Shown: one piece after another, positions 1 to 64,000 of the stretch
Position numbering within the stretch: position 1 is the first letter of the stretch
Layout: the number at the start of each line of letters is the position of its first letter
Assembly (NCBI RefSeq): GCF_001995215.1
Contig: NZ_MUXN01000023.1
Span: forward strand, 104,748-168,747
Source of the DNA: Amycolatopsis azurea DSM 43854
GTDB lineage: Bacteria; Actinomycetota; Actinomycetes; Mycobacteriales; Pseudonocardiaceae
Length of the DNA stretch: 64,000 nucleotides
Direction: 5' to 3'
Notes under the pieces: generated by a model
The model's database searches: none
What the model was told of the DNA's origin: nothing
What the model saw: only the letters and a program-made list of their open reading frames with translations
Program-made: the position numbers and the translations under genes

Positions 1-2
1 GA

Positions 3-287
3 CGCCGCAAGCCCGCCAAGCTGCACGCCGACAAGGCCTACGACCAGAGCGCTCTCCGACGATGGGTCCACGACCGCGGCATCACAGTCCGCATCGCCCG
101 CAAAGGCATCGAATCCGCGGACAAACTCGGCAAGCACCGCCGGGTGATCGAGCGAACCATGGCCTGGCTCACCGGATACCGCCGCCTCACCCTCCGCTAC
201 GAACGCAAAGCCGAACACTTCCTCGCATTCCTCACCCTCGGAGCCGCCCTCAGCTGCCACAAGAAACTCCGAAAACTCACCACGTAA
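3..287 (+). CDS. IS5-family transposase, C-terminal part (5' end outside window)
   Basis: The reading frame is open from the left edge and stops at TAA 285-287, so only about 94 C-terminal residues are visible. It contains the motif HADKAYD and then RRVIERTMAWLTGYRRL followed by RYERKAEHFLAFL. This is the characteristic tail of IS5-group (IS427-like) DDE transposases, with the Glu of IER as the third catalytic acid. The protein would cut and join the ends of its own element. Whether the upstream part is intact or frameshifted cannot be seen. An overlapping frame at 62-400 is a shadow. Confidence 0.85.
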   Translation, partial: RRKPAKLHADKAYDQSALRRWVHDRGITVRIARKGIESADKLGKHRRVIERTMAWLTGYRRLTLRYERKAEHFLAFLTLGAALSCHKKLRKLTT

Positions 288-299
288 GACACGCTCTTA
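286..299. repeat. Probable right end of the IS element
   Basis: Directly after the transposase stop the sequence reads GACACGCTCT and then TTA. IS427-type elements end a few bases past the transposase stop and often duplicate a 3-bp TA-rich target. The terminal repeat is inferred because the left end is not in the window. Confidence 0.45.
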
Positions 300-543
300 A
301 TGCACTGACCAGGCGGAAACCATGGACAGTTCTTCACACACAACCCAATGATCATCCACGGGTACGGTGTACTGTCCGCCAGCTGAATGACATCACTTGA
401 TCCCGAATTTCCGCGTCCTTAAGCTCTGATTCCAGAGTGAGGTCTTGCAGCCAGCCGTCACCACTGGGCTCGGCTGCCCGGATCTGCTTCCGAAGGCCCG
501 GCCTGCGTCGCACGGTGTGCCTGACCTCGAGGTTGGAGGCAGG

Positions 544-1155
544 GTGACGCCAAGCAAGATCGACCTCTCCCGGCTGGGCGTCGACGGGATCACCCTCTCC
601 ATGACGACCGCCGCCATCCTCGAGATGACCTGGTTCAGCGACGAGACCAGCGCCCGGCTTGACGACGACCAGTACTCGGCGGGAGAAGGGCCGGTCTTCG
701 ACGCCACCACCGGCCACGGGCCGGTCCTGTGTCCCGACCTCACAGCGACCTCTCGCTGGCCAGGATTCACCGCCCACGCCCTGAGGCTTGGCGTGCGTGC
801 TGTCTTCGCCTTCCCCATGCGCCTTGGACCGATCTGCGTCGGCGCGATGATGTGCCATCGGCGAGAGACCGGTCCGATGAGCGACAAGCAGGTAGCCGCA
901 GCCCTGGCATTCACCACTTTGCTCAGTTCCGAAACGCTGGCATGGAATTCCGGCAGCGGCGAAGCAGAGGGCACTACGTTTCATCGGGCGGAAGTACACC
1001 AGGCCGCCGGGATCCTGTGCCACCGCCTTGCCGCCCCGGTCGACGACGCCCTCGCCCGCCTCAGGGCCTACTCCTTCAGCCACCAGCGCGCGATCACCGA
1101 CGTGTCCCGCGACATCATCGCCGGACGTCTCTGTCTGCCCCAGGACGACCTCTGA
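544..1155 (+). CDS. GAF-ANTAR domain regulatory protein
   Basis: About 203 residues. The N-terminal part (roughly residues 10-130) is a GAF-type sensor with the family signature LGVDGITLS and GEGPVFDA, VLCPDL, RWPGF. The last 55 residues are an ANTAR helix bundle (FHRAEVHQAAGIL, then ALARLRAYSF). ANTAR proteins bind paired hairpins in nascent RNA and prevent termination; the GAF part may sense a ligand. I chose GTG 544 because GGAGG lies at 535-539. The frame opens earlier at a TTG (445), but the extra residues do not look like a GAF domain. No target RNA is evident nearby. It is a single-gene unit just after the IS element. Confidence 0.8.
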   Translation: MTPSKIDLSRLGVDGITLSMTTAAILEMTWFSDETSARLDDDQYSAGEGPVFDATTGHGPVLCPDLTATSRWPGFTAHALRLGVRAVFAFPMRLGPICVGAMMCHRRETGPMSDKQVAAALAFTTLLSSETLAWNSGSGEAEGTTFHRAEVHQAAGILCHRLAAPVDDALARLRAYSFSHQRAITDVSRDIIAGRLCLPQDDL

Positions 1156-1482
1156 CCACGATCCATTCCGAGCCCAAATGCAACCCACGAGACCCACCCA
1201 GCGCCCGGCGGAATAACCGAATCTTCGCTGACATGGCCGACACTGGAACGCTGTCAGGCACGAAGGCCCTCGCGGCCGAGGCTGGAGCGGGGCAGGACGA
1301 ATACCACAAACGCATGCCGCGCCAAGCAGGCACAGGCCATAGCTGCACGCTACCCCGGCTATTGCTGCCGCAGAGGCAATAGCGAGAGACGATCTCATCC
1401 GCACTTGCGGATCCATCCTCTCGGGACGCTCGCGGAAAGCGGGGCCCAATCCGCGGCCCGTCGTGTACCGAGGAAGGTAAAG
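1156..1482. other. Non-coding interval with one hairpin
   Basis: No convincing gene here; open frames on both strands are shadows. The interval holds a perfect 8-bp stem, GCTATTGC (1358-1365) and GCAATAGC (1376-1383), with a 10-nt loop. It may end the ANTAR-gene transcript, but no T-run follows. The ribosome binding site of the next gene (AGGAAGG, 1471-1477) closes the interval. Confidence 0.5.
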
Positions 1483-2181
1483 GTGTCCCGAAGGGAGATC
1501 GAGGTGGCGGACCGTACGTGGTCGGGTCGGGCGCTCGACCTGGCCTCGGTCGTGCTGCCCGGCGTCCGTCGTGTCCGCGCGCAGAAGATCCCGTTCGCAC
1601 GCGCATGGTCGGAGGCGAACCAGGAAGCTCTCGTCTCCGGTAAGTCGTTGTGGGTCGCTCTCGGTGACTCGATGACGCAGGGCATCGGAGCCCGGACCGT
1701 CAGCGGCGGCTGGGTACCGCGCCTGGACGCCCGGCTCGGAGACCGCTTCGCGGTGGTGAACCTGTCGATGTCCGGCGCCCGGATCGCCGATGTCTTGGAC
1801 GACCAACTCCCCCGCATGCTCGCATTGACTCCGGCGCTGGTGACGGTCCTGGTCGGCGCCAACGACATGCTGACCCCCGCCCGCCGCCGTGGTGTCGAGA
1901 AACGGTTCATCGATCTGCTCGACCGGCTCCCTGCCGGGCGTTCGGTGGTCGCCACGCTCCCGCACGGCAACGCCGCGGCGGACACGGTCAACGCGCTCCT
2001 GGACACCGCGGGCGCACGCGGCCGGATCCAGGTCGCGGATATGCGTGGGCCCGCGCTGGGGCCGCTGCGTGGCAGTCTCGCCGACGACTGGTTTCATCCG
2101 AATGACGTCGGCTACGCCCGGATCGCGGGGATCTTCGAAGGCCCGGTACGCGCGGCGACGTCATTCCGGGTCGGCGACTGA
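1483..2181 (+). CDS. SGNH/GDSL-family hydrolase (esterase-like)
   Basis: About 232 residues. Block I is WVALGDSMTQG with catalytic Ser near residue 63, the SGA oxyanion Gly follows, GAND is block III, and DDWFHPND near the C-terminus supplies the catalytic Asp and His. The SGNH set is therefore complete. These enzymes hydrolyse esters or acyl groups; the substrate cannot be read from sequence. There is no obvious signal peptide. GTG 1483 has AGGAAGG five bases upstream; the frame extends back to a TTG at 1405 without support. The 3' end overlaps the convergent esterase by 21 bp. Confidence 0.85.
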   Translation: MSRREIEVADRTWSGRALDLASVVLPGVRRVRAQKIPFARAWSEANQEALVSGKSLWVALGDSMTQGIGARTVSGGWVPRLDARLGDRFAVVNLSMSGARIADVLDDQLPRMLALTPALVTVLVGANDMLTPARRRGVEKRFIDLLDRLPAGRSVVATLPHGNAAADTVNALLDTAGARGRIQVADMRGPALGPLRGSLADDWFHPNDVGYARIAGIFEGPVRAATSFRVGD

Positions 2182-3141
2182 CACCGCCCGGCGGATCTCG
2201 TCCGCCACCCAGGCCATGGTCGTACGGGCCCGGACCGGGTCATCGGTGAGAAAGTAGTGGTCCACTCCCGGCGTCCGGTCGTACACGACGTTCACTCGGG
2301 CTTCGCGCAGCCGGGCCGCGTACCGGTCACCGTCTCCGCGCAAGGCGTCGTGCTCGCCGGTGAGAACGACTGCGCGCGGCAAATCGGTCAGGTCGGGAGC
2401 CAGCAAGGGCGAGGCGTAGGGGTGCCGCCGGGTCGACGGGTCCGGGAAGTACACCCGGCGGACCAGGTCGCGCAGGCCCGGCGAGATCATCCCGCCCGCG
2501 GCCAGATCCGGGTCGCCCGCGAGATCCAGCGCGGGTACGCCGAGCACCTGAAGCGCAGGCCGCCACGAGCTCTCATCTCTGGCCTGCAGGCAGACGGCCG
2601 CCGCGAGCCCTCCACCGGAGGAGAATCCACCCACCACGACCCGTGCGCCAGTGGCCACCCAGGACGCGGCGTCGAAACACTGGTGCTGCGCCACCGGGAA
2701 CGCGACGTAAGGGCCGCATCGGAAGTCGACGTTGTACACCGCCACCCCCGCTGTGGCCGCGACATAGCGGCACCACCAGTCGTCCATGGCCGGATACCGC
2801 ATCAGCCAGGCACCTCCGTGAAAATGCACATACGCACCGCACGGATTCGGTGGCCGGTACACGTACACGCGGACTCGGCCATGCCGGGTCGGAACACGAA
2901 TGACCGTCGGCGACGGCAGATCGCTCCCCGCGAACCGCAACTTTTCCCCGTACCGCACGGTCCATCGCGCCGACGCGTGCATGATCGTCGCCGCGAGCCT
3001 GTCCCTGAGCCTCATGCAGGTGGTTCGGATCCGCTCCTCCGGTGGACGGGTGCCGGCCGCCGCCGTGGCCATGGAGTGAACCAGCGACGGCGACGACCGG
3101 CGGAACGCTGCCGAATCAGCGTTCCCCCGCGCCAGGGCCAC
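2161..3141 (-). CDS. HSL-type alpha/beta hydrolase (esterase/lipase)
   Basis: 326 residues. It has the hormone-sensitive-lipase oxyanion motif HGGAW (about residues 108-112) and a nucleophile elbow GFSSGGG (Ser near 174), then GEHDALRGDGD for the acid and GVDHYF for the catalytic His. It is thus a probable active carboxylesterase acting on short acyl or polyketide-type esters in the cytoplasm. The GTG start at 3141 has a GGGAG close upstream; an internal ATG about 24 codons in is an alternative. Convergent with the SGNH hydrolase. Confidence 0.85.
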   Translation of the reverse strand: MALARGNADSAAFRRSSPSLVHSMATAAAGTRPPEERIRTTCMRLRDRLAATIMHASARWTVRYGEKLRFAGSDLPSPTVIRVPTRHGRVRVYVYRPPNPCGAYVHFHGGAWLMRYPAMDDWWCRYVAATAGVAVYNVDFRCGPYVAFPVAQHQCFDAASWVATGARVVVGGFSSGGGLAAAVCLQARDESSWRPALQVLGVPALDLAGDPDLAAGGMISPGLRDLVRRVYFPDPSTRRHPYASPLLAPDLTDLPRAVVLTGEHDALRGDGDRYAARLREARVNVVYDRTPGVDHYFLTDDPVRARTTMAWVADEIRRAVSVADPE

Positions 3142-3163
3142 CTGCTCCCGGACGCAAGACAGT

Positions 3164-3697
3164 TCAGGTGGATTTCGGTTTCAGGACCTTGTCGATCACG
3201 AAGACGGTCGCATTCCTCTCGGGAACGTTGCCGCACAGGATCTTCGCGCCGTCGATCGTCATGTTCTCGCCGAAACCGTCGATCTTCACCGGGCCGCCGG
3301 TGCTGTCGAGACTCGGCACGGAACCGGCGACCGCGAGCCCTTTGGCGTCGTACCGCTTGCCGATGACGTGGAGGCGCAGGATCGGCTCCGGATCGGTGTC
3401 GCCGAGTGCCTCGTCAGCGGGAGCGAAGACCGTGACGGCGGTGCCTATCAGACCCGCTGCCCCTGCCGCGGCGAGAAATCGGGAAGGCTTCGAGGAACAC
3501 TTCGGGCCGAAGACGTCCGCCGTGGTGGTCGAGCCGTCCGGCGATCCCGTGAGGCCCGCGGCGCCTGCGGGAACGGACTCCGGCGAGAACGTCATCCTGC
3601 CCGGTGGGCCAGCGACCTGCGTAGCGCTGCCGCACGCCGTGAGTGCCGCCGTGGCGGCAACGAGAAGCCCGACACCGAAGACCCGAACCTTGGCCAC
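3164..3697 (-). CDS. Fasciclin-domain lipoprotein
   Basis: 177 residues. The N-terminus is a lipoprotein signal peptide with lipobox LTACG, so the product is probably lipid-anchored on the outer face of the membrane. The rest matches the FAS1 fold: TVFAPADEAL, a middle LHVIGKRY and NATVFVIDKVLKP at the end, somewhat shorter than usual. FAS1 proteins such as mycobacterial MPT83/MPT70 are surface or secreted adhesion-type proteins. GTG 3697 has GGAG seven bases upstream; 21 more codons are open in frame. It lies downstream of a second fasciclin gene on the same strand. Confidence 0.82.
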   Translation of the reverse strand: MAKVRVFGVGLLVAATAALTACGSATQVAGPPGRMTFSPESVPAGAAGLTGSPDGSTTTADVFGPKCSSKPSRFLAAAGAAGLIGTAVTVFAPADEALGDTDPEPILRLHVIGKRYDAKGLAVAGSVPSLDSTGGPVKIDGFGENMTIDGAKILCGNVPERNATVFVIDKVLKPKST

Positions 3698-3782
3698 AGT
3701 CAGGCTCCAGTGATCCAGTCGTGGAGGATGCCTTCTCCGGGGAGACAAGGCACCCTCCACGACGTCCGATGTGGACAGTGGC

Positions 3783-4445
3783 TTACGCCGCCGGGGGCAT
3801 CAGGACCGAGTCGATGAGGTACACGGTCGCGTTCGCGGTGTGCACGCCACCGCAGATCACGTTGGCGTCATTGACCTTCAGCGCGTCCTTGGTGCCGGTG
3901 ACCTTGACGACACCCTTCTCGACGGAGGTCTGGTCGCCGACGATCTTGTCGGGCGCGATCTGGCCCGGAACCACGTGATAGGTCAGGATCTTCTTCAGCA
4001 GCGCGTCGTCGGTCTTGAGCTTCTCGATGGTGGCCGCGTCGATCTTCGCGAACGCGTCGTCCACCGGGGCGAAGACGGTGAACTCGCTGCCGTTGAGCGT
4101 CGAAACCAGGTCCACCTTCGGGTTCAGCTTCCCGGAGACCGCGGACACGAGCGTCTTGAGCAGCGGGTTGTTGCTCGCGGCGACGGCGACCGGGTCGGCC
4201 GACATGCCCGCGACGGAACCCGGGCCGCTGGGAACCTTTTCCGCGTAACCCGCACAACCGGGGCCGACGAGGTCCTTGGCCGGGTCGGCCATGGCGCTGG
4301 AGGACGGCTGCTGCATGGCGGAGGAGGACGGGGCCGGGGTGCTGCCCGCGTTGTTCGATCCGCTGTCACTGCCGCACGCCGCGCCCATGAGCGCGAAGGC
4401 GGCGAGACCGGTGGCCAGGGTGACGCGGCGAGTACTGCGCTTCAT
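3783..4445 (-). CDS. Fasciclin-domain lipoprotein, MPT83-like
   Basis: 220 residues. Signal peptide with lipobox MGAACG, a Ser/Pro-rich linker (residues 25-55), then a complete FAS1 domain: [27 protein letters not shown], and [18 protein letters not shown] lies upstream of ATG 4445. It is divergent from dipZ across about 200 bp, and the same neighbourhood (two FAS1 proteins flanking dipZ) exists in Mycobacterium tuberculosis as mpt83-dipZ-mpt70, controlled by SigK. A SigK homologue is encoded at 28867-29466. Role in this organism is inferred: an exported surface protein whose folding or redox state may depend on DipZ. Confidence 0.87.
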
Positions 4446-4652
4446 GACTGGTAACTCCTAATGACTGAGGGAATCGGCCCACAGGGCTTGATGTGCCTCG
4501 GCGCTTTCCCGAGGCGACGAACAACCTGGTTTCGAAGCCCCCACCGGGCCGGATAGGCGGGTTCGATCATCGAGACCGTTCTGTTACCCGATGCACACGA
4601 TCGTGGACTCTCGGTCACTCGCGACGCAGGGAGAGGCAATCCGGAGACGGTC

Positions 4653-6461
4653 GTGCGACGAATGCCTTGTGTCACCCACCCCACTCGATCCGCCTCGGGG
4701 GCAATCGTGCTCACACTCGCGCTGATCGGCCTCGTCGGCGGATTGGTCACCGGCATCTCGCCGTGCATCCTGCCGGTACTGCCGGTCATCTTCCTTTCCG
4801 GCGGCGTACAGAACGCGAAGCCGACCGTCCACAAGGAACAGAGCGGCGGTGTCGCCACGGCGGAAGCTCCCGCCGAGACCAAGCCGCCGCGTTCGCGCCC
4901 CTATCTCATCATTCTGGGGCTCGTCGTCAGCTTCACCCTGGTGACCTTGTTCGGGTCGCTGCTGCTGTCGATTCTCGGCCTGCCGCAGGATGTTCTCCGC
5001 TGGGCGGGCCTGATCGTCCTGGCACTGATCGGGATCGGGCTCATCGTCCCGAAGTTCGAGCACCTGCTGGAGAAGCCGTTCAGCTGGATCCCGCAACGCC
5101 GCCCCGACGCCAACCGCGGCGGCTTCGCCCTCGGTCTCGGGCTGGGCGCGGTCTACGTGCCGTGCGCCGGCCCGGTGCTCGCCGCGATCACGGTCGCCGG
5201 GTCGACCGGGCAGATCGGCCTCGACACCGTCGTGCTCACCTCGACCTTCGCCATCGGTGCCGCGCTTCCACTACTGATCTTCGCCCTCGCCGGGCGCCGT
5301 GTCGCCGAGCGGGTGAAGGCCTTCCGCAAGCGGCAGCGCGGTATCCGGATCACCGCGGGCATCGTGATGATCGCGCTCGCGATCGGGCTCGTGTTCAATC
5401 TGCCGCAACTGCTCCAGCGGGCCGTGCCCGACTACACCAGCGGACTGCAGAACGACATCAACAACTCCGAGCAGGTCAAGAAGGCACTCAACCTCGGCGG
5501 CCTGGAGAACGACCAGAACAAGGACCTGGACCTCTGCACCGACGGCGCCAAGGATCTCGAAAGCTGCGGGAAAGCCCCGGACATCAAGGGAATCCAGCAG
5601 TGGTTCAACACGTCCGGCGGTGCCCCGGTCGATCTGGCGCAGCTGCGCGGCAAGGTGGTCCTGCTCGACTTCTGGGCCTACTCCTGCATCAACTGCCAGC
5701 GCTCGATCCCGCACGTCACCGCCTGGGACAAGGCCTACCGCGACGCCGGCCTCCAGGTGATCGGCGTCCACTCCCCCGAGTACGCCTTCGAGAAGGAACC
5801 GGGGAACGTCAGGGCCGCCGCGGACAAGTTCGGCATCGGCTACCCGGTCGCGCTCGACAACAACCTGTCGACTTGGACCAACTACCGCAACCGGTTCTGG
5901 CCCGCGCACTACCTCATCGACGCCGAAGGCACCGTGCGGCACATCAAGTTCGGTGAGGGTGACTACCAGACGACCGAGAAGCTCATCCGCGAGCTGCTCA
6001 CCAAGGCGAATCCGGACGTGCGGCTCCCCGCCGCGACCGGCACCGCCGACGACACCCCGGACACCGCCGCCATCACCCGCGAGACCTACCTCGGCTCGAC
6101 CAAACGCGTCAACTTCGCCGGAACCGAGGACTACACGGCCGGCGCCAAGACCTTCACCTACCCCGCCACCCTGGCACCGGACACCTTCGTCCTCCAAGGC
6201 GACTGGACACTCACGAGCCAGAACATCACCCCCACCGGCGCCGGCGGGGAGATCAAGCTCAACTACCGCGCCAAGGAAGTCCGGATGGTCCTCGCGGGCA
6301 ACGGCACCGTCACCTACACCGCGAAAGGCCAGACCAAGACCATCCGGGTGACCGGCACCCCGAACTCCTACCAGGTTCTGTCCACAAAGGACATCGAAGC
6401 GGGCGCACTCGACGTCACCGTCGGCTCGGGCGTGCAGGCCTTCTCCTTCACTTTCGGCTGA
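4653..6461 (+). CDS. dipZ: DipZ-type protein: CcdA membrane domain plus thioredoxin-like domain
   Basis: 602 residues. Residues about 15-255 form a six-helix CcdA/DsbD-type membrane domain with the redox cysteines in GISPCILP (Cys 38) and VPCAGP (Cys 171). It takes electrons from cytoplasmic thioredoxin. Residues about 325-470 are an extracellular TlpA-like domain with active site CINC (345-348), and a beta-rich C-terminal domain completes the DipZ layout. Function: passing reductant outward to exported proteins. GTG 4653 has GGAG six bases upstream; GTG 4707 is an alternative that starts closer to the first helix. trxA follows 19 bp downstream, a plausible electron donor. Confidence 0.93.
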   Translation: MRRMPCVTHPTRSASGAIVLTLALIGLVGGLVTGISPCILPVLPVIFLSGGVQNAKPTVHKEQSGGVATAEAPAETKPPRSRPYLIILGLVVSFTLVTLFGSLLLSILGLPQDVLRWAGLIVLALIGIGLIVPKFEHLLEKPFSWIPQRRPDANRGGFALGLGLGAVYVPCAGPVLAAITVAGSTGQIGLDTVVLTSTFAIGAALPLLIFALAGRRVAERVKAFRKRQRGIRITAGIVMIALAIGLVFNLPQLLQRAVPDYTSGLQNDINNSEQVKKALNLGGLENDQNKDLDLCTDGAKDLESCGKAPDIKGIQQWFNTSGGAPVDLAQLRGKVVLLDFWAYSCINCQRSIPHVTAWDKAYRDAGLQVIGVHSPEYAFEKEPGNVRAAADKFGIGYPVALDNNLSTWTNYRNRFWPAHYLIDAEGTVRHIKFGEGDYQTTEKLIRELLTKANPDVRLPAATGTADDTPDTAAITRETYLGSTKRVNFAGTEDYTAGAKTFTYPATLAPDTFVLQGDWTLTSQNITPTGAGGEIKLNYRAKEVRMVLAGNGTVTYTAKGQTKTIRVTGTPNSYQVLSTKDIEAGALDVTVGSGVQAFSFTFG

Positions 6462-6480
6462 TCACACAGGAACGGAAGTC

Positions 6481-6801
6481 ATGAGCATGCGATCCGTCAC
6501 CACCGCCACCTTCGCCGCCGAGGTCCTCGAACAGGACAGACCGGTACTGGTCGACTTCTGGGCACCCTGGTGCGGCCCCTGCAAGGCACTGGCCCCCGTC
6601 CTCACCGAAATCGCCGAGGAACACCGCCACGAACTCGCCGTCGTCAAGGTGGACATCGACGACAACCCGGAGATCGCGGTCGGCTACGACGTCATGTCCA
6701 TTCCGACGGTGATCCTGTTCGTCGACGGCAAACCCGCAGCGACGATCACCGGCGCCCAACCAAAGGCCAAGATCCTCGACAGCCTCACGCCGTGGCTCTA
6801 G
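6481..6801 (+). CDS. trxA: Thioredoxin
   Basis: 106 residues with the classical active site WCGPCK (Cys 31 and 34), the cis-Pro motif SIPTV, and a normal thioredoxin length. It reduces protein disulfides in the cytoplasm. Being directly behind dipZ (19 bp gap), it is likely co-transcribed and may feed electrons to the DipZ membrane domain. Confidence 0.95.
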   Translation: MSMRSVTTATFAAEVLEQDRPVLVDFWAPWCGPCKALAPVLTEIAEEHRHELAVVKVDIDDNPEIAVGYDVMSIPTVILFVDGKPAATITGAQPKAKILDSLTPWL

Positions 6802-6805
6802 CCGG

Positions 6806-6946
6806 ATGCTGAAGGTTCATTTCACCGAGGATGATCTGCGGCTGGTCACAGTGTCCGCCGTGGCGGAACCGATGTGGGAACTCCTGGCCAGTCTCTACCG
6901 GCTCGGCGGGGGCATCGCCGCCGTCCGGTTCCGACCGAACGAATGA
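6806..6946 (+). pseudogene. Remnant of an ArsR-family regulator (N-terminal fragment)
   Basis: A 46-codon frame starting ATG 6806 encodes MLKVHFTEDDLRLVTVSA and then EPMWELLASLYRL. This matches the start of a common actinobacterial ArsR-type group that begins M-L-R-I-H-F-T and carries W-E-L/S-L around residue 25. Only the pre-HTH part remains before a TGA at 6944-6946; the HTH is missing. I read it as a decayed gene 4 bp behind trxA. Confidence 0.5.
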
Positions 6947-7019
6947 CGTGACGGCCTGTGCCCAACCATTCCCGCGGTGGTCCCGAAAACCTCTCGACCG
7001 GTGTCGGCAAGGGGGTGGG

Positions 7020-7487
7020 ATGGACGGGGATTCGGAATCATACTCGGAAAACGTCGAGCTCGAACTGGATCGGCTGATCCAACGGATCATCTGGACGGCA
7101 GAAGTCAAGATCAGCCTCGCGAAACGCCCCGAACGGCGTCGCGTGCGCTCGACGATCGCCAACTGCCTGGGTTTCGGCCGCAGCAAAGAAGAACCGCTCG
7201 GCGCGGTCCTCCTGGTTCTCGACGAACTGATCGCCAACGCCTATCAGCACACGACCACGCCGGGCGAACTCCGGGTCACCAGGCAGGCGCACGGTACCTT
7301 GATCGAAGTCACCGACGACGATCCCGACATCGAGAACCTGAATTCGAGAACCACGAACCTCCTCGGTCAGGGCTATCACGGACTTCGTCTCGTTGCCCAC
7401 TTGGCGCTTAGCTGGGGCGTGCGGCCGGAAGAAGCGGGAAAAGTGGTGTGGGCGTTGGTTCCGGCCCAGATGTACGACGAGCGCTGA
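7020..7487 (+). CDS. Anti-sigma-factor-like ATP-binding protein (HATPase_c)
   Basis: About 155 residues. The GHKL/HATPase fold is visible: the N-box [11 protein letters not shown], a D-box-like VTDDDPD, and a G-box stretch [12 protein letters not shown]. This is the size of RsbW/SpoIIAB-like kinases, which bind a sigma factor or phosphorylate a STAS protein. ATG 7020 follows a G-rich stretch AAGGGGGTGGG; upstream residues in the frame are unlike the family. A clear paralogue with the same C-terminus VWALVPAQ lies at 26744-27190, and a STAS protein at 22599-23039. The partner is unknown. Confidence 0.8.
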
Positions 7488-7683
7488 CAGCCATCGGACT
7501 CGATCAATTCGACTCCGATCTCCGCCGCGACCGCCTGATCCGGTGATCTCGACCAATCCATTCCCCGCGCGGGCACGAAATGAACGGTCAACGAAAGATC
7601 CAGCCCGCGCGGCCCGCATCCCGCGACGCGCGGGATACGCCCGGTGCCGTGCGCAGTCACCCCGGGAGGGAAGGAGATCGCCC

Positions 7684-8685
7684 GTGTTTGGCAAGCGCTT
7701 CGCCGCGTCGATGATCAACCGCAGTGCCGAGAACGAGCCGGATCGCCGACGTTTCCTGCGGGCCGCCGGAGTGACCGGACTCGGTGTCGTCGGTGCCGGT
7801 GCCCTCGGCGGGCTCACCGCCGGGACGTCCGCCGCGGCCACCGCCCGCCCGGCCGCCACCGAAGCGGCGGCCGAGGGCGTCAGCGACGCCGCCGTCCTCA
7901 ACTTCGCGCTCAACCTGGAATACCTTGAAGCCGAGTTCTATCTTCACGCCGTCACCGGAAAGGGGCTCGCCGACTCATCCACCACCGGAACCGGGACCCG
8001 CGGCGGCGTCACCGGTGGGCGAGCGGTGAAATTCAAGACCAAGGCCGCCAAACAGTACGCCCAGGAGATCGCCTCCGACGAGAAGGCGCACGTCGAATTC
8101 CTGCGGTCCGCGCTCGGTTCCGCCGCGGTCAGCCGCCCGGCGATCGATCTGCAGGCCAGTTTCACCGCCGCCGCTCAAGCGGCCGGCCTGGTCCGCAAAG
8201 GACAGAGCTTCGACGCTTTCGCCTGCGAGGAGAACTTCCTCCTCGCCGCCTATCTGTTCGAAGACGTCGGTGTCACCGCCTACAAAGGCGCCGCGCCCCT
8301 GATCACCAACAAAACCTACCTCGAAGCCGCGGCAGGGATCCTCGCCGTCGAGGCCTACCACGCCGCCAACATCCGCAGCGCCCTCTACCAGCACACCGGC
8401 GGGATCCTCGGTCTCGGCCTCCTGGGCCGCGACCTCCGCGAAGCCAGCGTCAAACTCTCCAACGCCCGCGACAGCCTCGACGGGAAGACCGACCTCGACC
8501 AGGGTGTCGTCGACGGCCAAGGCCGCGCGAACATCGTGCCGACCGACGGCAACGGCATCGCCTACAGCCGATCCCCCGGCCAGGTCCTCAACATCGTCTA
8601 CCTGAACCCGAAAGCCGTCACCTCCGGCGGCTTCTTCCCCAAGGGTGTCAACGGCGACGTCAACACCAGCGACCCCAACGGCTGA
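7684..8685 (+). CDS. Tat-exported ferritin-like domain protein
   Basis: 333 residues. The N-terminus carries a twin-arginine signal (RRRFLRAAG, about residues 21-29) followed by a hydrophobic Ala/Gly stretch, so it should be exported folded. The mature part is a ferritin-like four-helix bundle: [52 protein letters not shown]. These contribute Glu/His positions like those of a di-iron site, though binding is not proven. Similar proteins are known as stress or dehydration-associated envelope proteins. GTG 7684 has AAGGAG about nine bases upstream. A strong terminator follows. Confidence 0.85.
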
Positions 8686-8698
8686 CCCGCGAAACGCT

Positions 8699-8731
8699 GA
8701 GGAGCACGGGTCACTCAGGCCCGTGCTCCTC
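8699..8731 (+). terminator. Intrinsic terminator
   Basis: A perfect 12-bp stem, GAGGAGCACGGG (8699-8710) with CCCGTGCTCCTC (8720-8731), and a 9-nt loop, followed by a pyrimidine-rich CGTCGTCTTCTTCC. It lies 14 bp after the ferritin-like gene. Confidence 0.8.
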
Positions 8732-9072
8732 GTCGTCTTCTTCCTCAGCGGTCACCAACGAGCCCGCATGCGACCAGCAGAAACACAGCGATGCAGAACC
8801 TGGGCTTCCGCCCCCCATACGGACTCGGGCAAGAGTGTTCCGGTCAACCGATTCCAGTCGACCTCGCCGTGATTGTCGGTGCTGGATGCCATGATCTTCA
8901 CGCTCAAGATCCCCTTGGGCTGGGTGGGTACCCGGCTGGGTTGCGTCGTCCCCAAAGGGCGCAGCCCAGCACCCATGCATGAGGCCGGAGCAGCATCGGC
9001 ACCGGATGAGCCGGTGGGCTACCGTGGAGGTGGCGCCATGCTCCGATTGTCGTCGTGATGTGAGGGGATCGC
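8732..9072. other. Intergenic stretch, no supported gene
   Basis: The region is a little less G+C-rich than its surroundings. A minus-strand frame with an internal ATG (readable as MASSTDNHGEVDWNRLTG, ending near 8752) gives about 46 plausible residues, but it has no good ribosome binding site and no recognised family. I leave it unannotated. GAGGGG at 9062-9067 belongs to the next gene. Confidence 0.4.
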
Positions 9073-9369
9073 GTGGAGTCTCTGTGGACGACGCTCGGTG
9101 TCGTGGCCGTTGTGCTGATCGTCGTCTTCGTGCTGATCGCCCTGTTCCTCGGGATCAAGCTGGTTCGGAAACACCGTCAGGTCCATCGGCCGGACACCCC
9201 GGTGCCGACCAAGGTCGCCTACTGGCTTTCCCTGATCTACACGGTGTTCCCGTTCGATCTCTTGCCCGACCCGGTCTACTTCGACGACATCGTGGTCCTG
9301 ACCGGTGGACTGATCTACGTCAGCAGGTCCCTCACCAAGAAGACGCGCGACGACCGCCAACTGGACTGA
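9073..9369 (+). CDS. DUF1232 (YkvA-like) small membrane protein
   Basis: 98 residues. One N-terminal membrane helix (about residues 8-30) is followed by the DUF1232 core VPTKVAYWLSLIYTVFPFDLLPD and a second hydrophobic stretch DDIVVLTGGLIYVSR. The family is widespread, membrane-associated and of unknown function. GTG 9073 follows GAGGGG. A single gene, convergent with the MerR gene. Confidence 0.8.
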   Translation: MESLWTTLGVVAVVLIVVFVLIALFLGIKLVRKHRQVHRPDTPVPTKVAYWLSLIYTVFPFDLLPDPVYFDDIVVLTGGLIYVSRSLTKKTRDDRQLD

Positions 9370-9519
9370 AGCTCGGCGCGTTCGATCCGTCGCATGATCC
9401 AGCTTCTGGCACGAACCGCTCGCGGAGGGCGACGTGGCTCGGCCGCGACGGCAGCGCGGGTCCCCTCTGGGCTGATGGCCGACAGCGCCACAGTGCCGGA
9501 CCACCGCGTCGCGTCGGAC

Positions 9520-9897
9520 TCAGCTCGGCGTCGACGGCGCCGCGGAGATCACCGTGTCCAAGGCCCGGCGGGACGTGGTGAGGTCCTCGATGGCCTGGTC
9601 GAGCCGGTCGCGTTCCCGTCGCAGCTGCGCGATGAGGTCCGGGCAGGTCGGCACCAGCCGCTCACCGTCATCACGGATGCACGGCAACACCGAGGAGATC
9701 GTCGCGGTGGACAACCCGGCGGCCAGCAGGCCACGGATCCGGCGTACCACGGCAACGTCGGAGGACGGGTACTCCCGGTATCCACTCGGTCGGCGTTGCG
9801 GGCGGAGCAGCCCCTGCTCTTCGTAGTAGCGCAACAGCCGATGGCTCACGCCGCTGCGCCGGGACAGCTCGCCGATCCTGATCGTCCGCACCGACAC
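9520..9897 (-). CDS. MerR-family transcriptional regulator
   Basis: About 125 residues. The N-terminal winged HTH is classical (IRIGELSRRSGVSHRLLRYYEEQGLL, then RPSGYREY) and is followed by a long dimerisation helix (DLIAQLRRERDRLDQAIEDL). The C-terminus is short, without metal-binding cysteines of the MerR/CueR type, so a multidrug-type or small-ligand sensor is more likely. GTG 9897 has GGGAG five bases upstream; GTG 9912 is also in frame. It is divergent from an MFS exporter, and a MerR-type promoter with a long spacer lies between them, so it probably activates that exporter. Confidence 0.87.
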   Translation of the reverse strand: MSVRTIRIGELSRRSGVSHRLLRYYEEQGLLRPQRRPSGYREYPSSDVAVVRRIRGLLAAGLSTATISSVLPCIRDDGERLVPTCPDLIAQLRRERDRLDQAIEDLTTSRRALDTVISAAPSTPS

Positions 9898-9918
9898 TGC
9901 GACTCCCGCCACACCAGA

Positions 9919-9949
9919 TTGACTCTCACATCCGTGTGAGACTTTACGG
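9919..9949 (+). promoter_or_regulatory. MerR-type promoter and operator of the MFS gene
   Basis: TTGACT (9919-9924) and TTACGG (9944-9949) are separated by 19 bp. The spacer carries the dyad TCTCACA-TCCG-TGTGAGA (9924-9941). Over-long spacers containing a dyad are the hallmark of MerR-activated promoters. The predicted start falls at about 9956-9958, on the ATG of the MFS gene, so the mRNA would be leaderless. Confidence 0.7.
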
Positions 9950-9957
9950 TCCGCCGT

Positions 9958-11163
9958 ATGACACCCGCAACGGCCGCACCCCGCACTCCGGCATCAACCG
10001 CGACGAGACGGGCCATTCCGATCATCGCCGGATTCCTCTTGTGCATCTTCGCGATCGGCACGGCCGAACTACTGGTGAGCGGCCTGCTGCCGCAGATCGC
10101 GGCCGGCGTGCAGGTGTCCGTCGCCAGCACCGGTCAACTCGTCACCGCGTATGCCCTCGGCGTGGTGATCGGTGGCCCGCTGATCACCGTGCTCACCGCG
10201 CGGATGCCCCGCAAAGGTCTGGTTCTCAGCCTGATCGCGCTGTTCATCGCCGGGAGCCTGCTCAGCGCGGCGGCCACCTCCTACGGCCTGCTGGTGGCCA
10301 GCCGCGTGCTGGCCGCGCTGGCCCAGGGCACTCTGTTCGCCATCTCCATGGTGGTGGTCACGACCGTCGTGCCGCCCGACCGGGCCGGGCGCGCGATCGC
10401 CATCGTGGTCTCCGGGCTCACCGTCGCGACCGTGCTCGGGGTTCCCCTCGGGGCGCTGCTCGGCCAGGCCTTCGGCTGGAGAATGCCGTTCCTGGCCATC
10501 GCGGTCATCGCCGCCGCGGGCGGCGCGGTCCTGGCCGTGGCGCTGCCTCGCACACCAGCGCCGACCACCGGCGCCCGGTCCGAGATTCAGGTCTTGCTGC
10601 GTCGCCCGGTGCTGCTGGCCATCACCACCACCGCCATCGGCTTCGCCGGGGTCGGTGTCGTCCTGACCTACCTCATGCCTCTGTTGACTCAGGTCAGTGG
10701 CTTCTCCGCGGGTATGGCATCCGCTCTGCTGCTCGCCTACGGCGCCGGCAGCCTGCTGGGCAACCTGGCCGCCGGCCGGCTCACCGATGTCTCACCGACC
10801 ATGACGGCGCGGATCGTGTTCCTCGGCCTGACGGTGATCCTCGCCGTCCTGCCGTTCGCCGCCCCCTCGCAGCCGGCCACCGTCGTCGCCGTGCTCGCCT
10901 TCGGCTTGCTGGCCACCGCCACCATCGCTCCGTTACAGGGCCTGATCCTTCGGCACGCCGCGGACGCGCCCACCCTGTCGATCGCGGTCAACGTCAGCGG
11001 GTTCAACCTCGCCAACGCACTCGGCGCCGCACTCGGCGGAGGGATCGTCGCCGCGGGCGCGGTGCGCTGGACCGGCCTGGCCGGAGCCATCCTCGCTCTG
11101 GCCGGTCTGGGCCTGTCCTGCCTGGCCACATCACGCACGACGACCGCCTCGCAGGAGGTATGA
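9958..11163 (+). CDS. MFS transporter, drug-efflux type
   Basis: 401 residues with twelve predicted membrane helices. The loop 2-3 motif appears as GPLITVLTARMPRKG and the antiporter-type motif C region as GVPLGALLGQAFGWR. These features place it with DHA1-type proton-driven exporters (chloramphenicol/arabinose-efflux relatives). It sits in the inner membrane. The ATG at 9958 lies directly at the predicted transcription start of a MerR-type promoter, with the regulator gene divergent. Substrate unknown. Confidence 0.88.
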   Translation: MTPATAAPRTPASTATRRAIPIIAGFLLCIFAIGTAELLVSGLLPQIAAGVQVSVASTGQLVTAYALGVVIGGPLITVLTARMPRKGLVLSLIALFIAGSLLSAAATSYGLLVASRVLAALAQGTLFAISMVVVTTVVPPDRAGRAIAIVVSGLTVATVLGVPLGALLGQAFGWRMPFLAIAVIAAAGGAVLAVALPRTPAPTTGARSEIQVLLRRPVLLAITTTAIGFAGVGVVLTYLMPLLTQVSGFSAGMASALLLAYGAGSLLGNLAAGRLTDVSPTMTARIVFLGLTVILAVLPFAAPSQPATVVAVLAFGLLATATIAPLQGLILRHAADAPTLSIAVNVSGFNLANALGAALGGGIVAAGAVRWTGLAGAILALAGLGLSCLATSRTTTASQEV

Positions 11164-11253
11164 CGCGCGCTGTCCAACTCGACCGGCCCAGCCGCTTCGC
11201 GGCCGACTGGAAACCCATCGGTACCCCGCTCCGTATCGGTCGACGGCTGGGTG

Positions 11254-12072
11254 TCAGACCAGGAGGCGGGCCTTCAGCGCGTCGATGGTCGCGGTGTCGA
11301 GGCGGAGTCCTTGGCGTGCGTAGGCGTCCATGGACCCGTAGAGATGGTTGACCTCGTCGAAGGCCGCGCGAAGCCAGCTCAGCTCGACGGCCTTGGGGTC
11401 GCCCAGCTTGTCGTTGCTGAGCATGAAGTCGGCCTCGACGGCCGCACGCGGCACACCGAGCAGGCTCAGCAGGATCGCCGTTCCCCAGCCGGTGCGGTCC
11501 TTGCCGGCCGAACAGTGGAACACGGTGGCGCCGGAACCGTTGGTCGCGATGGCACGCAGGAGGTCGCCGAACGCGTAATCCGCGCCCACGAAGTCGACCA
11601 TGAACGGGTAGCCGATCGACTGGCCGAGGTTGTCGGATCCGTTGAGCAACCCGGCCGCGATGGCCTTCACCAGGGTGACGGCGGCATTGTCGTGGAACCG
11701 CAGCCCGTGTTCGAGCGAGACCACGTCGGCCACCTGGTAGCGGGCGCCCGGTGGCACTCGGTCGGACTCGTCGTGGCGCTCCTTCACGTTGCGCAGATCG
11801 ACATCCAGCGAGACGTTCATCGCGGTGAGCCGCTGGAGATCCGTGTCGGTGAGCCGGGAAAGCTTGTTGGACCGGAAGACCACGCCGGTACGAACCGTGC
11901 GGCCGTCGGTCGTGGTGTACCCGCCGACATCGCGGAAGTTCCTGGCACCCTCCAGGCTCACCGCGCCGGCGACGACGCCTGGGGCTTCGATGGTCGCCCA
12001 CGCCGGCACGTTCGCCCCGCTGACGACCACGGTCACCGCAGTGACTGCCACGAACAGCTTTCTCACACGCAT
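11254..12072 (-). CDS. Secreted tyrosine/serine protein phosphatase (PTP superfamily)
   Basis: 272 residues. The N-terminus is a Sec signal peptide (MRVRKLF, hydrophobic core, cleavage near VPAWA). The active-site loop is HCSAGKDRTG, the CX5R motif of the MptpB/IphP-like family, and NFRDVGGY with TGVVFRSNKL are family marks. It would dephosphorylate proteins or phospholipids outside the cell. ATG 12072 has GGAGG about seven bases upstream and gives the signal peptide a normal length; the frame opens 16 codons earlier without a ribosome site. Monocistronic as far as can be seen. Confidence 0.88.
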   Translation of the reverse strand: MRVRKLFVAVTAVTVVVSGANVPAWATIEAPGVVAGAVSLEGARNFRDVGGYTTTDGRTVRTGVVFRSNKLSRLTDTDLQRLTAMNVSLDVDLRNVKERHDESDRVPPGARYQVADVVSLEHGLRFHDNAAVTLVKAIAAGLLNGSDNLGQSIGYPFMVDFVGADYAFGDLLRAIATNGSGATVFHCSAGKDRTGWGTAILLSLLGVPRAAVEADFMLSNDKLGDPKAVELSWLRAAFDEVNHLYGSMDAYARQGLRLDTATIDALKARLLV

Positions 12073-12362
12073 GTCGCTCCCTCCGACAACATCCGGACCG
12101 AACGCGAACGATTCCCGCATACGCCGGGGAGGACAACCGCAACCGACGAAGGATTCGCGGGGAGTTCAACGAGCGGACACCCGGTCCGCCGGACAGGCCC
12201 ACTGGATCCGCGACGTTTCGGCACCGATCATGCTCGCCGACCTCGTCGCCGCAAGCCGCCACCGGCACGTCGTCACCGAAACCGTGCGGCGATCCGGACC
12301 GCTCGCACCAGCAGCGCATGAATACTAAGGTTCTCGCTCCAGCCGTCGCTTCACTATTGTCT

Positions 12363-12593
12363 TTATTTGTTCAAACCATTCCAGGTAGCCGACTCATACT
12401 GCGCCTCGTACTCATCCAGCCAAAGCTTACGGGCCAGCTCCTCCGTCAAGCTACTCCCCTTAAGCTCATCTAACTCCAGGAGCACTTGATTCGAGACCTC
12501 GAATGCTTCGTCCTTTACGAAAGTACTTACAACTTCCGCCGCATTCTCCCCATGCAGATCATGGTCTTGATGGAAGTACGCGGAAGCCAGACG
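12363..12593 (-). pseudogene. 5'-truncated contact-dependent-inhibition immunity (CdiI-like) gene
   Basis: In the minus frame ending TAA 12363-12365 there are 76 codons reading LASAYFHQDHDLHGENAAEVV, with an acidic/leucine-rich middle and EELARKLWLDEYEAQYES near the end. The Y-F-H-Q-D-x-D-L-x-G-x-x-x-E-V-V pattern is typical of CdiI-type immunity proteins. There is no start codon: the frame runs straight into the TGA of the neighbouring VOC gene (12594-12596), with which it is in frame. Bases 12361-12540 are 50% G+C by my count, against about 70% around, indicating foreign origin. No CdiA/toxin gene is present. Confidence 0.6.
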
Positions 12594-12977
12594 TCACCGG
12601 GCGGCGGGCTGGAACAGCTCGACCGGATTGCCCGCCGGGTCGTCGAAAACGATCTGGCGGCCACCGGGTCCGGTGACGACGTCGCTGCGGAACCCGACAC
12701 CCGCGGCGCGCAGCCGGGCGACTTCGGCGTCGATGTCGTCGACGATGAGGTGGATGCGATTCCAGCCGCCCGGAGCCGGTTTCGTGCCGTCCGGCATCGG
12801 ACGGCCTGCCGAACTGGCCGGGCCGCTGAGGAGCAGCCGGAGATTCCCGCGCACCACGTCGGCGAACGCCGGAAGCGCGCTGGTGCGCACGGCGAAGTCC
12901 AGGTGCCCGGTGTAGAACTCGACGGCGGCTTCGACGTCGTCGACCAGGTAACGCACGCTCACCAGTTCCGAGGTCAT
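12594..12977 (-). CDS. VOC (glyoxalase/dioxygenase-fold) protein
   Basis: 127 residues made of two beta-alpha-beta-beta-beta repeats: SVRYLVDDVEAAVEFYTGHL at the start and HLIVDDIDAEVARLRAAGV in the second half, ending FDDPAGNPVELFQP with the usual metal-ligand Glu. ATGA overlap (12974-12977) with the ArsR-ArsC fusion gene shows translational coupling. Organoarsenical lyase ArsI is also a VOC protein in ars operons, but this protein has no cysteine at all, so ArsI activity is not supported. Confidence 0.85.
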   Translation of the reverse strand: MTSELVSVRYLVDDVEAAVEFYTGHLDFAVRTSALPAFADVVRGNLRLLLSGPASSAGRPMPDGTKPAPGGWNRIHLIVDDIDAEVARLRAAGVGFRSDVVTGPGGRQIVFDDPAGNPVELFQPAAR

Positions 12978-13744
12978 GCTCTTTTCACCTCATCGATTCG
13001 GGCGGTCAGGAACCCGATCCGGCGGTCCAGTTCGTCGGCGAGGCGACGGAACGCCGGATAGGCTCCGCCCGCGTCATCGGTCTCCTCTGCCGGATCAGGC
13101 AGGCTCCAGTGGACGACGCGCGGGTGCCCGGGAAACTCCGGACAGACCTCGCGGACACGGTCACACAAGCTGATCACCCAATGGAATCGCCGATGCCGAA
13201 GACCGTCCACATGGGATGGTTCGTGCTCCAGTGCGATACCGCGCTCGGCGAGGGCGCGCACCGCGCCGGGATGCACCGGCTTCGGATGACTGCCCGCGCT
13301 GAACACCTCGACCGTCGAACCGGCCCGGTGCCGCAGCAGCGCCTCGGCCATCGGCGACCGGCCACTGTTCCCGGTGCACACGAACAACACCTTGATCCGG
13401 GACGCGGCTCTCGTCGCATTCGCGGAGCTCGACGCGAGAGCGGGATGCAGCGAACCCCCCGCCTCGGCGAGCGCGCCCGCACACCGCCCCAGATCGAGGT
13501 GGTAGTAGGTGTCACGACCGTCGAAACTGCTCCGCCGCGCCGTGACCAGCTCCGCCACCCGCAGCTTGCGCAAGTGATAGGACACCAGGTTCTGCGGCTG
13601 CCCCAGCGTCTCCACCAGCTCCCGCACGCGGCGGTCGCCGTGCGACAACTCGCACAGCAGCCGCCAGCGCAGCGGATCACTTGCCAGCCGTACGAACGGC
13701 GGCGGTTCGAGCGTCTCGACGTTCGCCACGCACCGAAGGTACAT
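12974..13744 (-). CDS. ArsR-type repressor fused to arsenate reductase-like phosphatase
   Basis: 256 residues. Residues about 10-95 are an ArsR winged helix (LASDPLRWRLLCEL, QNLVSYHLRKLRVAELV, then R-S-S-F-D-G-R-D-T-Y-Y). Residues about 115-250 are a low-molecular-weight-phosphatase fold with the CX5R loop VCTGNSGRSPMAEALL, the ArsC type. The fusion combines sensing and reduction of arsenate or another oxyanion. ATG 13744 overlaps an ArsR operator and lies close behind a -10-like GATATA, so translation may be near-leaderless; GTG 13729 is an alternative. It is the first gene of a two-gene operon with the VOC gene. No arsenite pump is present in the window. Confidence 0.85.
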   Translation of the reverse strand: MYLRCVANVETLEPPPFVRLASDPLRWRLLCELSHGDRRVRELVETLGQPQNLVSYHLRKLRVAELVTARRSSFDGRDTYYHLDLGRCAGALAEAGGSLHPALASSSANATRAASRIKVLFVCTGNSGRSPMAEALLRHRAGSTVEVFSAGSHPKPVHPGAVRALAERGIALEHEPSHVDGLRHRRFHWVISLCDRVREVCPEFPGHPRVVHWSLPDPAEETDDAGGAYPAFRRLADELDRRIGFLTARIDEVKRA

Positions 13745-13758
13745 CAATCCAGGTTGAT
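13743..13758 (-). promoter_or_regulatory. ArsR-family operator
   Basis: ATCAA-TCCAGG-TTGAT, a perfect 5-bp dyad with a 6-bp spacer, is the arrangement of actinobacterial ArsR/SmtB boxes. It overlaps the predicted transcription start and the ATG of the ArsR-ArsC fusion, as expected for autorepression. Confidence 0.75.
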
Positions 13759-13958
13759 ATATCCAGACCTCGGCGGACGAGAACCTCGAGAAACGGCAAG
13801 GCGGATGCGTCGGGTCGGGCTTGGAACCGAACGGGACCACTCCGCCGAACAACCAGCCGTAAAGAGGAGCTCCTTGACCAAGAGCCATCACTACCTCGCC
13901 ACGGTGCGCTGGACCGGCGTCACCGGCCGACCGCGAACGTGCCCTCGCGGTCCCCGGA

Positions 13959-14951
13959 CTACCCGGTTCTCGCCGATCTCGGCGGACGCACTTCGCCGGG
14001 AGGAATACGGGCTCCGAGCGCCCTCACGGGTACCGGATATGCGCCTCGCCTCAACGGACCGTTCTCGAAGAGGACGACCATCGAGAGGTCCGTGCCACCG
14101 ACCCAGGCTTCGAGCAGGCGCTGTCCCTCTTTGTGCCCGGCACGATAGGTCGACTCGACAGTGCGCAGTTCGATCACACTGCCGTCCTGGAATTCGACGG
14201 TGATCACGGCGGGTTCGAACGGGCCGCCGTCCGGCCTCCGCACGTCGACCGACTTCGTCGCATGCCAGCCCGTTCTCCGCACCGCCCGATACCGTCTGCC
14301 CCACCCCCTCATCGCCGCCAAGCTCATCGGGACCGCGAACACGGACACCAGCACGGCGAGCATGTGCGCCGCCGCCGCGAAACCGGTGAAGGCACCGGCG
14401 CCCGTGGCGATGCTCGTGGCCGCCACCAGGAAGGCAAGCGCCCAGAACGCGGCGGAGAATCCCGCGTTACGGCTCAAGGCACGCAGCCGCATGGTCGCCG
14501 CCTCGACCGCCGTCCCCTGGGCCTCGCTCAGCCAGGTGGTCACCTCGGCCCGCCGGACCTGATTTCCTCGCCGTACGGCCGCGAGCACGGCGACCACGCC
14601 CAGCACGGCCGACACCGACATCATCGTCAGGTCGACCACGAACTCGGTCCCGCCCACCCACGACCGGCCGGACCGGTTCAGGCCACCCCAGAGCATCGCG
14701 CCGAAGACCAGGAAACCCACGGCGCCACCCACCGCCGCGCAGATCAGCTGAAAGCGCCGCCACATCGCCCCATCCATCGTGTGGGGACCTGCGACAGCGC
14801 TGTGAGGGGACGCCTCCGACGCAACCCCGCCTACCCGGGTACCCACGATCGGGGAACGATCACGGCTGCCACCTTCCGGGACTGTCTTCCGTTCCTGCGC
14901 GGCCCGTCGTTGCCGGCGGTTCAACGGCCTGCCCACCCGCTCCTCGGTCAT
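13959..14951 (-). CDS. Membrane protein of unknown function, four helices
   Basis: 330 residues; no family recognised. A basic N-terminus (LNRRQRRAAQERK) of about 60 residues precedes four hydrophobic segments: around FQLICAAVGGAVGFLVFG, DLTMMSVSAVLGVVAVLAA, AAFWALAFLVAATSIATG and HMLAVLVSVFAVPMSLA. A soluble beta-rich C-terminus of about 110 residues follows. The start at ATG 14951 has no clear ribosome site; an internal ATG (MDGAMWRRF), 58 codons in, would begin right before the first helix. It stands alone between the ars-like pair and the iron-uptake operon. Confidence 0.6.
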   Translation of the reverse strand: MTEERVGRPLNRRQRRAAQERKTVPEGGSRDRSPIVGTRVGGVASEASPHSAVAGPHTMDGAMWRRFQLICAAVGGAVGFLVFGAMLWGGLNRSGRSWVGGTEFVVDLTMMSVSAVLGVVAVLAAVRRGNQVRRAEVTTWLSEAQGTAVEAATMRLRALSRNAGFSAAFWALAFLVAATSIATGAGAFTGFAAAAHMLAVLVSVFAVPMSLAAMRGWGRRYRAVRRTGWHATKSVDVRRPDGGPFEPAVITVEFQDGSVIELRTVESTYRAGHKEGQRLLEAWVGGTDLSMVVLFENGPLRRGAYPVPVRALGARIPPGEVRPPRSARTG

Positions 14952-15111
14952 ACCAGGTACACGCCCGATCCCGGCCGAAGGTTGTCACGCAAGGCAATCG
15001 GGTGTTGGTGCACTTTTGCTGACCGCGGCTCACCTCTACGCGGCGGATTTGCGTGGTGCCGACCTCCGAGAACCTGCCGGCGACCGGCCACGCCGGCGGG
15101 CCCCTGCGAGT

Positions 15112-15906
15112 TCAGTCCACGATTCGTGAGGTTTCCGGGACTGACGTGGCCGCGGTGACGAAATGCGGGCGGCCGGTGATCGGGTGCGGGACGATCACAC
15201 TGCGCACCCCGAACACCTCGGCCACCCGATCGGGTTCCAGCACCTCCGCAGGAGATCCGGCGGAAAGCACCCGGCCCGCTCGAAGCAGCACCAGGCGATC
15301 GCAGTAGGTCGTCGCGTGATCGAGATCGTGCAGGGCCACCACGGTGGTCAATCCGAGTTCGCGCACGAGATCGAGCAGGCCGAGCTGCGCGCCGATATCG
15401 AGGTGGTTGGTCGGTTCGTCCAGCAGCAGTACCGGGGTCTTCTGCGCCAGCGCCCGCGCCACCAGGACACGTTGCCGTTCCCCGCCGGAAAGCCGGGTGA
15501 AGACCCGCCGGGCGGCCCAGGTCATCCCCACCCGGCCGAGCGCGTCCCGCACGATGTCGCGATCACCGGCGTCGTCCCGTTCCAGGATGCCTTTGTGCGG
15601 GGTCCGTCCCATGAGGACGGTCTCCTCGACCGAGAACCCGTTGTCGAGATCGTGGTCCTGGACGACGACCGCCGCCCGTCGACCGGCCTCGCGCGCGGTG
15701 CCCCGCCAGACGTCGGACTCTCCGATGTGGACGGATCCGCGGACCGGTTTCAACGCGCGGTAGACGCAGCGCAACAACGTGCTCTTCCCGGACCCGTTGG
15801 GACCGATGAGCCCGGTCACGGTACCGGATTCGACGTCCACGTCCACGTCGCCGAGGATCGGGAGGTCGTCGATCACCACGGACACGTCCCGTATCTGGAT
15901 CTTCAC
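15112..15906 (-). CDS. Iron-siderophore/heme-type ABC transporter ATPase
   Basis: 264 residues, FepC/FhuC class. Walker A is GPNGSGKST, the signature is LSGGERQRVLVARAL, Walker B is VLLLDEPTNHLD and the H-loop is VVALHDLDHA. It energises import through the FecCD-type permease encoded upstream. GTG 15906 overlaps the permease stop (GTGA at 15903-15906), and GGAGGA lies about ten bases upstream. The frame is open much further upstream, but that part is the shadow of the permease gene. Confidence 0.92.
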   Translation of the reverse strand: MKIQIRDVSVVIDDLPILGDVDVDVESGTVTGLIGPNGSGKSTLLRCVYRALKPVRGSVHIGESDVWRGTAREAGRRAAVVVQDHDLDNGFSVEETVLMGRTPHKGILERDDAGDRDIVRDALGRVGMTWAARRVFTRLSGGERQRVLVARALAQKTPVLLLDEPTNHLDIGAQLGLLDLVRELGLTTVVALHDLDHATTYCDRLVLLRAGRVLSAGSPAEVLEPDRVAEVFGVRSVIVPHPITGRPHFVTAATSVPETSRIVD

Positions 15907-16952
15907 CGCGGCGCTCTCCTCCGGCCGCGCAGCAACATCAGGAAGAACGGCGCGCCGAGCGCCGCGGTGAAGATGCCGATCGGCATCTCGTTCGGTCTGT
16001 TCACCGTGCGGGTGGCGAGGTCGACCAGTACCAGGAACACCGCACCGCCCAGCAGGGACACCGGGATCACCTTGCGATGGTCCGGACCTACGACCAGCCG
16101 CACCGCGTGCGGGACCACCAGACCGACGAAGCCGATCCCGCCGGCGACGCTCACCACGGTAGCCGTGAGCAGGGAAGCCGCCACGAGCAGCAGGACGCGC
16201 AGGCGGTTGACGTCGACCCCCAGCCCGGCCGCGGTGTCCTCGCCTGTCGCGAGCGCGTTCATCATCCGGCCCCGGCTCATCAGCCACAGTCCGGTGACCG
16301 CGGTCGCGGCCGCCGGGATCGCGAGGTCGGCCCACGAGGCTCCGGCGACCGAGCCGAGCAACCAGAACATGACGCCGCGCAGCTCCGACGGATCGACCAG
16401 CAGCTGCATCAAGCCGGTGCCCGCCATGCCGAGATAGGCGACGGCGACCCCGGCCAGGACAAGGCTGGTACCGACGAGCCTGCCCCCGCGTTGCGCCATG
16501 GCGAAGACCACGAACAGACTCACGGAGGAACCCACGAACGCACCGCCCGCGACGCCGATCGCCGCCGCGACCCCGGTCGTCATCACCACGACGGCGCCCA
16601 GCGACGCGCCCGCCGTCACGCCGAAGGTATAGGGATCGGCGAGCGGGTTCCGGACCAAGGTCTGCAAGCACAACCCCGCCAGGCTCAGTCCTGCTCCCGC
16701 CACCGCCGCGAGCAGCACACGCGGCGTACGGAACGTCCACACGATCTGATCGGTCAGCGGATCCAGCCCCGCCGTGTCACCGGTGAGATGCGCCCAAACC
16801 ACGGCGACGACCCGCCCGACCGGGACATCGACGGTGCCGACGCCGACCGAGAAAGCGACCGTCGCCGCCAGCGCGGCGCCGAGCCCGGCGAGCAGAACGG
16901 TGAAACCTTTGCCCTGCACCAGATGCGGGCGCCGCTGGTCAACGCGCGGCAT
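15903..16952 (-). CDS. FecCD-family ABC transporter permease
   Basis: 349 residues with about ten membrane helices and the FecCD hallmarks TFRTPRVLLAAVAGAGLSLAG, RNPLADPYTFGVTAGASLGA and GGIGFVGLVVPHAVR. It forms the homodimeric channel for ferric-siderophore, heme or corrinoid import. Its start overlaps the 3' end of the binding-protein gene by 14 bp, so the three genes are one translationally coupled operon read right to left. Confidence 0.93.
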   Translation of the reverse strand: MPRVDQRRPHLVQGKGFTVLLAGLGAALAATVAFSVGVGTVDVPVGRVVAVVWAHLTGDTAGLDPLTDQIVWTFRTPRVLLAAVAGAGLSLAGLCLQTLVRNPLADPYTFGVTAGASLGAVVVMTTGVAAAIGVAGGAFVGSSVSLFVVFAMAQRGGRLVGTSLVLAGVAVAYLGMAGTGLMQLLVDPSELRGVMFWLLGSVAGASWADLAIPAAATAVTGLWLMSRGRMMNALATGEDTAAGLGVDVNRLRVLLLVAASLLTATVVSVAGGIGFVGLVVPHAVRLVVGPDHRKVIPVSLLGGAVFLVLVDLATRTVNRPNEMPIGIFTAALGAPFFLMLLRGRRRAPR

Positions 16953-18042
16953 CGGCGATCTTCCGGATCGCGACCGTGTTGAGCGGGCCGAGATAGAAGC
17001 TGTCGGAGACGCTGGTGAAGGTCTTGCTCTTCGACGCCTGCCAGTAAGGGAACTTCGCGAAAAGGTCCTGGGCCATCACATCCGCTTTCTCTCCCGGCTG
17101 GAACAACCCGACGACCAGCACATCGACCTGAGCCGAGGCGAGGGCTTCGGCGTTGATCTCGGCGAGCTGGGTGTTCGTCTTGCCAGCGAACGGATTCACC
17201 CCGCCCGCACGATCGACGATGTCGTCGGAGAGGCCACCGCCGAACACGGCGGGCAGGCCGTTGTTGTTCATCATCGACATGCCCGGGTAGACCACCAGGA
17301 CGTGCTTGCGCTCCCTGCCCGCCACTTCTTTCCGAATGGCGGCGATGTCGGCGCGGGCCTTGTTCACCTGATCGGCGGCGCGCTGCTGAACGTCGAAGAT
17401 CTCACCGAGACTCAAGAGCAGCTCGTACGACGACTCCACAGACTGCTTTTCGTACCGTTCCTTGTCCTCCGGACGGGCGTTGAGATCCCCGTTCGCGCAG
17501 TTGGACGGCGTGACGAAGCTCTTGATCCCCGCCGCGTCCAGCTGATCACGGGTGACCGAACCGATCTTGTCGTCGAAACCGCCCGCCCAGGTGGAAACCA
17601 CCAGATCCGGCTTGAGCGCGAGAACCTGCTCACGCGGGACCTCGAAGTTCTCGTTGAGCTTCAGGTTCGCCCGGGGAATCGCCTTGATCCTGTCCACGAA
17701 GGACGGATCGTCCGACACTTCGTAGGACTGGCTGTTGGCCAGGATGTGATCCTGGATCCCGAGGACGATGAAGCTTTCCACCTCGGCCACCGAGGTTCCG
17801 TTGAGCAGCACCACGCGCTTCGGCGGCGCGTCGAAGGTGACCTTGCGGCCACAGTTGTCGATCGTCAGCGGATACGTGGTGGGTTTCGCCACGGCGGGTG
17901 GTGGCGCGCTCGTCGCCGCCTGCCGACCGGCACTCGGGGAGCTACCGATGCCGCACGCGGCGACCGCGGCGAACAGCACGACCGACACCAGGACGCGCGG
18001 GATCAGCCGTCCGGCGCGGCGTGCGCCGTCAAGAGAGGACAT
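16939..18042 (-). CDS. Periplasmic-binding-type lipoprotein for iron-siderophore uptake
   Basis: 367 residues. The lipoprotein signal ends VAACG (about residues 27-31). The mature part has the class III binding-protein layout: TIDNCGRKVTFDAPPKRVV, VSTWAGGFDD, a long middle helix, and a C-terminal lobe ending in the permease overlap. It captures the substrate outside the membrane. ATG 18042 gives a normal signal peptide; an upstream ATG (18099) adds 19 residues. Neither has a strong ribosome site, and I saw no IdeR/DmdR iron box upstream, so iron regulation is not shown. Confidence 0.88.
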   Translation of the reverse strand: MSSLDGARRAGRLIPRVLVSVVLFAAVAACGIGSSPSAGRQAATSAPPPAVAKPTTYPLTIDNCGRKVTFDAPPKRVVLLNGTSVAEVESFIVLGIQDHILANSQSYEVSDDPSFVDRIKAIPRANLKLNENFEVPREQVLALKPDLVVSTWAGGFDDKIGSVTRDQLDAAGIKSFVTPSNCANGDLNARPEDKERYEKQSVESSYELLLSLGEIFDVQQRAADQVNKARADIAAIRKEVAGRERKHVLVVYPGMSMMNNNGLPAVFGGGLSDDIVDRAGGVNPFAGKTNTQLAEINAEALASAQVDVLVVGLFQPGEKADVMAQDLFAKFPYWQASKSKTFTSVSDSFYLGPLNTVAIRKIADAAR

Positions 18043-18239
18043 GTCCCAAAGGTCGTCCGTGCGCGGGAAAAAGTTCCCACGAAGGTGACGGAACCTCATG
18101 GCCGCTCGATCCGACCGAGGTGTTCGCAGCGGACCTTTTCAGGACACAGCAGGCAAATCGGTCACAGTCCGGCGAAGTTTCTCCATCGCGCCCGACTTTC
18201 GGGCCTACAAGCCCGTGCGCCCGAACACTTATCGTGACA

Positions 18240-18251
18240 TGGTCTAGACCT
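18240..18251 (+). promoter_or_regulatory. DasR-type responsive element (dre)
   Basis: TGGTCTAGACCT, matching 11 of 12 core positions of the Streptomyces DasR site (TGGTCTAGACCA). It sits 20 bases before the ATG of the chitin-active LPMO gene. DasR is the N-acetylglucosamine-responsive GntR regulator of chitin genes. Confidence 0.75.
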
Positions 18252-18271
18252 CTCAGGAGAGGAACGCTGCG

Positions 18272-18916
18272 ATGAAGTTTTCCCGCTCCGCCGTCAAAGT
18301 CGCGATACTGACCGCCGTGCTCAGCACGGTCTCGGCACTCACCGCCGTCCCCGCCCTCGCGCACGGTTCGATGGGCAACCCGATCAGCCGGATCATGCAA
18401 TGTTTCCAGGAGGGGCCGGAGAACCCGCGGTCCGCCGCGTGCAAGGCCGCCATCGCGGTGGGCGACAGCTGGCCGATCTACGACTGGGACGAGGTCAACA
18501 TCGGCGACGCCAGCGGCCGCAGCCGCGAGATCATCCCGAACGGCAAACTGTGCAGCGCCGGCCGGGGCAAGTACAAGGGGCTCGACCTGGCCCGCAACGA
18601 CTGGCCTGCGACCACGATGCCGGGCAGCGGCCCGTACACCTTCAAATATCAGCTGACCGCCGCACACCCGGGCACCTTCGAACTGTACGTCACCAAGCCG
18701 AGCTACGACCCGACGAAACCGCTCAAGTGGTCCGACCTGGAAGACACCCCGTTCTACAAGCAGGACAACCCGCCGATCTCCGGCAACGCCTACCAGCTCA
18801 AGGCGAACCTGCCCGGCGGGCGCACCGGCAGGCACCTGATCTACTCGATCTGGCAACGCCACTGGCCCGACTCCGGCGAGGCCTTCTACTCCTGCTCGGA
18901 CGTGATCTTCACCTGA
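18272..18916 (+). CDS. Secreted lytic polysaccharide monooxygenase (AA10, chitin-binding)
   Basis: 214 residues. After a Sec signal peptide the mature protein begins His-Gly-Ser-Met (cleavage within PALA-HGSMG), so His1 is the N-terminal copper ligand of the histidine brace; the second ligand is probably the His of TAAHPGTFELY. Other AA10 marks are NPISRIMQCF, WPIYDWDEVNI, and a tail IWQRHWPDSGEAFYSCSDV. It oxidatively cleaves chitin or cellulose chains outside the cell. AGGAGAGG precedes ATG 18272. A DasR-type site just upstream favours chitin as substrate. A terminator follows. Confidence 0.93.
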   Translation: MKFSRSAVKVAILTAVLSTVSALTAVPALAHGSMGNPISRIMQCFQEGPENPRSAACKAAIAVGDSWPIYDWDEVNIGDASGRSREIIPNGKLCSAGRGKYKGLDLARNDWPATTMPGSGPYTFKYQLTAAHPGTFELYVTKPSYDPTKPLKWSDLEDTPFYKQDNPPISGNAYQLKANLPGGRTGRHLIYSIWQRHWPDSGEAFYSCSDVIFT

Positions 18917-18961
18917 CTCCGAGGCCCTTGGCGGCTACCGCAATCAGCGTGCACACGAAGT

Positions 18962-19011
18962 CCTCCGGTCGGTGAAGCGGTTCCCGGACAGCTCCGCTTC
19001 ACGACCGGAGG
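18962..19011. terminator. Bidirectional terminator between convergent genes
   Basis: CCTCCGGTCGGTGAAGCGG (18962-18980) pairs with CCGCTTCACGACCGGAGG (18994-19011), an 18-bp stem with one bulged base and a 13-nt loop. It lies between the LPMO gene and the 3' end of the ArsR-type gene, whose stop codon is inside the right arm. Confidence 0.8.
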
Positions 19012-19358
19012 CCTTTGTCAGCACCTCCGCCGACCCCGGCGTCGCGGCGCTCCGCGGTCAGCAGGTCGAGCAGGCCAGGGAGCCGTCGGTCGATTTCCGC
19101 CCGGCGCAACCGGATTCCCTTCCGGTTCCCGTAATTGATCTCGTGGATGAGTCCGGCCTCGCGCAGAACCCGGAAGTGGTGCGTCTGCGTCTGCTTGGAC
19201 ACCGGGAGATCGAACGAGTTGCAGGTGCGCTCGCGGTCACTCCCGTCCGCCGCCAGTTCCGCGATCACGGTGCGGCGATGCTCGTCGGCGAGCGCGCGGA
19301 ACACTGTGCCCAGGTCGGCATTCCCGGCATCGTCTTCGGCAGGACCTGACCCGGTCAT
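18999..19358 (-). CDS. ArsR-type winged-helix regulator
   Basis: About 119 residues. The HTH core is LGTVFRALADEHRRTVIAEL, KQTQTHHFRVLREAGLIHEINYG and NRKGIRLRR, typical of the ArsR/HTH_20 group that responds to small organic ligands and not metals. ATG 19358 has AGAGGTGAGG close upstream; the frame continues another 51 codons across the operator region, which argues against that longer start. It is divergent from a flavin monooxygenase, with two copies of an AGGTACG palindrome between them, so it probably represses both. Confidence 0.82.
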   Translation of the reverse strand: MTGSGPAEDDAGNADLGTVFRALADEHRRTVIAELAADGSDRERTCNSFDLPVSKQTQTHHFRVLREAGLIHEINYGNRKGIRLRRAEIDRRLPGLLDLLTAERRDAGVGGGADKGLRS

Positions 19359-19371
19359 CGCCTCACCTCTT

Positions 19372-19436
19372 TCAGGTACGTCTTGCATCGTACCTGACGT
19401 CCATGCTTGACTGAAGGTACGACGAGTTACGTACCT
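19372..19436. promoter_or_regulatory. Tandem operators of the ArsR/monooxygenase pair
   Basis: Copy 1 is TCAGGTACG-N8-CGTACCTGA (19372-19397), a perfect 9-bp dyad. Copy 2 is AGGTACG-N8-CGTACCT (19415-19436), a perfect 7-bp dyad with the same spacer. They are about 41 bp centre to centre. Both lie between the regulator start (19358) and the monooxygenase start (19510). Confidence 0.75.
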
Positions 19437-19509
19437 GAGCGCCGGGCTTCGCTCGCGCACGAAGCCTGCCTGCGCGCTCGTCGCTTCCCTCCTCGGAAAG
19501 GTTGCGGCC

Positions 19510-20658
19510 ATGACGCCTGTTCGCGTCCTGATCCACGGTGCCGGTATCGCCGGCCCCGCTCTCGCCTACTGGCTGGCCCGGCACGGGTATCGGCCGACGG
19601 TCGTCGAGCAGGCCAAAGAGCTGAGATCCGGCGGCAGCGCCGTCGTCGTCAAGGAACCGGCGCTGACGGTCGCCAGGAGCATGGGCGTCCTCACGCGGTT
19701 GCGCGACGTCGCCACCGGCTCGAGCGCCCTCTCGCTCCTCGGTCCGGACGGGCGGCAGTTCCTCCGGGTCCCGACGACTTCCCCGCGGTCGGTCGAAGTG
19801 ACCCGGTCCGATCTGTCCGCGGTGCTCCACCAGGCAGCGCGCGACGACGCGGAGTTCCTCTTCGACGACACGATCACCGGCCTCCGGCAGGACCGATCGG
19901 GGGTCGAGGTCACCTTCCGCCGGTCACCGCCGCGCCGTTTCGACCTGCTCGTCGGCGCGGATGGCATTCATTCCCCGGTGCGCCGCCTGGTCTTCGGACC
20001 GGCGGAGCAGTTCACGACCGGCCTGGGCATGTACGGCGCGACAGTGCCGGTGGAGCCCGGCGCACTCGATGACCCGGACGTGGCCGTGATGCTGACCGCG
20101 CCCGGCCGGATGCTCACGATCCACCCGTCCCGAGGGAAGCCACTCGCGATGTTCACCTTCCGCGGAGGGCGGGTCCCCGGCTACGACCGCCACGACACCG
20201 CACTCCACAAGCGCATGGTGGCCGAGGCGTACGCGGGAATCGGCTGGCGAAGCCCCGAGCTGGTCGAGGCGTACCAGAACCATCCCGCGCCCTTCTTCGA
20301 TCCGCTCGCCAACGTGCGGATGGACAAGTGGTCGCGCGGCCGCGTGACCTTGCTCGGCGACGCGGCATCCGCGGTGGCCCTGCTCGGCGACGGGTCCAGC
20401 ATGGCGATGGCCGGCGCACACACGCTGGCCGAAGCGCTCGCAGCGCATCCCGGTGACCATGCGCGAGCCTTTCAGGCCTACGAGGCGAAGCACCGGCGGC
20501 AGGTGGACCCGAGGCACCGGCGCGTCGGCCTCGTCGCCACGCTGCTCGTTCCGCGAACTCGGCACGGGCTGGCACTGCGCAATATCGCGGGCCGAGCCGT
20601 CGGCCTCGCCACCCGCACCCGGAACCCCGTGCCCGACAAGCAGAACAGCCGGGCCTGA
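19510..20658 (+). CDS. FAD-dependent aromatic-type monooxygenase
   Basis: 382 residues of the PHBH/TetX fold. The Rossmann motif is VLIHGAGIAGPALAYWLARHG, a second FAD contact is LLVGADGIHSPVRR, and the ribose-binding motif is VTLLGDAASAVALLGDGSSMAMAGA, a GD motif as in tetracycline-modifying relatives. It uses NADPH and O2 to hydroxylate an unknown aromatic or polyketide compound. ATG 19510 is preceded by GGAAAGG. It is controlled from an intergenic region with two palindromes shared with the ArsR-type regulator, which suggests induction by its own substrate. Confidence 0.9.
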   Translation: MTPVRVLIHGAGIAGPALAYWLARHGYRPTVVEQAKELRSGGSAVVVKEPALTVARSMGVLTRLRDVATGSSALSLLGPDGRQFLRVPTTSPRSVEVTRSDLSAVLHQAARDDAEFLFDDTITGLRQDRSGVEVTFRRSPPRRFDLLVGADGIHSPVRRLVFGPAEQFTTGLGMYGATVPVEPGALDDPDVAVMLTAPGRMLTIHPSRGKPLAMFTFRGGRVPGYDRHDTALHKRMVAEAYAGIGWRSPELVEAYQNHPAPFFDPLANVRMDKWSRGRVTLLGDAASAVALLGDGSSMAMAGAHTLAEALAAHPGDHARAFQAYEAKHRRQVDPRHRRVGLVATLLVPRTRHGLALRNIAGRAVGLATRTRNPVPDKQNSRA

Positions 20659-20737
20659 GCGCCTGACGCGGGCGCTGGACAGCCCGTGTCCGGCGTGCGC
20701 TGACCAACGTCCTGGCAACGGCAGCTACCGGCCATCT

Positions 20738-20749
20738 CCGTGTACACGG
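20738..20749. promoter_or_regulatory. Palindrome CCGTGTACACGG
   Basis: A perfect 12-bp palindrome in the 152-bp interval before the hypothetical gene at 20811. Possible operator; no regulator is identified. Confidence 0.35.
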
Positions 20750-20810
20750 GTGTGCGCGGAAGGTAAAGTTCCTGCTCAGTGCCCGACTTTTGGACCCTGG
20801 GGAGGGGGAC

Positions 20811-21515
20811 GTGTCAGACACACCCGCCGGAGACGGTTCCCGGCCGCCTTCGGACAACAACACGAAACGGACGGCGGAGATCCTCGCCCTGATCACCGCG
20901 AGCCTCACCATTCTCGCCTGGCTGGGCATAGCGAACGGGAAGGAGCTCATTGCCTGGCTGGACAAAGATCACCCCGCTCCCAGCTCGACCGCCAGGCCGG
21001 CCGAGCCTCCCGTGATCAGCCGGTCACCATCACCTGTCCGGAAGACTTCGGAACAGGACGAGACCACACCCGAGACGACGCCGCCGACAAGAACACCGAC
21101 GACGCCGACAACAACGACGAGACCACCGTCACCACCGGCCGACGTCGGGGACTGCGTCGTGGTCGACAGCGGCGGGCGGTTCGTGGCGATCGGGAACTGC
21201 GACGGCAGCCGGGGGACCTATCAGGTGAACTCCGTCAGATACCAGGGCAGTTGCGTCGACACGGAGTCCCCTTCCATCGTGAAGGACGGATACCGGCTGT
21301 GCCTGGAGATCCACCTGGTGCGGGAACGCTGCTACGTGATCCCGGCACGGGGCTGGATCACCGGCGCGCCCAGATGCCGGGAAGCGGGAACCGTCTCCGT
21401 CGTCGACATCGTCGCCGGAGCCACGGACGACTCCGCCTGTACCCGCAGGTACCAATGGAACAAGTGGTACTCGTTCGACCACCCACGGGTGGTCTACTGC
21501 GTGATGAGGTACTGA
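20811..21515 (+). CDS. Single-pass membrane protein with Thr/Pro linker and Cys-rich exterior (LppU-like)
   Basis: About 234 residues. One membrane helix (around ALITASLTILAWLGIANG) is followed by a Ser/Thr/Pro linker with runs such as TPTTPTTTTRPPSPP. The C-terminal 115 residues hold seven cysteines, starting VGDCVVVDSGG and then AIGNCDG, which resembles the extracellular domain of LppU/SCO3897-type proteins. The function of that family is unknown; the layout implies a small disulfide-bonded domain displayed on the cell surface. GTG 20811 has GGGGAGGGGG upstream. Confidence 0.7.
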   Translation: MSDTPAGDGSRPPSDNNTKRTAEILALITASLTILAWLGIANGKELIAWLDKDHPAPSSTARPAEPPVISRSPSPVRKTSEQDETTPETTPPTRTPTTPTTTTRPPSPPADVGDCVVVDSGGRFVAIGNCDGSRGTYQVNSVRYQGSCVDTESPSIVKDGYRLCLEIHLVRERCYVIPARGWITGAPRCREAGTVSVVDIVAGATDDSACTRRYQWNKWYSFDHPRVVYCVMRY

Positions 21516-21520
21516 CCCGG

Positions 21521-21551
21521 CCCGCACCTGTCCATAGTGGACAGAGGTGCG
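21521..21551. terminator. Bidirectional terminator
   Basis: CCGCACCTGTCCA (21521-21533) pairs with TGGACAGAGGTGCGG (21537-21551), a 13-bp stem with a 2-base bulge and a 3-nt loop. It lies between convergent genes. Its tip contains GTCCA-TAG-TGGAC, which recurs elsewhere in the window. Confidence 0.7.
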
Positions 21552-21552
21552 G

Positions 21553-21708
21553 TCAGAGGTTGACGGCCAGCCACAGCGCCAGCCACGCGAGCAAGGCGAC
21601 GACTCCGCCCACCCCGACGGCCAGGAGCACACGCCTGATGCCGAGTGTTCGATCAACGGACACGGTGATCGCCGCTTCTGCCGCCGGTACTCCGACTTCA
21701 TCGTTCAT
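21553..21708 (-). CDS. Small single-helix membrane protein
   Basis: 51 residues. A short acidic N-terminus (MNDEVGVPAAEAA) and RTLGIRRVL lead into one C-terminal hydrophobic helix ending LAWLALWLAVNL. No family recognised. The ribosome site is weak (GAGG about eleven bases from ATG 21708), and the frame opens 15 codons earlier. Kept because of the clean membrane-protein pattern and a terminator placed at its 3' end. Confidence 0.5.
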   Translation of the reverse strand: MNDEVGVPAAEAAITVSVDRTLGIRRVLLAVGVGGVVALLAWLALWLAVNL

Positions 21709-21773
21709 GATCGGGAGTACCTCGGACGAGCTGGTCCAAACCACTGACTTCACGCTGATCGGCGAACGCTGTG

Positions 21774-22175
21774 TCAGTGAGAGCTCGTGGCCGAAGTCTC
21801 GCTCTCGATCACGCCGACCTCCTCGGGGTTCCGCGGGCCCTCCATGTGGCGGATGCTCGGGCTTCCCTTGTGATCGTGGGCACGGGAGTACTGGGAATCC
21901 AGCACACTCCTCACTTTGTGCGCCGCACCGGCGTACGCCTCGTCCACGGTCGCCGCATGATGGGTGACCACGACGGGCTGCTTACCCGCGGGGCGCACTT
22001 CGATCACGCACTTCTTGTCTTCCGGCTTGGCGCCCCCGTCGTCGCTGAGGTGCACCTCCACCCTGGTCAACCATTCGCCGAACCGGGACAGGCTGTTCTC
22101 CAGGTCCGTCTTCACGTAGGTGGCCAGTCCCTCGCCGCCGTGGACGTTGTGGTCGGTGTTGACTTGGATCTGCAC
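21774..22175 (-). CDS. HPF/RaiA-family ribosome-associated protein
   Basis: 133 residues. The first 95 residues match the HPF/RaiA fold: QIQVNTDHNVHGGEGLATYV, LSRFGEWLTRVEVHLSDDGG, CVIEVRPAGKQPVVVTHHA, VDEAYAGAAHKVRSVLD. Such proteins bind the decoding centre and silence or dimerise ribosomes in stress or stationary phase. The C-terminal 35 residues are not the dimerisation domain of long HPF. GTG 22175 has GGAGG six bases upstream. The longer open frame toward 22472 is the shadow of the DUF6131 gene. Confidence 0.82.
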   Translation of the reverse strand: MQIQVNTDHNVHGGEGLATYVKTDLENSLSRFGEWLTRVEVHLSDDGGAKPEDKKCVIEVRPAGKQPVVVTHHAATVDEAYAGAAHKVRSVLDSQYSRAHDHKGSPSIRHMEGPRNPEEVGVIESETSATSSH

Positions 22176-22344
22176 GAGCACCCTCCGCGGAAAGACAGCG
22201 ATGATCTTCTTCAATACCACGGGAAAAGGCGGCTCAAACCTCCGGTCTCCGGCGTTTGACCCGGGGCAGGCTTGGGCATTGAAGTCGACGATCCCCATCG
22301 TGACGGCAGGTGCACACCCGCCGCGCCAAGAAAAGAGACCAACC

Positions 22345-22500
22345 ATGATCGTGCTCGGAGTCATCATCCTCGTGATCGGCCTGATCGCCGGCATTTCCGT
22401 GCTGACCACCATCGGTGCCGTACTCGCCGTCGCAGGTGTCGTTCTCGCGATCCTCGGTGGCACGGGACGCAAGGTGGGCGGCCGCGCTCACTGGTTCTGA
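22345..22500 (+). CDS. DUF6131-type small hydrophobic protein
   Basis: 51 residues, almost entirely membrane-embedded: MIVLGVIILVIGLIAGISVL, then a second helix ending AILGGTGRKVGGRAHWF. The Gly-Arg-x-x-G-G-x-x-H-W/Y-x end is characteristic of DUF6131 proteins. These are tiny actinobacterial membrane proteins of unknown role, often near stress genes. AAGAGA lies a few bases before ATG 22345. Divergent from the HPF-like gene. Confidence 0.75.
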   Translation: MIVLGVIILVIGLIAGISVLTTIGAVLAVAGVVLAILGGTGRKVGGRAHWF

Positions 22501-22598
22501 GCCCGCCCGTAGTCCGAACCGATGGCCCCGCTCCGGCCGGACCGGGGCCATCGGTCTTCCCGGACCGGCGCGTCCGGGAGAACCCGAGGAGACCAGGC

Positions 22599-23039
22599 AT
22601 GCGCCCCACCAGGTCGCCTCGCCGAGCAAGCCACGCCACCGCACTGTGGTCCGACTACTCCCGTATCCCCATGCCCCGCGAGGGTTCCGAAGAGGCGGTC
22701 TGGCACGGCGACGCGCTGATCGTGGTGCTGCGCGGGGATTTCGACGCGACGCGGAAGGCATCGCTGCGTGCCTGTCTCGCCGCCGCGATCGCCGCCCGTC
22801 CCCGTGCCCTCCTGGTCGACGCGACCACGATGACCTTCGGGTCGGCGAGCACACTCTGGGAACTGCTGACGGCTCACGCGGACGCACGCCGTGACGGGGT
22901 GCCCTTCGCCATCCACACCACCGCGTACGCGATCTTGCGGCCTTTGCGCACGCTAGGGCTCAACGCCAGTTTGGCGGTCCATCGACGACCGTCCGACGCG
23001 CGCAGGTGGATTCAGGACGCCGGTGTGCACAGCAAGTGA
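22599..23039 (+). CDS. STAS-domain protein (anti-sigma-factor antagonist-like)
   Basis: 146 residues. The STAS core is visible from about residue 30: DALIVVLRGDFDATRKASLR, ARPRALLVDATTMTFGSASTLWELL, and a C-terminal helix-strand ending LGLNASLAVHRRPSDARRW. In SpoIIAA-type proteins the serine after the D-x-T/S turn is phosphorylated by an RsbW-like kinase; here the matching region is MTFGSAST. GAGGAG precedes ATG 22599. Two RsbW-like ATPases (7020 and 26744) are in the window and could be partners; this is inference. Confidence 0.8.
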   Translation: MRPTRSPRRASHATALWSDYSRIPMPREGSEEAVWHGDALIVVLRGDFDATRKASLRACLAAAIAARPRALLVDATTMTFGSASTLWELLTAHADARRDGVPFAIHTTAYAILRPLRTLGLNASLAVHRRPSDARRWIQDAGVHSK

Positions 23040-23071
23040 GCGACGATTCGCGCGACGGCCTCGTTCGCCTT

Positions 23072-24289
23072 TCACAGGCCGCTCGCCGCTCGCATCACCC
23101 AGTAGACGTCGGTGTTCTCGACCGTCCCGCCCAATCGGGCGGAGCCGGGGCCTTCGGCGGTGACCGGGGTGTCGGCGCCGGTGTGGTCGTGGGTCGTCCA
23201 GTCCACCGTGAACCGCAGCTTCGAACCCGGTACGTCGAACGGACCGTCCTGGTCAGGGTCGGTGTCGTCGGCGTCGTAGTTCTCGATGCCCAACCCGCCG
23301 GTCTCGTGGTCGCCGCCGATGATCACCAGCGTGTCGGGATGCGCGCGGACGAACCTCAGGACCTCGGCGATCGTGGCGTCGAGCGCGCGGCCGGCGTCGA
23401 TCACGCCGTGCGCGTTGTTCTCGTGCGACATCCCGTCGGTGCCCTCTTCCTCCAAGAAGAGGAAGAAGCCGCGCGGGTTCTCGGACAGCGTGTCCAGCGC
23501 CTTGCGCGCCATCTGCTGGAGCGGCACCCGCGGCGCGTACTTCCCGACGCCGTCCGGGCCGTAGTCGACCATGTCCTCGTTCGCGAACAGGCCGAGGATC
23601 CGGTTCGCCCGCGTGTTCCGCAGCTCGTCGCCGTCGCGCACGTAGGTGTAGCCCGTTCGCTGCGCGCGTTCGACCAGGTTGCCGTATAGGCTGCGGCTCT
23701 CCTCCCCCGGCTTGTCCGGCCAGAGCCCGGGGTTCCCCTTCGGGTACCACCAGTCCTCACCACCGCCGAGCAGGACGTCCGGACGGCTGTTCTCGATGTA
23801 CTGCTTCGCGATGTCGCTCTGCGAATCCCGGCTGGGCACGTGCGCCGCGAAGGCCGCCGGCGACGCGCCCGTCACCTGCGCGGTGGTGACCAGCCCGGTC
23901 GACTTACCCGCCCGTTTCGCCCGCTCGAGGATCGTTTCCAGCGGACGTCCCCTGGTGTCCACCCCGACGGCGCCGTTGCGCGTCTTGTGCCCGGTGGCCA
24001 GCGCGGTGGCCGCCGCGGCCGAGTCGGTGACGATCTCGTCCTCGTCGTCGGACGACGTCCGCACGAGACCGGTGGCCGCGAGCCCGTCCATCGCCAGTTC
24101 GCCGTGCTTGCCCTTGAGCGCCAGCCGCAGCAGGTCGCGCTGGCCGAGGCCGAGGCCGTCGCCCTGGATGTAGATGATGTTGCGCGCCGCCCGCGCCCCG
24201 GACCCCGCCGTCGTCGTCTCCGCGACGGCGGCCGAACCACCGCAGAGGACCACCAGAACCGTCGCCGCCGCCAGACCACGTCCGCGCAC
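23072..24289 (-). CDS. Secreted alkaline phosphatase (PhoA family)
   Basis: About 405 residues with an N-terminal signal peptide (core LAAATVLVVLCGGSAAVA). Active-site marks are IIYIQGDGLG (metal Asp), TDSAAAATALATGHKT (catalytic Ser in DSAAAATA), EEEGTDGMSHENNAHG, GGDHETGG and a late His. It releases phosphate from organic esters outside the cell. GTG 24289 has GGGAGG four bases upstream; ATG 24301 is the alternative. A perfect palindrome lies just upstream. No Pho box was recognised. Confidence 0.9.
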   Translation of the reverse strand: MRGRGLAAATVLVVLCGGSAAVAETTTAGSGARAARNIIYIQGDGLGLGQRDLLRLALKGKHGELAMDGLAATGLVRTSSDDEDEIVTDSAAAATALATGHKTRNGAVGVDTRGRPLETILERAKRAGKSTGLVTTAQVTGASPAAFAAHVPSRDSQSDIAKQYIENSRPDVLLGGGEDWWYPKGNPGLWPDKPGEESRSLYGNLVERAQRTGYTYVRDGDELRNTRANRILGLFANEDMVDYGPDGVGKYAPRVPLQQMARKALDTLSENPRGFFLFLEEEGTDGMSHENNAHGVIDAGRALDATIAEVLRFVRAHPDTLVIIGGDHETGGLGIENYDADDTDPDQDGPFDVPGSKLRFTVDWTTHDHTGADTPVTAEGPGSARLGGTVENTDVYWVMRAASGL

Positions 24290-24304
24290 ATCGCCTCCCA
24301 TTAG

Positions 24305-24321
24305 TTAGGAACCTTTCCTAA
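24305..24321. promoter_or_regulatory. Palindromic operator upstream of alkaline phosphatase
   Basis: TTAGGAA-CCT-TTCCTAA, a perfect 7-bp dyad with a 3-bp spacer, centred about 24 bp upstream of GTG 24289. Its AT-rich perfect symmetry stands out in this sequence. The cognate regulator is unknown. Confidence 0.6.
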
Positions 24322-24504
24322 CAGAGATGTCACGCGAAAACCAGAGCCTCCGCCCGTGGAGCCATACCCACGAACGGTGAGATCCAGACCACACGATCGG
24401 GTCGTGACGATCTTCTCCGGGCTGGGTCTATGGAGTGTGGGAGCGAACCGGGTGACCGCGAAACTTCCGCCACAGGCAATGGAATCCGAACCGAGGAGAG
24501 TGCG

Positions 24505-24978
24505 ATGACGAACACCGCCACCACCGCCAAGCCGAGCTCGAACTCGAACTCCGCCGCTCCCGCCTCCGGGAACAGCGCGCTGGCCTCCGCTCAGGGCGTC
24601 ACCACGATCGCCGACACCGTCGTGCAGAAGGTCGCCGGCCTCGCGACCCGCGAGATCACCGGCGTCCACGCGCTGGGCGGCGGCGCCGTGCGCGCCTTCA
24701 ACGCGCTGCGCGAGCGCATCCCGGGCGCCACCGCGTCCGCTGGACAGGGCGTCTCCGTCGAGGTCGGCGAGCGCCAGGCCGCGGTCGACCTGCAGATCGT
24801 CGTCGAATACGGCGTCGCGATCGCGGATCTCGCCAAATCGGTGCGCCGCAACGTGATCGGCGCGGTCGAGCAGATGACCGGGCTCGAGGTCGTCGAGGTC
24901 AACATCAACGTCTCCGACGTGCACATCCCCGGCGACGACGACGCCGACGAGCACAACGAATCCGGCCGCGTCCAGTGA
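24505..24978 (+). CDS. Asp23/Gls24-family envelope stress protein
   Basis: 157 residues. A Ser/Asn/Ala-rich N-terminal stretch of about 30 residues precedes the Asp23 core: TTIADTVVQKVAGLATREITGV, VEVGERQAAVDLQIVVEYGV, and VEQMTGLEVVEVNINVSDVHI. Asp23 proteins gather at the membrane through an anchor such as AmaP and support envelope integrity under alkaline or cell-wall stress. GAGGAGAG precedes ATG 24505. First gene of a five-gene operon that ends at 26677. Confidence 0.87.
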   Translation: MTNTATTAKPSSNSNSAAPASGNSALASAQGVTTIADTVVQKVAGLATREITGVHALGGGAVRAFNALRERIPGATASAGQGVSVEVGERQAAVDLQIVVEYGVAIADLAKSVRRNVIGAVEQMTGLEVVEVNINVSDVHIPGDDDADEHNESGRVQ

Positions 24979-25021
24979 CCACCGGCGCCGGCCCGCGCCC
25001 GACACAGCAAGGAGAACGTTC

Positions 25022-25198
25022 ATGAACGCCACCCATCTCGGCCTGCTGACCGGTCTCGTGCTCGGCGTGGCCGGCGCGTTCGGCGGCTTCGGCGCTTTCC
25101 TCGTCGTACTCGTCCTCGCCGTCCTCGGGCTGCTGGTCGGCCGGTTCCTCGACGGCAAGCTCGACCTTTCGGCCCTGGCCGGCCGCGACAGGGGCTGA
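25022..25198 (+). CDS. DUF2273-type small membrane protein
   Basis: 58 residues: a nearly continuous hydrophobic segment (HLGLLTGLVLGVAGAFGGF, then FLVVLVLAVLGLLVGRFLDG) and a short charged end LSALAGRDRG. DUF2273 proteins accompany Asp23 genes and are thought to help anchor the complex. AAGGAG lies before ATG 25022. Position between the two Asp23 genes supports the call. Confidence 0.78.
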   Translation: MNATHLGLLTGLVLGVAGAFGGFGAFLVVLVLAVLGLLVGRFLDGKLDLSALAGRDRG

Positions 25199-25203
25199 CC
25201 GCC

Positions 25204-25590
25204 ATGAAGACCATGACCGCCGCCGCGCCGGACACGGACGGGCGCGGCGGGCTGACCGTGGCCGGCGGTGCCGTCGAGCGGATCGCCGCACGGGCGATCA
25301 CCGAACTCGACGGCATCGGCGGCGCGGCCTCCCGGGTGCTCGGGATCGCGGTCGGCGGCGAGGACCTCGGACAGGGCGCCAAGGTGAGCGCGAACGTCAC
25401 CGGCTCGACGACCACGCTGGACGTCCGGCTCTCGGTGACGTACCCGCTTTCGGTCCGCGCCACCACCGAAACCGCGCGCGAGCACCTGATCCGCCGCGTC
25501 GGCGAGCTCTCGGGCCTGACCGTCACCCGGGTCGACATCACCGTCACGGCCCTGCACTCCGATGAAGCCGAAACGAGGAGGGTCCGATGA
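25204..25590 (+). CDS. Second Asp23/Gls24-family protein
   Basis: 128 residues: GGLTVAGGAVERIAARAITEL, VSANVTGSTTTLDVRLSVTYP and LSGLTVTRVDITVTAL follow the same order as in the first Asp23 protein but with a shorter N-terminus. Starts 5 bp after the DUF2273 stop and overlaps the next start by 4 bp (ATGA). Two different Asp23 proteins in one operon suggest a mixed complex. Confidence 0.83.
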   Translation: MKTMTAAAPDTDGRGGLTVAGGAVERIAARAITELDGIGGAASRVLGIAVGGEDLGQGAKVSANVTGSTTTLDVRLSVTYPLSVRATTETAREHLIRRVGELSGLTVTRVDITVTALHSDEAETRRVR

Positions 25591-26114
25591 AACGACGTCC
25601 GCGCCGCAGCGTCCCATCCGTGCTCGTCGCCCTCGTGGTGCTCGGCGGTTGCGTGCTGGCCGCCGCCGTCGCGGTCCAGACGATCATCGGGGAGAAACCG
25701 TGGATCAGCTACGACGCCGTCGCGTCCGCGCTGCACGGCACCCGATGGAGTGATCCGCTGCCGGCGATCATCGGCGGTGGAGTCGCGCTGATCGGCCTGC
25801 TGCTCCTGGTGAGCGCGATCGTCCCGGGGAGGCCGACCGTGCTGCCGCTCGACGGCGGCCCGGATTCCGGTGCCTCCCGGCGCAGCTACCGATCGACGTT
25901 ACGCACCGCCGCGTCCACTGTGGACGGCGTCTCGGCGGCGAAGCTGAAGCTCAAGCGACGCGGGATCGTCTCGGTGGTGACCACCGGGCGGACGAACACC
26001 GCGGGGCTCGCCGACGCCGTCCGCGCCGCCATCGAGCACCGCCTCTCCCAGATCGGCCCCGCGACCGTTCCGGCCGTGCGGGTCCGGGTCAAGGCCACCA
26101 GGAGCGCGTCATGA
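25587..26114 (+). CDS. DUF6286-type membrane protein
   Basis: 175 residues. Two hydrophobic segments (around VLVALVVLGGCVLAAAVAVQ and AIIGGGVALIGLLLLVSAIV) are followed by a cytoplasmic alpha/beta domain (STVDGVSAAKLKLKRRGIVSV to RVRVKATRS) that resembles the C-terminal domain of AmaP-type anchors. ATGA overlaps on both sides tie it to the second Asp23 gene and to the next gene. Likely a membrane partner of the Asp23 proteins. Confidence 0.75.
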   Translation: MKRRPRRSVPSVLVALVVLGGCVLAAAVAVQTIIGEKPWISYDAVASALHGTRWSDPLPAIIGGGVALIGLLLLVSAIVPGRPTVLPLDGGPDSGASRRSYRSTLRTAASTVDGVSAAKLKLKRRGIVSVVTTGRTNTAGLADAVRAAIEHRLSQIGPATVPAVRVRVKATRSAS

Positions 26115-26677
26115 GCGACCTCAACCGTCCCGCCCGGCTGAACCGCACCCTCCTCGTCCTGACCGGGCTCGTGCTGATCGCCGGTGGCGCCTTCGCCGTC
26201 GGCACCCATTTCGGCAAGATCCCCCTGCTCACTCCCGCCACCACGCTCGTTCCCGGGACGGCCCTGCCGCCCGGCTGGGTCTGGTACGCCGTCGCCGGGG
26301 GCGCGGTCGTCCTCGGCCTCCTGACGTTGCGCTGGCTCGTCGCGCAGCCCGTCCGCAAACCGAAGTCCCACACCTGGCGCTTCGACCAGGACACCGGCCG
26401 GACGGCGCTGGCCGCGAGCACCGCGGTGGAACCGTTCGTGGCGGAGGTGGCGACCTATCCCGGCGTCCACGCCGCGCACGCCACGCTGGGCGGCACGCAG
26501 GACGCGCCGGTGCTGGCCGTGGTGCTGAGCGCCGAACAGGACGGCGATCTGGCCGCCATCCGCGAGCGGATCACCCAAGAGGGGCTCCCCCGGCTGTGTC
26601 AGGCGCTGGACCTCGACGAGCTCCCGATGACCATCGAGTTCCGCTTCTCCGCCAAAGCCGGTCCCCGCATCAAATAG
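26111..26677 (+). CDS. AmaP-like membrane anchor of the Asp23 system
   Basis: 188 residues. Two membrane helices (around TLLVLTGLVLIAGGAFAVG and WYAVAGGAVVLGLLTLRW) precede a soluble domain (AASTAVEPFVAEVATYPGV, VLAVVLSAEQDGDLAAIRERI). This is the layout of alkaline-shock anchor proteins that tether Asp23 to the membrane. Its start overlaps the DUF6286 gene by 4 bp, and a hairpin follows at 26702-26727, so it is the last gene of the operon. Confidence 0.75.
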   Translation: MSDLNRPARLNRTLLVLTGLVLIAGGAFAVGTHFGKIPLLTPATTLVPGTALPPGWVWYAVAGGAVVLGLLTLRWLVAQPVRKPKSHTWRFDQDTGRTALAASTAVEPFVAEVATYPGVHAAHATLGGTQDAPVLAVVLSAEQDGDLAAIRERITQEGLPRLCQALDLDELPMTIEFRFSAKAGPRIK

Positions 26678-26701
26678 CACCCGTCCGCTCCCCCCTCGGT
26701 T

Positions 26702-26727
26702 CCGAACGCCTCGTGAGAGGTGTTCGG
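26702..26727 (+). terminator. Terminator hairpin of the Asp23 operon
   Basis: CCGAACGCCTC (26702-26712) pairs with GAGGTGTTCGG (26717-26727), 11 bp with one G-U pair, closed by a GTGA (GNRA-type) tetraloop. It stands 24 bp after the operon and 16 bp before the next gene. Confidence 0.65.
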
Positions 26728-26743
26728 GTGAGGGGAGCTGGGC

Positions 26744-27190
26744 GTGGTGAGTGGTGGCCAAGCGGAGCTGGAAGCGGAACTCGACCGACTGTGCCGCCGC
26801 GTCGCCGGCGCCGCGGAAGTCACGCTCGACCTGCGGAAACTTCCCGAGTTGAGGGATATCCGCGCCGTCGTCGCCGATCAGCTCGGCTTCGGCCGCGGCG
26901 AGGACGAGCCGCTCGGCGCCCTGCTGCTGGTGATCGACGAACTGGTGAGCAACGCGTACCGGCACACCGACGAGCCAGGCGAGCTGCGCGTCAACCGGCA
27001 CGTCCGGAGCTTCATGGTCGAAGTCTCCGACGACGACCCCGACCTGGAAGCCTTGCGCTCCGCTTCCGGAAGCGCGCACTACGGACTCCGCCTGATCCAC
27101 CAGCTATCCCTCGATTGGGGTTTCCGCGAGGAGCCGACCGGGAAAACGGTGTGGGCACTGGTTCCCGCCCAGCTGTACTACGAGCATTGA
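26744..27190 (+). CDS. Anti-sigma-factor-like ATP-binding protein (HATPase_c), paralogue of 7020-7487
   Basis: 148 residues: N-box IDELVSNAYRH, VSDDDPDLEAL, G-box HYGLRLIHQLSLDWGF, and the same end VWALVPAQ as the protein at 7020-7487, so the two are clear paralogues. Probable switch kinase or anti-sigma factor. GTG 26744 follows AGGGGAG. It lies between the Asp23 operon and an SDR gene and has no adjacent sigma factor; sigK is 1.7 kb downstream on the other strand with its own RskA. Confidence 0.8.
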   Translation: MVSGGQAELEAELDRLCRRVAGAAEVTLDLRKLPELRDIRAVVADQLGFGRGEDEPLGALLLVIDELVSNAYRHTDEPGELRVNRHVRSFMVEVSDDDPDLEALRSASGSAHYGLRLIHQLSLDWGFREEPTGKTVWALVPAQLYYEH

Positions 27191-27215
27191 AAAGCGGAAC
27201 GCTGAGGAGCGCCAC

Positions 27216-28151
27216 ATGTCCATCGTGACCCGAGCCGCCGACACCGTCCTGGACCGGACCCTGCTCGGTTACAGCAGCATCGGGCATTTCCTGCGACGCC
27301 GCTGGTGGCCCGAGGACCCCGCGCCGGACGCGCTCGCGGGCAAGGTCGCCGTGGTGACCGGCGCGAAGGCGGGCCTGGGCAAGGCGACCGCCATCGGGCT
27401 GGCGAGGCTGGGGGCGACCGTCCGGATCGCGGTCCGCGGCGACGGGGACGCCGCCCGCGCCGAGATCGAACGTGCCGCGCCCGGCGCCCGGATAGTCGTG
27501 GACCACTGCGACGTCAGCCTGATGTCGTCCGTCCGCGACTACGCGAAGGACCTCGACGGCGAGGTCGACGTCCTCGTGCACAATGCCGGCGTGATGCCCG
27601 CCGAACGCTCGGAAACGGCGGAAGGCAACGAGGTCATGCTGGCCACGCATGTGCTCGGACCGCATCTGCTCACCGCGTCGCTCCGGCCGAAACTCGCCGA
27701 CGGCGCGCGGGTGATCTGGGTCAGCTCCGGCGGCATGTACGGACAGCCCCTGCGCACCGACGACCTCCAGTACCGCCAGGGCGAGTACAAGCCCGCCGCC
27801 GGATACGCGCGCACCAAACGCATGCAGGTGGTACTCGCCGAACTCTGGGCGGACGAGCTGGACGGCTCCGGGATCACCGTGCACAGCGCCCACCCCGGCT
27901 GGGCCGACACCCCCGGCGTCGCGACTTCCCTGCCGACGTTCCAGAAGCTGACGCGACCGATCCTGCGCAACGCCGAGCAGGGCGCCGACACCTTCGTCTG
28001 GCTCGCCGCGGCCGAGGAACCCGCCCGGTACAACGGGATGTTCTGGCACGACCGTGTCCAGCGGCCCACGCATTACCTCGGCAAGACCCGGGAAACCGCC
28101 GCGCAGCGCCAGGAACTCTGGCAGGCCTGCGGGCGGCTGACCGGCCTCTAA
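27216..28151 (+). CDS. Short-chain dehydrogenase/reductase
   Basis: 311 residues. The cofactor motif is VVTGAKAGLGKATA (TGxxxGxG), NAG appears in VLVHNAGVMP, the catalytic Ser in WVSSGGM and YxxxK as YARTK. It is a classical SDR, NAD(P)-dependent, similar in length to dehydrogenase/reductase-type proteins with a membrane-proximal N-terminus. Substrate unknown. It overlaps the 3' end of rskA by 4 bp (convergent). It starts 25 bp after the ATPase gene and may share its transcript. Confidence 0.87.
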   Translation: MSIVTRAADTVLDRTLLGYSSIGHFLRRRWWPEDPAPDALAGKVAVVTGAKAGLGKATAIGLARLGATVRIAVRGDGDAARAEIERAAPGARIVVDHCDVSLMSSVRDYAKDLDGEVDVLVHNAGVMPAERSETAEGNEVMLATHVLGPHLLTASLRPKLADGARVIWVSSGGMYGQPLRTDDLQYRQGEYKPAAGYARTKRMQVVLAELWADELDGSGITVHSAHPGWADTPGVATSLPTFQKLTRPILRNAEQGADTFVWLAAAEEPARYNGMFWHDRVQRPTHYLGKTRETAAQRQELWQACGRLTGL

Positions 28152-28870
28152 GCCAAGTTCACCATCACGACCGCCGGGACGGTGGGGGCGGGCGAGCCTC
28201 CGGCGGGTTCCGCGGTGATGCCGACCCGGTCGATCCCGCCCGGCAGGTCAGCGAGGACCGGACGAGTCCGATGTGGACCGTCCTCGGCCATCAGCCCGGC
28301 GGAATGGACACCGCTCTTCCCGATGAGCCAGACCTGATACGCCTTGCCGGGCGCCAGCGGCGGGAGATCACCCGCCATCACGACGATCTTGCCCTGGCTC
28401 CGCGAGGTCACGACCGTGGTCGTCCCGGGCACGGCACCCTTGACCGTCGAGGCGTCGGGCGCGGTGAGCACCGCGTTCACCGAGGCGAGTTGCCGCTGCG
28501 CGGGGTCCGTCCCCGGCTCGGTGTTCGCGGTGACCAGGCCGAACACCAGCGCTCCGGCGGCGGCCGCCGCGGCACCCCACAGCGCAATCCGTATCGGTGG
28601 CTTCTTCGCCGGCCGGGGCCGCCGGACGGCCGCGACCAGCGGAGGCCACTGGCGGGTCTGGGCGACCTGCGTGAGCGTCGCTTCCCGCATCCTCTGTGGC
28701 GGCACGGCGGCGAGCGCCGAGCCCAGGCGCGCCGCGGTCTCCCGAAGCTCCTTGACCTCCTGGGCGCACGCGGGACAACCACGCAGATGCTTCTTGAACG
28801 CCTCGGCCTCTTCGTCCGGGACGGCGTTCAGCGCATAGGCCCCGGTCAGTGTGTGCAACTCCGCGGTCAT
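28148..28870 (-). CDS. rskA: Anti-sigma-K factor RskA
   Basis: 240 residues. The N-terminal cytoplasmic part has ELHTLTGAYALNAVPDEEAEAF and a zinc-type H-x3-C-x2-C motif (HLRGCPAC). One membrane helix lies around IALWGAAAAAAGALVFGLV. The extracellular RskA domain (ASVNAVLTAPDASTVKG, GKAYQVWLIGKSGVHSAGLM, VGITAEPAGGSPAPT) is complete. It holds SigK inactive until regulated proteolysis frees it. ATG 28870 overlaps the sigK stop by 4 bp. Confidence 0.92.
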   Translation of the reverse strand: MTAELHTLTGAYALNAVPDEEAEAFKKHLRGCPACAQEVKELRETAARLGSALAAVPPQRMREATLTQVAQTRQWPPLVAAVRRPRPAKKPPIRIALWGAAAAAAGALVFGLVTANTEPGTDPAQRQLASVNAVLTAPDASTVKGAVPGTTTVVTSRSQGKIVVMAGDLPPLAPGKAYQVWLIGKSGVHSAGLMAEDGPHRTRPVLADLPGGIDRVGITAEPAGGSPAPTVPAVVMVNLA

Positions 28871-29466
28871 TGCCCCACCCCCAAGCAGTCACGCAACCGG
28901 ATCAGGCCGTCGCGAATGCGGGTCTTCACCGTGCCTGGCGCGGTCTTCAGCACTTCCGCGACCTCCGGGTAGGTGTACCCGTTGTAATAAGCCAGCACGA
29001 CCGATTCCCGTTGCAGGTCGGTGAGCGCGGACAGGCACTGGCGCACGCGTTGCTGCTCCAGGTTCGTGATCGTCGACTCGGCGACCTCGTCGAACGGCCG
29101 CCGGAAGTCGAGCCTGCCCGCACGGTCGTCCCGGTCGAGCGCGGCCTGATGCGAACGCACCCGGTCCACGGCCCGCCGGTGCGCGATGGTGAGCACCCAG
29201 GCCAGCGTGCTCCCCTTGCCCGGTTTGAACCGCGCTGCCGTCCGCCACACCTCCACCAGGACTTCCTGGGTGACCTCCTCGGCGAAGGTGCCGTTGCGGA
29301 CGACCCTGTTCACCACTCCCCACACCGGTCCCGCGACGACGTCGTACAGGTCGGCGAACGCCTGTTCGTCACCGGCCGCGACCCGTTGCATCAGGCTCGT
29401 CCCGGCGGCTTCCGTCCCGGCCCCGCTGCTTTCGCGCGGACTCGTCCGCACACCCTCGACCATCAA
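28867..29466 (-). CDS. sigK: ECF RNA polymerase sigma factor SigK
   Basis: 199 residues. Region 2 is DLYDVVAGPVWGVVNRVV with EEVTQEVLVEVWRTAARF; region 4 is LSALTDLQRESVVLAYYNGY, YPEVAEVLKTAPGTVKTRIR. The sequence and the coupled rskA gene identify the SigK group. In M. tuberculosis SigK drives mpt83, mpt70 and dipZ; homologues of these genes lie at 3164-6461 here. Start: GTG/ATG-rich beginning (MMVEGVRTS); an internal start before the RVAAGDEQAF region cannot be excluded. Confidence 0.92.
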   Translation of the reverse strand: MMVEGVRTSPRESSGAGTEAAGTSLMQRVAAGDEQAFADLYDVVAGPVWGVVNRVVRNGTFAEEVTQEVLVEVWRTAARFKPGKGSTLAWVLTIAHRRAVDRVRSHQAALDRDDRAGRLDFRRPFDEVAESTITNLEQQRVRQCLSALTDLQRESVVLAYYNGYTYPEVAEVLKTAPGTVKTRIRDGLIRLRDCLGVGQ

Positions 29467-29581
29467 GCTGCCTCCACCTCACCCGATGCCCGGCTACGCG
29501 GTTCCATGGCATCTGAGAGGGATTCGACGCCGAGGGCGGCGCGGACTGGTCGGCGAGGTGAGAACACCCGAACGGGCGCGG

Positions 29582-30049
29582 CTAGCCCTGCTCTTCGAGC
29601 ACCTTGTCCATTGTGGACCGCAGATGGCGCAGAAAGTTCTCGAACCGCTCGATCTCTTCCGCCGGGTACTCCGCGACCAGCGCCGCGAGACCCGCGCTGA
29701 ACGGGCCGAAGAACTCCCGCGCGGGCCCCTGGATGTCGGCGCCGCTGCGCAGGGTCACTTTCCGCCGGTCGGTGCTTTCCCGGGTCCGCACGACGTAACC
29801 GAGGCTCTCCAGCCGGTTCAGCAGGTTCGTGGTCGCGCCGGAGGTCAGCGCGATGCGTTCGCCGAGCAGGGCCGGGGAGAGCGGTGAGCCGGTGTCCTCG
29901 GCGTAGAGGATCTCCACGAGCGCGGCGGCGTCGGTGGGGTGCAGGCCGAGCCAGTTCGCGAAACGCCGGGTGAATTCGGTGTAGTTCGCCCCGAAGCCGC
30001 GGAGGCCGTCCAGCAGCGACGTGCTCCGCGCCACGACGTCGTCCTCCAT
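29582..30049 (-). CDS. MarR-family transcriptional regulator
   Basis: 155 residues. The winged helix is visible: LGLHPTDAAALVEILYAE, LGERIALTSGATTNLLNRLESLGYVVR, STDRRKVTLRSG. ATG 30049 has GGAGGGG upstream. It is divergent from a cytochrome P450, with CTTCAC-C-GTGAAG at the P450 promoter, so it probably represses that gene in response to a hydrophobic ligand. The 13-bp palindrome GTCCA-TTG-TGGAC lies near its 3' end. Confidence 0.85.
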   Translation of the reverse strand: MEDDVVARSTSLLDGLRGFGANYTEFTRRFANWLGLHPTDAAALVEILYAEDTGSPLSPALLGERIALTSGATTNLLNRLESLGYVVRTRESTDRRKVTLRSGADIQGPAREFFGPFSAGLAALVAEYPAEEIERFENFLRHLRSTMDKVLEEQG

Positions 30050-30071
30050 CACCCCTCCTCGGATCCGTGCT

Positions 30072-30127
30072 TTGACAACCTACCGGCCGCAAATATACCT
30101 TCACCGTGAAGCTACTTTCACATGAAG
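30072..30127 (+). promoter_or_regulatory. Promoter and MarR-type operators of the P450 gene
   Basis: TTGACA (30072-30077) and TATACC (30094-30099) with a 16-bp spacer make a good vegetative promoter; the start would fall at about 30106, on a GTG. CTTCAC-C-GTGAAG (30099-30111) is a perfect 6-bp dyad over the start point, and a weaker copy, CTTTCA-CA-TGAAGG, follows at 30115-30128. Confidence 0.65.
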
Positions 30128-31242
30128 GAGTTGCGTTGCTCCCCGATCCCTTCGCCGCGACGACCCGCGGCATCACCGAGCCCGACCCCGTCCGCCCCGC
30201 GCTGAGGGCCGCCGGTCCCCTCGTCGAAGTGGCCGCCCCGGCGGGCGGAAGCGCGTGGATCGTGACCGAGGAGGAGCTGGCCCGCGAAGTCCTCTCCGAC
30301 CCGCGCATCGCCAAGGATCCGGCGCTCGCCCCCGAGGACTGGACCGGGCTCGAACAGACCGCCGCCGAACAGCCGTCCCTGACCACGCTGGACGGCCCCG
30401 GCCACTCGGAACTCAGGCGAGCGCACGCACCGCTTCTGAGCGCCAAACGGATCCAGGCGCAAGCGGACCGGATCCACCGGATCGCGCGTGCCCTGCTCAC
30501 GGAACTCGGCGACGGAACCGTCGACCTCATGGACGGGTTCTCCACCCGCTTCCCGCTCACGGTGCTGCTCGACCTGCTCAGCATCCCGCTTCACCTGCTC
30601 GACACCGCCGTCGACGCCTGCCGCCGCATGTCCGACCCCGAGCCGGGCGCCCAGGGCAAGGCCATCGCCGCGATCGCGGACCTGGCCGCGGCGGGACTGG
30701 CCCCGAACCGGCAGGGGCTCGCGACGGAACTGCGCGACAGCCTCCCGCCCGAGACGTCCGAAAAAGACCTGCGGTATCACCTGTTCGCGTTGATCTTCGC
30801 CGGACAGCTGACCACCGACGCCTCGATCGGCTTCCTGATCTCGCGTCTCCTGAACGGGGACACCAGCCGCGAAAGCGCCCTGGTCCGCGAAACACTCAGG
30901 CTGCACCCGCCCGCCCCGTTCACGCTCTGGCGGTTCACCCTCGAGGAGATCGACCTCGGCGGGATCCGGCTCCCCTCCGGGGCCCCGGTGCTCGTCGACA
31001 TCCAGGGCATCAACACGGACCCGGCCAGGCAACCGGGTCCGGACCTGACTTTCGGCGCGGGCCCGCATTTCTGCGTCGGCGCCCAGCTCGCGCAGCTCGA
31101 ACTGCGGGCGGTGGCGACGGTTCTGCGCACGGACTTCCCGAAGGCCAAGCTCGCCGTGCCTTATGCCGACCTTCGGCAGACGTTCCTCGGCGGCATCCAG
31201 GGCACGCGGCTCACGAGCCTGCCGGTGCTCCTGCACGGCTGA
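30106..31242 (+). CDS. Cytochrome P450
   Basis: 378 residues. The heme loop is FGAGPHFCVG (Cys 323), ExxR is ETLR (262-265), and the I-helix is FAGQLTTDAS, with the usual A-G-x-x-T. It is a soluble bacterial P450 needing ferredoxin and reductase, neither of which is adjacent. Two starts are possible. GTG 30106 sits on the predicted transcription start (leaderless). TTG 30136 has GAAGGAG five bases upstream and begins just before LLPDPF. Regulation by the divergent MarR protein is likely. Confidence 0.9.
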   Translation: MKLLSHEGVALLPDPFAATTRGITEPDPVRPALRAAGPLVEVAAPAGGSAWIVTEEELAREVLSDPRIAKDPALAPEDWTGLEQTAAEQPSLTTLDGPGHSELRRAHAPLLSAKRIQAQADRIHRIARALLTELGDGTVDLMDGFSTRFPLTVLLDLLSIPLHLLDTAVDACRRMSDPEPGAQGKAIAAIADLAAAGLAPNRQGLATELRDSLPPETSEKDLRYHLFALIFAGQLTTDASIGFLISRLLNGDTSRESALVRETLRLHPPAPFTLWRFTLEEIDLGGIRLPSGAPVLVDIQGINTDPARQPGPDLTFGAGPHFCVGAQLAQLELRAVATVLRTDFPKAKLAVPYADLRQTFLGGIQGTRLTSLPVLLHG

Positions 31243-31257
31243 CTCGCGCGATCGAAA

Positions 31258-31285
31258 GGGCCGGGGCAAGCGCTTGCCCCGGCCC
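31258..31285. terminator. Bidirectional terminator, perfect 28-nt palindrome
   Basis: GGGCCGGGGCAAGC (31258-31271) and GCTTGCCCCGGCCC (31272-31285) form a perfect inverted repeat without spacer, between the convergent P450 and CsbD genes. Confidence 0.8.
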
Positions 31286-31296
31286 GGAACGACTCG

Positions 31297-31503
31297 CTAC
31301 TTCTTGAAGGTGTCGCGGATCTTGTCGGCCGCGTCGCCGACGGCGTCCTTCACGTTCTCGACGGCGCCCTTGAGACCGGCCTTCGCCTGGTCCGTCTGGC
31401 CTTCCGCGCGCAGTTCCTCGTTGCCGGTGGCGTCGCCGGCGGCCTCCTTGGCCTTACCGCCGAGCTCCTCGGCCTTGTTGCTGATCTTGTCGCCCAACGA
31501 CAT
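31297..31503 (-). CDS. CsbD-family stress protein
   Basis: 68 residues: DKISNKAEELGGKAKEAAGD, NEELRAEGQTDQAKAGLKGA, VGDAADKIRDTFKK. This charged, helix-forming pattern defines the CsbD family, small general-stress proteins under sigma-B control in Bacillus. Molecular role unknown. GGAGGA precedes ATG 31503. Confidence 0.88.
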   Translation of the reverse strand: MSLGDKISNKAEELGGKAKEAAGDATGNEELRAEGQTDQAKAGLKGAVENVKDAVGDAADKIRDTFKK

Positions 31504-31601
31504 CGGGTCCTCCTCCGTCCGTGGCGCGCGGATCGTGCGCCCTACCCCTGAAGGACACGCGAAGATCAGGAGTCGTCACGCGCACGGACGGGTGATCGCC
31601 C

Positions 31602-32018
31602 TCACCCCATGCGCCAGGGCATGTGCTGGAGTGTCCAGGTGTTGCCGTCCGGATCGCTGAAGGCCGCGTAGAAGACGCCGCCCATGTCCTCGACCGGCCC
31701 GACCTCGGCGCCCCTGGCGATGAGCGCGGCGCGGGCCTCTTCAATGTCGGCGACCACGAGGTGCAGCCCGCGCAGGGTCCCGACCGGCATGTCGAGTGAC
31801 GCGAGCCCGGTGGTCAGGGTGATCGAGCAGGCCGAACCCGGCGGCGTGAGCTGGACGATCCGGACGCCGTCGGCGGGCCGGACGTCGACGTCGAGGTGGA
31901 AGCCGAGCCGCTCGGTGTAGAACTCCTTCGCCCGGTCGATGTCGCTGACCGGAACCGGCACGAGTTCGAGCAGGAACGTCCCCGGCGGGACCGGGGGTGC
32001 GGACGGGGTGTCGGTCAC
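31602..32018 (-). CDS. VOC-family protein
   Basis: 138 residues: ELVPVPVSDIDRAKEFYTERL, GSACSITLTTG, GLHLVVADIEEARAALIARGA, and AFSDPDGNTWTLQ with the metal-ligand Glu replaced by Thr-Trp-Thr-Leu-Gln at the usual E position, so metal binding is uncertain. GTG 32018 has AAAGGA seven bases upstream. It lies 28 bp behind the hydrolase gene on the same strand and may be co-transcribed with it. Confidence 0.8.
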   Translation of the reverse strand: MTDTPSAPPVPPGTFLLELVPVPVSDIDRAKEFYTERLGFHLDVDVRPADGVRIVQLTPPGSACSITLTTGLASLDMPVGTLRGLHLVVADIEEARAALIARGAEVGPVEDMGGVFYAAFSDPDGNTWTLQHMPWRMG

Positions 32019-32046
32019 GGAAGTTCCTTTCGCCGAAGGGCTCCTA

Positions 32047-32928
32047 CTAAAGCAGGGAAGCCACCGCTGCGGCGAACGCCTCAGGAGCCTCCTGGGGAAC
32101 GTTATGTCCGACCCCCGACAGAACCCGATGCTCGTACGGCCCGGTGAAGAATTCGCGGTCGCTCTCGGCGCTGGGCCCGCCGATACCGTCGTCACCACTT
32201 TCGAGCACGACCGTCGGCACCGTGATGACCGGTTCCTTCGCGATCAGGTCTTCGAGCGCCTGATACCGCGGATCCCCTTCCGCCAGGCCGAAGCGGTGGC
32301 GGTAGGAGTGGATGACGACGTCGACGAAGTCCGGGTTGTGGAGGCTGGAGGCGCTGGCCGGGAACGCCGCGTCGGCGCCGGTCCAGGTCGGTGACCAAGT
32401 ACGCCACAGCAGAGCGCACAGCTCTTCGCGGTTTTCCGTCAACCCGCGGCGGCCGCGCTCGGAGTGGAAGTAGTACTGGTACCAGTAGGTCCGTTCCCAT
32501 TCGGGCGGCGCCGGTTCGCCCGCGTAGGCGAGGTTTTGGACGTTGTAGCCGTCCACCGAGACCAGTCCGCGCACGCGTTCGGGCCGGAGCGCGGACACGA
32601 TGCACGCCGCGCGGCCGCCCCAGTCGTATCCGGCGACGACGGCCTTTTCCAGGCCCGTCGCGTCCATGAACTCGAGCAGATCCTGCGCGAGCGCGGCCTG
32701 CTGCCCGGAGCGGGGCGTGGCGTCGTCGAGGAACCGCGTCCCGCCGAACCCGCGGAGAAACGGGACGTACACCGAGGCACCACCGGCCGCGAGGACCTGG
32801 GCGACCTCGTCGTAGGCACGCACGTCGTACGGGAACCCGTGGAGCAGGACCACCGGCGGCGCGCCCGCGTCACCGACGTGTTCGTACTCGATCTCCAAGA
32901 CCGGTGTGGTGACACTCTTCGAGGCCAT
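32047..32928 (-). CDS. Alpha/beta hydrolase, epoxide-hydrolase/dehalogenase type
   Basis: 293 residues. The oxyanion motif is HGFPYD; the nucleophile elbow is AGYDWGG, with Asp as nucleophile as in soluble epoxide hydrolases and haloalkane dehalogenases; the catalytic His is in SGVGHNVPQEAPE. A Tyr-rich cap region (RTYWYQYYF) fits epoxide hydrolases. ATG 32928 has AAAGGATCGG upstream. Substrate unknown. Confidence 0.85.
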   Translation of the reverse strand: MASKSVTTPVLEIEYEHVGDAGAPPVVLLHGFPYDVRAYDEVAQVLAAGGASVYVPFLRGFGGTRFLDDATPRSGQQAALAQDLLEFMDATGLEKAVVAGYDWGGRAACIVSALRPERVRGLVSVDGYNVQNLAYAGEPAPPEWERTYWYQYYFHSERGRRGLTENREELCALLWRTWSPTWTGADAAFPASASSLHNPDFVDVVIHSYRHRFGLAEGDPRYQALEDLIAKEPVITVPTVVLESGDDGIGGPSAESDREFFTGPYEHRVLSGVGHNVPQEAPEAFAAAVASLL

Positions 32929-32949
32929 CACCCGATCCTTTCACGAAGA

Positions 32950-33498
32950 TCAGCCCGACCAGCCACTCAGCCGGGTCAGAAGCCGTTCCAGGACCTCGGG
33001 ATCGGCGCCGACGGGGTCACCCGAGACGGGCTCGTCCACCAGGGTCCGGCGATCGCCCCGCCTCGGCAGCTGGACCTGTCCGGCCGACAGGCCACCGGGC
33101 AGCGGCAGCTCGCACCAGAAGGTCACGCCGCCGGTCTCGCTCGGCGCCACCCCGGTCCGCTCACCCGGCGCGGGGGTCGGCACGGGAAGCCCGTCCAGCT
33201 CGTGGTCGACCTCGATGACCAGCACGTCCGACCGCAGGCGCAATCTCAGCGTCAGGAACGGCGGCTCCTTCGGATCGGCGGCGTCGACCAGCGTGCCCAC
33301 CAAAGCGGCGGCGGCGGTCTTCGCCTGATCGAGCAACGGCCGCAAGGACCAGTCCGACAGGATGAGACGGACGAAGAGCTCGGAGCACAACACCGCGTTC
33401 GGTTGTGCCACCAGCCGGAGGTCGTCCACCTGGGAAGTGCGCGCGCTCAAACCAAGGCCTTCCTCGTCGACGTGCGAGCGTGCATCATGCCACTCCAT
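32950..33498 (-). CDS. Degenerate HATPase-fold regulatory protein
   Basis: 182 residues. The segment AQPNAVLCSELFVRLILSDWSLRPLLDQA aligns by pattern with the start of actinobacterial RsbW-like ATP-binding proteins, but the N-box that should follow (S-E-L-V-T-N-A) reads AAAALVGTLVDAAD, so the Asn and Glu for Mg-ATP are missing. No G-box is seen, and the 80-residue C-terminus is Pro/Gly-rich. It is likely a non-ATP-binding partner protein, if the fold assignment is right. ATG 33498 is chosen; the frame is open to 33570. Divergent from lysE across TTTGGTCC repeats. Confidence 0.55.
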   Translation of the reverse strand: MEWHDARSHVDEEGLGLSARTSQVDDLRLVAQPNAVLCSELFVRLILSDWSLRPLLDQAKTAAAALVGTLVDAADPKEPPFLTLRLRLRSDVLVIEVDHELDGLPVPTPAPGERTGVAPSETGGVTFWCELPLPGGLSAGQVQLPRRGDRRTLVDEPVSGDPVGADPEVLERLLTRLSGWSG

Positions 33499-33531
33499 CC
33501 GGTGACGGACTCCGGCCGCCTCGATCAAGCC

Positions 33532-33579
33532 TTTGGTCCAGTGGAGTGAACCGGCTTTGGTCCTGTCCATCGGACCAAA
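33532..33579. promoter_or_regulatory. TTTGGTCC operator cluster
   Basis: TTTGGTCC occurs at 33532-33539 and 33556-33563, and its inverse GGACCAAA at 33572-33579. The last two form a perfect 8-bp dyad with an 8-bp spacer. All three lie between the divergent starts at 33498 and 33600. Confidence 0.6.
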
Positions 33580-33599
33580 CTGCGCGCAAAGTGGTCTGC

Positions 33600-34211
33600 G
33601 TGAGCATCGCCTTCCTGATCACCACGCTGATCGTGGTCGCCACGCCCGGCACCGGCGTGGTCTACACCTTGTCCGCCGGACTGGCCCGCGGCCGACGCGC
33701 GAGCATCATCGCCGCGACCGCCTGCACCCTCGGGATCGTCCCCCACATGGTGGCCGCGGTCACCGGCCTCGCGGCGCTGCTGCACGCGAGCGCGATGGCG
33801 TTCGAAATCATCAAGTACCTCGGTGTGGCCTACCTGCTCTACATGGCGTGGGCGACGTTGCGGGACCGGGAAGCGATCGTCGTCGAAGGCGATCCCGAAC
33901 CGGCGTCGGCGCTGCGGACGATCACCTCCGGCGTGCTGATCAACGTCCTGAACCCGAAGCTGACCCTGTTCTTCTTCGCGTTCCTGCCACAGTTCGTCCC
34001 GGCGGGCGAGCCCGGTTCCGTCCCGCGGATGCTGCTGCTGAGCGGGGTGTTCATGCTGGCGACGTTCGTGGTGTTCAGCGTGTACGGCGTCCTCGCCGCC
34101 GGCGTCCGCCACCAGGTCCTTTCCCGGCCGCGCGTGCTCGCCTGGACCCGGCGGGTCTTCGCCGGTTCCTTCGCCGCACTCGGCGCCAAACTCGCGTTCA
34201 CCACCCAGTAG
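33600..34211 (+). CDS. LysE/RhtB-family exporter
   Basis: 203 residues with about six membrane helices. Family marks are VATPGTGVVYTLSAGLARGRR near the N-terminus, YLGVAYLLYMAWATLRDRE, and INVLNPKLTLFFFAFLPQFV. It exports amino acids or similar small molecules. GTG 33600 is preceded by AAAGTGG; GTG 33591 is in frame too. The next gene begins 11 bp downstream, so the two form an operon. Confidence 0.88.
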   Translation: MSIAFLITTLIVVATPGTGVVYTLSAGLARGRRASIIAATACTLGIVPHMVAAVTGLAALLHASAMAFEIIKYLGVAYLLYMAWATLRDREAIVVEGDPEPASALRTITSGVLINVLNPKLTLFFFAFLPQFVPAGEPGSVPRMLLLSGVFMLATFVVFSVYGVLAAGVRHQVLSRPRVLAWTRRVFAGSFAALGAKLAFTTQ

Positions 34212-34222
34212 ACAGGTCTCCC

Positions 34223-34852
34223 ATGCGACTCCAGCACCACCCCGACGTCCGCGCCGAGCACCCCACCCTCGCCGTCGGCACGTTCGAAGCCATCGGTATC
34301 ACCCCCGAAATGCCTGTCGACCTCGAAAAGTTCATCGAGCGGGCGACGCGACGGCTCGCGGACGGCCCGGAATCGGAATTCCCCGAGATCCAGGCCTGGC
34401 GCCGGGCGTTCGCCAAGATGGGCCTGAAACCCACGCAGTACCGCTGCGCGTCGGAATCGCTGCTGCGCCGTCTCCGGAAAGAGGGCACGCTCCCCCGGAT
34501 CCATCCGGTGATCGACCTCTGCAACGCGGTCTCGGTCGCCTACGCCATCCCGGTCGCGGTACTCGACGTCGCGAAGATCGACGGCTCCCTCGAAGTCCGT
34601 CACGCGCGCGGCGACGAGAAGTACGTGACCTTCGGGGGCACGGTCGAGCATCCGAACCCGGGCGAGGTGATCTTCGCCGACGAAGACGGACAGGCCCACG
34701 CGCGGCGGTGGACGAACCGGCAGAGCGGGCATTCCGCCGTCTCCGCCACGACGTCCGACGTGCTGATCGTTTCCGAAGGGCTGCACGCGACGGCCGCCGA
34801 GGACGTCCGGCTGCTGATCGAGACCATCGCGGGCGAACTCAGGAGGCCTTGA
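34223..34852 (+). CDS. B3/B4 tRNA-editing-domain protein
   Basis: 209 residues: FPEIQAWRRAFAKMGLKPTQYRCASESLLRRL, LPRIHPVIDLCNAVSVAYAIPVA, and NPGEVIFADEDGQAHARRWTNRQS match stand-alone proteins with the B3/B4 domain of phenylalanyl-tRNA synthetase beta. These may hydrolyse mischarged tRNA or free aminoacyl compounds. Coupling to a LysE exporter suggests a link to unusual or toxic amino acids, which is inference. Its 3' end overlaps ku by 14 bp (convergent). Confidence 0.83.
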   Translation: MRLQHHPDVRAEHPTLAVGTFEAIGITPEMPVDLEKFIERATRRLADGPESEFPEIQAWRRAFAKMGLKPTQYRCASESLLRRLRKEGTLPRIHPVIDLCNAVSVAYAIPVAVLDVAKIDGSLEVRHARGDEKYVTFGGTVEHPNPGEVIFADEDGQAHARRWTNRQSGHSAVSATTSDVLIVSEGLHATAAEDVRLLIETIAGELRRP

Positions 34853-35780
34853 GCGCTTTCTCCAGCCCGGCGCGCGTCATCTTCGAACGCCCCTTGATGT
34901 CCCGCTCCCGCGCGAGCTTCTCCAGATCCGCCTTCGACAACGAGGACAGGTCTTTCTTTCCTGGAGACTTCTTCGCCCCGGACTTCTTGGCCTCGGATTT
35001 CTTGGCCTTCCCGCTCTCCACGCTCTTCGACAGCGCCTCGAACAGGTCGACGACCTTCGTCGGCTCACCGGGCTCGGTGGCGGGCGTGATGGTCTCGCCC
35101 TTCTTCTTCGCCTTGATCAGCTTCCGCACACGTTCGGTGTAGGTGTCGCGGTACTCCTCGGGCCGCCAGTCGTCGCTCATCGCGTCGATCAGGTCGACGG
35201 CCATGTCGAGTTCCTTGCCGCGCGCCTTGGCCTTGCCCGGCAGATCCGGCAGCTCCTCGGCGGGATCCCGCAGGTCGGCGGCGAAATGCAGGGTGTTGAG
35301 CACCATGACGCCGTCCCCGGACCGGACCAGTGACAGGTACTCGCGGCCGCGCATGACGAATTTCGCGACCCCGGCCTTGCCCGATGAACGCATCGCTTCG
35401 AGCAGCAGCGCGTACGGACGCTCGAACTCGTCTTTCGCGGGCGCGAGCCAGTACGTCTTGTCGAAGAACATCGGGTCGACGGCGTTCAGCGCGACGAAAC
35501 TCTCGATGTCGAGCGACTTCGACCGGCCAGGGGCGATCTCGTCGAGCTCGGCGGGTTCGACGACCACGTATTCACCGCTGTCGAGCTCGTACCCCTTGAC
35601 GATGTCGTCGAAGTCGACTTCCTTGCCGGTGCGCTCGTTCACCCGCCGGTACCGGATGCGGTCCTCGGTGCCGCGCTGGAACTGGCGGAAGTGCACCGTG
35701 TGGTCCTCGACCGCGCTGTACAGCCGGACCGGCACCGTCACCAGACCGAGCGAAAGCGAACCGCTCCAGACCGGGCGCAT
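34839..35780 (-). CDS. ku: DNA end-binding protein Ku
   Basis: 313 residues. Core: MRPVWSGSLSLGLVTVPVRLYSAVEDH, RIRYRRVNERTGKEVDFDDIVKGYE, and SGKAGVAKFVMRGREYLSL. The C-terminus after residue 250 is Lys-rich (KAKKSEAKKSGAKKSPGKK) and ends in a SAP-like helix pair (LSKADLEKLARERDI, SKMTRAGLEKAL), an extension known in actinomycete Ku that helps DNA binding. Ku holds DNA ends for non-homologous end joining with LigD; no ligD lies in the window. ATG 35780 begins with the conserved R-x-x-W-S-G. Confidence 0.94.
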   Translation of the reverse strand: MRPVWSGSLSLGLVTVPVRLYSAVEDHTVHFRQFQRGTEDRIRYRRVNERTGKEVDFDDIVKGYELDSGEYVVVEPAELDEIAPGRSKSLDIESFVALNAVDPMFFDKTYWLAPAKDEFERPYALLLEAMRSSGKAGVAKFVMRGREYLSLVRSGDGVMVLNTLHFAADLRDPAEELPDLPGKAKARGKELDMAVDLIDAMSDDWRPEEYRDTYTERVRKLIKAKKKGETITPATEPGEPTKVVDLFEALSKSVESGKAKKSEAKKSGAKKSPGKKDLSSLSKADLEKLARERDIKGRSKMTRAGLEKALKAS

Positions 35781-35837
35781 GGGCACACTCCTCTCCTCAA
35801 GCGCCTGATACCCGGAACGGCGGTCGATCACACCTGG

Positions 35838-36116
35838 TCAGAGGCTGAACGCGAGAGACTGGAGAAGGACGACGGCGAGGAACACGAGGGTGAAGGCGAG
35901 ATCGAACGCCACTCCGCCCGCCCGCACCGGGCGGACCACGCGGCGGACCGGCGCCAGCACCGGTTCGGTCACCCGGTGCGCGATCCCGCGCGCCCGGAAA
36001 GCCCAGGAAGGCAGCCTGGTGGCGAGGTTGACGGCCCAGTCCAGCACCATCCGGACGACGAGCACGATCAAGTACAGGGTGAGCAGGAAACCCAGCAGAT
36101 CGCCGAGAGCACTCAT
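35838..36116 (-). CDS. YggT-family membrane protein
   Basis: 92 residues: LGDLLGFLLTLYLIVLVVRMVLDW, a loop with VTEPVLAPVRRVVRPVRAGGVAFDLA, and a second helix FLAVVLLQSLAF. This is the YggT layout, usually near division genes or stress loci; role unclear. GGAGTGTGCCG precedes ATG 36116. A long hairpin lies about 65 bp upstream. Confidence 0.82.
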   Translation of the reverse strand: MSALGDLLGFLLTLYLIVLVVRMVLDWAVNLATRLPSWAFRARGIAHRVTEPVLAPVRRVVRPVRAGGVAFDLAFTLVFLAVVLLQSLAFSL

Positions 36117-36180
36117 GACGGCACACTCCTCTTTGGTCCAGTGTGCCGCGCCTTGCTGGGAGAAACCTGTGACGAAAGAA

Positions 36181-36237
36181 GGGGCTTCCAGGGCGGTTGG
36201 CCACCCCCAGTACGAAGGCCAACCGCCGCGGAGCCCC
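36181..36237. other. Long two-part RNA hairpin
   Basis: GGGGCT (36181-36186) pairs with AGCCCC (36232-36237), then after a small internal loop GGCGGTTGGCC (36192-36202) pairs with GGCCAACCGCC (36217-36227). The loop is 14 nt. It lies upstream of yggT and 310 bp upstream of the SARP gene, with no gene end next to it, so a terminator role is not obvious. Confidence 0.55.
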
Positions 36238-36509
36238 TACACACGGTTCGGCGCGCTGCCCCGTCGCGCCGTGCCCGTCAGCTGATGTCTTCAGCTTTCC
36301 AAGACCCTGCATCGGATTTACATCGGCTCGTCACCGGCGGCATCCGCGCAGTTCAGGGGTCGCCAGGCGTAGAATCGAACCGGTTTGAAGGCAGGCACGC
36401 GCCCGCCCGTTAGGCCGAATGCCGTACGGCGGACCCCGCGTCGATCTGGCTGGAGGCCGAGGCGGTGGGCTAGGGTGCCGGTCAGCCGGCGAACGGACTG
36501 GAGGTAGTG
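36238..36509. other. Intergenic region upstream of the SARP gene
   Basis: No supported gene. A 73-codon minus frame (36318-36539) has no recognisable family or ribosome site. TAGGGT at 36471-36476 could be a -10 element for the SARP gene, giving a start near 36483. Confidence 0.4.
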
Positions 36510-36525
36510 CGTGAGCACGCTCACG
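36510..36525 (+). promoter_or_regulatory. Palindrome upstream of the SARP gene
   Basis: CGTGAGC-AC-GCTCACG, a perfect 7-bp dyad with a 2-bp spacer, ending 22 bp before ATG 36548. Candidate operator for autoregulation or for another regulator. Confidence 0.5.
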
Positions 36526-36547
36526 GCCTCGGACGACATAGTCGCAT

Positions 36548-39478
36548 ATGACCGCTGATCGTTTACCCGATTCGGCGGAATCCGCCCTAACCCCCGGCGA
36601 TCCGAAACACCCCGGTCAGCGATCCCAGCTCAGCTTTTCCGTTCTCGGCCCGCTCGAGGCCGAGGTCGACGGCGTGCCCGTCCGGCTGGGCGGACGCCGT
36701 GAACAGCGCCTCCTCGCCGCCCTGCTGATCAACGCGGGCAGGCTGGTCCCGGTGTCGTACCTGATCGGCACGATGTGGCCGGAAGAGCCACCGAAGACCG
36801 CTGTCCGCCAGGTCAGCAACGCGATCGCGCGGCTGCGGCACGACCTCGGCGTGGCCCGGTCCGCCGTGGTCACCACCGGCTCCGCCTACCGGGTCGTCAC
36901 CAGCAGCGCCTCGGTCGACTCGGTCCGCTTCGAAGCGGACTACAACCAGGGCGCCGAGCTTCTGGCGGCCGGGCTGATCTCCCAGGCGGCCGCCAAGCTC
37001 GCGGACGCGCTCGCGCTCTGGCGCGGCCCGGCCTTCGACGGTCTCGAAGGCGACGCCATCGAGCAGACGGCGCGGAGACTCGACGAAGAACGCCTCGCCG
37101 CGTCCGAGCTCCTGATCGGCGCCCGGCTCCGGCTCGGCGAGACCGAAGCGGCCGCGCGGGAAGCCTTCGACCTGGCCGCCTGGCACCCCACTCGCGAGAC
37201 CCTCCAGGTCCTCACCATGCTGGCGCTCTACCGGGCGGGCCGCGGCGCCGACGCGCTCCGGACGTTCGACCGGACCAGGATCGCGCTCGCCGACGAACTC
37301 GGCGTCGACCCGAGCTCAGAACTGAGCACGCTCCACCAGCAGATCCTGCGCACCGACGCCGAGCTGATGCAGGACGGCGCCCTCGTCCGGTACGGCGTCG
37401 GCGGACTCCGGACCGGGATGGACACCGGCGGGCGCCGCGAGGACGCGGACGCGCAGAAGGCCCTCTTCCCCCGGCCCGCGCAGCTTCCCGCGGACCTCCC
37501 GGCGTTCGGCGGCCGCGCCGCGGAGCTGCGGACCGTCCTCGAAATCGGCCAGGACGACTCCTCGACGGGGCCGCGGCTGATCGCGATCGACGGGATGCCC
37601 GGCGTCGGCAAGACAGCGCTGGCCGTCCATTCCGCCCACCGGCTCGCCCCGCTGTTCCCCGACGGGCAGCTCTTCGTGAACCTCGAAGGGTTCTCACCGG
37701 CGGGCGACCCCGTCGACCCCGCGTCCGCGCTCGAAGCGCTGCTGCGGTCGCTCGGCATCCAGGGTTCGGACATCCCCGCCGGAACCGACCAGCGCGCGGC
37801 GTTGTTCCGCAGCTGCCTCGCCGGCAAACGGATGCTCGTGGTGCTGGACAACGCCATCGGGGCGACACAGGTGAGCCCGCTGTTGCCCGGTTCGGCGAGT
37901 TGCTGCGTGCTGATCACCAGCCGGACCCGGCTCGTGGACCTCGACGGCGCCGAACTGCTCTCCTTGGAACCGTTCAGCCGGGCCGACGCGGTGGACCTGC
38001 TGGGCCGGATCGTCGGGCCGTCCCGGTTGAAGCGGGAATCCCCCGACGCGGCGGACCAGGTCGCGAGCCTGTGCGGTGACCTTCCGCTCGCGCTGGCCGT
38101 CACGGCGAGCCGTCTGCGGGCACGGGCGTCCTGGACACTCGACTTCGTCGCCCGGCAGTTGCGGGACGAGCGGAACAGGTTCGGCGAGCTCACCGCGGGG
38201 GAACGCGACGTCGCGGGCGCTTTCCGAGTGTCCTATCTGAACTTGACCGAAACCGAGCGCCTGGTGTTCCGCCGGTTGAGCCATCACCCCGGTGCCGCGT
38301 TCGACCTTCACTCGACGGCGGCCCTGGCCGAAGTGGACCTCGGCGAGGCTCGCCGCCTGGCCGAACGCCTCGTCGACGTGAACCTGTTGCGGCAGCCGTC
38401 GATGGACCGGTACGAGATGCACGACCTCCTCCGCAGCTACGGGCGCGAACTCCTGCTCGCGGAGGAGCCCGAACACCAGCGCGAGGCGATGATGCGGCGG
38501 CTGTTCGACTACTACCGCAGCACCGTCGCGGCCGCGATGGACTTCATCGACCCGGACTCCGAAGACGAGCCGGGCGGCCTCGAAGTGCCGAAGAGCGAGT
38601 TCGGCCAGTACTTCGCCGACTACGACCAGGCCGCGAACTGGATGGACGCCCAATGGCAGAACGTCCTGCCGGTGGCCGTCGCGATGAACAACCATCAGCG
38701 CTACTCGGACCTCGTGCTCTTCTGCTCGGCGGTCTGGCGCTACTTCGACAACCGCGGCTACTACCGGCAGGCCAGGGAACTGGAGACCCTCGCCCTGTCC
38801 GCCGCGCGGGTCACCGGGAACGTGGTCCTCGAGTACCAGGCCCTGCACATGTACGCGCTGACCCTGTGGCGGCTCAACGAGTTCACCGAGGCGAACCGGC
38901 TGTTCAACGAGGTGTTCGAGCTGGCCTCGACCACCGGCGACGTGCGGATGCAGTGCCGGGCCAGGGGCAATTCGGGCGTCACCCACTGGCTCAAGGGCGA
39001 GTCCGACCAGGCGATCGAACACCTCGGCTGGGTCCGCGAGACCGCTCACACCCACGGCAGCGTGCTCATCGAAGCCCGCGCCCGGCACCGGATCGGGCTG
39101 ATCCACACCGAGAACAGTCGCTATGCGGAAGCCGCCGAGGAACTCGACCAGGCGCTGAGACTGGCCCACGAGAACGAATCACCCGATCTCGAGGCGGAAT
39201 GCCTTCTCGCTCTCGGTATCAATTCGCGTGCACTCGGCGATGGCGAACTCGCGGTCACCCAGTTCACGACCGCGATGGAAGTGCTCGAATCGACCGGGAA
39301 TCGCAGCATGCTGCCCATCGCCCACAAGGAGTTGGCGTCCGCTTTCGACATTCTCGGTGAGCACCCGAATGCGGAACGTCATCGCCGGTTCGCTTTACGC
39401 TTATACACCGATCTCGGCATCTTGGAGTCGCCCGAAGCTCGCGAACTCAAACAGCACTTGAACGATTACTCGGCGTAA
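36548..39478 (+). CDS. AfsR-like SARP regulator (OmpR-type DBD, BTAD, NB-ARC, TPR)
   Basis: 976 residues. Residues about 28-118 are an OmpR-type winged helix (LSFSVLGPLEAEVDG, REQRLLAALLINAGRLVPVSYL). Residues about 125-270 are the bacterial transcriptional activation domain (AADALALWRGPAFDGLEG, ADELGVDPSSELSTLHQQIL). An NB-ARC ATPase follows with P-loop IDGMPGVGKTALAVHSAHRL near residue 355, and the last 330 residues are TPR-like helices (HMYALTLWRLNEFTEANRLFNE). This is the full AfsR architecture, a pathway activator controlled by nucleotide and probably by a bound signal. It stands immediately before a peptide gene and a SagB-type gene and is probably their activator. Confidence 0.9.
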   Translation: MTADRLPDSAESALTPGDPKHPGQRSQLSFSVLGPLEAEVDGVPVRLGGRREQRLLAALLINAGRLVPVSYLIGTMWPEEPPKTAVRQVSNAIARLRHDLGVARSAVVTTGSAYRVVTSSASVDSVRFEADYNQGAELLAAGLISQAAAKLADALALWRGPAFDGLEGDAIEQTARRLDEERLAASELLIGARLRLGETEAAAREAFDLAAWHPTRETLQVLTMLALYRAGRGADALRTFDRTRIALADELGVDPSSELSTLHQQILRTDAELMQDGALVRYGVGGLRTGMDTGGRREDADAQKALFPRPAQLPADLPAFGGRAAELRTVLEIGQDDSSTGPRLIAIDGMPGVGKTALAVHSAHRLAPLFPDGQLFVNLEGFSPAGDPVDPASALEALLRSLGIQGSDIPAGTDQRAALFRSCLAGKRMLVVLDNAIGATQVSPLLPGSASCCVLITSRTRLVDLDGAELLSLEPFSRADAVDLLGRIVGPSRLKRESPDAADQVASLCGDLPLALAVTASRLRARASWTLDFVARQLRDERNRFGELTAGERDVAGAFRVSYLNLTETERLVFRRLSHHPGAAFDLHSTAALAEVDLGEARRLAERLVDVNLLRQPSMDRYEMHDLLRSYGRELLLAEEPEHQREAMMRRLFDYYRSTVAAAMDFIDPDSEDEPGGLEVPKSEFGQYFADYDQAANWMDAQWQNVLPVAVAMNNHQRYSDLVLFCSAVWRYFDNRGYYRQARELETLALSAARVTGNVVLEYQALHMYALTLWRLNEFTEANRLFNEVFELASTTGDVRMQCRARGNSGVTHWLKGESDQAIEHLGWVRETAHTHGSVLIEARARHRIGLIHTENSRYAEAAEELDQALRLAHENESPDLEAECLLALGINSRALGDGELAVTQFTTAMEVLESTGNRSMLPIAHKELASAFDILGEHPNAERHRRFALRLYTDLGILESPEARELKQHLNDYSA

Positions 39479-39490
39479 TTCTCCGTTTCG

Positions 39491-39532
39491 CTCCGGTACT
39501 CTGATGGCGTAGGTATATTCGCTTGACCGGAG
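39491..39532 (+). promoter_or_regulatory. Promoter with inverted repeat for the peptide/SagB genes
   Basis: TATATT (39514-39519) is a good -10; the -35 position 17 bp upstream is CTCCGG. CTCCGGT (39491-39497) and ACCGGAG (39526-39532) form a 7-bp inverted repeat bracketing the -10. A non-consensus -35 covered by a repeat fits an activator-dependent promoter, plausibly for the SARP. Confidence 0.5.
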
Positions 39533-39559
39533 TAACCGCTCACGGAGAGGATCGGCGAC

Positions 39560-39682
39560 ATGCATGATGAAGACGACGATGAGTTCTTGTACGAGCTCGA
39601 AGCGGAGTACAAGGCACAGAGCACCTGGGGCGGGTTCGAGCCGCCGCCGAACGGCGGGCCTCCTTTCCGTTCGCGACACTGA
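39560..39682 (+). CDS. 40-residue acidic peptide, candidate RiPP precursor
   Basis: A 41-codon gene with GGAGAGG (39544-39550) nine bases before ATG 39560. Residues 1-17 are strongly acidic (MHDEDDDEFLYELEAEY, nine Asp/Glu). The rest is Gly/Pro/aromatic-rich: STWGGFEPPPNGGPPF and a basic end RSRH. There is no cysteine; Ser21, Thr22 and Ser38 are the only hydroxyl side chains besides Tyr. An acidic leader followed by a Gly/Pro core, between a SARP regulator and a SagB-type dehydrogenase, is what a precursor of a modified peptide would look like. I do not recognise the sequence. It could instead be a small regulatory protein. Confidence 0.7.
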   Translation: MHDEDDDEFLYELEAEYKAQSTWGGFEPPPNGGPPFRSRH

Positions 39683-39735
39683 ATGACCTGAATTATTCTG
39701 AAAACATTACTGGGGACTGGGGCGCAAGACTTTCG

Positions 39736-40809
39736 ATGCTGGTAAGGGTTTCCTCTTGCGGAACGCTCTATTGGTCCGACGGTGACCTCGTCTGGGACGA
39801 TCACCTCGGACATCGCCAGCTCAAACTCGCCGAAGGAACTGAACGTGTCCTGCGATGGTTCAGTTCTTGGCGAGAACCGGAATCGATCCGTGAAGCGGAC
39901 GAAAATCCCGAGACAGGGGAAAGACTCGTCCGTATCGCGCGAGCGATGATCCGGTACGACGTGCTGGTGGTCAAAGGTTCTTCCCGGCGACAAAGGGAAG
40001 AAGAGATCCTTCGGGATTGGGGTCCTTGGGGAACGTCCGTGCGGGCGTTTCACTTCGGCACCCGCTCCTTGCGTGAGACCGAGTTCACGACCAGCGAAAT
40101 GACCGCGAAAACCTTGCTGGAGAAGGCGAAGGCCAGCCCTCCGCCTTCTCCGGTGAGGCCGTCGGGCGAATACGACGCGATAGCGCTGCCCGAGCCGTCA
40201 CCGGAGCAGGTGAACGCGATCGGACTCGGCGACGCGCTGAGCAAGCGCAGAAGCGTCCGCGAGTTCGGCGAAGAACCCATGCGGCTGCTCGATTTGAGCA
40301 CGCTGCTCACAGCGGCCCGGCCGACGAGGCCGGAAACTCATCCCGACATCCCCACCACCGGGAACATCTTCAAGACGAGCCCGTCGGGCGGGGCGAGGCA
40401 TCCGACCGAGGTGTACGTCTACGCCAGGAACGTCGAGGGCCTGGAACAGGGGATCTACCACTACGACGGCTTTCGGCACGGGCTCACGCCTCTGGACGGC
40501 AAAATCGACGACGACGAACTGGTCGCCTTGGCCGGCGATCAGCAGTGGACCGGGAACGCCGGCGCGCTGCTGATCTACACCAGTGTCATCGAGCGGAACC
40601 AGTGGAAGTATCCGGTGAGCCGGACCTACCGGGTGCTGCTGATGGACGTCGGGCACCTCAGCCAGACCGTCTACCTGCTGGCGACGGCACTCGGACTGAA
40701 CGTCACGTTCACCGCGGCGCTTCGCGACGAATTGGTCGAGGACCTTCTGGGGTGCGATCCGGCGAACGAACTGGTGCTCGGTATGTCGGTGCTCGGCACT
40801 CGCGTGTGA
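39736..40809 (+). CDS. SagB-type (nitroreductase-fold) peptide dehydrogenase
   Basis: 357 residues. Residues about 1-110 form a separate N-terminal domain with a winged-helix look (GTLYWSDGDLVWDDHLGH, LVRIARAMIRYDVLVVKG) that may bind a leader peptide. Residues about 160-357 are the FMN-binding nitroreductase fold: LGDALSKRRSVREFGEEPM, TSPSGGARHPTEVYVYARNV, GIYHYDGF, and LLMDVGHLSQTVYLLATALGL. SagB enzymes oxidise azoline rings to azoles in modified peptides. No YcaO cyclodehydratase or protease is adjacent, so the reaction here is open. It begins 53 bp after the peptide gene, in a stretch richer in A+T than the neighbourhood. Confidence 0.87.
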   Translation: MLVRVSSCGTLYWSDGDLVWDDHLGHRQLKLAEGTERVLRWFSSWREPESIREADENPETGERLVRIARAMIRYDVLVVKGSSRRQREEEILRDWGPWGTSVRAFHFGTRSLRETEFTTSEMTAKTLLEKAKASPPPSPVRPSGEYDAIALPEPSPEQVNAIGLGDALSKRRSVREFGEEPMRLLDLSTLLTAARPTRPETHPDIPTTGNIFKTSPSGGARHPTEVYVYARNVEGLEQGIYHYDGFRHGLTPLDGKIDDDELVALAGDQQWTGNAGALLIYTSVIERNQWKYPVSRTYRVLLMDVGHLSQTVYLLATALGLNVTFTAALRDELVEDLLGCDPANELVLGMSVLGTRV

Positions 40810-40840
40810 TGGCCGCATTGCCGGATTGGCCGTAGCTCCG

Positions 40841-42088
40841 CTACGCCTTGCGCCTGCTGCGGGCTCGTTGTCGTTTCCGGCGAGGGTCAGTACGGTGGCG
40901 GCTGCTCGATCGGGGGCGCCGCCGGACGGGCTCATGCAGAGGCGGCGGCGTGCTGCAGTAGCTCTGTCCTGTCGGTGTCGTGATGGTGAGGGTGCCGTCG
41001 GGGCCGAGTGTGTAGATCCAGCCGGGTTCGTCTTTGAGGCGATGGTCGCGGCGGCAGAAAGCGGCGAGGTCGGCGACGTCGGTGTGACCGCCGAACTGCC
41101 ACGGCACGGAATGGTCCAGGTCGCAGGCTTGGGCGACACGGTGACAGCCCGGTCTTCGGCACTCGCGATCCCGTACTCGTACGAACTCCGCCTGCCCCGC
41201 CGTCGGCCGATACCGCTCCCGGCCCAGATCCAGCACCTGTCCTGACAACGGGTCCGTGATGATCCGCCGCAAGACGGTGTCCGCACCCGACGCGATCTCC
41301 CGCGCCAACGACGCCGGAATGTGCCCGTGTCCGGCCAACTCGGCCGAATCGTCGTTCAAGCCGAGATACGTGGCGAGGTCCATGTAGAGGAACACCTCCG
41401 ACCGTTCCCCGGCTCCACCCTGCCCACCGAGCAGGAGATCCAGCGCGACATCCGCGCGCAGCTGGTCCAGGGTGCGGGTCTCGCCGCCGGCTTTGAGTGC
41501 CCGTGCCTCGCGGTCGATCCGCGTGTAGGCGGCGGTCACCTTCTCCACCGGGCCGTCCTCGACCTCGACCGAAGCGACCCCCGTATCACCGTGGCGCAGT
41601 TTGAGCCGACGGCCCGCGCGGTTGCGCTCGGTACGCCGGGAGGCGCCTTCGCGATCGACGGCCGCCGCGGCGCTGTTCGCCGTACGCCGGATCTGCCTGG
41701 TGTTCTTCCCTTCCAGCCGGTCTTCGAGTAAGGCGTCAGCGGCGCGGGCGTTCTCGTCTGACAGCCACGCGGTCGCGGCGGCGACCTTCATGGCCCCGGC
41801 GCCACTGAGCAGCCCTCGATCCATCAGCCCCAGAGTGCGGGGTAGCCGGGTGGTCAACGCCTTGGCGGCGGACAGCAGCGCACCGGCATGACTGTCCATG
41901 ACAGACAGCGCGAACGCGACTTCCTGCACGACGCTGGGAGCGCCGCCACGATGACGGTCCAGCTGAGCGATCGCGCGGAACCGGATCGCCTCCAGCCGGG
42001 CGATGTCCGCCGACACCGCCTGCGCGAGGTCCACGCATTCCTTGTCGTCAAGGGTACGAGGATCGACGTTTTCCTTGGGGGAAGCCAT
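40841..42088 (-). CDS. DUF222 - HNH endonuclease domain protein
   Basis: About 415 residues. The N-terminal two thirds are the helical DUF222 region (ECVDLAQAVSADIARLEAIRFRA, LMDRGLLSGAGAMKVAAATA). The C-terminal HNH motif is RDRECRRPGCHRVAQACDLDHSVPW, then FCRRDHRLKDEPGW, with two Cys and the His pair of a zinc HNH site. The end is Arg-rich and basic. Such genes are multicopy in actinomycetes and may belong to mobile DNA; activity is not established. ATG 42088 is chosen; the frame opens 17 codons earlier. A small hairpin CGTAGC-TCC-GCTACG (40831-40845) lies at its 3' end. Confidence 0.87.
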   Translation of the reverse strand: MASPKENVDPRTLDDKECVDLAQAVSADIARLEAIRFRAIAQLDRHRGGAPSVVQEVAFALSVMDSHAGALLSAAKALTTRLPRTLGLMDRGLLSGAGAMKVAAATAWLSDENARAADALLEDRLEGKNTRQIRRTANSAAAAVDREGASRRTERNRAGRRLKLRHGDTGVASVEVEDGPVEKVTAAYTRIDREARALKAGGETRTLDQLRADVALDLLLGGQGGAGERSEVFLYMDLATYLGLNDDSAELAGHGHIPASLAREIASGADTVLRRIITDPLSGQVLDLGRERYRPTAGQAEFVRVRDRECRRPGCHRVAQACDLDHSVPWQFGGHTDVADLAAFCRRDHRLKDEPGWIYTLGPDGTLTITTPTGQSYCSTPPPLHEPVRRRPRSSSRHRTDPRRKRQRARSRRKA

Positions 42089-42169
42089 AAAGGCTGTGTT
42101 TTTGTCCACGAGCAGAACCGTACAACCGACCACCGACAATTTTCGGACGTCAGGGAATCAAGGCTGCCG

Positions 42170-42874
42170 TCAAACCAGTCCCGAAGCCAAGAACTGAGGC
42201 ACAGCAACAAAACCGCCGAATTGGAGCTGCTCAGCCAGCCAGACCTCCCCCTCGGCAACGGAAACCGCCCCCACCCGAACGGCCGCCTCCACCAACCCGC
42301 GAACGAACGAATCCCCGCCGAAGAACCCGACGACGCCCTCCATCGAAATGTCGCGAAACCCGTTCGCCGCGAGCAGCCGGCGAAATCCGCGCGCGATCCG
42401 GGGCGCGGTGACCGCCGAGGCGCGAGCCCGCACGATCTCCCGCGTCAGCGCCGGATAGGAGGAATCGATCACGAGCGCGTCCCAGTCGTGCCCGGACAAC
42501 ACGATCCGCCCGCCCGGGACCAGAATCCGCCGGGCCTCCGCGAGAGCGCGCTCCGGTTCGGCCAGTTCGTGGAACACCTTGTCCGCCCGGTAGCCCGCGA
42601 ACCCGCCGTCCACCGGCAGCGCGTAAGCATCGCCGAACCGGAAATCCGCTTCGGGCGAACGCCGTCGAGCCTCGTCGACCATCTCGGTCGAGATGTCGAC
42701 ACCGACCACGCGGACTCCCTGCGCCGACAGTTCGGCCACGGCCAGCCCGGCGCCACAGCCGACGTCGATCACCGCGGAACCGGGTTCGAGCCGGAGCAGC
42801 TCGTAGCTCCGGGCCCGCAGCTCGGCGGCTCCCGGCAGGGCATCGGCGGCGTCGAGCCGCTGCAACATGGACAT
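42170..42874 (-). CDS. Class I SAM-dependent methyltransferase
   Basis: 234 residues. SAM motif I is VIDVGCGAGLAVAELSAQGVRVVGVDIS, motif II region FRFGDAYALPVDGG, and FHELAEPERALAEARRILVPGGRIVLSG completes the Methyltransf_11/25 pattern. Substrate unknown. ATG 42874 (with ATG 42868 two codons further) fits the family start; the longer frame overlaps the divergent MerR gene. Only 28 bp separate the two starts, so both promoters overlap. Confidence 0.87.
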   Translation of the reverse strand: MSMLQRLDAADALPGAAELRARSYELLRLEPGSAVIDVGCGAGLAVAELSAQGVRVVGVDISTEMVDEARRRSPEADFRFGDAYALPVDGGFAGYRADKVFHELAEPERALAEARRILVPGGRIVLSGHDWDALVIDSSYPALTREIVRARASAVTAPRIARGFRRLLAANGFRDISMEGVVGFFGGDSFVRGLVEAAVRVGAVSVAEGEVWLAEQLQFGGFVAVPQFLASGLV

Positions 42875-42902
42875 ACCGGGGATCGTCCGACTTAATGACG
42901 AC

Positions 42903-43283
42903 ATGAAGTCAAGCACCTTGAGCGTCGGCGAGGTCGCGGAGCGCTTCGGGCTGGCGACGCACGTCCTGCGCCATTGGGAGTCCGTCGGCCTCCTCAAGCC
43001 GGCGCGGTCCGGCGACCGGCGGCGGTACGACGACGGCGACCTGTACCGCGTCTCGGTCATCCTGCGCGCGAAGGAGGCGGGTCTCAGTCTCGACGGCATC
43101 CGCGAGATGTTCCAGAAGCCCGAAGCGCGGGAGGCGGTTCTCCGGCGGCACAAGGAGGAACTCACGCGACGCATCGCGGCCGCGCAGTCCTCGCTCGCGA
43201 TCATCGACTGCGCTCTCGGATGCGAGCACGACGACTTCACCCAGTGCGCGCATTTCCGCGCGGCGGTGACGCGGGCCGGATGA
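42903..43283 (+). CDS. MerR-family transcriptional regulator
   Basis: 126 residues: LSVGEVAERFGLATHVLRHWESVGLL, SGDRRRYDDGDLYRV, a coiled dimer helix, and a C-terminal cluster DCALGCEHDDFTQCAHF with three cysteines that could bind a metal or sense redox state. ATG 42903 is chosen; 12 more codons upstream are open but would overlap the methyltransferase start. It shares a 28-bp intergenic region with the methyltransferase and precedes a convergent DUF305 gene. Confidence 0.85.
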   Translation: MKSSTLSVGEVAERFGLATHVLRHWESVGLLKPARSGDRRRYDDGDLYRVSVILRAKEAGLSLDGIREMFQKPEAREAVLRRHKEELTRRIAAAQSSLAIIDCALGCEHDDFTQCAHFRAAVTRAG

Positions 43284-43307
43284 TTCCGGCCCGCGCCACC
43301 GTCGCAC

Positions 43308-43895
43308 TCAGCCGAGCAGGGCGCGCATCTCGGTGATCTCGGCCTGCTGACCGTCGATCACCTTCTGCGCCAGGGCTTTCACTTCGGCATTGCTGCCCTG
43401 TTGCACCGCGGTCTTCGCCATCGCGAGCGCACCCTCGTGGTGCTTGACCATCATTTCCAGCCACTGTTTGTCGAACGCCGTGTCCTTGGCCTTGCCGAGT
43501 TTCGCGAGATCGTCCTCGGTCATCATGCCGGACATCGAGCCGTGCGCGGAGTGGTCGCCCGACGGCGCCACTCCCCAGCCCTTCAGCAAACCGTTCAGCT
43601 GCTGGATTTCCGGGTCCTGTGCCTGCTGGATCCGCGCGGCGAGGTCGACGACCTTCGCGTTGCGGGTGCGGCCGTCGACAAGCTTCGCCATCGTGAGCGC
43701 CTGCTCGTGATGCGGGATCATCCCTTGCGCGAACGTGACGTCGGCCTGGTTGTGACCGGCCCGCGCGGGATCCGGCGCCTTCATCGTGGACATGTCGTGC
43801 CCGCTGGACGCGGTGTCGGAACTGGCGCAGCCGGTGAGCACGGCGAAGGAGGCCAGGGCGGCAAGGACCGCCCCGACCAGTTTCCTGCTGGTCAT
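43308..43895 (-). CDS. DUF305-domain lipoprotein
   Basis: 195 residues. Lipoprotein signal with lipobox LTGCA. The domain repeats a histidine/methionine pattern: TFAQGMIPHHEQALTMAKLV and LEMMVKHHEGALAMAKTAVQ, with a Met/His-rich middle (HSAHGSMSGMM). DUF305 proteins are exported, ferritin-like four-helix proteins often found with copper or other metal-handling genes. A DUF6153 gene lies 47 bp upstream on the same strand. Confidence 0.88.
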   Translation of the reverse strand: MTSRKLVGAVLAALASFAVLTGCASSDTASSGHDMSTMKAPDPARAGHNQADVTFAQGMIPHHEQALTMAKLVDGRTRNAKVVDLAARIQQAQDPEIQQLNGLLKGWGVAPSGDHSAHGSMSGMMTEDDLAKLGKAKDTAFDKQWLEMMVKHHEGALAMAKTAVQQGSNAEVKALAQKVIDGQQAEITEMRALLG

Positions 43896-43942
43896 GGTTC
43901 TTCCTCAAGTCGTTTTCGGGCAGGGCGAGACGAGCTCGCCTG

Positions 43943-44320
43943 TCACACCCGCAACACGCAGAGGAACGACAATCTCTTTGGAACCGGTCTCCAGCGCGGC
44001 GGATCACGCCCCGAAGCCGAACCGCCGCCCTGCCACGACGTCCACGTCCCCGCGATCCGTCCTTTCCGGACGAGCAGCCAGGTGACGATCAGCAGCACGG
44101 CCGCGGCGAGCACCGCGAGACACAGGTGCAGTCCGCTGTGTCCGCCGTCGTCATGCGAAGGCGTATCCGCGCAACAGGGATCGGCCATCGCGACGGCGGC
44201 GGTCTCGTGCCCCGCACCGTGACCGGATTCGGCGATGACGTGATGCATGCCGACCAGTCCCAGCGCCACCACGCACAACAACAGCCACCGCAGGGCGGCC
44301 GGGTACGAGGACTGGGTCAC
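43943..44320 (-). CDS. DUF6153-type membrane protein
   Basis: About 125 residues. Two membrane helices (ALRWLLLCVVALGLVGMHHV and CLAVLAAAVLLIVTWLLV) flank a His/Cys-rich loop (ESGHGAGHE, DPCCADTPSHDDGGHSGLH), which could bind copper. Typical DUF6153 proteins start near the first helix, so GTG 44320 is preferred although its GGAGG is only one base away; ATG 44374 is the alternative. Likely one transcript with the DUF305 gene. Confidence 0.7.
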   Translation of the reverse strand: MTQSSYPAALRWLLLCVVALGLVGMHHVIAESGHGAGHETAAVAMADPCCADTPSHDDGGHSGLHLCLAVLAAAVLLIVTWLLVRKGRIAGTWTSWQGGGSASGRDPPRWRPVPKRLSFLCVLRV

Positions 44321-44388
44321 GCCTCCACCGTAGCCGACCGGCCGATGCGGTTTCCCCGCCTGGGGCCCGGACATGAGATCGTCACCGG

Positions 44389-45435
44389 GTGACGCTGTCC
44401 GACAACCACATCCGCGCTGTCCGCGCCCGCGCCCAACTGCTCGGCGACCCGGCCGCGGACGTGGTCTCCGTGGTCAGGTCCGTCGCCGCGATCCAGGCGC
44501 AGTCGAGTCCCGCCGCGAGGCTCGCGATCCGGGCTCGCAGCCGGGGCCTGACCGCGCCGGACGTCGACGCGTCCCGCGCGGTGGCGCGCACCTGGCTGAT
44601 GCGTAAGACGCTCCACCTGGTGCCCTCGGCGGACCTCCGATGGCTGAACCGGCTGTTCGGCCCGCGCAACGCCCAGGCGGGGCGGGGACGCCGCAGGCAG
44701 CTGGATCTCACCGACGAACTCTGCGAACGCGCACTGCGGCTTCTCCAGGATCTGTTGCCGGGCAAGGCACTCACCCGCCAGGAGATCGTGGACGGCTTGG
44801 CCGCCGACGGTATCGTGCTCGACGCGGAGTCCCAAGCTCCGGCCCATCTTCTCGCGTACGCGGCCAATCGCGGTCTGCTCTGCCGAGGCCAGGACGCAGG
44901 CTCTGAGCCGACGTACGTACTCCTCGATGAGTGGACCACCGAAGACGACACCCCGGACGAGCCGGAGACGGAGCTCGCTCAGCGCTATCTGACCGCGTAC
45001 GGCATCGCGACGGCCGAGGACTTCAGTGCCTGGTCCGGGCTCCCGCTCGGCCTGTGCCGCAAGGCTTTCGACGCGCTGGACCTCGCGTCTGCCAGCAACG
45101 GCTTCGCTCTCTCGCAGACCGAACTGTCCGCTTTCCCGTGTCCCCCGCGGCTGCTCGGCGCCTTCGACACCTACCTGCTGGGCTACCGCGATCGCGATCT
45201 GCTCCTGGACCCGGCCGAGGCGAAGCGGGTGAACGCCGGCGGCGGGATGATCGCGCCCACCGTGCTGGTCGACGGCAGGATCGCCGGAACCTGGCACACC
45301 AAGCGAACCGCGAAGCAGACGAAGGTCGTCGTCGAACCCTTCACCTCGCTTTCGCGGTCCGCCATCTCCGGGCTGGAGTCCGAAGTGAACGATTACGGCC
45401 GCTTCCTCGGGGAAGCGGCCGTCCTCGTCATGTGA
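44389..45435 (+). CDS. Winged-helix DNA-binding protein, AlkZ-like
   Basis: 348 residues of the HTH_42 family: [22 protein letters not shown] contains the Q-x-Q motif that is catalytic in the DNA glycosylase AlkZ, followed by [20 protein letters not shown] and a C-terminal [20 protein letters not shown]. AlkZ and relatives excise interstrand crosslinks made by their own natural products; many family members have other or unknown roles. GTG 44389. Its 3' end overlaps the epoxide hydrolase gene by 8 bp. Confidence 0.83.
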
Positions 45436-46585
45436 GCGACCGGAAGAACTCCCGCACGTCCGCGACCAGGATCTCGGGCTCCTCCATCGCCGCGAAGTGA
45501 CCACCGCGATCGACGTCGGTCCATCGGACGATCGTGTGCGCGTCCTCCGAGTATCGCCGGATCCCGACGTCGTGCGCGAAGATCAGCGCCGCCGTCGGCA
45601 CGCCGGAGTTCTTCTCGACCGCTCCCCAGGTCTCCGCCTGCGCGTAGCCGACGTACGCGGACGAAGCCGCCGTGCCGGTGAGCCAGGTGAACATGACGTT
45701 GGTCAGCAACCGGTCCCGGCCGATGATCTCCTCGGGCAGTGTCGGGCGCGGATGCGTCCACTCGCGGAACTTGTCCATGATCCAGGCCAGCTGCGCGACC
45801 GGGGAGTCCACCAGCCCGTAGCCCAGCGTCTGCGGCCGCGTCGACTGGATCGCGATGTACCCGAACTCCTCCTGCATGAAGGCCCGGATCCGCTGGACGC
45901 GGTCGCGTTCGAGGTCGGTGAGCGAGGCGAGTTCCTCCTCCGACAGCGACATCGGGGGCATCGGCGTCAGACCGCCGTTGACGTGCACACCGATCACCTT
46001 GCCCGGCGCGAACCGGGCCACCTCCGGCGACACGGAAGCGCCGAGATCGCCGCCCTGCACGCCGTAGCGCTCGTAGCCGAGCCGCCGCATCAGCTCCGCC
46101 CAGGCGCGGCCGATCCTCGGCATGGTCCAGCCGGAATCCGTGACGGGGCCCGAGAAACCGAAGCCGGGCAGCGACGGGATCACGAGGTGGAACGCGTCCG
46201 CCGCGTCGCCACCGTGCGCCTTCGGGTCGGTGAGCGGACCGATGACGTCCAGGAACTCCACGACCGAACCCGGCCAGCCGTGCGTGAGGATCAGCGGCGT
46301 CGCACCGGCTTCCGGCGAGCGGACGTGCAGGAAATGGATGTTCTGCCCATCGATCTCGGTGGTGAACTGCGGGAAGCGGTTGATCTCGCGTTCGGCCGCG
46401 CGCCAGTCGTAGCCGTCGCGCCAGTACTCGGCGAGTCCGCGCAGCCACTCCACCGGCACACCGGTGTCCCAGCTGTCGCCAGGGAGCGGGGCCGGCCAGC
46501 GCGCGCTGTCGAGCTTCGCGTGCAGGTCGTCCAGCTGCGCCTGGGGGACGTCGAGGCGGAAGGGGCGGATCTCGGTGTTTTCCAT
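45428..46585 (-). CDS. Epoxide hydrolase with EHN domain
   Basis: 385 residues. N-terminal EHN domain ([47 protein letters not shown]), oxyanion motif HGWPGS, nucleophile Asp in [10 protein letters not shown], and catalytic His in [12 protein letters not shown]. It converts epoxides to diols. The frame is open far upstream, but homology starts at ATG 46585 (MENTEIRPF). Divergent from a NUDIX gene. Confidence 0.9.
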
Positions 46586-46663
46586 AAAGCACACGCTACG
46601 AGGCATTGCGGACAGGTTCGGTCCTCGATTGGAACGGCTTTCCGGATACGGGAGGATGCGCGG

Positions 46664-47056
46664 GTGACGGACAAGTACCTGGCCTACGGCACGCTCATCC
46701 GCGACGGGAAGTTCCTGCTCATCCGGCGGCGGCCGGGGTCCTTCCTCGGCGGGCACTGGGAACTGCCGGGCGGGACCGTCGAGCCGGGCGAGCCGGCGGC
46801 CGAGACCGTGGTCCGGGAGTTCGCCGAAGAGACCGGGCTGACCGTCCGCGTCGACCGTGAACGCGGCACCCACAGCTGGGACGACGTCGCGGGCAGGCCG
46901 ATGCGGATCCATGCCACGATGTACGCACTCACCGAGGAAACCCCCGCCGAAGTCGTGCTCGACCCGGAGGAACACGACGCTTTCGCCTGGTACACCAGGG
47001 AAGAAGCCGCAGGACTCGACCTCGCCGATCACTTCCGCGAAGCACTCGAAGACTGA
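46664..47056 (+). CDS. NUDIX hydrolase
   Basis: 130 residues with a complete Nudix box: [24 protein letters not shown] (pattern G-x5-E-x7-R-E-x2-E-E-x-G). Length and the start [31 protein letters not shown] are like MutT-type house-cleaning enzymes. It hydrolyses nucleoside diphosphate derivatives; the substrate is not predictable. GTG 46664 has GGAGG upstream. Confidence 0.9.
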
Positions 47057-47097
47057 TTCCGGGACCAGTCCCGAATGGACCGCTCTACGCTGCCCCG

Positions 47098-47508
47098 ATG
47101 CTCCGACGCGTCTTGGCATCGCTCGCCGTTCTCGCCCTGGTGGCGGGCTGCGGTCCGAACGCGCCCAAGCCCCCGAAGCCCGCGGACGGCGCCGATCTGG
47201 CTGCCTGTGCCGACGGTCTGTGCGAAGTGAGCGCGCGGGTGGGCGCCAAAGTGGAACTCCCCGCCGAGCAGACCAACGTCGAATCCGTGACCGTGCAGGC
47301 CGTCGACGCCGGAACCGTCATGCTGATCGCCAGGGGCATCGGGAAGCGGCAGGGCGGCTCCTGCTCCGGCAAATGCGAAGCCTCGGGGACGGGCAAGGAC
47401 TTCAAGGCCAAGTTATGGACGGGCAGCGAGCTGACCTACAACGACCTCGCGATCAAACTTCTCGGCGTGGGCGACGGTGCCGCCGTCCTCAAGTTCACGC
47501 CGCAGTGA
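47098..47508 (+). CDS. Small lipoprotein of unknown function
   Basis: 136 residues. Lipobox LVAGC, a Pro/Lys linker ([12 protein letters not shown]), then a beta-rich domain with four cysteines ([16 protein letters not shown] and [12 protein letters not shown]) that could form two disulfides. No family recognised. ATG 47098. Its last 96 bp overlap the convergent MFS gene. Confidence 0.7.
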
Positions 47509-48681
47509 CCTGGTCCGCTCCGCCCAGCGGACGGCGGGTGCGGTGAGCGTGCCCGCCAGCAGGAACAGCCCGCCCAGCACCACCCAGCCGAGCGCGCCGC
47601 CCACCAGGATCAGGCCGGTCAGCAGGACCGGGCCGAGCATCCGGGCGACGGCCGTCCCGGCACCGAAAAGTCCCTGGTACTGGCCCTGTCTTCCCTCTGG
47701 CGCGAGGCCGAAGCCGATCTCCCACGAGCCCGCCGCCTGCGCCATCTCCCCCACCACCTGCAACGCGGCCCCCGCGAGCAGGACCAGCGCCGCCGTCCAC
47801 GCGGAACCGCTCATGGCGGAGAACGAGAAGATCAGGCAGGAGAAGAAGAGGAGCAGACCCGCGTACCGGGCATAGCGCGAGGCGCTGCGAAGACCGGTCA
47901 CGCCGCGCGCCACCCGTACCTGGAAGACCACCACGCTCGCCGTGTTGAGCACCAGCATCGCCGAAACCAGCCAGCCGGGAGCCGCCGTCCTGGTCGAGAT
48001 CCACAGCGGCAGGACCAGGCTGAACAGCGGCATGTAGAGCAACATGACCATGTTGAGCAGCGCCAGCAGTGCGTACGGGCGGTCGCGGAGGACGGCCACG
48101 GACGGCTCGCCGGTCTTCACGGGCACCGGTGACACCGAAGGCACCTTGCGGAGGACGAGAGCCGCGGCGACGAACGCCAGCGCGTCGAGGACGAAGACGG
48201 TCAGGAACGCTTCTCGCGTCCCGAGCGCCAGCGCGATCCCGCCGAGAGCCGCGCCGATCGCGATCCCCGCGTTGGACATCGCCTGCAGCCGGGCGCGGAA
48301 CGTCGTGCGCTCGGCCGGGTCGATCAGGCCGGCCAGCAGCGCCTGCCTCGCCGCGCCGAGACCGCATTGGAAGCAGGCGTAGACGCAGGCCGCGATCACG
48401 AACGCGACGACCGAGCCGACGAAGAGGAACGCCGTGACCGACGCGGCGGTGCCGAGTCCCAGGAAGGCGGTCGTGCCCTTCGGCCCGCGACGGTCCGCCA
48501 CCTGTCCCAGCGCGACGCCCGCCACCGAGCCGACCGCCCAGCCCACGGTGAGGCCGAGGCCCACCTGCGCGGGCGAAAGCCCGACGATCAGCGTGAAGTA
48601 CAGGGCCGAGCCGACGTAGTAGGCGCCGTCACCGACGGAGCTGATCAGCTGGGCCAAGGCCAGTCTCTTCGTGGACTCCAT
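47413..48681 (-). CDS. MFS transporter
   Basis: 422 residues, about twelve membrane helices. GQVADRRGPKG is the MFS motif A, and the N-terminal ALAQLISSVGDGAYYVGSALYFT matches the MFS_1 group of drug-type exporters. The cytoplasmic end ([21 protein letters not shown]) runs 96 bp into the 3' end of the lipoprotein gene on the other strand. It is divergent from a MocR regulator, which may control it. ATG 48681. Confidence 0.87.
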   Translation of the reverse strand: MESTKRLALAQLISSVGDGAYYVGSALYFTLIVGLSPAQVGLGLTVGWAVGSVAGVALGQVADRRGPKGTTAFLGLGTAASVTAFLFVGSVVAFVIAACVYACFQCGLGAARQALLAGLIDPAERTTFRARLQAMSNAGIAIGAALGGIALALGTREAFLTVFVLDALAFVAAALVLRKVPSVSPVPVKTGEPSVAVLRDRPYALLALLNMVMLLYMPLFSLVLPLWISTRTAAPGWLVSAMLVLNTASVVVFQVRVARGVTGLRSASRYARYAGLLLFFSCLIFSFSAMSGSAWTAALVLLAGAALQVVGEMAQAAGSWEIGFGLAPEGRQGQYQGLFGAGTAVARMLGPVLLTGLILVGGALGWVVLGGLFLLAGTLTAPAVRWAERTRSLRRELEDGGTVAHAEKFDREVVVGQLAARP

Positions 48682-48701
48682 GGACTCAAGTTAGGCGGCG
48701 G

Positions 48702-48753
48702 ATTGGCCACATCCCAGCTCCAATCCCCCGCATTCCGGTTGGGCCAATATAGG
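48702..48753. promoter_or_regulatory. ATTGG/CCAAT boxes and -10 element of the MocR gene
   Basis: ATTGG (48702-48706) with CCAAT (48720-48724), and TTGG-G-CCAA (48739-48747), lie between the MFS and MocR starts. TATAGG (48748-48753) as -10 would place the start near 48760, just before GTG 48762. Repeated short boxes next to the promoter are usual for MocR proteins. Confidence 0.5.
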
Positions 48754-48761
48754 CTCCGGGC

Positions 48762-50189
48762 GTGCCGTTCCACATCAGCCTCGACGGGCACACCGACCTG
48801 GCCGCGCGGATCTACCGCCAGCTCCGCGACGGGATCCTCGACGGGCGCCTGCGCTCCGGCGAACGCCTGCCGCCGACCAGGGAACTCGCCCGCGAGCTCG
48901 ACGTCTCGCGCAACACCGTCGCGGTCGCCTACGAACGGCTGACCGCGGAAGGCTTCCTCGAAAGCCACGTCGGACGCGGGACGTTCGTCGGCGCCGATCC
49001 CGTGGCACGGACGGAGCGTGCCGCGCCGTCCGGCGCCGGAGTGCGGCCGATCGCCCGCTGGCGTTCGCTTCCGGCCGCGCTCGGTGCCGACCGGACGGCA
49101 CCCGCCTTCGACTTCCGTGTCGGCGTCCCGGACCCGGCCCTGTTCCCGCTGCGGACCTGGCGGCGGCTGGTCAGCCAGGCGCTGCGGCCCTCGTTGCTGC
49201 CGCCTTCGGGATACGCCGATCCCGCCGGGCTCGAAGCGCTGCGGGTGGCGATCGCCCGGCACATCGGCGCTTCCCGGTCGGTGCGGGCCGGCGGCGAGGA
49301 CGTCCTGGTCACCCAGGGGGCGCAACAGGCCCTCGACCTGATCGGCCGGGTCCTGATCGAACCCGGCACGCGGGTCGCCGTCGAGGTTCCCGGCTATCCC
49401 TCGGCCGAACGGCTCTTCACCGCTCTCGGCGCCCGTGTCGCGAAGGTGCCGGTGGACGCCGAAGGTCTCGACGTCACCGCACTCGTCAAGGGCACGCGCT
49501 TGATCTACACCACGCCGTCGCACCAGTTCCCGCTCGGCACGCCGATGTCGCTGGCCAGGAGGACGGCGTTGCTGGCGTGGGCGGAGCGGAACGACGCGGT
49601 GATCGTCGAGGACGACTACGACAGCGAGTACCGGTTCTCGGATCGGCCGCTCGAACCGCTCCAAAGCCTGGACCGTGACGGCAGGGTGCTCTACGTCGGC
49701 TCGTTCTCGAAGACCCTGCTTCCCCTGCTGCGGCTGGGTTTCCTCGTCGCACCCGCGTCGCTTCGTCCGGCGTTGAGGCAGGCAAAGCAGCTGATGGACT
49801 GGCACGGTGACCTGGTCACGCAAGCGGCGTTGGCGAGCTTCGTCGACGAGGGGCTGCTCGCCCGTCACGTCCGCAAGGCCACCCGGGCGTATTCGGCGCG
49901 GCGGGACCGGATCCTGGCCTTCCTGCGAGACGAGCTGTCGGATGTACTGGAAGTGGTCCCGTCGAGTGCCGGGCTCCATCTGTGCGCCTTGGTTCATCCA
50001 CATGCGACGGTCACTGTGGACAGTGTCGTGGCGGAAGCCGCGCAGGCCGGGGTGGCGATCGAGAGCCTGGCCACGTACGGGGGAACGCGTGACGGGCTGG
50101 TGATCGGCTACGGGCTGGTCGGTTCCGAGCGGATCGACGAAGGTCTCTCGCGGCTCGGGGAGTGCTTTCGGTCCGCCGGGATGCCGTGA
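48762..50189 (+). CDS. MocR-family regulator (GntR HTH fused to aminotransferase-like domain)
   Basis: 475 residues. Residues about 8-75 are a GntR winged helix (LAARIYRQLRDGILDGRLRSGERLPPTRELARELDVSRNTVAVAYERL by pattern). The remainder is a fold-type I aminotransferase domain with PLP motifs: VTQGAQQALDLI, DDYDSEYRF, and the Schiff-base Lys in GSFSKTLLPLLRLGF. MocR proteins use PLP as a sensory ligand (PdxR controls PLP synthesis). No pdx genes are here; the divergent MFS gene is the likely target. GTG 48762 is probably leaderless. Confidence 0.9.
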   Translation: MPFHISLDGHTDLAARIYRQLRDGILDGRLRSGERLPPTRELARELDVSRNTVAVAYERLTAEGFLESHVGRGTFVGADPVARTERAAPSGAGVRPIARWRSLPAALGADRTAPAFDFRVGVPDPALFPLRTWRRLVSQALRPSLLPPSGYADPAGLEALRVAIARHIGASRSVRAGGEDVLVTQGAQQALDLIGRVLIEPGTRVAVEVPGYPSAERLFTALGARVAKVPVDAEGLDVTALVKGTRLIYTTPSHQFPLGTPMSLARRTALLAWAERNDAVIVEDDYDSEYRFSDRPLEPLQSLDRDGRVLYVGSFSKTLLPLLRLGFLVAPASLRPALRQAKQLMDWHGDLVTQAALASFVDEGLLARHVRKATRAYSARRDRILAFLRDELSDVLEVVPSSAGLHLCALVHPHATVTVDSVVAEAAQAGVAIESLATYGGTRDGLVIGYGLVGSERIDEGLSRLGECFRSAGMP

Positions 50190-50341
50190 GAGGTGGATTC
50201 GGGCACTTTCCGCCTTGAACCGCCCTTTCCTGAGATCCGGCCGCCGCGGGACACCGGAAACTGTCGTACCCCGGTGGTCTCCTCTTCACAGGCGACAGCG
50301 GGCCCGGCCGGGCCCATGCGCGAAGCGAGGAGGAAAGTCCC

Positions 50342-50785
50342 ATGGCCGGAGAAACGACGCTCACGGTGATCGGCAACCTGACGACCGATCCGGAGCTGAG
50401 GTTCACCCCGTCGGGAGCGGCGGTCGCGAACTTCACGGTCGCGTCGACACCGCGCGTGCTGGACCGCGCGAGCGGGGAATGGCGCGACGGCGACCCGATG
50501 TTCCTGCGCTGCTCACTGTGGAAACAGGCCGCGGAGAACCTGGCCGAATCACTCACCCGGGGCACCAGGGTGATCGTGCACGGCAGGTTGAAACAGCGAT
50601 CGTACGAAACCAAGGAAGGCGAGAAACGCACGGTGGTGGAACTCGACGTCGACGAGATCGGCCCGTCGTTGCGCTACGCCACGGCGAAGGTGAACAAGGC
50701 GGGCCGGAGTTCGGGCGGCACTCCGTCGGACGGCGCGTGGGAGCGGACGCCGGTGACGGCGGGGAGTCAGGAGCCACCTTTCTGA
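50342..50785 (+). CDS. ssb: Single-stranded DNA-binding protein
   Basis: 147 residues: [70 protein letters not shown], then a short tail ending SQEPPF. This is an OB-fold SSB. The C-terminal tip lacks the usual D-D-D-I-P-F acidic motif (it keeps only a terminal P-P-F), as in secondary actinomycete SSBs linked to competence or sporulation. GAGGAGGAAAG precedes ATG 50342. Confidence 0.9.
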
Positions 50786-50825
50786 TCCGCCCCACGGCCC
50801 GCGTGGCCGGGGCTATGGTGGCGGA

Positions 50826-51134
50826 ATGGCCACTGAAACCCTGGAAAACGTCGAAGGCCGCGACATCGGCTCCGGAGTCTCGATCATCCGCGAACGCACC
50901 GACGTCGACGGTTCCGGACCGAGGCTGCACCGGCATCCGTACCGCGAAACGTTCGTCATCATCCGCGGCCGGGCCAGGTTCACCATCGGGGACACCGAAC
51001 GGGAAGGAGGGGCGGGCGAGGTCCTGGTCGTCCCCGCGGACACAGCGCACAAGTTCGCCGTGATCGGTCCGGAAACCTACGAGGCCGTTCACATCCACGA
51101 AAGCGACCGGTTCATCACCGAATGGCTCGAGTAA
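50826..51134 (+). CDS. Cupin-domain protein
   Basis: 102 residues with a single cupin: LHRHPYRETFVIIRGRARFTIGD gives the metal-binding H-x-H-x(3,4)-E, and PADTAHKFAVIGPE gives the second His. Probable small-molecule binder or enzyme of unknown substrate. ATG 50826, monocistronic or following ssb. Confidence 0.82.
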   Translation: MATETLENVEGRDIGSGVSIIRERTDVDGSGPRLHRHPYRETFVIIRGRARFTIGDTEREGGAGEVLVVPADTAHKFAVIGPETYEAVHIHESDRFITEWLE

Positions 51135-51182
51135 ATTCTGTCGGCCGCAAGAAAACCCTTTCCCGGGCTAGAATCCGACGAC

Positions 51183-51854
51183 GTGCTCGTGATCGACGGG
51201 CACCCGAGGCGACGGGAACCGGGAACTGTGACCGACGTGGCGGACCGCAGCGGTGACGAAACCCGCCAGGTGGACAGATTCGATCAGCGACGTGCGCAAC
51301 TGGCGATGTCGGCCTTGGTCACGTTGTCCGAATTGGGGTACGCCCGCACGAGCCTGCGGGAGATCGCGCAGAACTCCGAGTTCTCCCATGGAGTACTGCA
51401 CTACTACTTCCGGAACAAGGCCGAGCTGATCACCTACTGCGTCAAGCAGTACAAGACCGAATGCGTCACCAGGTACGACCGGATAGTCGAGACCGCGGAG
51501 ACCCCCGAAGAGCTGAAGCTGGCCTTCGGCGCCGCGACGGCGAGTACGTTGCGCGAGAACGCCCGGCTGCATCGGCTCTGGTACGACCTGCGCAACCAGA
51601 GCCTGTTCGAGAAACTGTTCCAGGCCGACGTGCTCGCCATCGACGAGACACTCGAACTGATGATCTGGCGGGTCGTGTCCCGGTACGCGGAACTGCTGGG
51701 CAAACCGCTGGATCTCGCGCCTTCGACGACGTACGCGCTCTTCGACGGCCTGTTCCAGCAGGGCCTGCTGAAACACCTCGCCGGCCGGGAGGACGCGGCG
51801 AGGTGTCTTCAGGAGTCGGTCGGGCAGGTGCTGGCGCGGCTTTTCACCACTTGA
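51183..51854 (+). CDS. TetR-family transcriptional regulator
   Basis: 223 residues. HTH: SALVTLSELGYARTSLREIAQNSEFSHGVLHYYFRNKAELI by pattern, with the recognition helix ending HYYF. The C-terminal ligand domain is typical in length. GTG 51183 has no ribosome site; an internal GTG (VTDVADRSG), 15 codons in, is equally possible. Convergent with a membrane-protein gene (11-bp overlap), so its target is not obvious. Confidence 0.83.
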   Translation: MLVIDGHPRRREPGTVTDVADRSGDETRQVDRFDQRRAQLAMSALVTLSELGYARTSLREIAQNSEFSHGVLHYYFRNKAELITYCVKQYKTECVTRYDRIVETAETPEELKLAFGAATASTLRENARLHRLWYDLRNQSLFEKLFQADVLAIDETLELMIWRVVSRYAELLGKPLDLAPSTTYALFDGLFQQGLLKHLAGREDAARCLQESVGQVLARLFTT

Positions 51855-52794
51855 CGGTCGGGTACCAGATGACGCCGGTCCGGCCGAGCACGCGCAGATC
51901 CCAGTACAGCAGCGTGAACGTGCCGGCGACGAGCAGCGCGGCGCCGGTCACCACGGCGATCCTGGTGGGTTTCGCGAGCATCCACCGCTGAAGCCGTCCG
52001 CCCGTGCCGTGGGTGAGCAGCAGGAACAACAACGCCATGACCACGATGTTGCCGACCGATTGGAGGGCGAACGCGGCCGCGCCGTAGAAGACGTTGTGAC
52101 TTTCGGCCGCGCTGCGGAACATCATCCGGAACAGCGGGAACGGCCTGCCGATCAGGAACCCGCCGATGAGCGCGCCCATCAGGACGAGCGGCGCGTGCGG
52201 GAACCGGCGGGTGAGCCCGGCGATCGGGTTGCGGACGATGCCGACGGAAGCCAGCCCCAGGACGATGAACACGATCCCGATCACGCCGTAGACGATCATC
52301 GACTGGATGTTCCGCGGCGTGAGACCACTCGGTGACGAAGCCGTCGAGAACTGCGGCATCCGCGTGCCGACGAGCGCGACGATCACGCCGTACACCACGG
52401 AAACCGTCAGCATCCCCGTCGCGATCCAGCCCAGCGGCTTCAGGGTGTCGACGAATTTCGGCCGTCCGGTGGTCTCTCCGCCGACGAGCGGGGCGACGGC
52501 ACCGAACGCGGCGATGTTGCACGCGGTGAACGTTCCGGCGAGTCCGGAGACGAACGCGAAGAGCGTCCCGGCGAGCACACCGCCGATCGGGGTCTCCTTG
52601 GCGTTGTGTCCCAGGAGGGTGTTGGCGACGCTGTCACCGATCACACTGTCCACAAAGGGCGCGGACCAGATCACCGTCAGCGCGAAACCGGCGAGGACGG
52701 ACCAGAGCACCACTCGCCACCGATGCTCCGGATACGGTCCGGAACCGAGGAAATTCGCTTGTGGGGCAACGGGAACGCGTTCGGTCACAGACAT
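51844..52794 (-). CDS. Polytopic membrane protein with CcdA-like cysteine motif
   Basis: 316 residues with about eight hydrophobic helices. The segment AFVSGLAGTFTACNIAAFGAVAPLVGG resembles the helix-1 region of CcdA/DsbD proteins, but a second redox cysteine of the usual kind is not seen (only one Cys in the protein). Other parts: RFPHAPLVLMGALIGGFLIGRPFPLFRMM. Function unknown; a transporter of reducing equivalents is conceivable but lacks the cysteine pair. ATG 52794. Confidence 0.7.
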   Translation of the reverse strand: MSVTERVPVAPQANFLGSGPYPEHRWRVVLWSVLAGFALTVIWSAPFVDSVIGDSVANTLLGHNAKETPIGGVLAGTLFAFVSGLAGTFTACNIAAFGAVAPLVGGETTGRPKFVDTLKPLGWIATGMLTVSVVYGVIVALVGTRMPQFSTASSPSGLTPRNIQSMIVYGVIGIVFIVLGLASVGIVRNPIAGLTRRFPHAPLVLMGALIGGFLIGRPFPLFRMMFRSAAESHNVFYGAAAFALQSVGNIVVMALLFLLLTHGTGGRLQRWMLAKPTRIAVVTGAALLVAGTFTLLYWDLRVLGRTGVIWYPTVKW

Positions 52795-53089
52795 TCGTTC
52801 CTCCAGCGGCAGACGGCTTCCCCCTGCTGCTCATCGTTGTTCCACCGAGGGGAGACCGCCACCTCCAAAGTGCCCATCCGGCCTTGGTCCGACCGGCTCC
52901 GGGCAATCCGGATTCACCGGTCCGGCGGGTGGCTCCGGGAAAGCCGATACGCTAGAAGCGCACGGTGGCCCAGAACGGATCTTCGCCTCTCGGCATTCGC
53001 CGCCGAACTCCGCCAATCGCCCTACTGGCGTCGGCCGACACTCTCCAGCACCGGTCGGCGGCCTTGATCCGAACGGAGCCGTGAAAGCC

Positions 53090-54583
53090 ATGAGTGGTCC
53101 GATTCCCAACGCCGACGCGGTCCGGACCGCGTTGACCCGCCTCCGGACCCGGACCGGGCTGAACGCGGCCAGGCTGCGTTCGACCGAGGTCGGTGTGCGC
53201 GCCCTCTTCGACCTGCCGATCGTCAAACAGGCCACGTCCGCCGACGGCCTCGAGCCGGAGGCGGCGGACACCGTGATCCGGCGGATCGCCGGTCAACTGC
53301 CCCTGACCGAACTCGCGATCGTCGACGCCGCGCTTTCGCTCGGCCTGCTCGCGGAACGGCTGCCCGGCCGCCAGGAGATCGCCTCGCTCTATGCCGCCGA
53401 CGTCGGCGAACGCCGCGAGCGCCTGGTCGAGCTGTGGGGCCGGATCCACGAATGGCTCGGGGTGCCACCTCCGGACACGTCGATGACCGTCCGTGGCCTG
53501 CGCACGACGCAGGAGGCCGACGCGATCGAGAAGCTCGCCGAACTGTGCGTCCGCGAGTCGTGGCCGGATCCGGTCCCCGCCGAGCCGGGCAGGTCCCGCG
53601 ACGGCAACGCCGGGGCGACGCTCACGGTGATCGGTTCCGCGGTGATGGACCAGATCTACGTCACCGACCACCTCCCCGAGTCCGGGGCGTCGGCGGAACT
53701 GGAAACGTACGAGACGCATCCCGGCGGTAAAGGCCTCGTCCACGCCGTGGCGAGCGCGCGGATGGGGATGAACGTGCAGCTCATGACCGCGATCGGGGAC
53801 GACGCGCCGGGCCGGGAGCTGACCGGCTACATGGATCGCGAGGGGTTGAGCACGGAGCTGGTCAAGATCACGCCGAACGCGATGTCCCCGGTCGTCGCGG
53901 TGCTCAAGACCCCCTCCGGACGGGGCAGATACCTCTCGTGGGCGAACCAGGAGCTGGTCCGCCTGGTCCCCACCGATTTTCACACCAGGAGACTGCGGAG
54001 CGCGCTCGAAGCGTCGGACGCGGTCGTGCTCACCTTCGAACAGCCGCTCGACACGACACGCGCCGCACTGCGCGCGGTGCGTGAATCGGAGAACGAACCT
54101 CTCGTCGTCGTCAGGCCGTCACCTCCGGTGAAGGATCCCCGGGCGCTTTACGACCATTTCAAGGACATCGACTTCTTGATCGGCGACCGCTGGGAGCTGC
54201 GGAAGCTCATGCCGGGCGCGCAAGGAGAACTGAGCACCGAAGAGCTGGCGAAAGGCCTGCGGGAACTGGGTGCCCGTGGAGTCTGCGTCACGGAGGAATT
54301 CGGCTGCGTCGTCCGCTCGGAGAACACCGATCTGGACATCGCGCGGTTCCCGGCCCGGCTGCGGGACACTCCCGGTGCTCGCGAGGCGTTCAGCGCGGCC
54401 TTGATTCACCGGATCCTGGCGAAGAAGCGGAATTTCGACCACACCGATCTCGAATGGGCCACCGCCGCGATGAGCGCGTCGCAGTCGTCCGGCGGCGTCG
54501 CCGATTCGATGCCCGACGTCCACAAAGTCGAGCGGGCCGTTGAGGCGAGAGTGGAACGTGACCGGATATCCCCGAAAAGCTGA
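53090..54583 (+). CDS. PfkB-fold carbohydrate kinase-like protein with N-terminal helical domain
   Basis: 497 residues. Residues 1-170 are helical and basic (ADAVRTALTRLRTRTGLNAARLRS, LGLLAERLPGRQEIASLYA), of no recognised family. Residues about 180-490 are a ribokinase-type fold: TLTVIGSAVMDQIYVTDHLP and THPGGKGLVHAVASARMG (PfkB signature 1). The second signature, normally D-T-x-G-A-G-D, reads DTPGAREAF: the catalytic Asp is Glu and the anion-hole Gly is Arg. It may bind sugars or nucleosides without phosphorylating them. ATG 53090 (GGAG 11 bases upstream) is chosen; GTG 53081 is possible. Confidence 0.8.
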   Translation: MSGPIPNADAVRTALTRLRTRTGLNAARLRSTEVGVRALFDLPIVKQATSADGLEPEAADTVIRRIAGQLPLTELAIVDAALSLGLLAERLPGRQEIASLYAADVGERRERLVELWGRIHEWLGVPPPDTSMTVRGLRTTQEADAIEKLAELCVRESWPDPVPAEPGRSRDGNAGATLTVIGSAVMDQIYVTDHLPESGASAELETYETHPGGKGLVHAVASARMGMNVQLMTAIGDDAPGRELTGYMDREGLSTELVKITPNAMSPVVAVLKTPSGRGRYLSWANQELVRLVPTDFHTRRLRSALEASDAVVLTFEQPLDTTRAALRAVRESENEPLVVVRPSPPVKDPRALYDHFKDIDFLIGDRWELRKLMPGAQGELSTEELAKGLRELGARGVCVTEEFGCVVRSENTDLDIARFPARLRDTPGAREAFSAALIHRILAKKRNFDHTDLEWATAAMSASQSSGGVADSMPDVHKVERAVEARVERDRISPKS

Positions 54584-54650
54584 AAGCTCCGGAGTCTCGT
54601 GGGATCATCGTCAGACGTGACAACCACCTGATCTGCCCCTGCGGAGGACG

Positions 54651-55523
54651 ATGGACTTCGACGAGGTCGCGGACGAGCTCTACGCCGGCGATCCGGCCGA
54701 GTTCGTCCCGGTGCGCAACCAGCGGGCGAAAGAGGCCAAGGCGGCGGGTGAAGCGGCGTTGGCCGAACGGATCCGCGCGCTCCGGAAACCCACACTCGCG
54801 GCCACGATCCTCAATCGCCGGGCAGGCTCCCCAGAGCTGGCGGAACTGGCCCGGCTGGGTGACGACCTGCGCAAAGCGCATTCGGCGCTGGCGGGTGCGG
54901 AGCTGCGCAAGCTCACCCGGCGACGTCAAGAACTGGTGAACCGGATCCTCCAGGACGAGCGCTCGATGAGCGAACCCGTCACCCGCGAAGTCGAAGCGAC
55001 CCTCGAAGCCGTCGTGGCCGATCCCGAAGTGGCGGCGCTGGCGCTGGCCGGTCGCCTGAGCAGCGGCGCGGACAGCACCGGCGACCAGTGGCTGACCAGT
55101 GGCTTCATCCCGCAGCCGAAGCGGGAGAAACCCGCACCGGAGCGGGAAAAGCCCGCCACCGTGTCGCATTTGGACGATCGTCGCAAAGCGAAGCGGGCAG
55201 CCGCCGAGAAGGCCGAGCAGGAGCGGATCGCCAAGGCTCGCGAAGAGGCCGAACGCGAACAGAAACGGCTGGCGGAATTCAACCGGCTCCGGCGCGAGGC
55301 GGCCGATCTCGCGAAGGCCTGCAAACAGGCCGAGATCGACCTCGTCCGCGCCGAACGCCGGACCGAAAAGGCCACCGAGAAGGCGAACGATCTCAGGCGG
55401 CGGCTCGCCGACGCCGAACTCGAGGAACAAGCGGCGAACGGTGAGGCCACTTCCGCGCAGACCGTCTTGGACGATCTGCGCGCCGAAGCGGACCGGATCG
55501 ACGAAGCCCTCAAACAGTTCTAG
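54651..55523 (+). CDS. Coiled-coil protein of unknown function
   Basis: 290 residues, no membrane segment. The N-terminal half (MDFDEVADELYAGDPAEFVPVRNQRAKEA by pattern) is globular; residues about 170-285 are a continuous charged coiled coil (EKAEQERIAKAREEAEREQKRL, KATEKANDLRRRLADAE). Similar Actinobacterial proteins are annotated only as hypothetical. GCGGAGG precedes ATG 54651. Its stop overlaps the convergent DUF2269-like gene by 4 bp. Confidence 0.75.
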   Translation: MDFDEVADELYAGDPAEFVPVRNQRAKEAKAAGEAALAERIRALRKPTLAATILNRRAGSPELAELARLGDDLRKAHSALAGAELRKLTRRRQELVNRILQDERSMSEPVTREVEATLEAVVADPEVAALALAGRLSSGADSTGDQWLTSGFIPQPKREKPAPEREKPATVSHLDDRRKAKRAAAEKAEQERIAKAREEAEREQKRLAEFNRLRREAADLAKACKQAEIDLVRAERRTEKATEKANDLRRRLADAELEEQAANGEATSAQTVLDDLRAEADRIDEALKQF

Positions 55524-56083
55524 ACGGGCTGACGTTCGCGGGCCGGCTTGGCGGTCACCCGGCGTCCGTAAGCCGTCTTCCCGCCCGGCTTGTACACCGA
55601 CAGCACGGTCATCGTCAGGTACATCGTCGAGGACACGATGATGGGATAGAACCCGTCCACCCGGCGGCCCGCCGACACCAGCACACCGTCCATAGTGGAC
55701 TCGGCCGCCGCCGCCAGCTCACGGAGCCCAGGCAGCAGGGAGAACAGTGTCAGCCCGGTGGCGATCAGGGTCAGCAGCAGTTTGATCGCGACCCACTTGT
55801 AGCGGATCAACCCCCATCTCGTGCCGACGCCGAGCACGATCCCGCTGATCAGGGCGGTCAGGCTCACCGGCACCAGGAGGTAGCCGCCGATCTGGTCCAT
55901 CATCAGGATGGCCGCGTGCTGGCGCCGGGCGTCGCCGGTGAACACGGAGGTGAAGGTCAGGACCGCGTTCACCAGGGTGATCCCGAGCCAGCCGAGCGAC
56001 GAGACGACATGGACGACGAGGACGAACTTCCGCCACCGCGGGGTGAGCGTCATCGGCGGTCGCCGCACCGTGGAAGTACTCAT
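55520..56083 (-). CDS. DUF2269-like membrane protein
   Basis: 187 residues, four to five helices: FVLVVHVVSSLGWLGITLVNAVL, YLLVPVSLTALISGIVLGVGTRWG, KWVAIKLLLTLIATGLTLFSLL. The V-H-x-x-S-S-L-G-W-L-G segment is typical of DUF2269-type proteins, function unknown. ATG 56083. The palindrome GTCCA-TAG-TGGAC (55688-55700) is inside it. Confidence 0.72.
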   Translation of the reverse strand: MSTSTVRRPPMTLTPRWRKFVLVVHVVSSLGWLGITLVNAVLTFTSVFTGDARRQHAAILMMDQIGGYLLVPVSLTALISGIVLGVGTRWGLIRYKWVAIKLLLTLIATGLTLFSLLPGLRELAAAAESTMDGVLVSAGRRVDGFYPIIVSSTMYLTMTVLSVYKPGGKTAYGRRVTAKPARERQPV

Positions 56084-56140
56084 GCGCCCAGTGTTTCGGC
56101 GCGCGGGGTTCCCGTCGTCCGTCGAGGAGCGGCACCTCGG

Positions 56141-56653
56141 CTACGTACCGCGGAGTACGAGCCCACGGACGTACGCGGCCTGCCCGGCGTGCTGGAGATC
56201 GTCGGAAAGCACGCTGACCAGGCGAACCCCGAGGGTGACGGGCGGGTCCCAAGCGTCGTCGACGATACGGTCGAGGTCGTCCTCGGTGAGACCGGCGACC
56301 CAGGCCGTCGTCGCTTCGTGCGCCGCGTCGTGGTACCCGGTCAGCAGGTCGGCGGAATCGACCCGGACCGCGTCGACGTCGTCGGGACGGTGCCCGTACC
56401 CGATGTCGGCCGCCGGGAACGGCAGGGCGAACCGGTCCAGCCAGCCCTGCGCGGTCCAGAGCTGCTCGGTGCCCATGAGATCGGCGACGTGATCGTCCTG
56501 CACCCGGGTCAGATGCCAGACCAGCCAGGCGATCGTGTTCGCGCCCGGTGCCGGGCTCCAGACCAGCTGCCCGCCGTCGAGACCCTCGACGGCCTCGTGC
56601 ACGACCTCCTGGACGCGGCCGAATCCGTCGGCCAGCACTTCGGCCAGTTCCAT
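56141..56653 (-). CDS. DinB-superfamily (DUF664) protein
   Basis: 170 residues of the DinB/YfiT four-helix fold: LADGFGRVQEVVHEAVEGLD, TIAWLVWHLTRVQDDHVAD with the metal His, GHRPDDVDAVR, and LSDDLQHAGQAAYVRGLV with a second His. In actinomycetes many members are mycothiol-dependent transferases. GGAAGGGG precedes ATG 56653. The frame is open far upstream, but that is the shadow of the SUKH gene. Divergent from an ArsR gene. Confidence 0.85.
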   Translation of the reverse strand: MELAEVLADGFGRVQEVVHEAVEGLDGGQLVWSPAPGANTIAWLVWHLTRVQDDHVADLMGTEQLWTAQGWLDRFALPFPAADIGYGHRPDDVDAVRVDSADLLTGYHDAAHEATTAWVAGLTEDDLDRIVDDAWDPPVTLGVRLVSVLSDDLQHAGQAAYVRGLVLRGT

Positions 56654-56720
56654 CGAATCCCCTTCCGACGTCTCCCGCCCACGATGCCACCGCGAGGTGA
56701 CCCCTGCCTTACATCCTTGA

Positions 56721-56730
56721 CTTATATAAG
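56721..56730. promoter_or_regulatory. CTTATATAAG palindrome
   Basis: A perfect 10-bp AT-rich palindrome preceded by TTGA, between the divergent DinB (56653) and ArsR (56753) genes. Candidate ArsR operator and promoter element for both. Confidence 0.5.
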
Positions 56731-56752
56731 CCCAGGCCGTGATAGTTGCCGG

Positions 56753-57097
56753 ATGCACGCGTTCGACGTCCTGGGGGATCCGGTGCGCCGCCGGATCCTG
56801 GAACTGCTGACGGGCGGGGAACTGAGCTCCGGCGACGTGACCGCGGTGGTGCGCGCCGAATTCGGCATCTCCCAACCCGCGGTGTCCCAGCATCTGCGCG
56901 TCCTGCGCGAGAACGGTTTCACCACGGTCCGCGCCGAGGGCGCGCGACGGCTCTACTCGGTCGATCCCGGCCCGCTCAAGGAGATCGACGGCTGGCTGGA
57001 GCAGTACCGGCGGTTCTGGGCCGGGCCGCTCGACGCGCTCGCCACGGAAATCGCGCGCGGTCGCCGCGAACGCCGGAAGGCCTCCGAAGAGGGCTAG
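56753..57097 (+). CDS. ArsR-family transcriptional regulator
   Basis: 114 residues: MHAFDVLGDPVRRRILELL, ELSSGDVTAVVRAEFGISQPAVSQHLRVLRENGFTTVRAEG by pattern, and a C-terminal DGWLEQYRRFWAGPLDALATEI as in the group that regulates SRPBCC/AHSA1 or DinB proteins. It has no metal-binding cysteines. It is divergent from the DinB gene, its probable target. Confidence 0.87.
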   Translation: MHAFDVLGDPVRRRILELLTGGELSSGDVTAVVRAEFGISQPAVSQHLRVLRENGFTTVRAEGARRLYSVDPGPLKEIDGWLEQYRRFWAGPLDALATEIARGRRERRKASEEG

Positions 57098-57106
57098 GCT
57101 TCCCCC

Positions 57107-57937
57107 ATGCGCAAGCGGTGGGGGCGCGCGGTGGCGGTCGCGGTGGCGAGTGTCGTCATCGTGCTGGGGCTCGTTTTCGCGGTCACGGTGCGGAGCGGGA
57201 AATCCGACGGCACACAGTGGCTCTCGGCCGGGCAAGCCCCGCTGACGACACCGAGGACGCCGTCGTATTCCACCGCGGCGCCGATGCCCACGACGCGGCC
57301 GACGTTGACCGTCGACAGCGGCTGCCGTCTCGGTCAGGGGCCCGCCACGCTCGAACCGGTCCCCGCGGCCACCACCCGCCGGGTGAACGCCGCCTGGGAT
57401 CGCGTCGAACGCTGGCTCGAGGCCAAAGCGCCGGCGACGGCGGCCACCCTCCGCCCGCCCGCGACGACCGCCCGGATCACCGAGGCGCAACGACAGAGCG
57501 GTGTCGCCTTCCCCGCCGAACTCGTCGCGTCCCTTCTCCGGCACGACGGCGTTGCGGACGCGGGCGAAAGCTTCGACCTTCCGCCGTTCCACCAACCCGT
57601 TTCCGCGGAAGGCGTGGAGGGCCAGGCGAAGGTCATGTGCGACGTGCTGACCTCGAGCGGGATCGACGACAACGTCGGTTACTGGTGGCACGGGCGCTTC
57701 GTGCCGTTCGCCGTCGACGGCGGCGGCGACGGGTTGTTCCTCGACCAGCGCACCGGCACCGGGCGGCTCGGCGAATGGAACCACGAGGGATCGGTGAGTT
57801 TCGACCGCTGGCCGCCCACCCTGACCGAGCTGCTGGAGCAGACCGCGACGGCGCTCGAAACCGGCGGGCCGGTGATCGACGGCTACCGGCCGGTCGTCAC
57901 CGAAAAACGGGCGCTGGACTGGGACATCCCGCGCTGA
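57107..57937 (+). CDS. Membrane-anchored or secreted SUKH (SMI1/KNR4) domain protein
   Basis: 276 residues. An N-terminal hydrophobic helix (AVAVAVASVVIVLGLVFAVTV) acts as signal anchor, followed by a Thr/Pro-rich spacer (residues 45-65) and a SUKH domain (AAWDRVERWLEAKAPATAATL, ITEAQRQSGVAFPAELVASLLRHDGV, FVPFAVDGGGDGLFLD, LGEWNHEGSVSFDRW). SUKH proteins are usually cytoplasmic immunity proteins or regulators; here the domain lies outside the membrane. ATG 57107 follows 9 bp after the ArsR gene. Confidence 0.8.
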   Translation: MRKRWGRAVAVAVASVVIVLGLVFAVTVRSGKSDGTQWLSAGQAPLTTPRTPSYSTAAPMPTTRPTLTVDSGCRLGQGPATLEPVPAATTRRVNAAWDRVERWLEAKAPATAATLRPPATTARITEAQRQSGVAFPAELVASLLRHDGVADAGESFDLPPFHQPVSAEGVEGQAKVMCDVLTSSGIDDNVGYWWHGRFVPFAVDGGGDGLFLDQRTGTGRLGEWNHEGSVSFDRWPPTLTELLEQTATALETGGPVIDGYRPVVTEKRALDWDIPR

Positions 57938-57972
57938 GGAGCGCGGGCGCGTCGACTGTCGGACCCCGCCCC

Positions 57973-57978
57973 TAGAAT
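57973..57978 (+). promoter_or_regulatory. -10 element of recQ
   Basis: TAGAAT ends 7 bases before GTG 57986, so the transcript should start at the start codon (leaderless). No ribosome site is present, which supports this. Confidence 0.5.
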
Positions 57979-57985
57979 CGTCCGG

Positions 57986-59818
57986 GTGGCAGCCCCCGAC
58001 ATCGGTACCTCGGAAGCCCTCGAAACGCTGAACCGCGTCTTCGGTTACGACGACTTCCGCGGTGACCAGCACGCGATCGTCGAACACGTCATCGCGGGCG
58101 GTGACGCGCTCGTCCTCATGCCCACCGGCGGCGGGAAGTCGCTGTGCTATCAGATCCCGGCCCTGGTGCGGCCCGGGGTCGGCGTGGTGATCTCACCGCT
58201 GATCGCGTTGATGCAGGACCAGGTCGACGCGTTGCGCAACCTCGGCGTGCGCGCGGGTTTCCTCAACTCGACGCAGGACTACGCCGAGCGGAACAGGGTC
58301 GAGGCCGCGTTCCTCTCCGGTGAGCTGGACCTGCTGTACCTGGCACCGGAACGGCTCTCGGTCGAAGCCACGGTGCGGCTGCTCGACCGCGGCAAGATCT
58401 CGCTGTTCGCCATCGACGAAGCTCACTGTGTCTCCCAGTGGGGGCACGACTTCCGCCCCGACTACCTGATGCTGTCCGCGGTGCACGAACGCTGGCCGGA
58501 CGTGCCGAGGATCGCGCTCACCGCGACGGCCACCAAGGCGACGCACGCCGAGATCGCGTCCCGGCTCAACCTCGAGGACGCGCGGCACTTCGTCGCGAGT
58601 TTCGACCGGCCGAACATCCAGTACCGGATCGTCGGCAAGAACTCGCCGCAGCGCCAGCTGCTGGAGTTGCTGCGCACCGAGCACAAGGGTGACGCGGGGA
58701 TCGTCTACTGCCTGTCCCGGAATTCGGTGGAGAAGACCGCCGACTTCCTCGTGGAGAACGGGATTCCGGCGGTGCCCTATCACGCCGGCCTGGACGCGCG
58801 GACGCGCGCGAAGCACCAGTCGCGGTTCCTGCGCGAGGACGGGCTGATCGTGGTCGCGACGATCGCGTTCGGCATGGGCATCGACAAACCGGACGTCCGG
58901 TTCGTCGCGCATCTGGACCTGCCGAAGTCCGTCGAGGGCTACTACCAGGAGACAGGCCGCGCGGGCCGGGACGGGCTGCCGTCGACGGCGTGGCTGGCGT
59001 ATGGCCTCCAGGACGTCGTCCAGCAGCGCAAGATGATCGACACCTCGGAGGGATCCGAGGCGCACAAACGGCAGCTGAGCGCCCACCTGAACGCGATGCT
59101 GGCGCTGTGCGAGACGGTCGAATGCCGCCGCGTGCAGGTGCTGAGCTATTTCGGGCAGAAGAGCGAGCCGTGCGGCAACTGCGACACGTGCCTGACCCCG
59201 CCGGAGACCTGGGACGGCACGGTTCCGGCGCAGAAGATCCTGTCCACCATCGTCCGGCTGCAGAACGAGCGGCGGCAGAAGTTCGGCGCCGGGCAGATCG
59301 TCGACATCCTGCTCGGCAAGACGACGCCGAAGGTGACCCAGCACGGGCACGATTCGCTGAAGGTGTTCGGGATCGGCACGGAGCTGAAGGAACCCGAGTG
59401 GCGGGGCGTGGTCCGGCAGCTGCTGGCGCAGGGGCTCGCCGCGGTCGAGGGCGACTACGGCTCGCTCGTGCTCACCGAAGGCAGCTCGGAGGTGCTCAGC
59501 GGGCAGCGGAAGGTCCAGCTGCGGCGTGAGCCGGAGCGGGCGGCCAAGGCCGCGGCCCGGTCCAGCGCGAAGAAGGCGGCGGCCGCCGACATGCCCGCCG
59601 AGGCGGCGCCGGTGTTCGAACTGCTGCGTTCGTGGCGAGCCGCGGCGGCGAAGGAGCAGGGAGTGCCCGCGTACGTGATCTTCCACGACGCGACCCTGCG
59701 CCAGATCGCCACCAAACGGCCCGCCACGCTACAGGAGCTGGGTACGGTCAGCGGCGTCGGCGAGAACAAGCTCGCGAAGTACGGCGAGCAGATCCTCGAG
59801 ACGCTGGCCGAGGCCTAG
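57986..59818 (+). CDS. recQ: ATP-dependent DNA helicase RecQ
   Basis: 610 residues. Walker A is [16 protein letters not shown], the DEAH box is [20 protein letters not shown], motif [17 protein letters not shown], motif [15 protein letters not shown]. The RQC zinc site uses cysteines in [16 protein letters not shown] and PCGNCDTC. The last 80 residues are an HRDC domain ([26 protein letters not shown] by pattern). Full-length RecQ that unwinds 3'-tailed DNA in recombination and fork repair. Leaderless GTG start. Confidence 0.96.
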
Positions 59819-59837
59819 GAGCTGTCCGTTTCCTGAC

Positions 59838-60053
59838 TCAGGGCTGGTACGGGCGGCGCGGCCGTCCGGTCATCCCGTCGACCTTGCGCACCGCGCCGTC
59901 GATCTGGTTGTGGTACTTGCCCTTGGTCTTGTGGTCGACGAAGGTCGCGGCCTTGTTCACGGCCTTGGACACCTTCTCGGGGTTCTTGCGCACGTAGGCG
60001 CGCACGGCCCCGGCGGTGCCGGCCAGGGCGGTCAACTTCCGCAGTAGAGCCAC
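59838..60053 (-). CDS. Rv0909-type antitoxin-like protein
   Basis: 71 residues, lysine-rich: VRKNPEKVSKAVNKAATFVDHKTKGKY, then HNQIDGAVRKVDG. The repeat of K-A-x-x-F-V-D-x-K-T-x-G-K-Y is the pattern of MT0933/Rv0909-family antitoxins. No SRPBCC-type toxin (Rv0910-like) or other toxin is adjacent. AAAGGGACC precedes ATG 60053. Confidence 0.65.
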   Translation of the reverse strand: MALLRKLTALAGTAGAVRAYVRKNPEKVSKAVNKAATFVDHKTKGKYHNQIDGAVRKVDGMTGRPRRPYQP

Positions 60054-60207
60054 GATGGTCCCTTTCCTCGGGGTCGTCTGGTTGTCCTGCTCAACGACCG
60101 GTGATGGCCGCTGGGTTCCCCGCAGCGCGCCAAATCACTCATTTCGGATATCGGGCACCGGGAAAACGGGGAGCGCGACGAGTGCCGCTGCCGCTAGGTT
60201 CGGGCTC

Positions 60208-61182
60208 ATGCGGGATCTTTCGCTGCTACCCAAGGCCCATCTGCACGTCCACCTCGAGAGCACCGTCCGGCCGGACACGCTCCGTGACATCGGCGAGGCG
60301 AACGGCATCCCCGTCCCCGCGGAACAACCCGTGTTCGACGGATTCCGCGCGTTCGGCGACTACAACGGGCTGCTGCGCTCCTGCCTGCGGCGGCCGGAGG
60401 ACTTCGAACGGGTGGCGCGCGAGTTCTGCGAGGACCAGGTCGCCGACGGCGTCCGCTACGCCGAGGTCACCTTCACCGCGGCCTCGCACGGCGAACGGCT
60501 CGGCGAGCCGGACATGCCGCTCGCGTCCGTCCTCAAAGGACTTTCGGCGGGCACCGCCGAACACGGGCTCCACTGGCGGGTGATCCTGGACCACTCGCGC
60601 CGCCGGTCGGTCGAACGCGCCCGGCGCACCCTCGACCTCGCCCGCCGGTACGCCGGGGACGGGGTGTTCGCGATCGGCCTCGCCGGGGAGGAGAAGTACC
60701 CGCTCGCGCCGTTCGCCGGGATCTGCGACGAGGCCGCGGAGGCGGGGTTGCGCCTGATCCACCACGCCGGGGAGGACGCCGGTCCGCCCAGTATCCGCGA
60801 GGCCCTCGAAATCGGCCGCAGCGAGCGGATCGGCCACGGGATCCGGATCCTGGAGGACGTCGCGCTGGTCGCCGAGGTGCGGGAACGCGGTATCGCGCTG
60901 GAGGTCTGCCCGTCGTCGAACGTGACGATCGGTCTCGTGCCGTCGTTCGAGGAGCACCCGCTCCCCCGGCTGGTCGACGCCGGGCTCGTGGTCACCCTCA
61001 GCACCGACGTCCCGTCGATCACCGGGACGACGCTGACCGACGAGTTCCTGCGCACGCGGGAGGCGTTCGCCTACGACGACCTCGCGCTCGCCGGTCTCGC
61101 CCGGGCGTCCGTCGACGCGTCCTACGCGCCCTCCGAGCTGAAGCGTTCGATCCACGCGGAGATCGACACCTGGCTCGCCTGA
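60208..61182 (+). CDS. Adenosine/adenine deaminase-family protein
   Basis: 324 residues. Zinc ligands H-x-H in KAHLHVHLEST, the His of LIHHAGEDAG with its Glu, and SERIGHGIRIL. The usual S/T-D-D-P motif reads STDVPSI: the zinc-binding Asp is kept, but the next Asp is Val, so the base specificity may differ from adenosine. It acts in purine salvage or on a related aminated heterocycle. ATG 60208 has no ribosome site and a TAGGTT about 8 bases upstream, consistent with a leaderless mRNA. Confidence 0.85.
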   Translation: MRDLSLLPKAHLHVHLESTVRPDTLRDIGEANGIPVPAEQPVFDGFRAFGDYNGLLRSCLRRPEDFERVAREFCEDQVADGVRYAEVTFTAASHGERLGEPDMPLASVLKGLSAGTAEHGLHWRVILDHSRRRSVERARRTLDLARRYAGDGVFAIGLAGEEKYPLAPFAGICDEAAEAGLRLIHHAGEDAGPPSIREALEIGRSERIGHGIRILEDVALVAEVRERGIALEVCPSSNVTIGLVPSFEEHPLPRLVDAGLVVTLSTDVPSITGTTLTDEFLRTREAFAYDDLALAGLARASVDASYAPSELKRSIHAEIDTWLA

Positions 61183-61251
61183 CGGGTGGTTCAGCTCACC
61201 CGGGCGGCGGGCCACACAAGTTCTCCACAACCGTCACGTACCGTGGATGCG

Positions 61252-62094
61252 GTGACCGCTTCGTCCCCTTCGGCACTGGACCTGATGGATCAGTGGCAGC
61301 CCCCGCCCAGGAAACGCGGCCCGCGCGGCTGCGTGATGCTCTCGCTCCTGGTCGTGGGCGCCTTGGTGGCCGGTGCCGTCTGGGTGGTGGTCAGTCTCAA
61401 CGACCGCGAGCCGGTACCGGTCAAGCCGGTGTTCACCGTGCCCGCGCTCTCCCCCGCGCCTCGGTCGGCGATCCCCGGCGACGCCGGACCGCTGCCCGCT
61501 GAGCCCGCGAAGGACGCCTGGATCGCGAAGGTGTCGGAGAACACGGACATCCCCTCGCGCGCCCTGCGGGCGTACGTGAACGCCGCCGAGAAGACCGCGA
61601 AGACCACGCCGCGCTGCGAAATCACCTGGGCGACCATCGCCGGGATCGGCCGCACCGAGTCCCAGCACGCCCGGCACGACGGCTCCCGCGCCGGTGAGGA
61701 CGGCGTCGTGACGCCGCCGATCATCGGCATCCCGCTCGATGGCTCCCCCGGCGTGATGGCGGTCGTCGACACCGACAAGGGCGCCCTCGACGGTGACGCG
61801 AAGTGGGACCGCGCGGTCGGCCCGATGCAGTTCCTGCCCGCCACCTGGAAGCGGTACGGCCTCCGCGCGAGCGGTGACGGCGCCGCGCCGGACCCGCAGA
61901 ACATCGACGACGCCGCGCTGACGACCGCGCGGTACATGTGCGCGAGGGGCGGCGACCTCGGCGATCCGGGCGGCTGGTGGACCGCGGTGCTGACCTACAA
62001 CAACTCCACCCAGTACGGGCAGGAAGTGTTCAGCAACGCCGACGCCTACGGGAAGGCCGCGCTCAAGCCGGAACCCGCGCCGGCACCGCGCTGA
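61252..62094 (+). CDS. Membrane-anchored lytic transglycosylase-like protein
   Basis: About 280 residues. A cytoplasmic N-terminus (DLMDQWQPPPRKRGPRG), one membrane helix (VMLSLLVVGALVAGAVWVVV), a Pro-rich spacer, then an SLT/MltB-type domain: IPSRALRAYVNAAEKT, ITWATIAGIGRTESQHARH with the catalytic Glu, DRAVGPMQFLPATWKRYGL, NIDDAALTTARYMCA and AVLTYNNSTQYGQEV. It cleaves peptidoglycan glycan strands. TACCGT (61239-61244) would start transcription near GTG 61252; GTG 61243 is also in frame. Confidence 0.9.
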   Translation: MTASSPSALDLMDQWQPPPRKRGPRGCVMLSLLVVGALVAGAVWVVVSLNDREPVPVKPVFTVPALSPAPRSAIPGDAGPLPAEPAKDAWIAKVSENTDIPSRALRAYVNAAEKTAKTTPRCEITWATIAGIGRTESQHARHDGSRAGEDGVVTPPIIGIPLDGSPGVMAVVDTDKGALDGDAKWDRAVGPMQFLPATWKRYGLRASGDGAAPDPQNIDDAALTTARYMCARGGDLGDPGGWWTAVLTYNNSTQYGQEVFSNADAYGKAALKPEPAPAPR

Positions 62095-62113
62095 AGCCTT
62101 ACAGAACACGGCC

Positions 62114-63463
62114 TCAGGCGGGCAGAAGCCGGGTCACCAGCTTCGTCAGCTGGTGCACGTTCCGGCATTCGTGCATCTCGACGACCTCCGCGTAGGCGTG
62201 CGCCTCGGAGTCGCCGGTGGACCACAGCGCGGTCCGCTCGGGGTTGAGCCAGTACGTGTGCCTCGCCGCGGCGGCGATCCCGCGCACCGCGGCCAGGTTC
62301 GGGTCGCCGCCGTTGGTCCTGGCGTCCCCGAGGATGAGCATGGAAGTCCTGGGGCCCACGGCGTCCGGGTACCGCTCGACGAATTCGCCGAGCGCGTGCC
62401 CGTAGTCGCTGTGCCCGTCCCAGCGCGTCAGTTCGGCGTCGGCGAGGATGCGCGCGCCGAGGTCCTCCGGATCGGCCGCGCCGGTGTCGACGAGGTGGGT
62501 GATCTCGTCGCACGCGTCGATGAACGCGAACACCCGCACCTTGCTGAACTGGTCCCGCAGGGCCTGCACCAGCAACATGGTGAAGTTCGCGAATCCGGCC
62601 ACCGAGCCCGACATGTCGCACAGCAGCACGATTTCCGGCCTTCCCGGCCGGTGCCGCCGGTACGACGGCCGCATCGGGACGCCGCCGGTGGACAGCGAGC
62701 GCCGCAACGTCCGGCGCAGGTCGATCTGCCCACGCGCGTGCCGCCGTCGCCGGGCTGCCAGCCGGGTGGCGAGCTTGCGCGACAACGGCTGCACGACCCG
62801 GCGGAGTTCGGCGAGTTGCGCGCGGCTGGCGAGCAGGAAGTCGACGCGGTCGGCGGCCGGCGGCACGGCGTGCCGCGAAACCCTTTCCCTGCCACGGACT
62901 TCCGCCACTCGCCGCCGCGCTTCGGTGCGCACCGATCCGCGGAAGCCTTCGACACGACGGCGGACGTCGTCGCGGTCCAGTCTGTCGGTGAAGTCCTCCG
63001 AAGCGCCCGCGCGGATGGCTTCGAGCACGCGGACCACGAGCGTCTGCGGCTGGAGCCGTTCCAGCGTCTGGTGCGCCGACCAGCCCCCGGCGCCCGCCGT
63101 GCCGCCGTACTCCCCCAGCATGTCGACGGCGAGCCCGGCCAGCTGCGTCAGTTCCGTCTGGTCGTTCGCGGCGAGCGCGGTGGCGAGCCGGTCGCGCAAG
63201 GCGGCCAGGTCGTCGACGGGGTCCTGCGACGGCGCGCCGACGCCGAGCGGGAAGTAGATGTCGAACGTCGCGTCGAACACCGCGCGCTGACCGCCGCGCC
63301 GGACGAGCGCCGCCGCGAGCCCTTCCCGCATCTGCTCGCGGGAGGCCAGGCCCAGCACTTCGAGTGCCGCGGCGGCGTCGACCGTCTCACTGGGTCCCGC
63401 CGGGATCCCGTGTTGCCGCAACGCTTCCACGAACTCGACGAGCCTGCCCGGCACGCCGCTCAC
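62114..63463 (-). CDS. VWA-domain protein (CoxE-like) paired with MoxR-type ATPase
   Basis: 449 residues. The first 250 residues are helical (LVEFVEALRQHGIPAGPSE, LYFPLGVG-type region). The C-terminal von Willebrand A domain has the MIDAS motif D-M-S-G-S in VLLCDMSGSVAGFANFTMLL, and DGHSDYGHALGEFVERY. Such proteins work with MoxR AAA ATPases as metal-insertion or remodelling chaperones. GTG 63463 overlaps the ATPase stop (GTGA). The frame extends upstream only as the shadow of the ATPase gene. Confidence 0.88.
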   Translation of the reverse strand: MSGVPGRLVEFVEALRQHGIPAGPSETVDAAAALEVLGLASREQMREGLAAALVRRGGQRAVFDATFDIYFPLGVGAPSQDPVDDLAALRDRLATALAANDQTELTQLAGLAVDMLGEYGGTAGAGGWSAHQTLERLQPQTLVVRVLEAIRAGASEDFTDRLDRDDVRRRVEGFRGSVRTEARRRVAEVRGRERVSRHAVPPAADRVDFLLASRAQLAELRRVVQPLSRKLATRLAARRRRHARGQIDLRRTLRRSLSTGGVPMRPSYRRHRPGRPEIVLLCDMSGSVAGFANFTMLLVQALRDQFSKVRVFAFIDACDEITHLVDTGAADPEDLGARILADAELTRWDGHSDYGHALGEFVERYPDAVGPRTSMLILGDARTNGGDPNLAAVRGIAAAARHTYWLNPERTALWSTGDSEAHAYAEVVEMHECRNVHQLTKLVTRLLPA

Positions 63464-64000
63464 GAGTCGAGGACCTTGCCGAGTTCCAGCCGCGCGTCCG
63501 CCTTCACGACGTCGTCCTGGTGTTTGAGGATGACGCCGAGGCTCGCGCGGACGACGTCCTCGCCGAGGCTGTCCGCGCCGAGCGCCAGCAGGGTCCGGGC
63601 CCAGTCGATGGTCTCCGCGACCGACGGGGCCTTCCGCAGTTCCATCGCCCGCAACGCGGTGATCACCTTGACCACGGACGCCGCGAGCGCGTCGTCGACA
63701 CCCGGGACCTTGAGCCGCACGATGCGCTGCTCCAGTGCGGCGTCGGGGAAATCGATGTGCAGGAAGAGACACCGCCGCCGCAGCGCCTCGGAGAGTTCCC
63801 GGGTCGCGTTCGACGTCAGCACCACGAACGGCTTGCGCCCGGCGGTGATCGTGCCGAGTTCCGGGACGGTGATCTGGAAGTCGCCGAGCACCTCCAGCAG
63901 GAGCCCCTCGATCTCGACGTCGGCCTTGTCGGTCTCGTCGATGAGCAGGACGGTCGGCTCGTCGCCCTTGATGGCCGTCAACAGCGGCCGGGCCAGCAGG
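63460..64000 (-). CDS. MoxR-type AAA+ ATPase (5' end beyond window)
   Basis: About 180 C-terminal residues are visible. Walker B is VLLIDETDKADVEIEG, sensor 1 VVLTSNATRELSEALRRRCLFLHIDFP with the Arg finger, then the C-terminal lid helices. The frame is open to the right edge (LLARPLLTAIKGDEP), so Walker A and the start are outside. It is translationally coupled to the VWA gene, the usual MoxR-VWA pair. Confidence 0.88.
   Translation of the reverse strand, partial: LLARPLLTAIKGDEPTVLLIDETDKADVEIEGLLLEVLGDFQITVPELGTITAGRKPFVVLTSNATRELSEALRRRCLFLHIDFPDAALEQRIVRLKVPGVDDALAASVVKVITALRAMELRKAPSVAETIDWARTLLALGADSLGEDVVRASLGVILKHQDDVVKADARLELGKVLDS

Follow-up and report, generated by a model that had tools for sequence, protein, structure and literature searches.

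A. azurea DSM 43854 probably carries a minimal RiPP-type unit, made up of a SARP regulator, a 40-residue peptide and an RRE-fused SagB-like FMN dehydrogenase, in which the enzyme would desaturate the Cα-Cβ bond of an aromatic core residue without a YcaO partner (probability roughly 0.58). That a two-gene RiPP unit linked to a SARP exists has good support; the chemistry of its enzyme is what we infer. All coordinates are positions in the window, by which we mean the whole 64,000-nt stretch of Amycolatopsis azurea DNA that was analysed (NZ_MUXN01000023.1:104,748-168,747, forward strand).

The regulator, peptide and SagB-like dehydrogenase genes follow one another on the same strand, as the preliminary description had it, and both the ORFs and their coordinates agreed with the sequence. 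Our measurements reproduced its gaps of 81 bp (SARP to peptide) and 53 bp (peptide to SagB-like gene). The peptide gene probably uses the GAGG at 39547..39550 (+), 9 nt before its ATG, as ribosome site. The claim that the unit has its own promoter found no backing: a promoter and terminator scan of the locus returned no plus-strand promoter, although a sigma-70 consensus scan of this kind is hardly informative in a GC-rich actinobacterium. The scanned neighbours of the triplet were Ku, YGGT and DUF222-HNH (Pfam).

The first gene (36548..39478, +) encodes a 976-aa AfsR-type SARP regulator with Trans_reg_C, BTAD, NB-ARC and TPR matches, all above the Pfam cut-offs. Its score against the AfsR equivalog NF053617 was 518.4 bits, compared with a cut-off of 1430, and judging by its sequence it is a member of the SARP family and not AfsR itself. 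Matches to its first 290 residues were also present near the enzyme in the Amycolatopsis loci L002-L011, at 10 of 25 other A-side loci (L072, L015, L157, L156, L160, L164-L168) and at the D-type locus L022.

The third gene (39736..40809, +) encodes the 357-aa enzyme, recognised by Pfam, NCBIfam and structural matches. Its nitroreductase/SagB domain, at about residues 145-357 (40168..40806, +), matched Nitroreductase PF00881 and known structures, and includes WKY at 290-292. The enzyme scored 125 bits against TIGR03605 SagB (cut-off 78.4); its best NCBIfam match, TIGR04511, gave 163.4 bits, below the cut-off of 240. The preliminary description had proposed an N-terminal winged-helix-like domain and suggested looking for an RRE in it, and the predicted model (pLDDT 94) bears this out, since by structural matches residues 1-80, approximately, are predicted to adopt an RRE-like winged-helix fold (39736..39975, +). 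As in RRE-dependent RiPP systems, an RRE/PqqD-like winged-helix domain, here in a predicted model, is accompanied by a linked precursor-like peptide under selection.

The putative precursor (40 aa; MHDEDDDEFLYELEAEYKAQSTWGGFEPPPNGGPPFRSRH; 39560..39682, +) had no Pfam match, and NCBIfam returned no match for it or for four representative peptides. It was present at 29 of the 30 Amycolatopsis loci examined, in locus sets that overlap and count some genomes twice; the sole exception, G076, has a different 32-aa peptide. These loci yielded 19 distinct DNA alleles and 15 distinct proteins. Pooled dN/dS across 17 alleles of 123 nt (NG86) was 0.144 in the peptide's frame, against 2.13 and 1.48 when the other frames were read; the SagB-like gene gave 0.131. 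The preliminary description would have been abandoned if the short ORF were not conserved beside the enzyme or showed no purifying selection; in Amycolatopsis the ORF is conserved there, and purifying selection is evident.

Conservation among the 15 distinct peptides suggests a core at residues 21-40 (39620..39679, +), with a leader/core border that we place tentatively. Within this core W23, G24, F26, P29, P30, G32, P34, P35, F36 and R37 are invariant, and the acidic N-terminal half holds a conserved stretch, F-L-x-E-x-E-A-E-Y. The window peptide lacks Cys, as first described, and no Cys, Ser or Thr column is invariant among the 15 proteins. Of nine representative A/D-type peptides, five carry a leader motif, FE-x(2-4)-[DESA]-Y, which was picked after the peptides were viewed and is a hint only; shuffling gave an expectation of 0.14, and none of 20,000 shuffles reached five. 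Looser forms matched 6/9 (0.55 expected) and 7/9 (1.35 expected), and the window peptide fits only these.

The unit is not as isolated as the preliminary description implied, since its enzyme belongs to a wider family in which such loci are one kind among others. A short acidic ORF accompanies the enzyme in Amycolatopsis, as proposed, but the family has several peptide types besides: in other actinobacteria, related enzymes occur with different peptides, mostly of 19-40 aa. We found a peptide at 14 F-type and 16 E-type loci; the F-type ORFs are aromatic-rich, many E-type peptides have a central His, and variable aromatic cores recur in many enzyme-peptide pairs of the family. Two relatives (L039 and L041) adjoin TIGR04510 cyclases, and some distant kin (L171, L175-L178) seem split.

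A census of upstream short ORFs, which counted any qualifying ORF whether or not it was the named peptide, scored 47 of 57 family loci at a threshold of 6; among control genes with 200 nt free upstream the figure was 32/424 (35/669 for controls without that condition). By group, the counts were 10/10 for Amycolatopsis, 8/15 for A, 13/15 for F and 16/17 for E. At 6.5, when all ten Amycolatopsis loci drop out, 35/57 family loci and 8/424 controls remained, and at 7 the numbers were 33/57 and 7/424. The census omits D-type loci, Microbispora (L012-L014, L118), L123, L127, L171 and L175-L178, and the loci are not independent, as L012/L118 and L015/L157 appear to share contigs.

The window genome has a single YcaO (C21:10958-11947), on another contig than the triplet. 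Among 51 genomes with the enzyme family, the nearest YcaO on the same contig lay 38 kb from the enzyme, and 13 had none, including G885 (A-type peptide; a draft of ~70 contigs) and G525, G822 and G842, each in one or two contigs. The claim that no YcaO is adjacent therefore stood, and so did the proposal against the objection that a YcaO might always lie in the cluster. A YcaO partner in trans was rejected as a general explanation on the same counts, 13/51 genomes without YcaO and otherwise at least 38 kb on the contig.

In a tree of nitroreductase domains, the window enzyme grouped with YcaO-free enzymes, apart from YcaO-linked ones (support 97/96; 11 YcaO-linked rows). A second tree with one row more (12 YcaO-linked) gave 93/93 for the same split. 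Fifteen YcaO loci were taken for comparison, four of which, including the window genome's own, had no match long enough and are absent from the trees; L127, next to which a YcaO-like match lies, was added only in the second, and L084 and L085 are in neither. The YcaO-free side includes the enzyme of L035, a Pseudomonas locus whose type, pfl/pos, has been published; this enzyme has a flagged long branch and is 38% identical to the window enzyme over 265 residues.

The available text of a preprint (PMC12636437) reports that the nitroreductase domain of the pfl/pos-type Pseudomonas RiPP enzyme makes Z-dehydrophenylalanine, which the authors believe to be the first report of dehydroPhe in a RiPP, and calls YcaO-free nitroreductases rare and functionally uncharacterised. 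The preliminary description had left open whether the dehydrogenase performs a different oxidation or has partners encoded elsewhere. The former is favoured because the enzyme sides with YcaO-free nitroreductases and the published type on that side makes dehydrophenylalanine, although the oxidation itself is our conjecture. Under the desaturation model, the SARP would switch the unit on, and the 40-aa peptide would be the substrate, with its acidic half as leader. Fold and conservation suggest that this leader is held by the RRE-like domain. The FMN domain would take two hydrogens from the C-terminal core with no YcaO step. The most likely site is the Cα-Cβ bond of an aromatic residue, with W23 as first choice and F26 or F36 as the next; the product would then contain a dehydro-aromatic residue and be 2 Da lighter. 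General or unlinked host functions may take care of cleavage and export.

The same RiPP unit might carry out another oxidation, namely a crosslink (aromatic, Arg or Pro), proline oxidation or His oxidation, which we consider unlikely but plausible enough to weigh. The Pro, Phe, Trp, Gly and Arg residues that never vary in the core would suit it, as would the central His of many E-type peptides and the many reactions served by the nitroreductase fold; however, the one RiPP nitroreductase domain acting without YcaO whose product is given in the available text, that of PMC12636437, makes a dehydroamino acid. The title of 9exv, a structure match of the same fold, likewise names C-C oxidation in cyclodipeptides. 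The cyclodipeptide oxidase AlbAB differs from the window enzyme in acting on a free cyclodipeptide and in having no known RRE.

We doubt strongly that this is a classical azole (TOMM/LAP) pathway whose YcaO is encoded elsewhere, e.g., on contig C21. The YcaO there has its own SagB-like match (C21:13121), and Ser/Thr occupies peptide positions 21, 22 and 38 in most alleles. Yet in A. pittospori positions 21-22 are QQ and position 38 is P, and the YcaO-less genomes and the trees also speak against this pathway. The window enzyme shares fold and WKY motif with the SagB/McbC/ThcOx azoline dehydrogenases, but the unit, unlike those systems, has neither a nearby YcaO nor a conserved Cys, Ser or Thr.

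Still less probable is an attenuator, in which the short ORF would be translated to regulate sagB and would not supply a substrate. The ORF's position directly upstream with a small gap would fit, and the aromatic-rich F-type ORFs resemble Trp leader peptides, but the peptide sequence is under selection, and there is only one Trp in the Amycolatopsis peptide. Moreover, at L081 the peptide homologue lies downstream of the enzyme, another gene intervenes in Microbispora (where the peptide-like ORF has three repeats) and in Saccharothrix and its kin (an ATP-grasp maturase-like gene following a 40-aa peptide), and the enzyme has a predicted RRE-like domain. A decayed or neutral remnant without a product is equally hard to credit, since the lack of a nearby transporter or protease and the apparent splitting of distant kin are set against a dN/dS of 0.13-0.14 for both genes.

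Several described systems resemble the Amycolatopsis unit in part. According to the available text of PMC12636437 and PMC7726476, the MNIO-nitroreductase PflD (Pseudomonas pfl) and its Os17 counterpart likewise have a SagB-type nitroreductase domain without YcaO and modify a ribosomal peptide, but come with an MNIO fusion, a HEXXH enzyme, a GNAT and a long precursor leader. In the tree, the nitroreductase domain of the window enzyme falls among the YcaO-free ones, as that of the L035 homologue does, but the enzyme stands alone and has a predicted RRE-like domain, the peptide is only 40 aa long, the regulator is a SARP, and there is neither MNIO fusion nor HEXXH partner. The predicted TIGR04510/TIGR04511 peptide-modification systems of Pseudoxanthomonas and Stenotrophomonas share its best NCBIfam match, whereas the window unit scores below the 240-bit cut-off, has a SARP regulator and a much shorter peptide. 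The Saccharothrix-type loci, with a 40-aa peptide, ATP-grasp and SagB-like enzyme, were probably noted already in 2022 as Branch 6 loci, as far as the available text of PMC8939145 indicates. Their ATP-grasp gene cluster (c2) occurred at 21 of 40 loci and at none of L002-L011; these Amycolatopsis loci lack the maturase of graspetides. The available text of other papers places a SagB-like enzyme together with YcaO (PMC10783134) and a SagB-type gene in siderophore clusters (PMC12479983, PMC7413640). We came upon no paper on the SARP-peptide-SagB unit, or on peptides of the F and E types, in the literature searched, a scope that excluded preprint servers and most subscription journals.

More tentatively, and at somewhat less than even odds, the family may be a distinct Actinomycetota RiPP class in which a lone RRE-fused FMN dehydrogenase, without YcaO, desaturates aromatics (dehydroTrp, dehydroPhe, dehydroTyr, perhaps dehydroHis) in peptides of ~19-40 residues. 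It would have at least three leader types: an acidic one linked to a SARP; one resembling MR-x-I-x-M-K-A-R-P-V-x-R, combined with aromatic cores; and 22-mers rich in Arg/Lys, which often end in N-H-P-A or N-H-x. The Amycolatopsis unit and its actinobacterial relatives point to a little-studied route to modified peptides without the usual ring-forming partner, and the family offers dozens of enzyme-peptide pairs open to a single-enzyme mass-shift assay. If the proposal is true, a stand-alone nitroreductase with an RRE-like domain, together with its tiny peptide, would come near the smallest systems that modify peptides, and could readily be used as a catalyst to install dehydro-aromatic residues.

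What the preliminary description claimed is real, and larger than stated there. A 976-aa SARP built of Trans_reg_C, BTAD, NB-ARC and TPR parts (36548-39478), a 40-aa peptide ORF (39560-39682) and a 357-aa SagB-like enzyme (39736-40809) lie on the same, plus, strand, and the tiny gene does have a likely ribosome site, a GAGG 9 nt 5' of the ATG. Minus-strand genes flank the three: a Ku/YGGT pair on one side and a DUF222-HNH gene on the other. Its relatives place the window in Amycolatopsis, and the nearest named one is A. thailandensis, 95% in the enzyme. Close orthologues (E <= 2e-218) occur in 18 of 79 other genomes of the genus searched, and one genome beyond these, G076, carries a 56% relative; within the window's taxonomic family, 62 of 249 genomes have an enzyme match at E 1e-25.

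A 39-40 aa ORF stands at near-constant distance from the enzyme in 29 of 30 Amycolatopsis loci, taken from two overlapping search sets; the sole miss, G076, carries its own 32-aa peptide. Conservation of the short ORF beside SagB homologues was thus observed, as was purifying selection: dN/dS pooled across the 17 distinct alleles of 123 nt was 0.144 in frame (SagB, 0.131) versus 2.13 and 1.48 in the wrong frames. We conclude that the 40-aa peptide is real. Invariant among 15 distinct Amycolatopsis peptides were M1, E8, F9, L10, E12, E14, A15, E16, Y17, W23, G24, F26, P29, P30, G32, P34, P35, F36 and R37. None of these columns is Ser or Thr, and Cys, reported missing from the window peptide, is absent from all 15, which argues against a heterocycle at a fixed Ser, Thr or Cys.

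The absence of an adjacent YcaO gene also held on wider comparison. Across 51 genomes (one enzyme per genome), the nearest YcaO on the enzyme's contig was 38 kb away, and 13 genomes had no YcaO at all. Many genomes in this survey are drafts, with some enzymes on short contigs (e.g., G450, 9,149 bases); G822 and G842, both single contigs, and G525, in two, belong to the 13. YcaO was present in 39 of 52 genomes searched, and 8 of 9 Amycolatopsis genomes gave a match of about E 1e-101 or better. The sole YcaO of the window genome (G000:C21:10958-13444; loci L001, L194) lies in a long ORF adjoining a SagB-like match. By BLAST, the window enzyme scored 291 bits with the enzyme of L016, 152 with that of L035, 105-149 with five further YcaO-free relatives and 51-89 with 11 YcaO-linked proteins. 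In a tree of 61 nitroreductase domains, these 11 rows split from all others with support 97/96, L035 sitting on a long branch of unsure exact placement. A second tree included the YcaO-neighboured L127, absent from the first; the 12 YcaO-linked rows still stood apart (93/93, 94% of 200 bootstrap trees).

The triplet had been described as a minimal locus; the triplet stands, but it is not isolated and belongs to a wider enzyme family with several peptide types. Relatives sort into kinds A, D, F and E, and the kinds come from five or more families within the class (f1, f5, f8, f31, f33). An upstream short ORF with a ribosome site was counted in 47 of 57 family loci versus 32 of 424 control genes at score 6; raising the score threshold weakened the result for some groups. 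A-type loci pair the enzyme with short, often acidic peptides. SARP matches lie near the enzyme in the Amycolatopsis loci L002-L011, 10 of 25 other A-side loci and one D-type locus. D-type loci (Saccharothrix and kin; 21 of 40 loci from the search with the window enzyme) hold a conserved 40-aa peptide, mostly ending in KKDD, and an ATP-grasp gene. In L016 and L019, what we take to be pqqB-like and other pqq-like genes follow the ATP-grasp/SagB unit at a distance of a few kb. The L016 ATP-grasp protein scored 74 bits against TIGR04187, below the cut-off of 350. D-type loci are probably the branch 6 ATP-grasp loci of PMC8939145, which are described there with two new clusters of precursors and with a SagB-like enzyme.

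F-type peptides (23-34 aa; L077, MRAISINARAFVRQDRKASRWHWRWEYK) have a conserved leader and a variable, aromatic-rich core: across 14 of them, W, F and Y account for 27.6% of core residues and 1.0% of leader residues. Their enzyme was matched at E 1e-60 in 7 of 295 genomes of G393's genus. E-type peptides are 19-24 aa (L075, MAKLVVKVRRKKTRGNLLSNHPA). Those of L075, L076, L078, L079 and L192, 22-23 aa and 5' of the enzyme, share an LLSNHPA-like end; judged from translations, genes like ABC metal/siderophore importers lie near the peptides of L076, L078 and L079, and an MFS carrier-like gene near those of L075, L078 and L192. A metallophore-like product of these loci is a guess. In L081, a peptide homologue ending in KLLSNHFA is found not upstream but on the other side, about 1.2 kb downstream of where the enzyme starts. 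The precursor-like ORF of Microbispora (82 aa; L012:8685-8933, on a contig shared with L118) contains three imperfect repeats (FEVHQDDYTQPESAL..NHNE) and is separated from the enzyme by a TPR protein; it could yield several cores from one peptide.

Other loci showed further features. Enzyme matches in L171 and L175-L178 are in pieces or have no clear peptide, and are probably decayed copies. A 104-aa minus-strand ORF in L039 (9169-9483; C-terminal TVIFNFEAGRIRTKLSKS) adjoins a TIGR04510 cyclase and is likely the precursor of that system. In L085 (G080:C5), what looks like the precursor array of another peptide system precedes the SagB-like match by about 4-4.5 kb: three ORFs of 37-40 aa in tandem, their leaders nearly identical and their tails rich in Cys (e.g., ..PVCSSTCFVVDDEEE).

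L035, from Pseudomonas fluorescens HK44, was found as a relative of the window enzyme. Its 657-aa protein has an MNIO-like part (NF050151, 93.9 bits versus a cut-off of 400) and a SagB part (TIGR03605, 117 bits), and adjoins a precursor ending in AIFDTQQQQARMD and genes that match GNAT and HEXXH genes by size alone. This is the layout given for the Pseudomonas pfl/pos clusters, in which the nitroreductase domain of PflD forms Z-dehydrophenylalanine (PMC12636437, a preprint). Its authors call YcaO-free nitroreductases rare and functionally uncharacterised, and suggest that other dehydroamino acids could come from them. For strain Os17, which has a counterpart, PMC7726476 reports that no sagA, sagC or sagD homologues were found in the genome. 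TyzC, also of the nitroreductase family, desaturates an N-acyl tyrosine, according to PMC12479983.

Most likely, the SARP would activate the peptide-enzyme unit, the RRE-like domain (about residues 1-80 in a predicted model) would hold the peptide leader, and an FMN-dependent loss of two hydrogens would follow at an aromatic core residue, with W23 the first choice. The case for an aromatic target is good for Amycolatopsis and F-type peptides and weak for E-type peptides (mostly His), L125, L015 and L193. From translations, MFS-like genes lie 3' of the enzyme in L164-L168 and 5' in some E-type loci; none is adjacent to it in the Amycolatopsis loci. No description of a SARP-peptide-SagB unit was found in the literature searched. 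The Amycolatopsis locus is a new variant among YcaO-free SagB/nitroreductase RiPP systems, for which one chemistry has been published, as a preprint.
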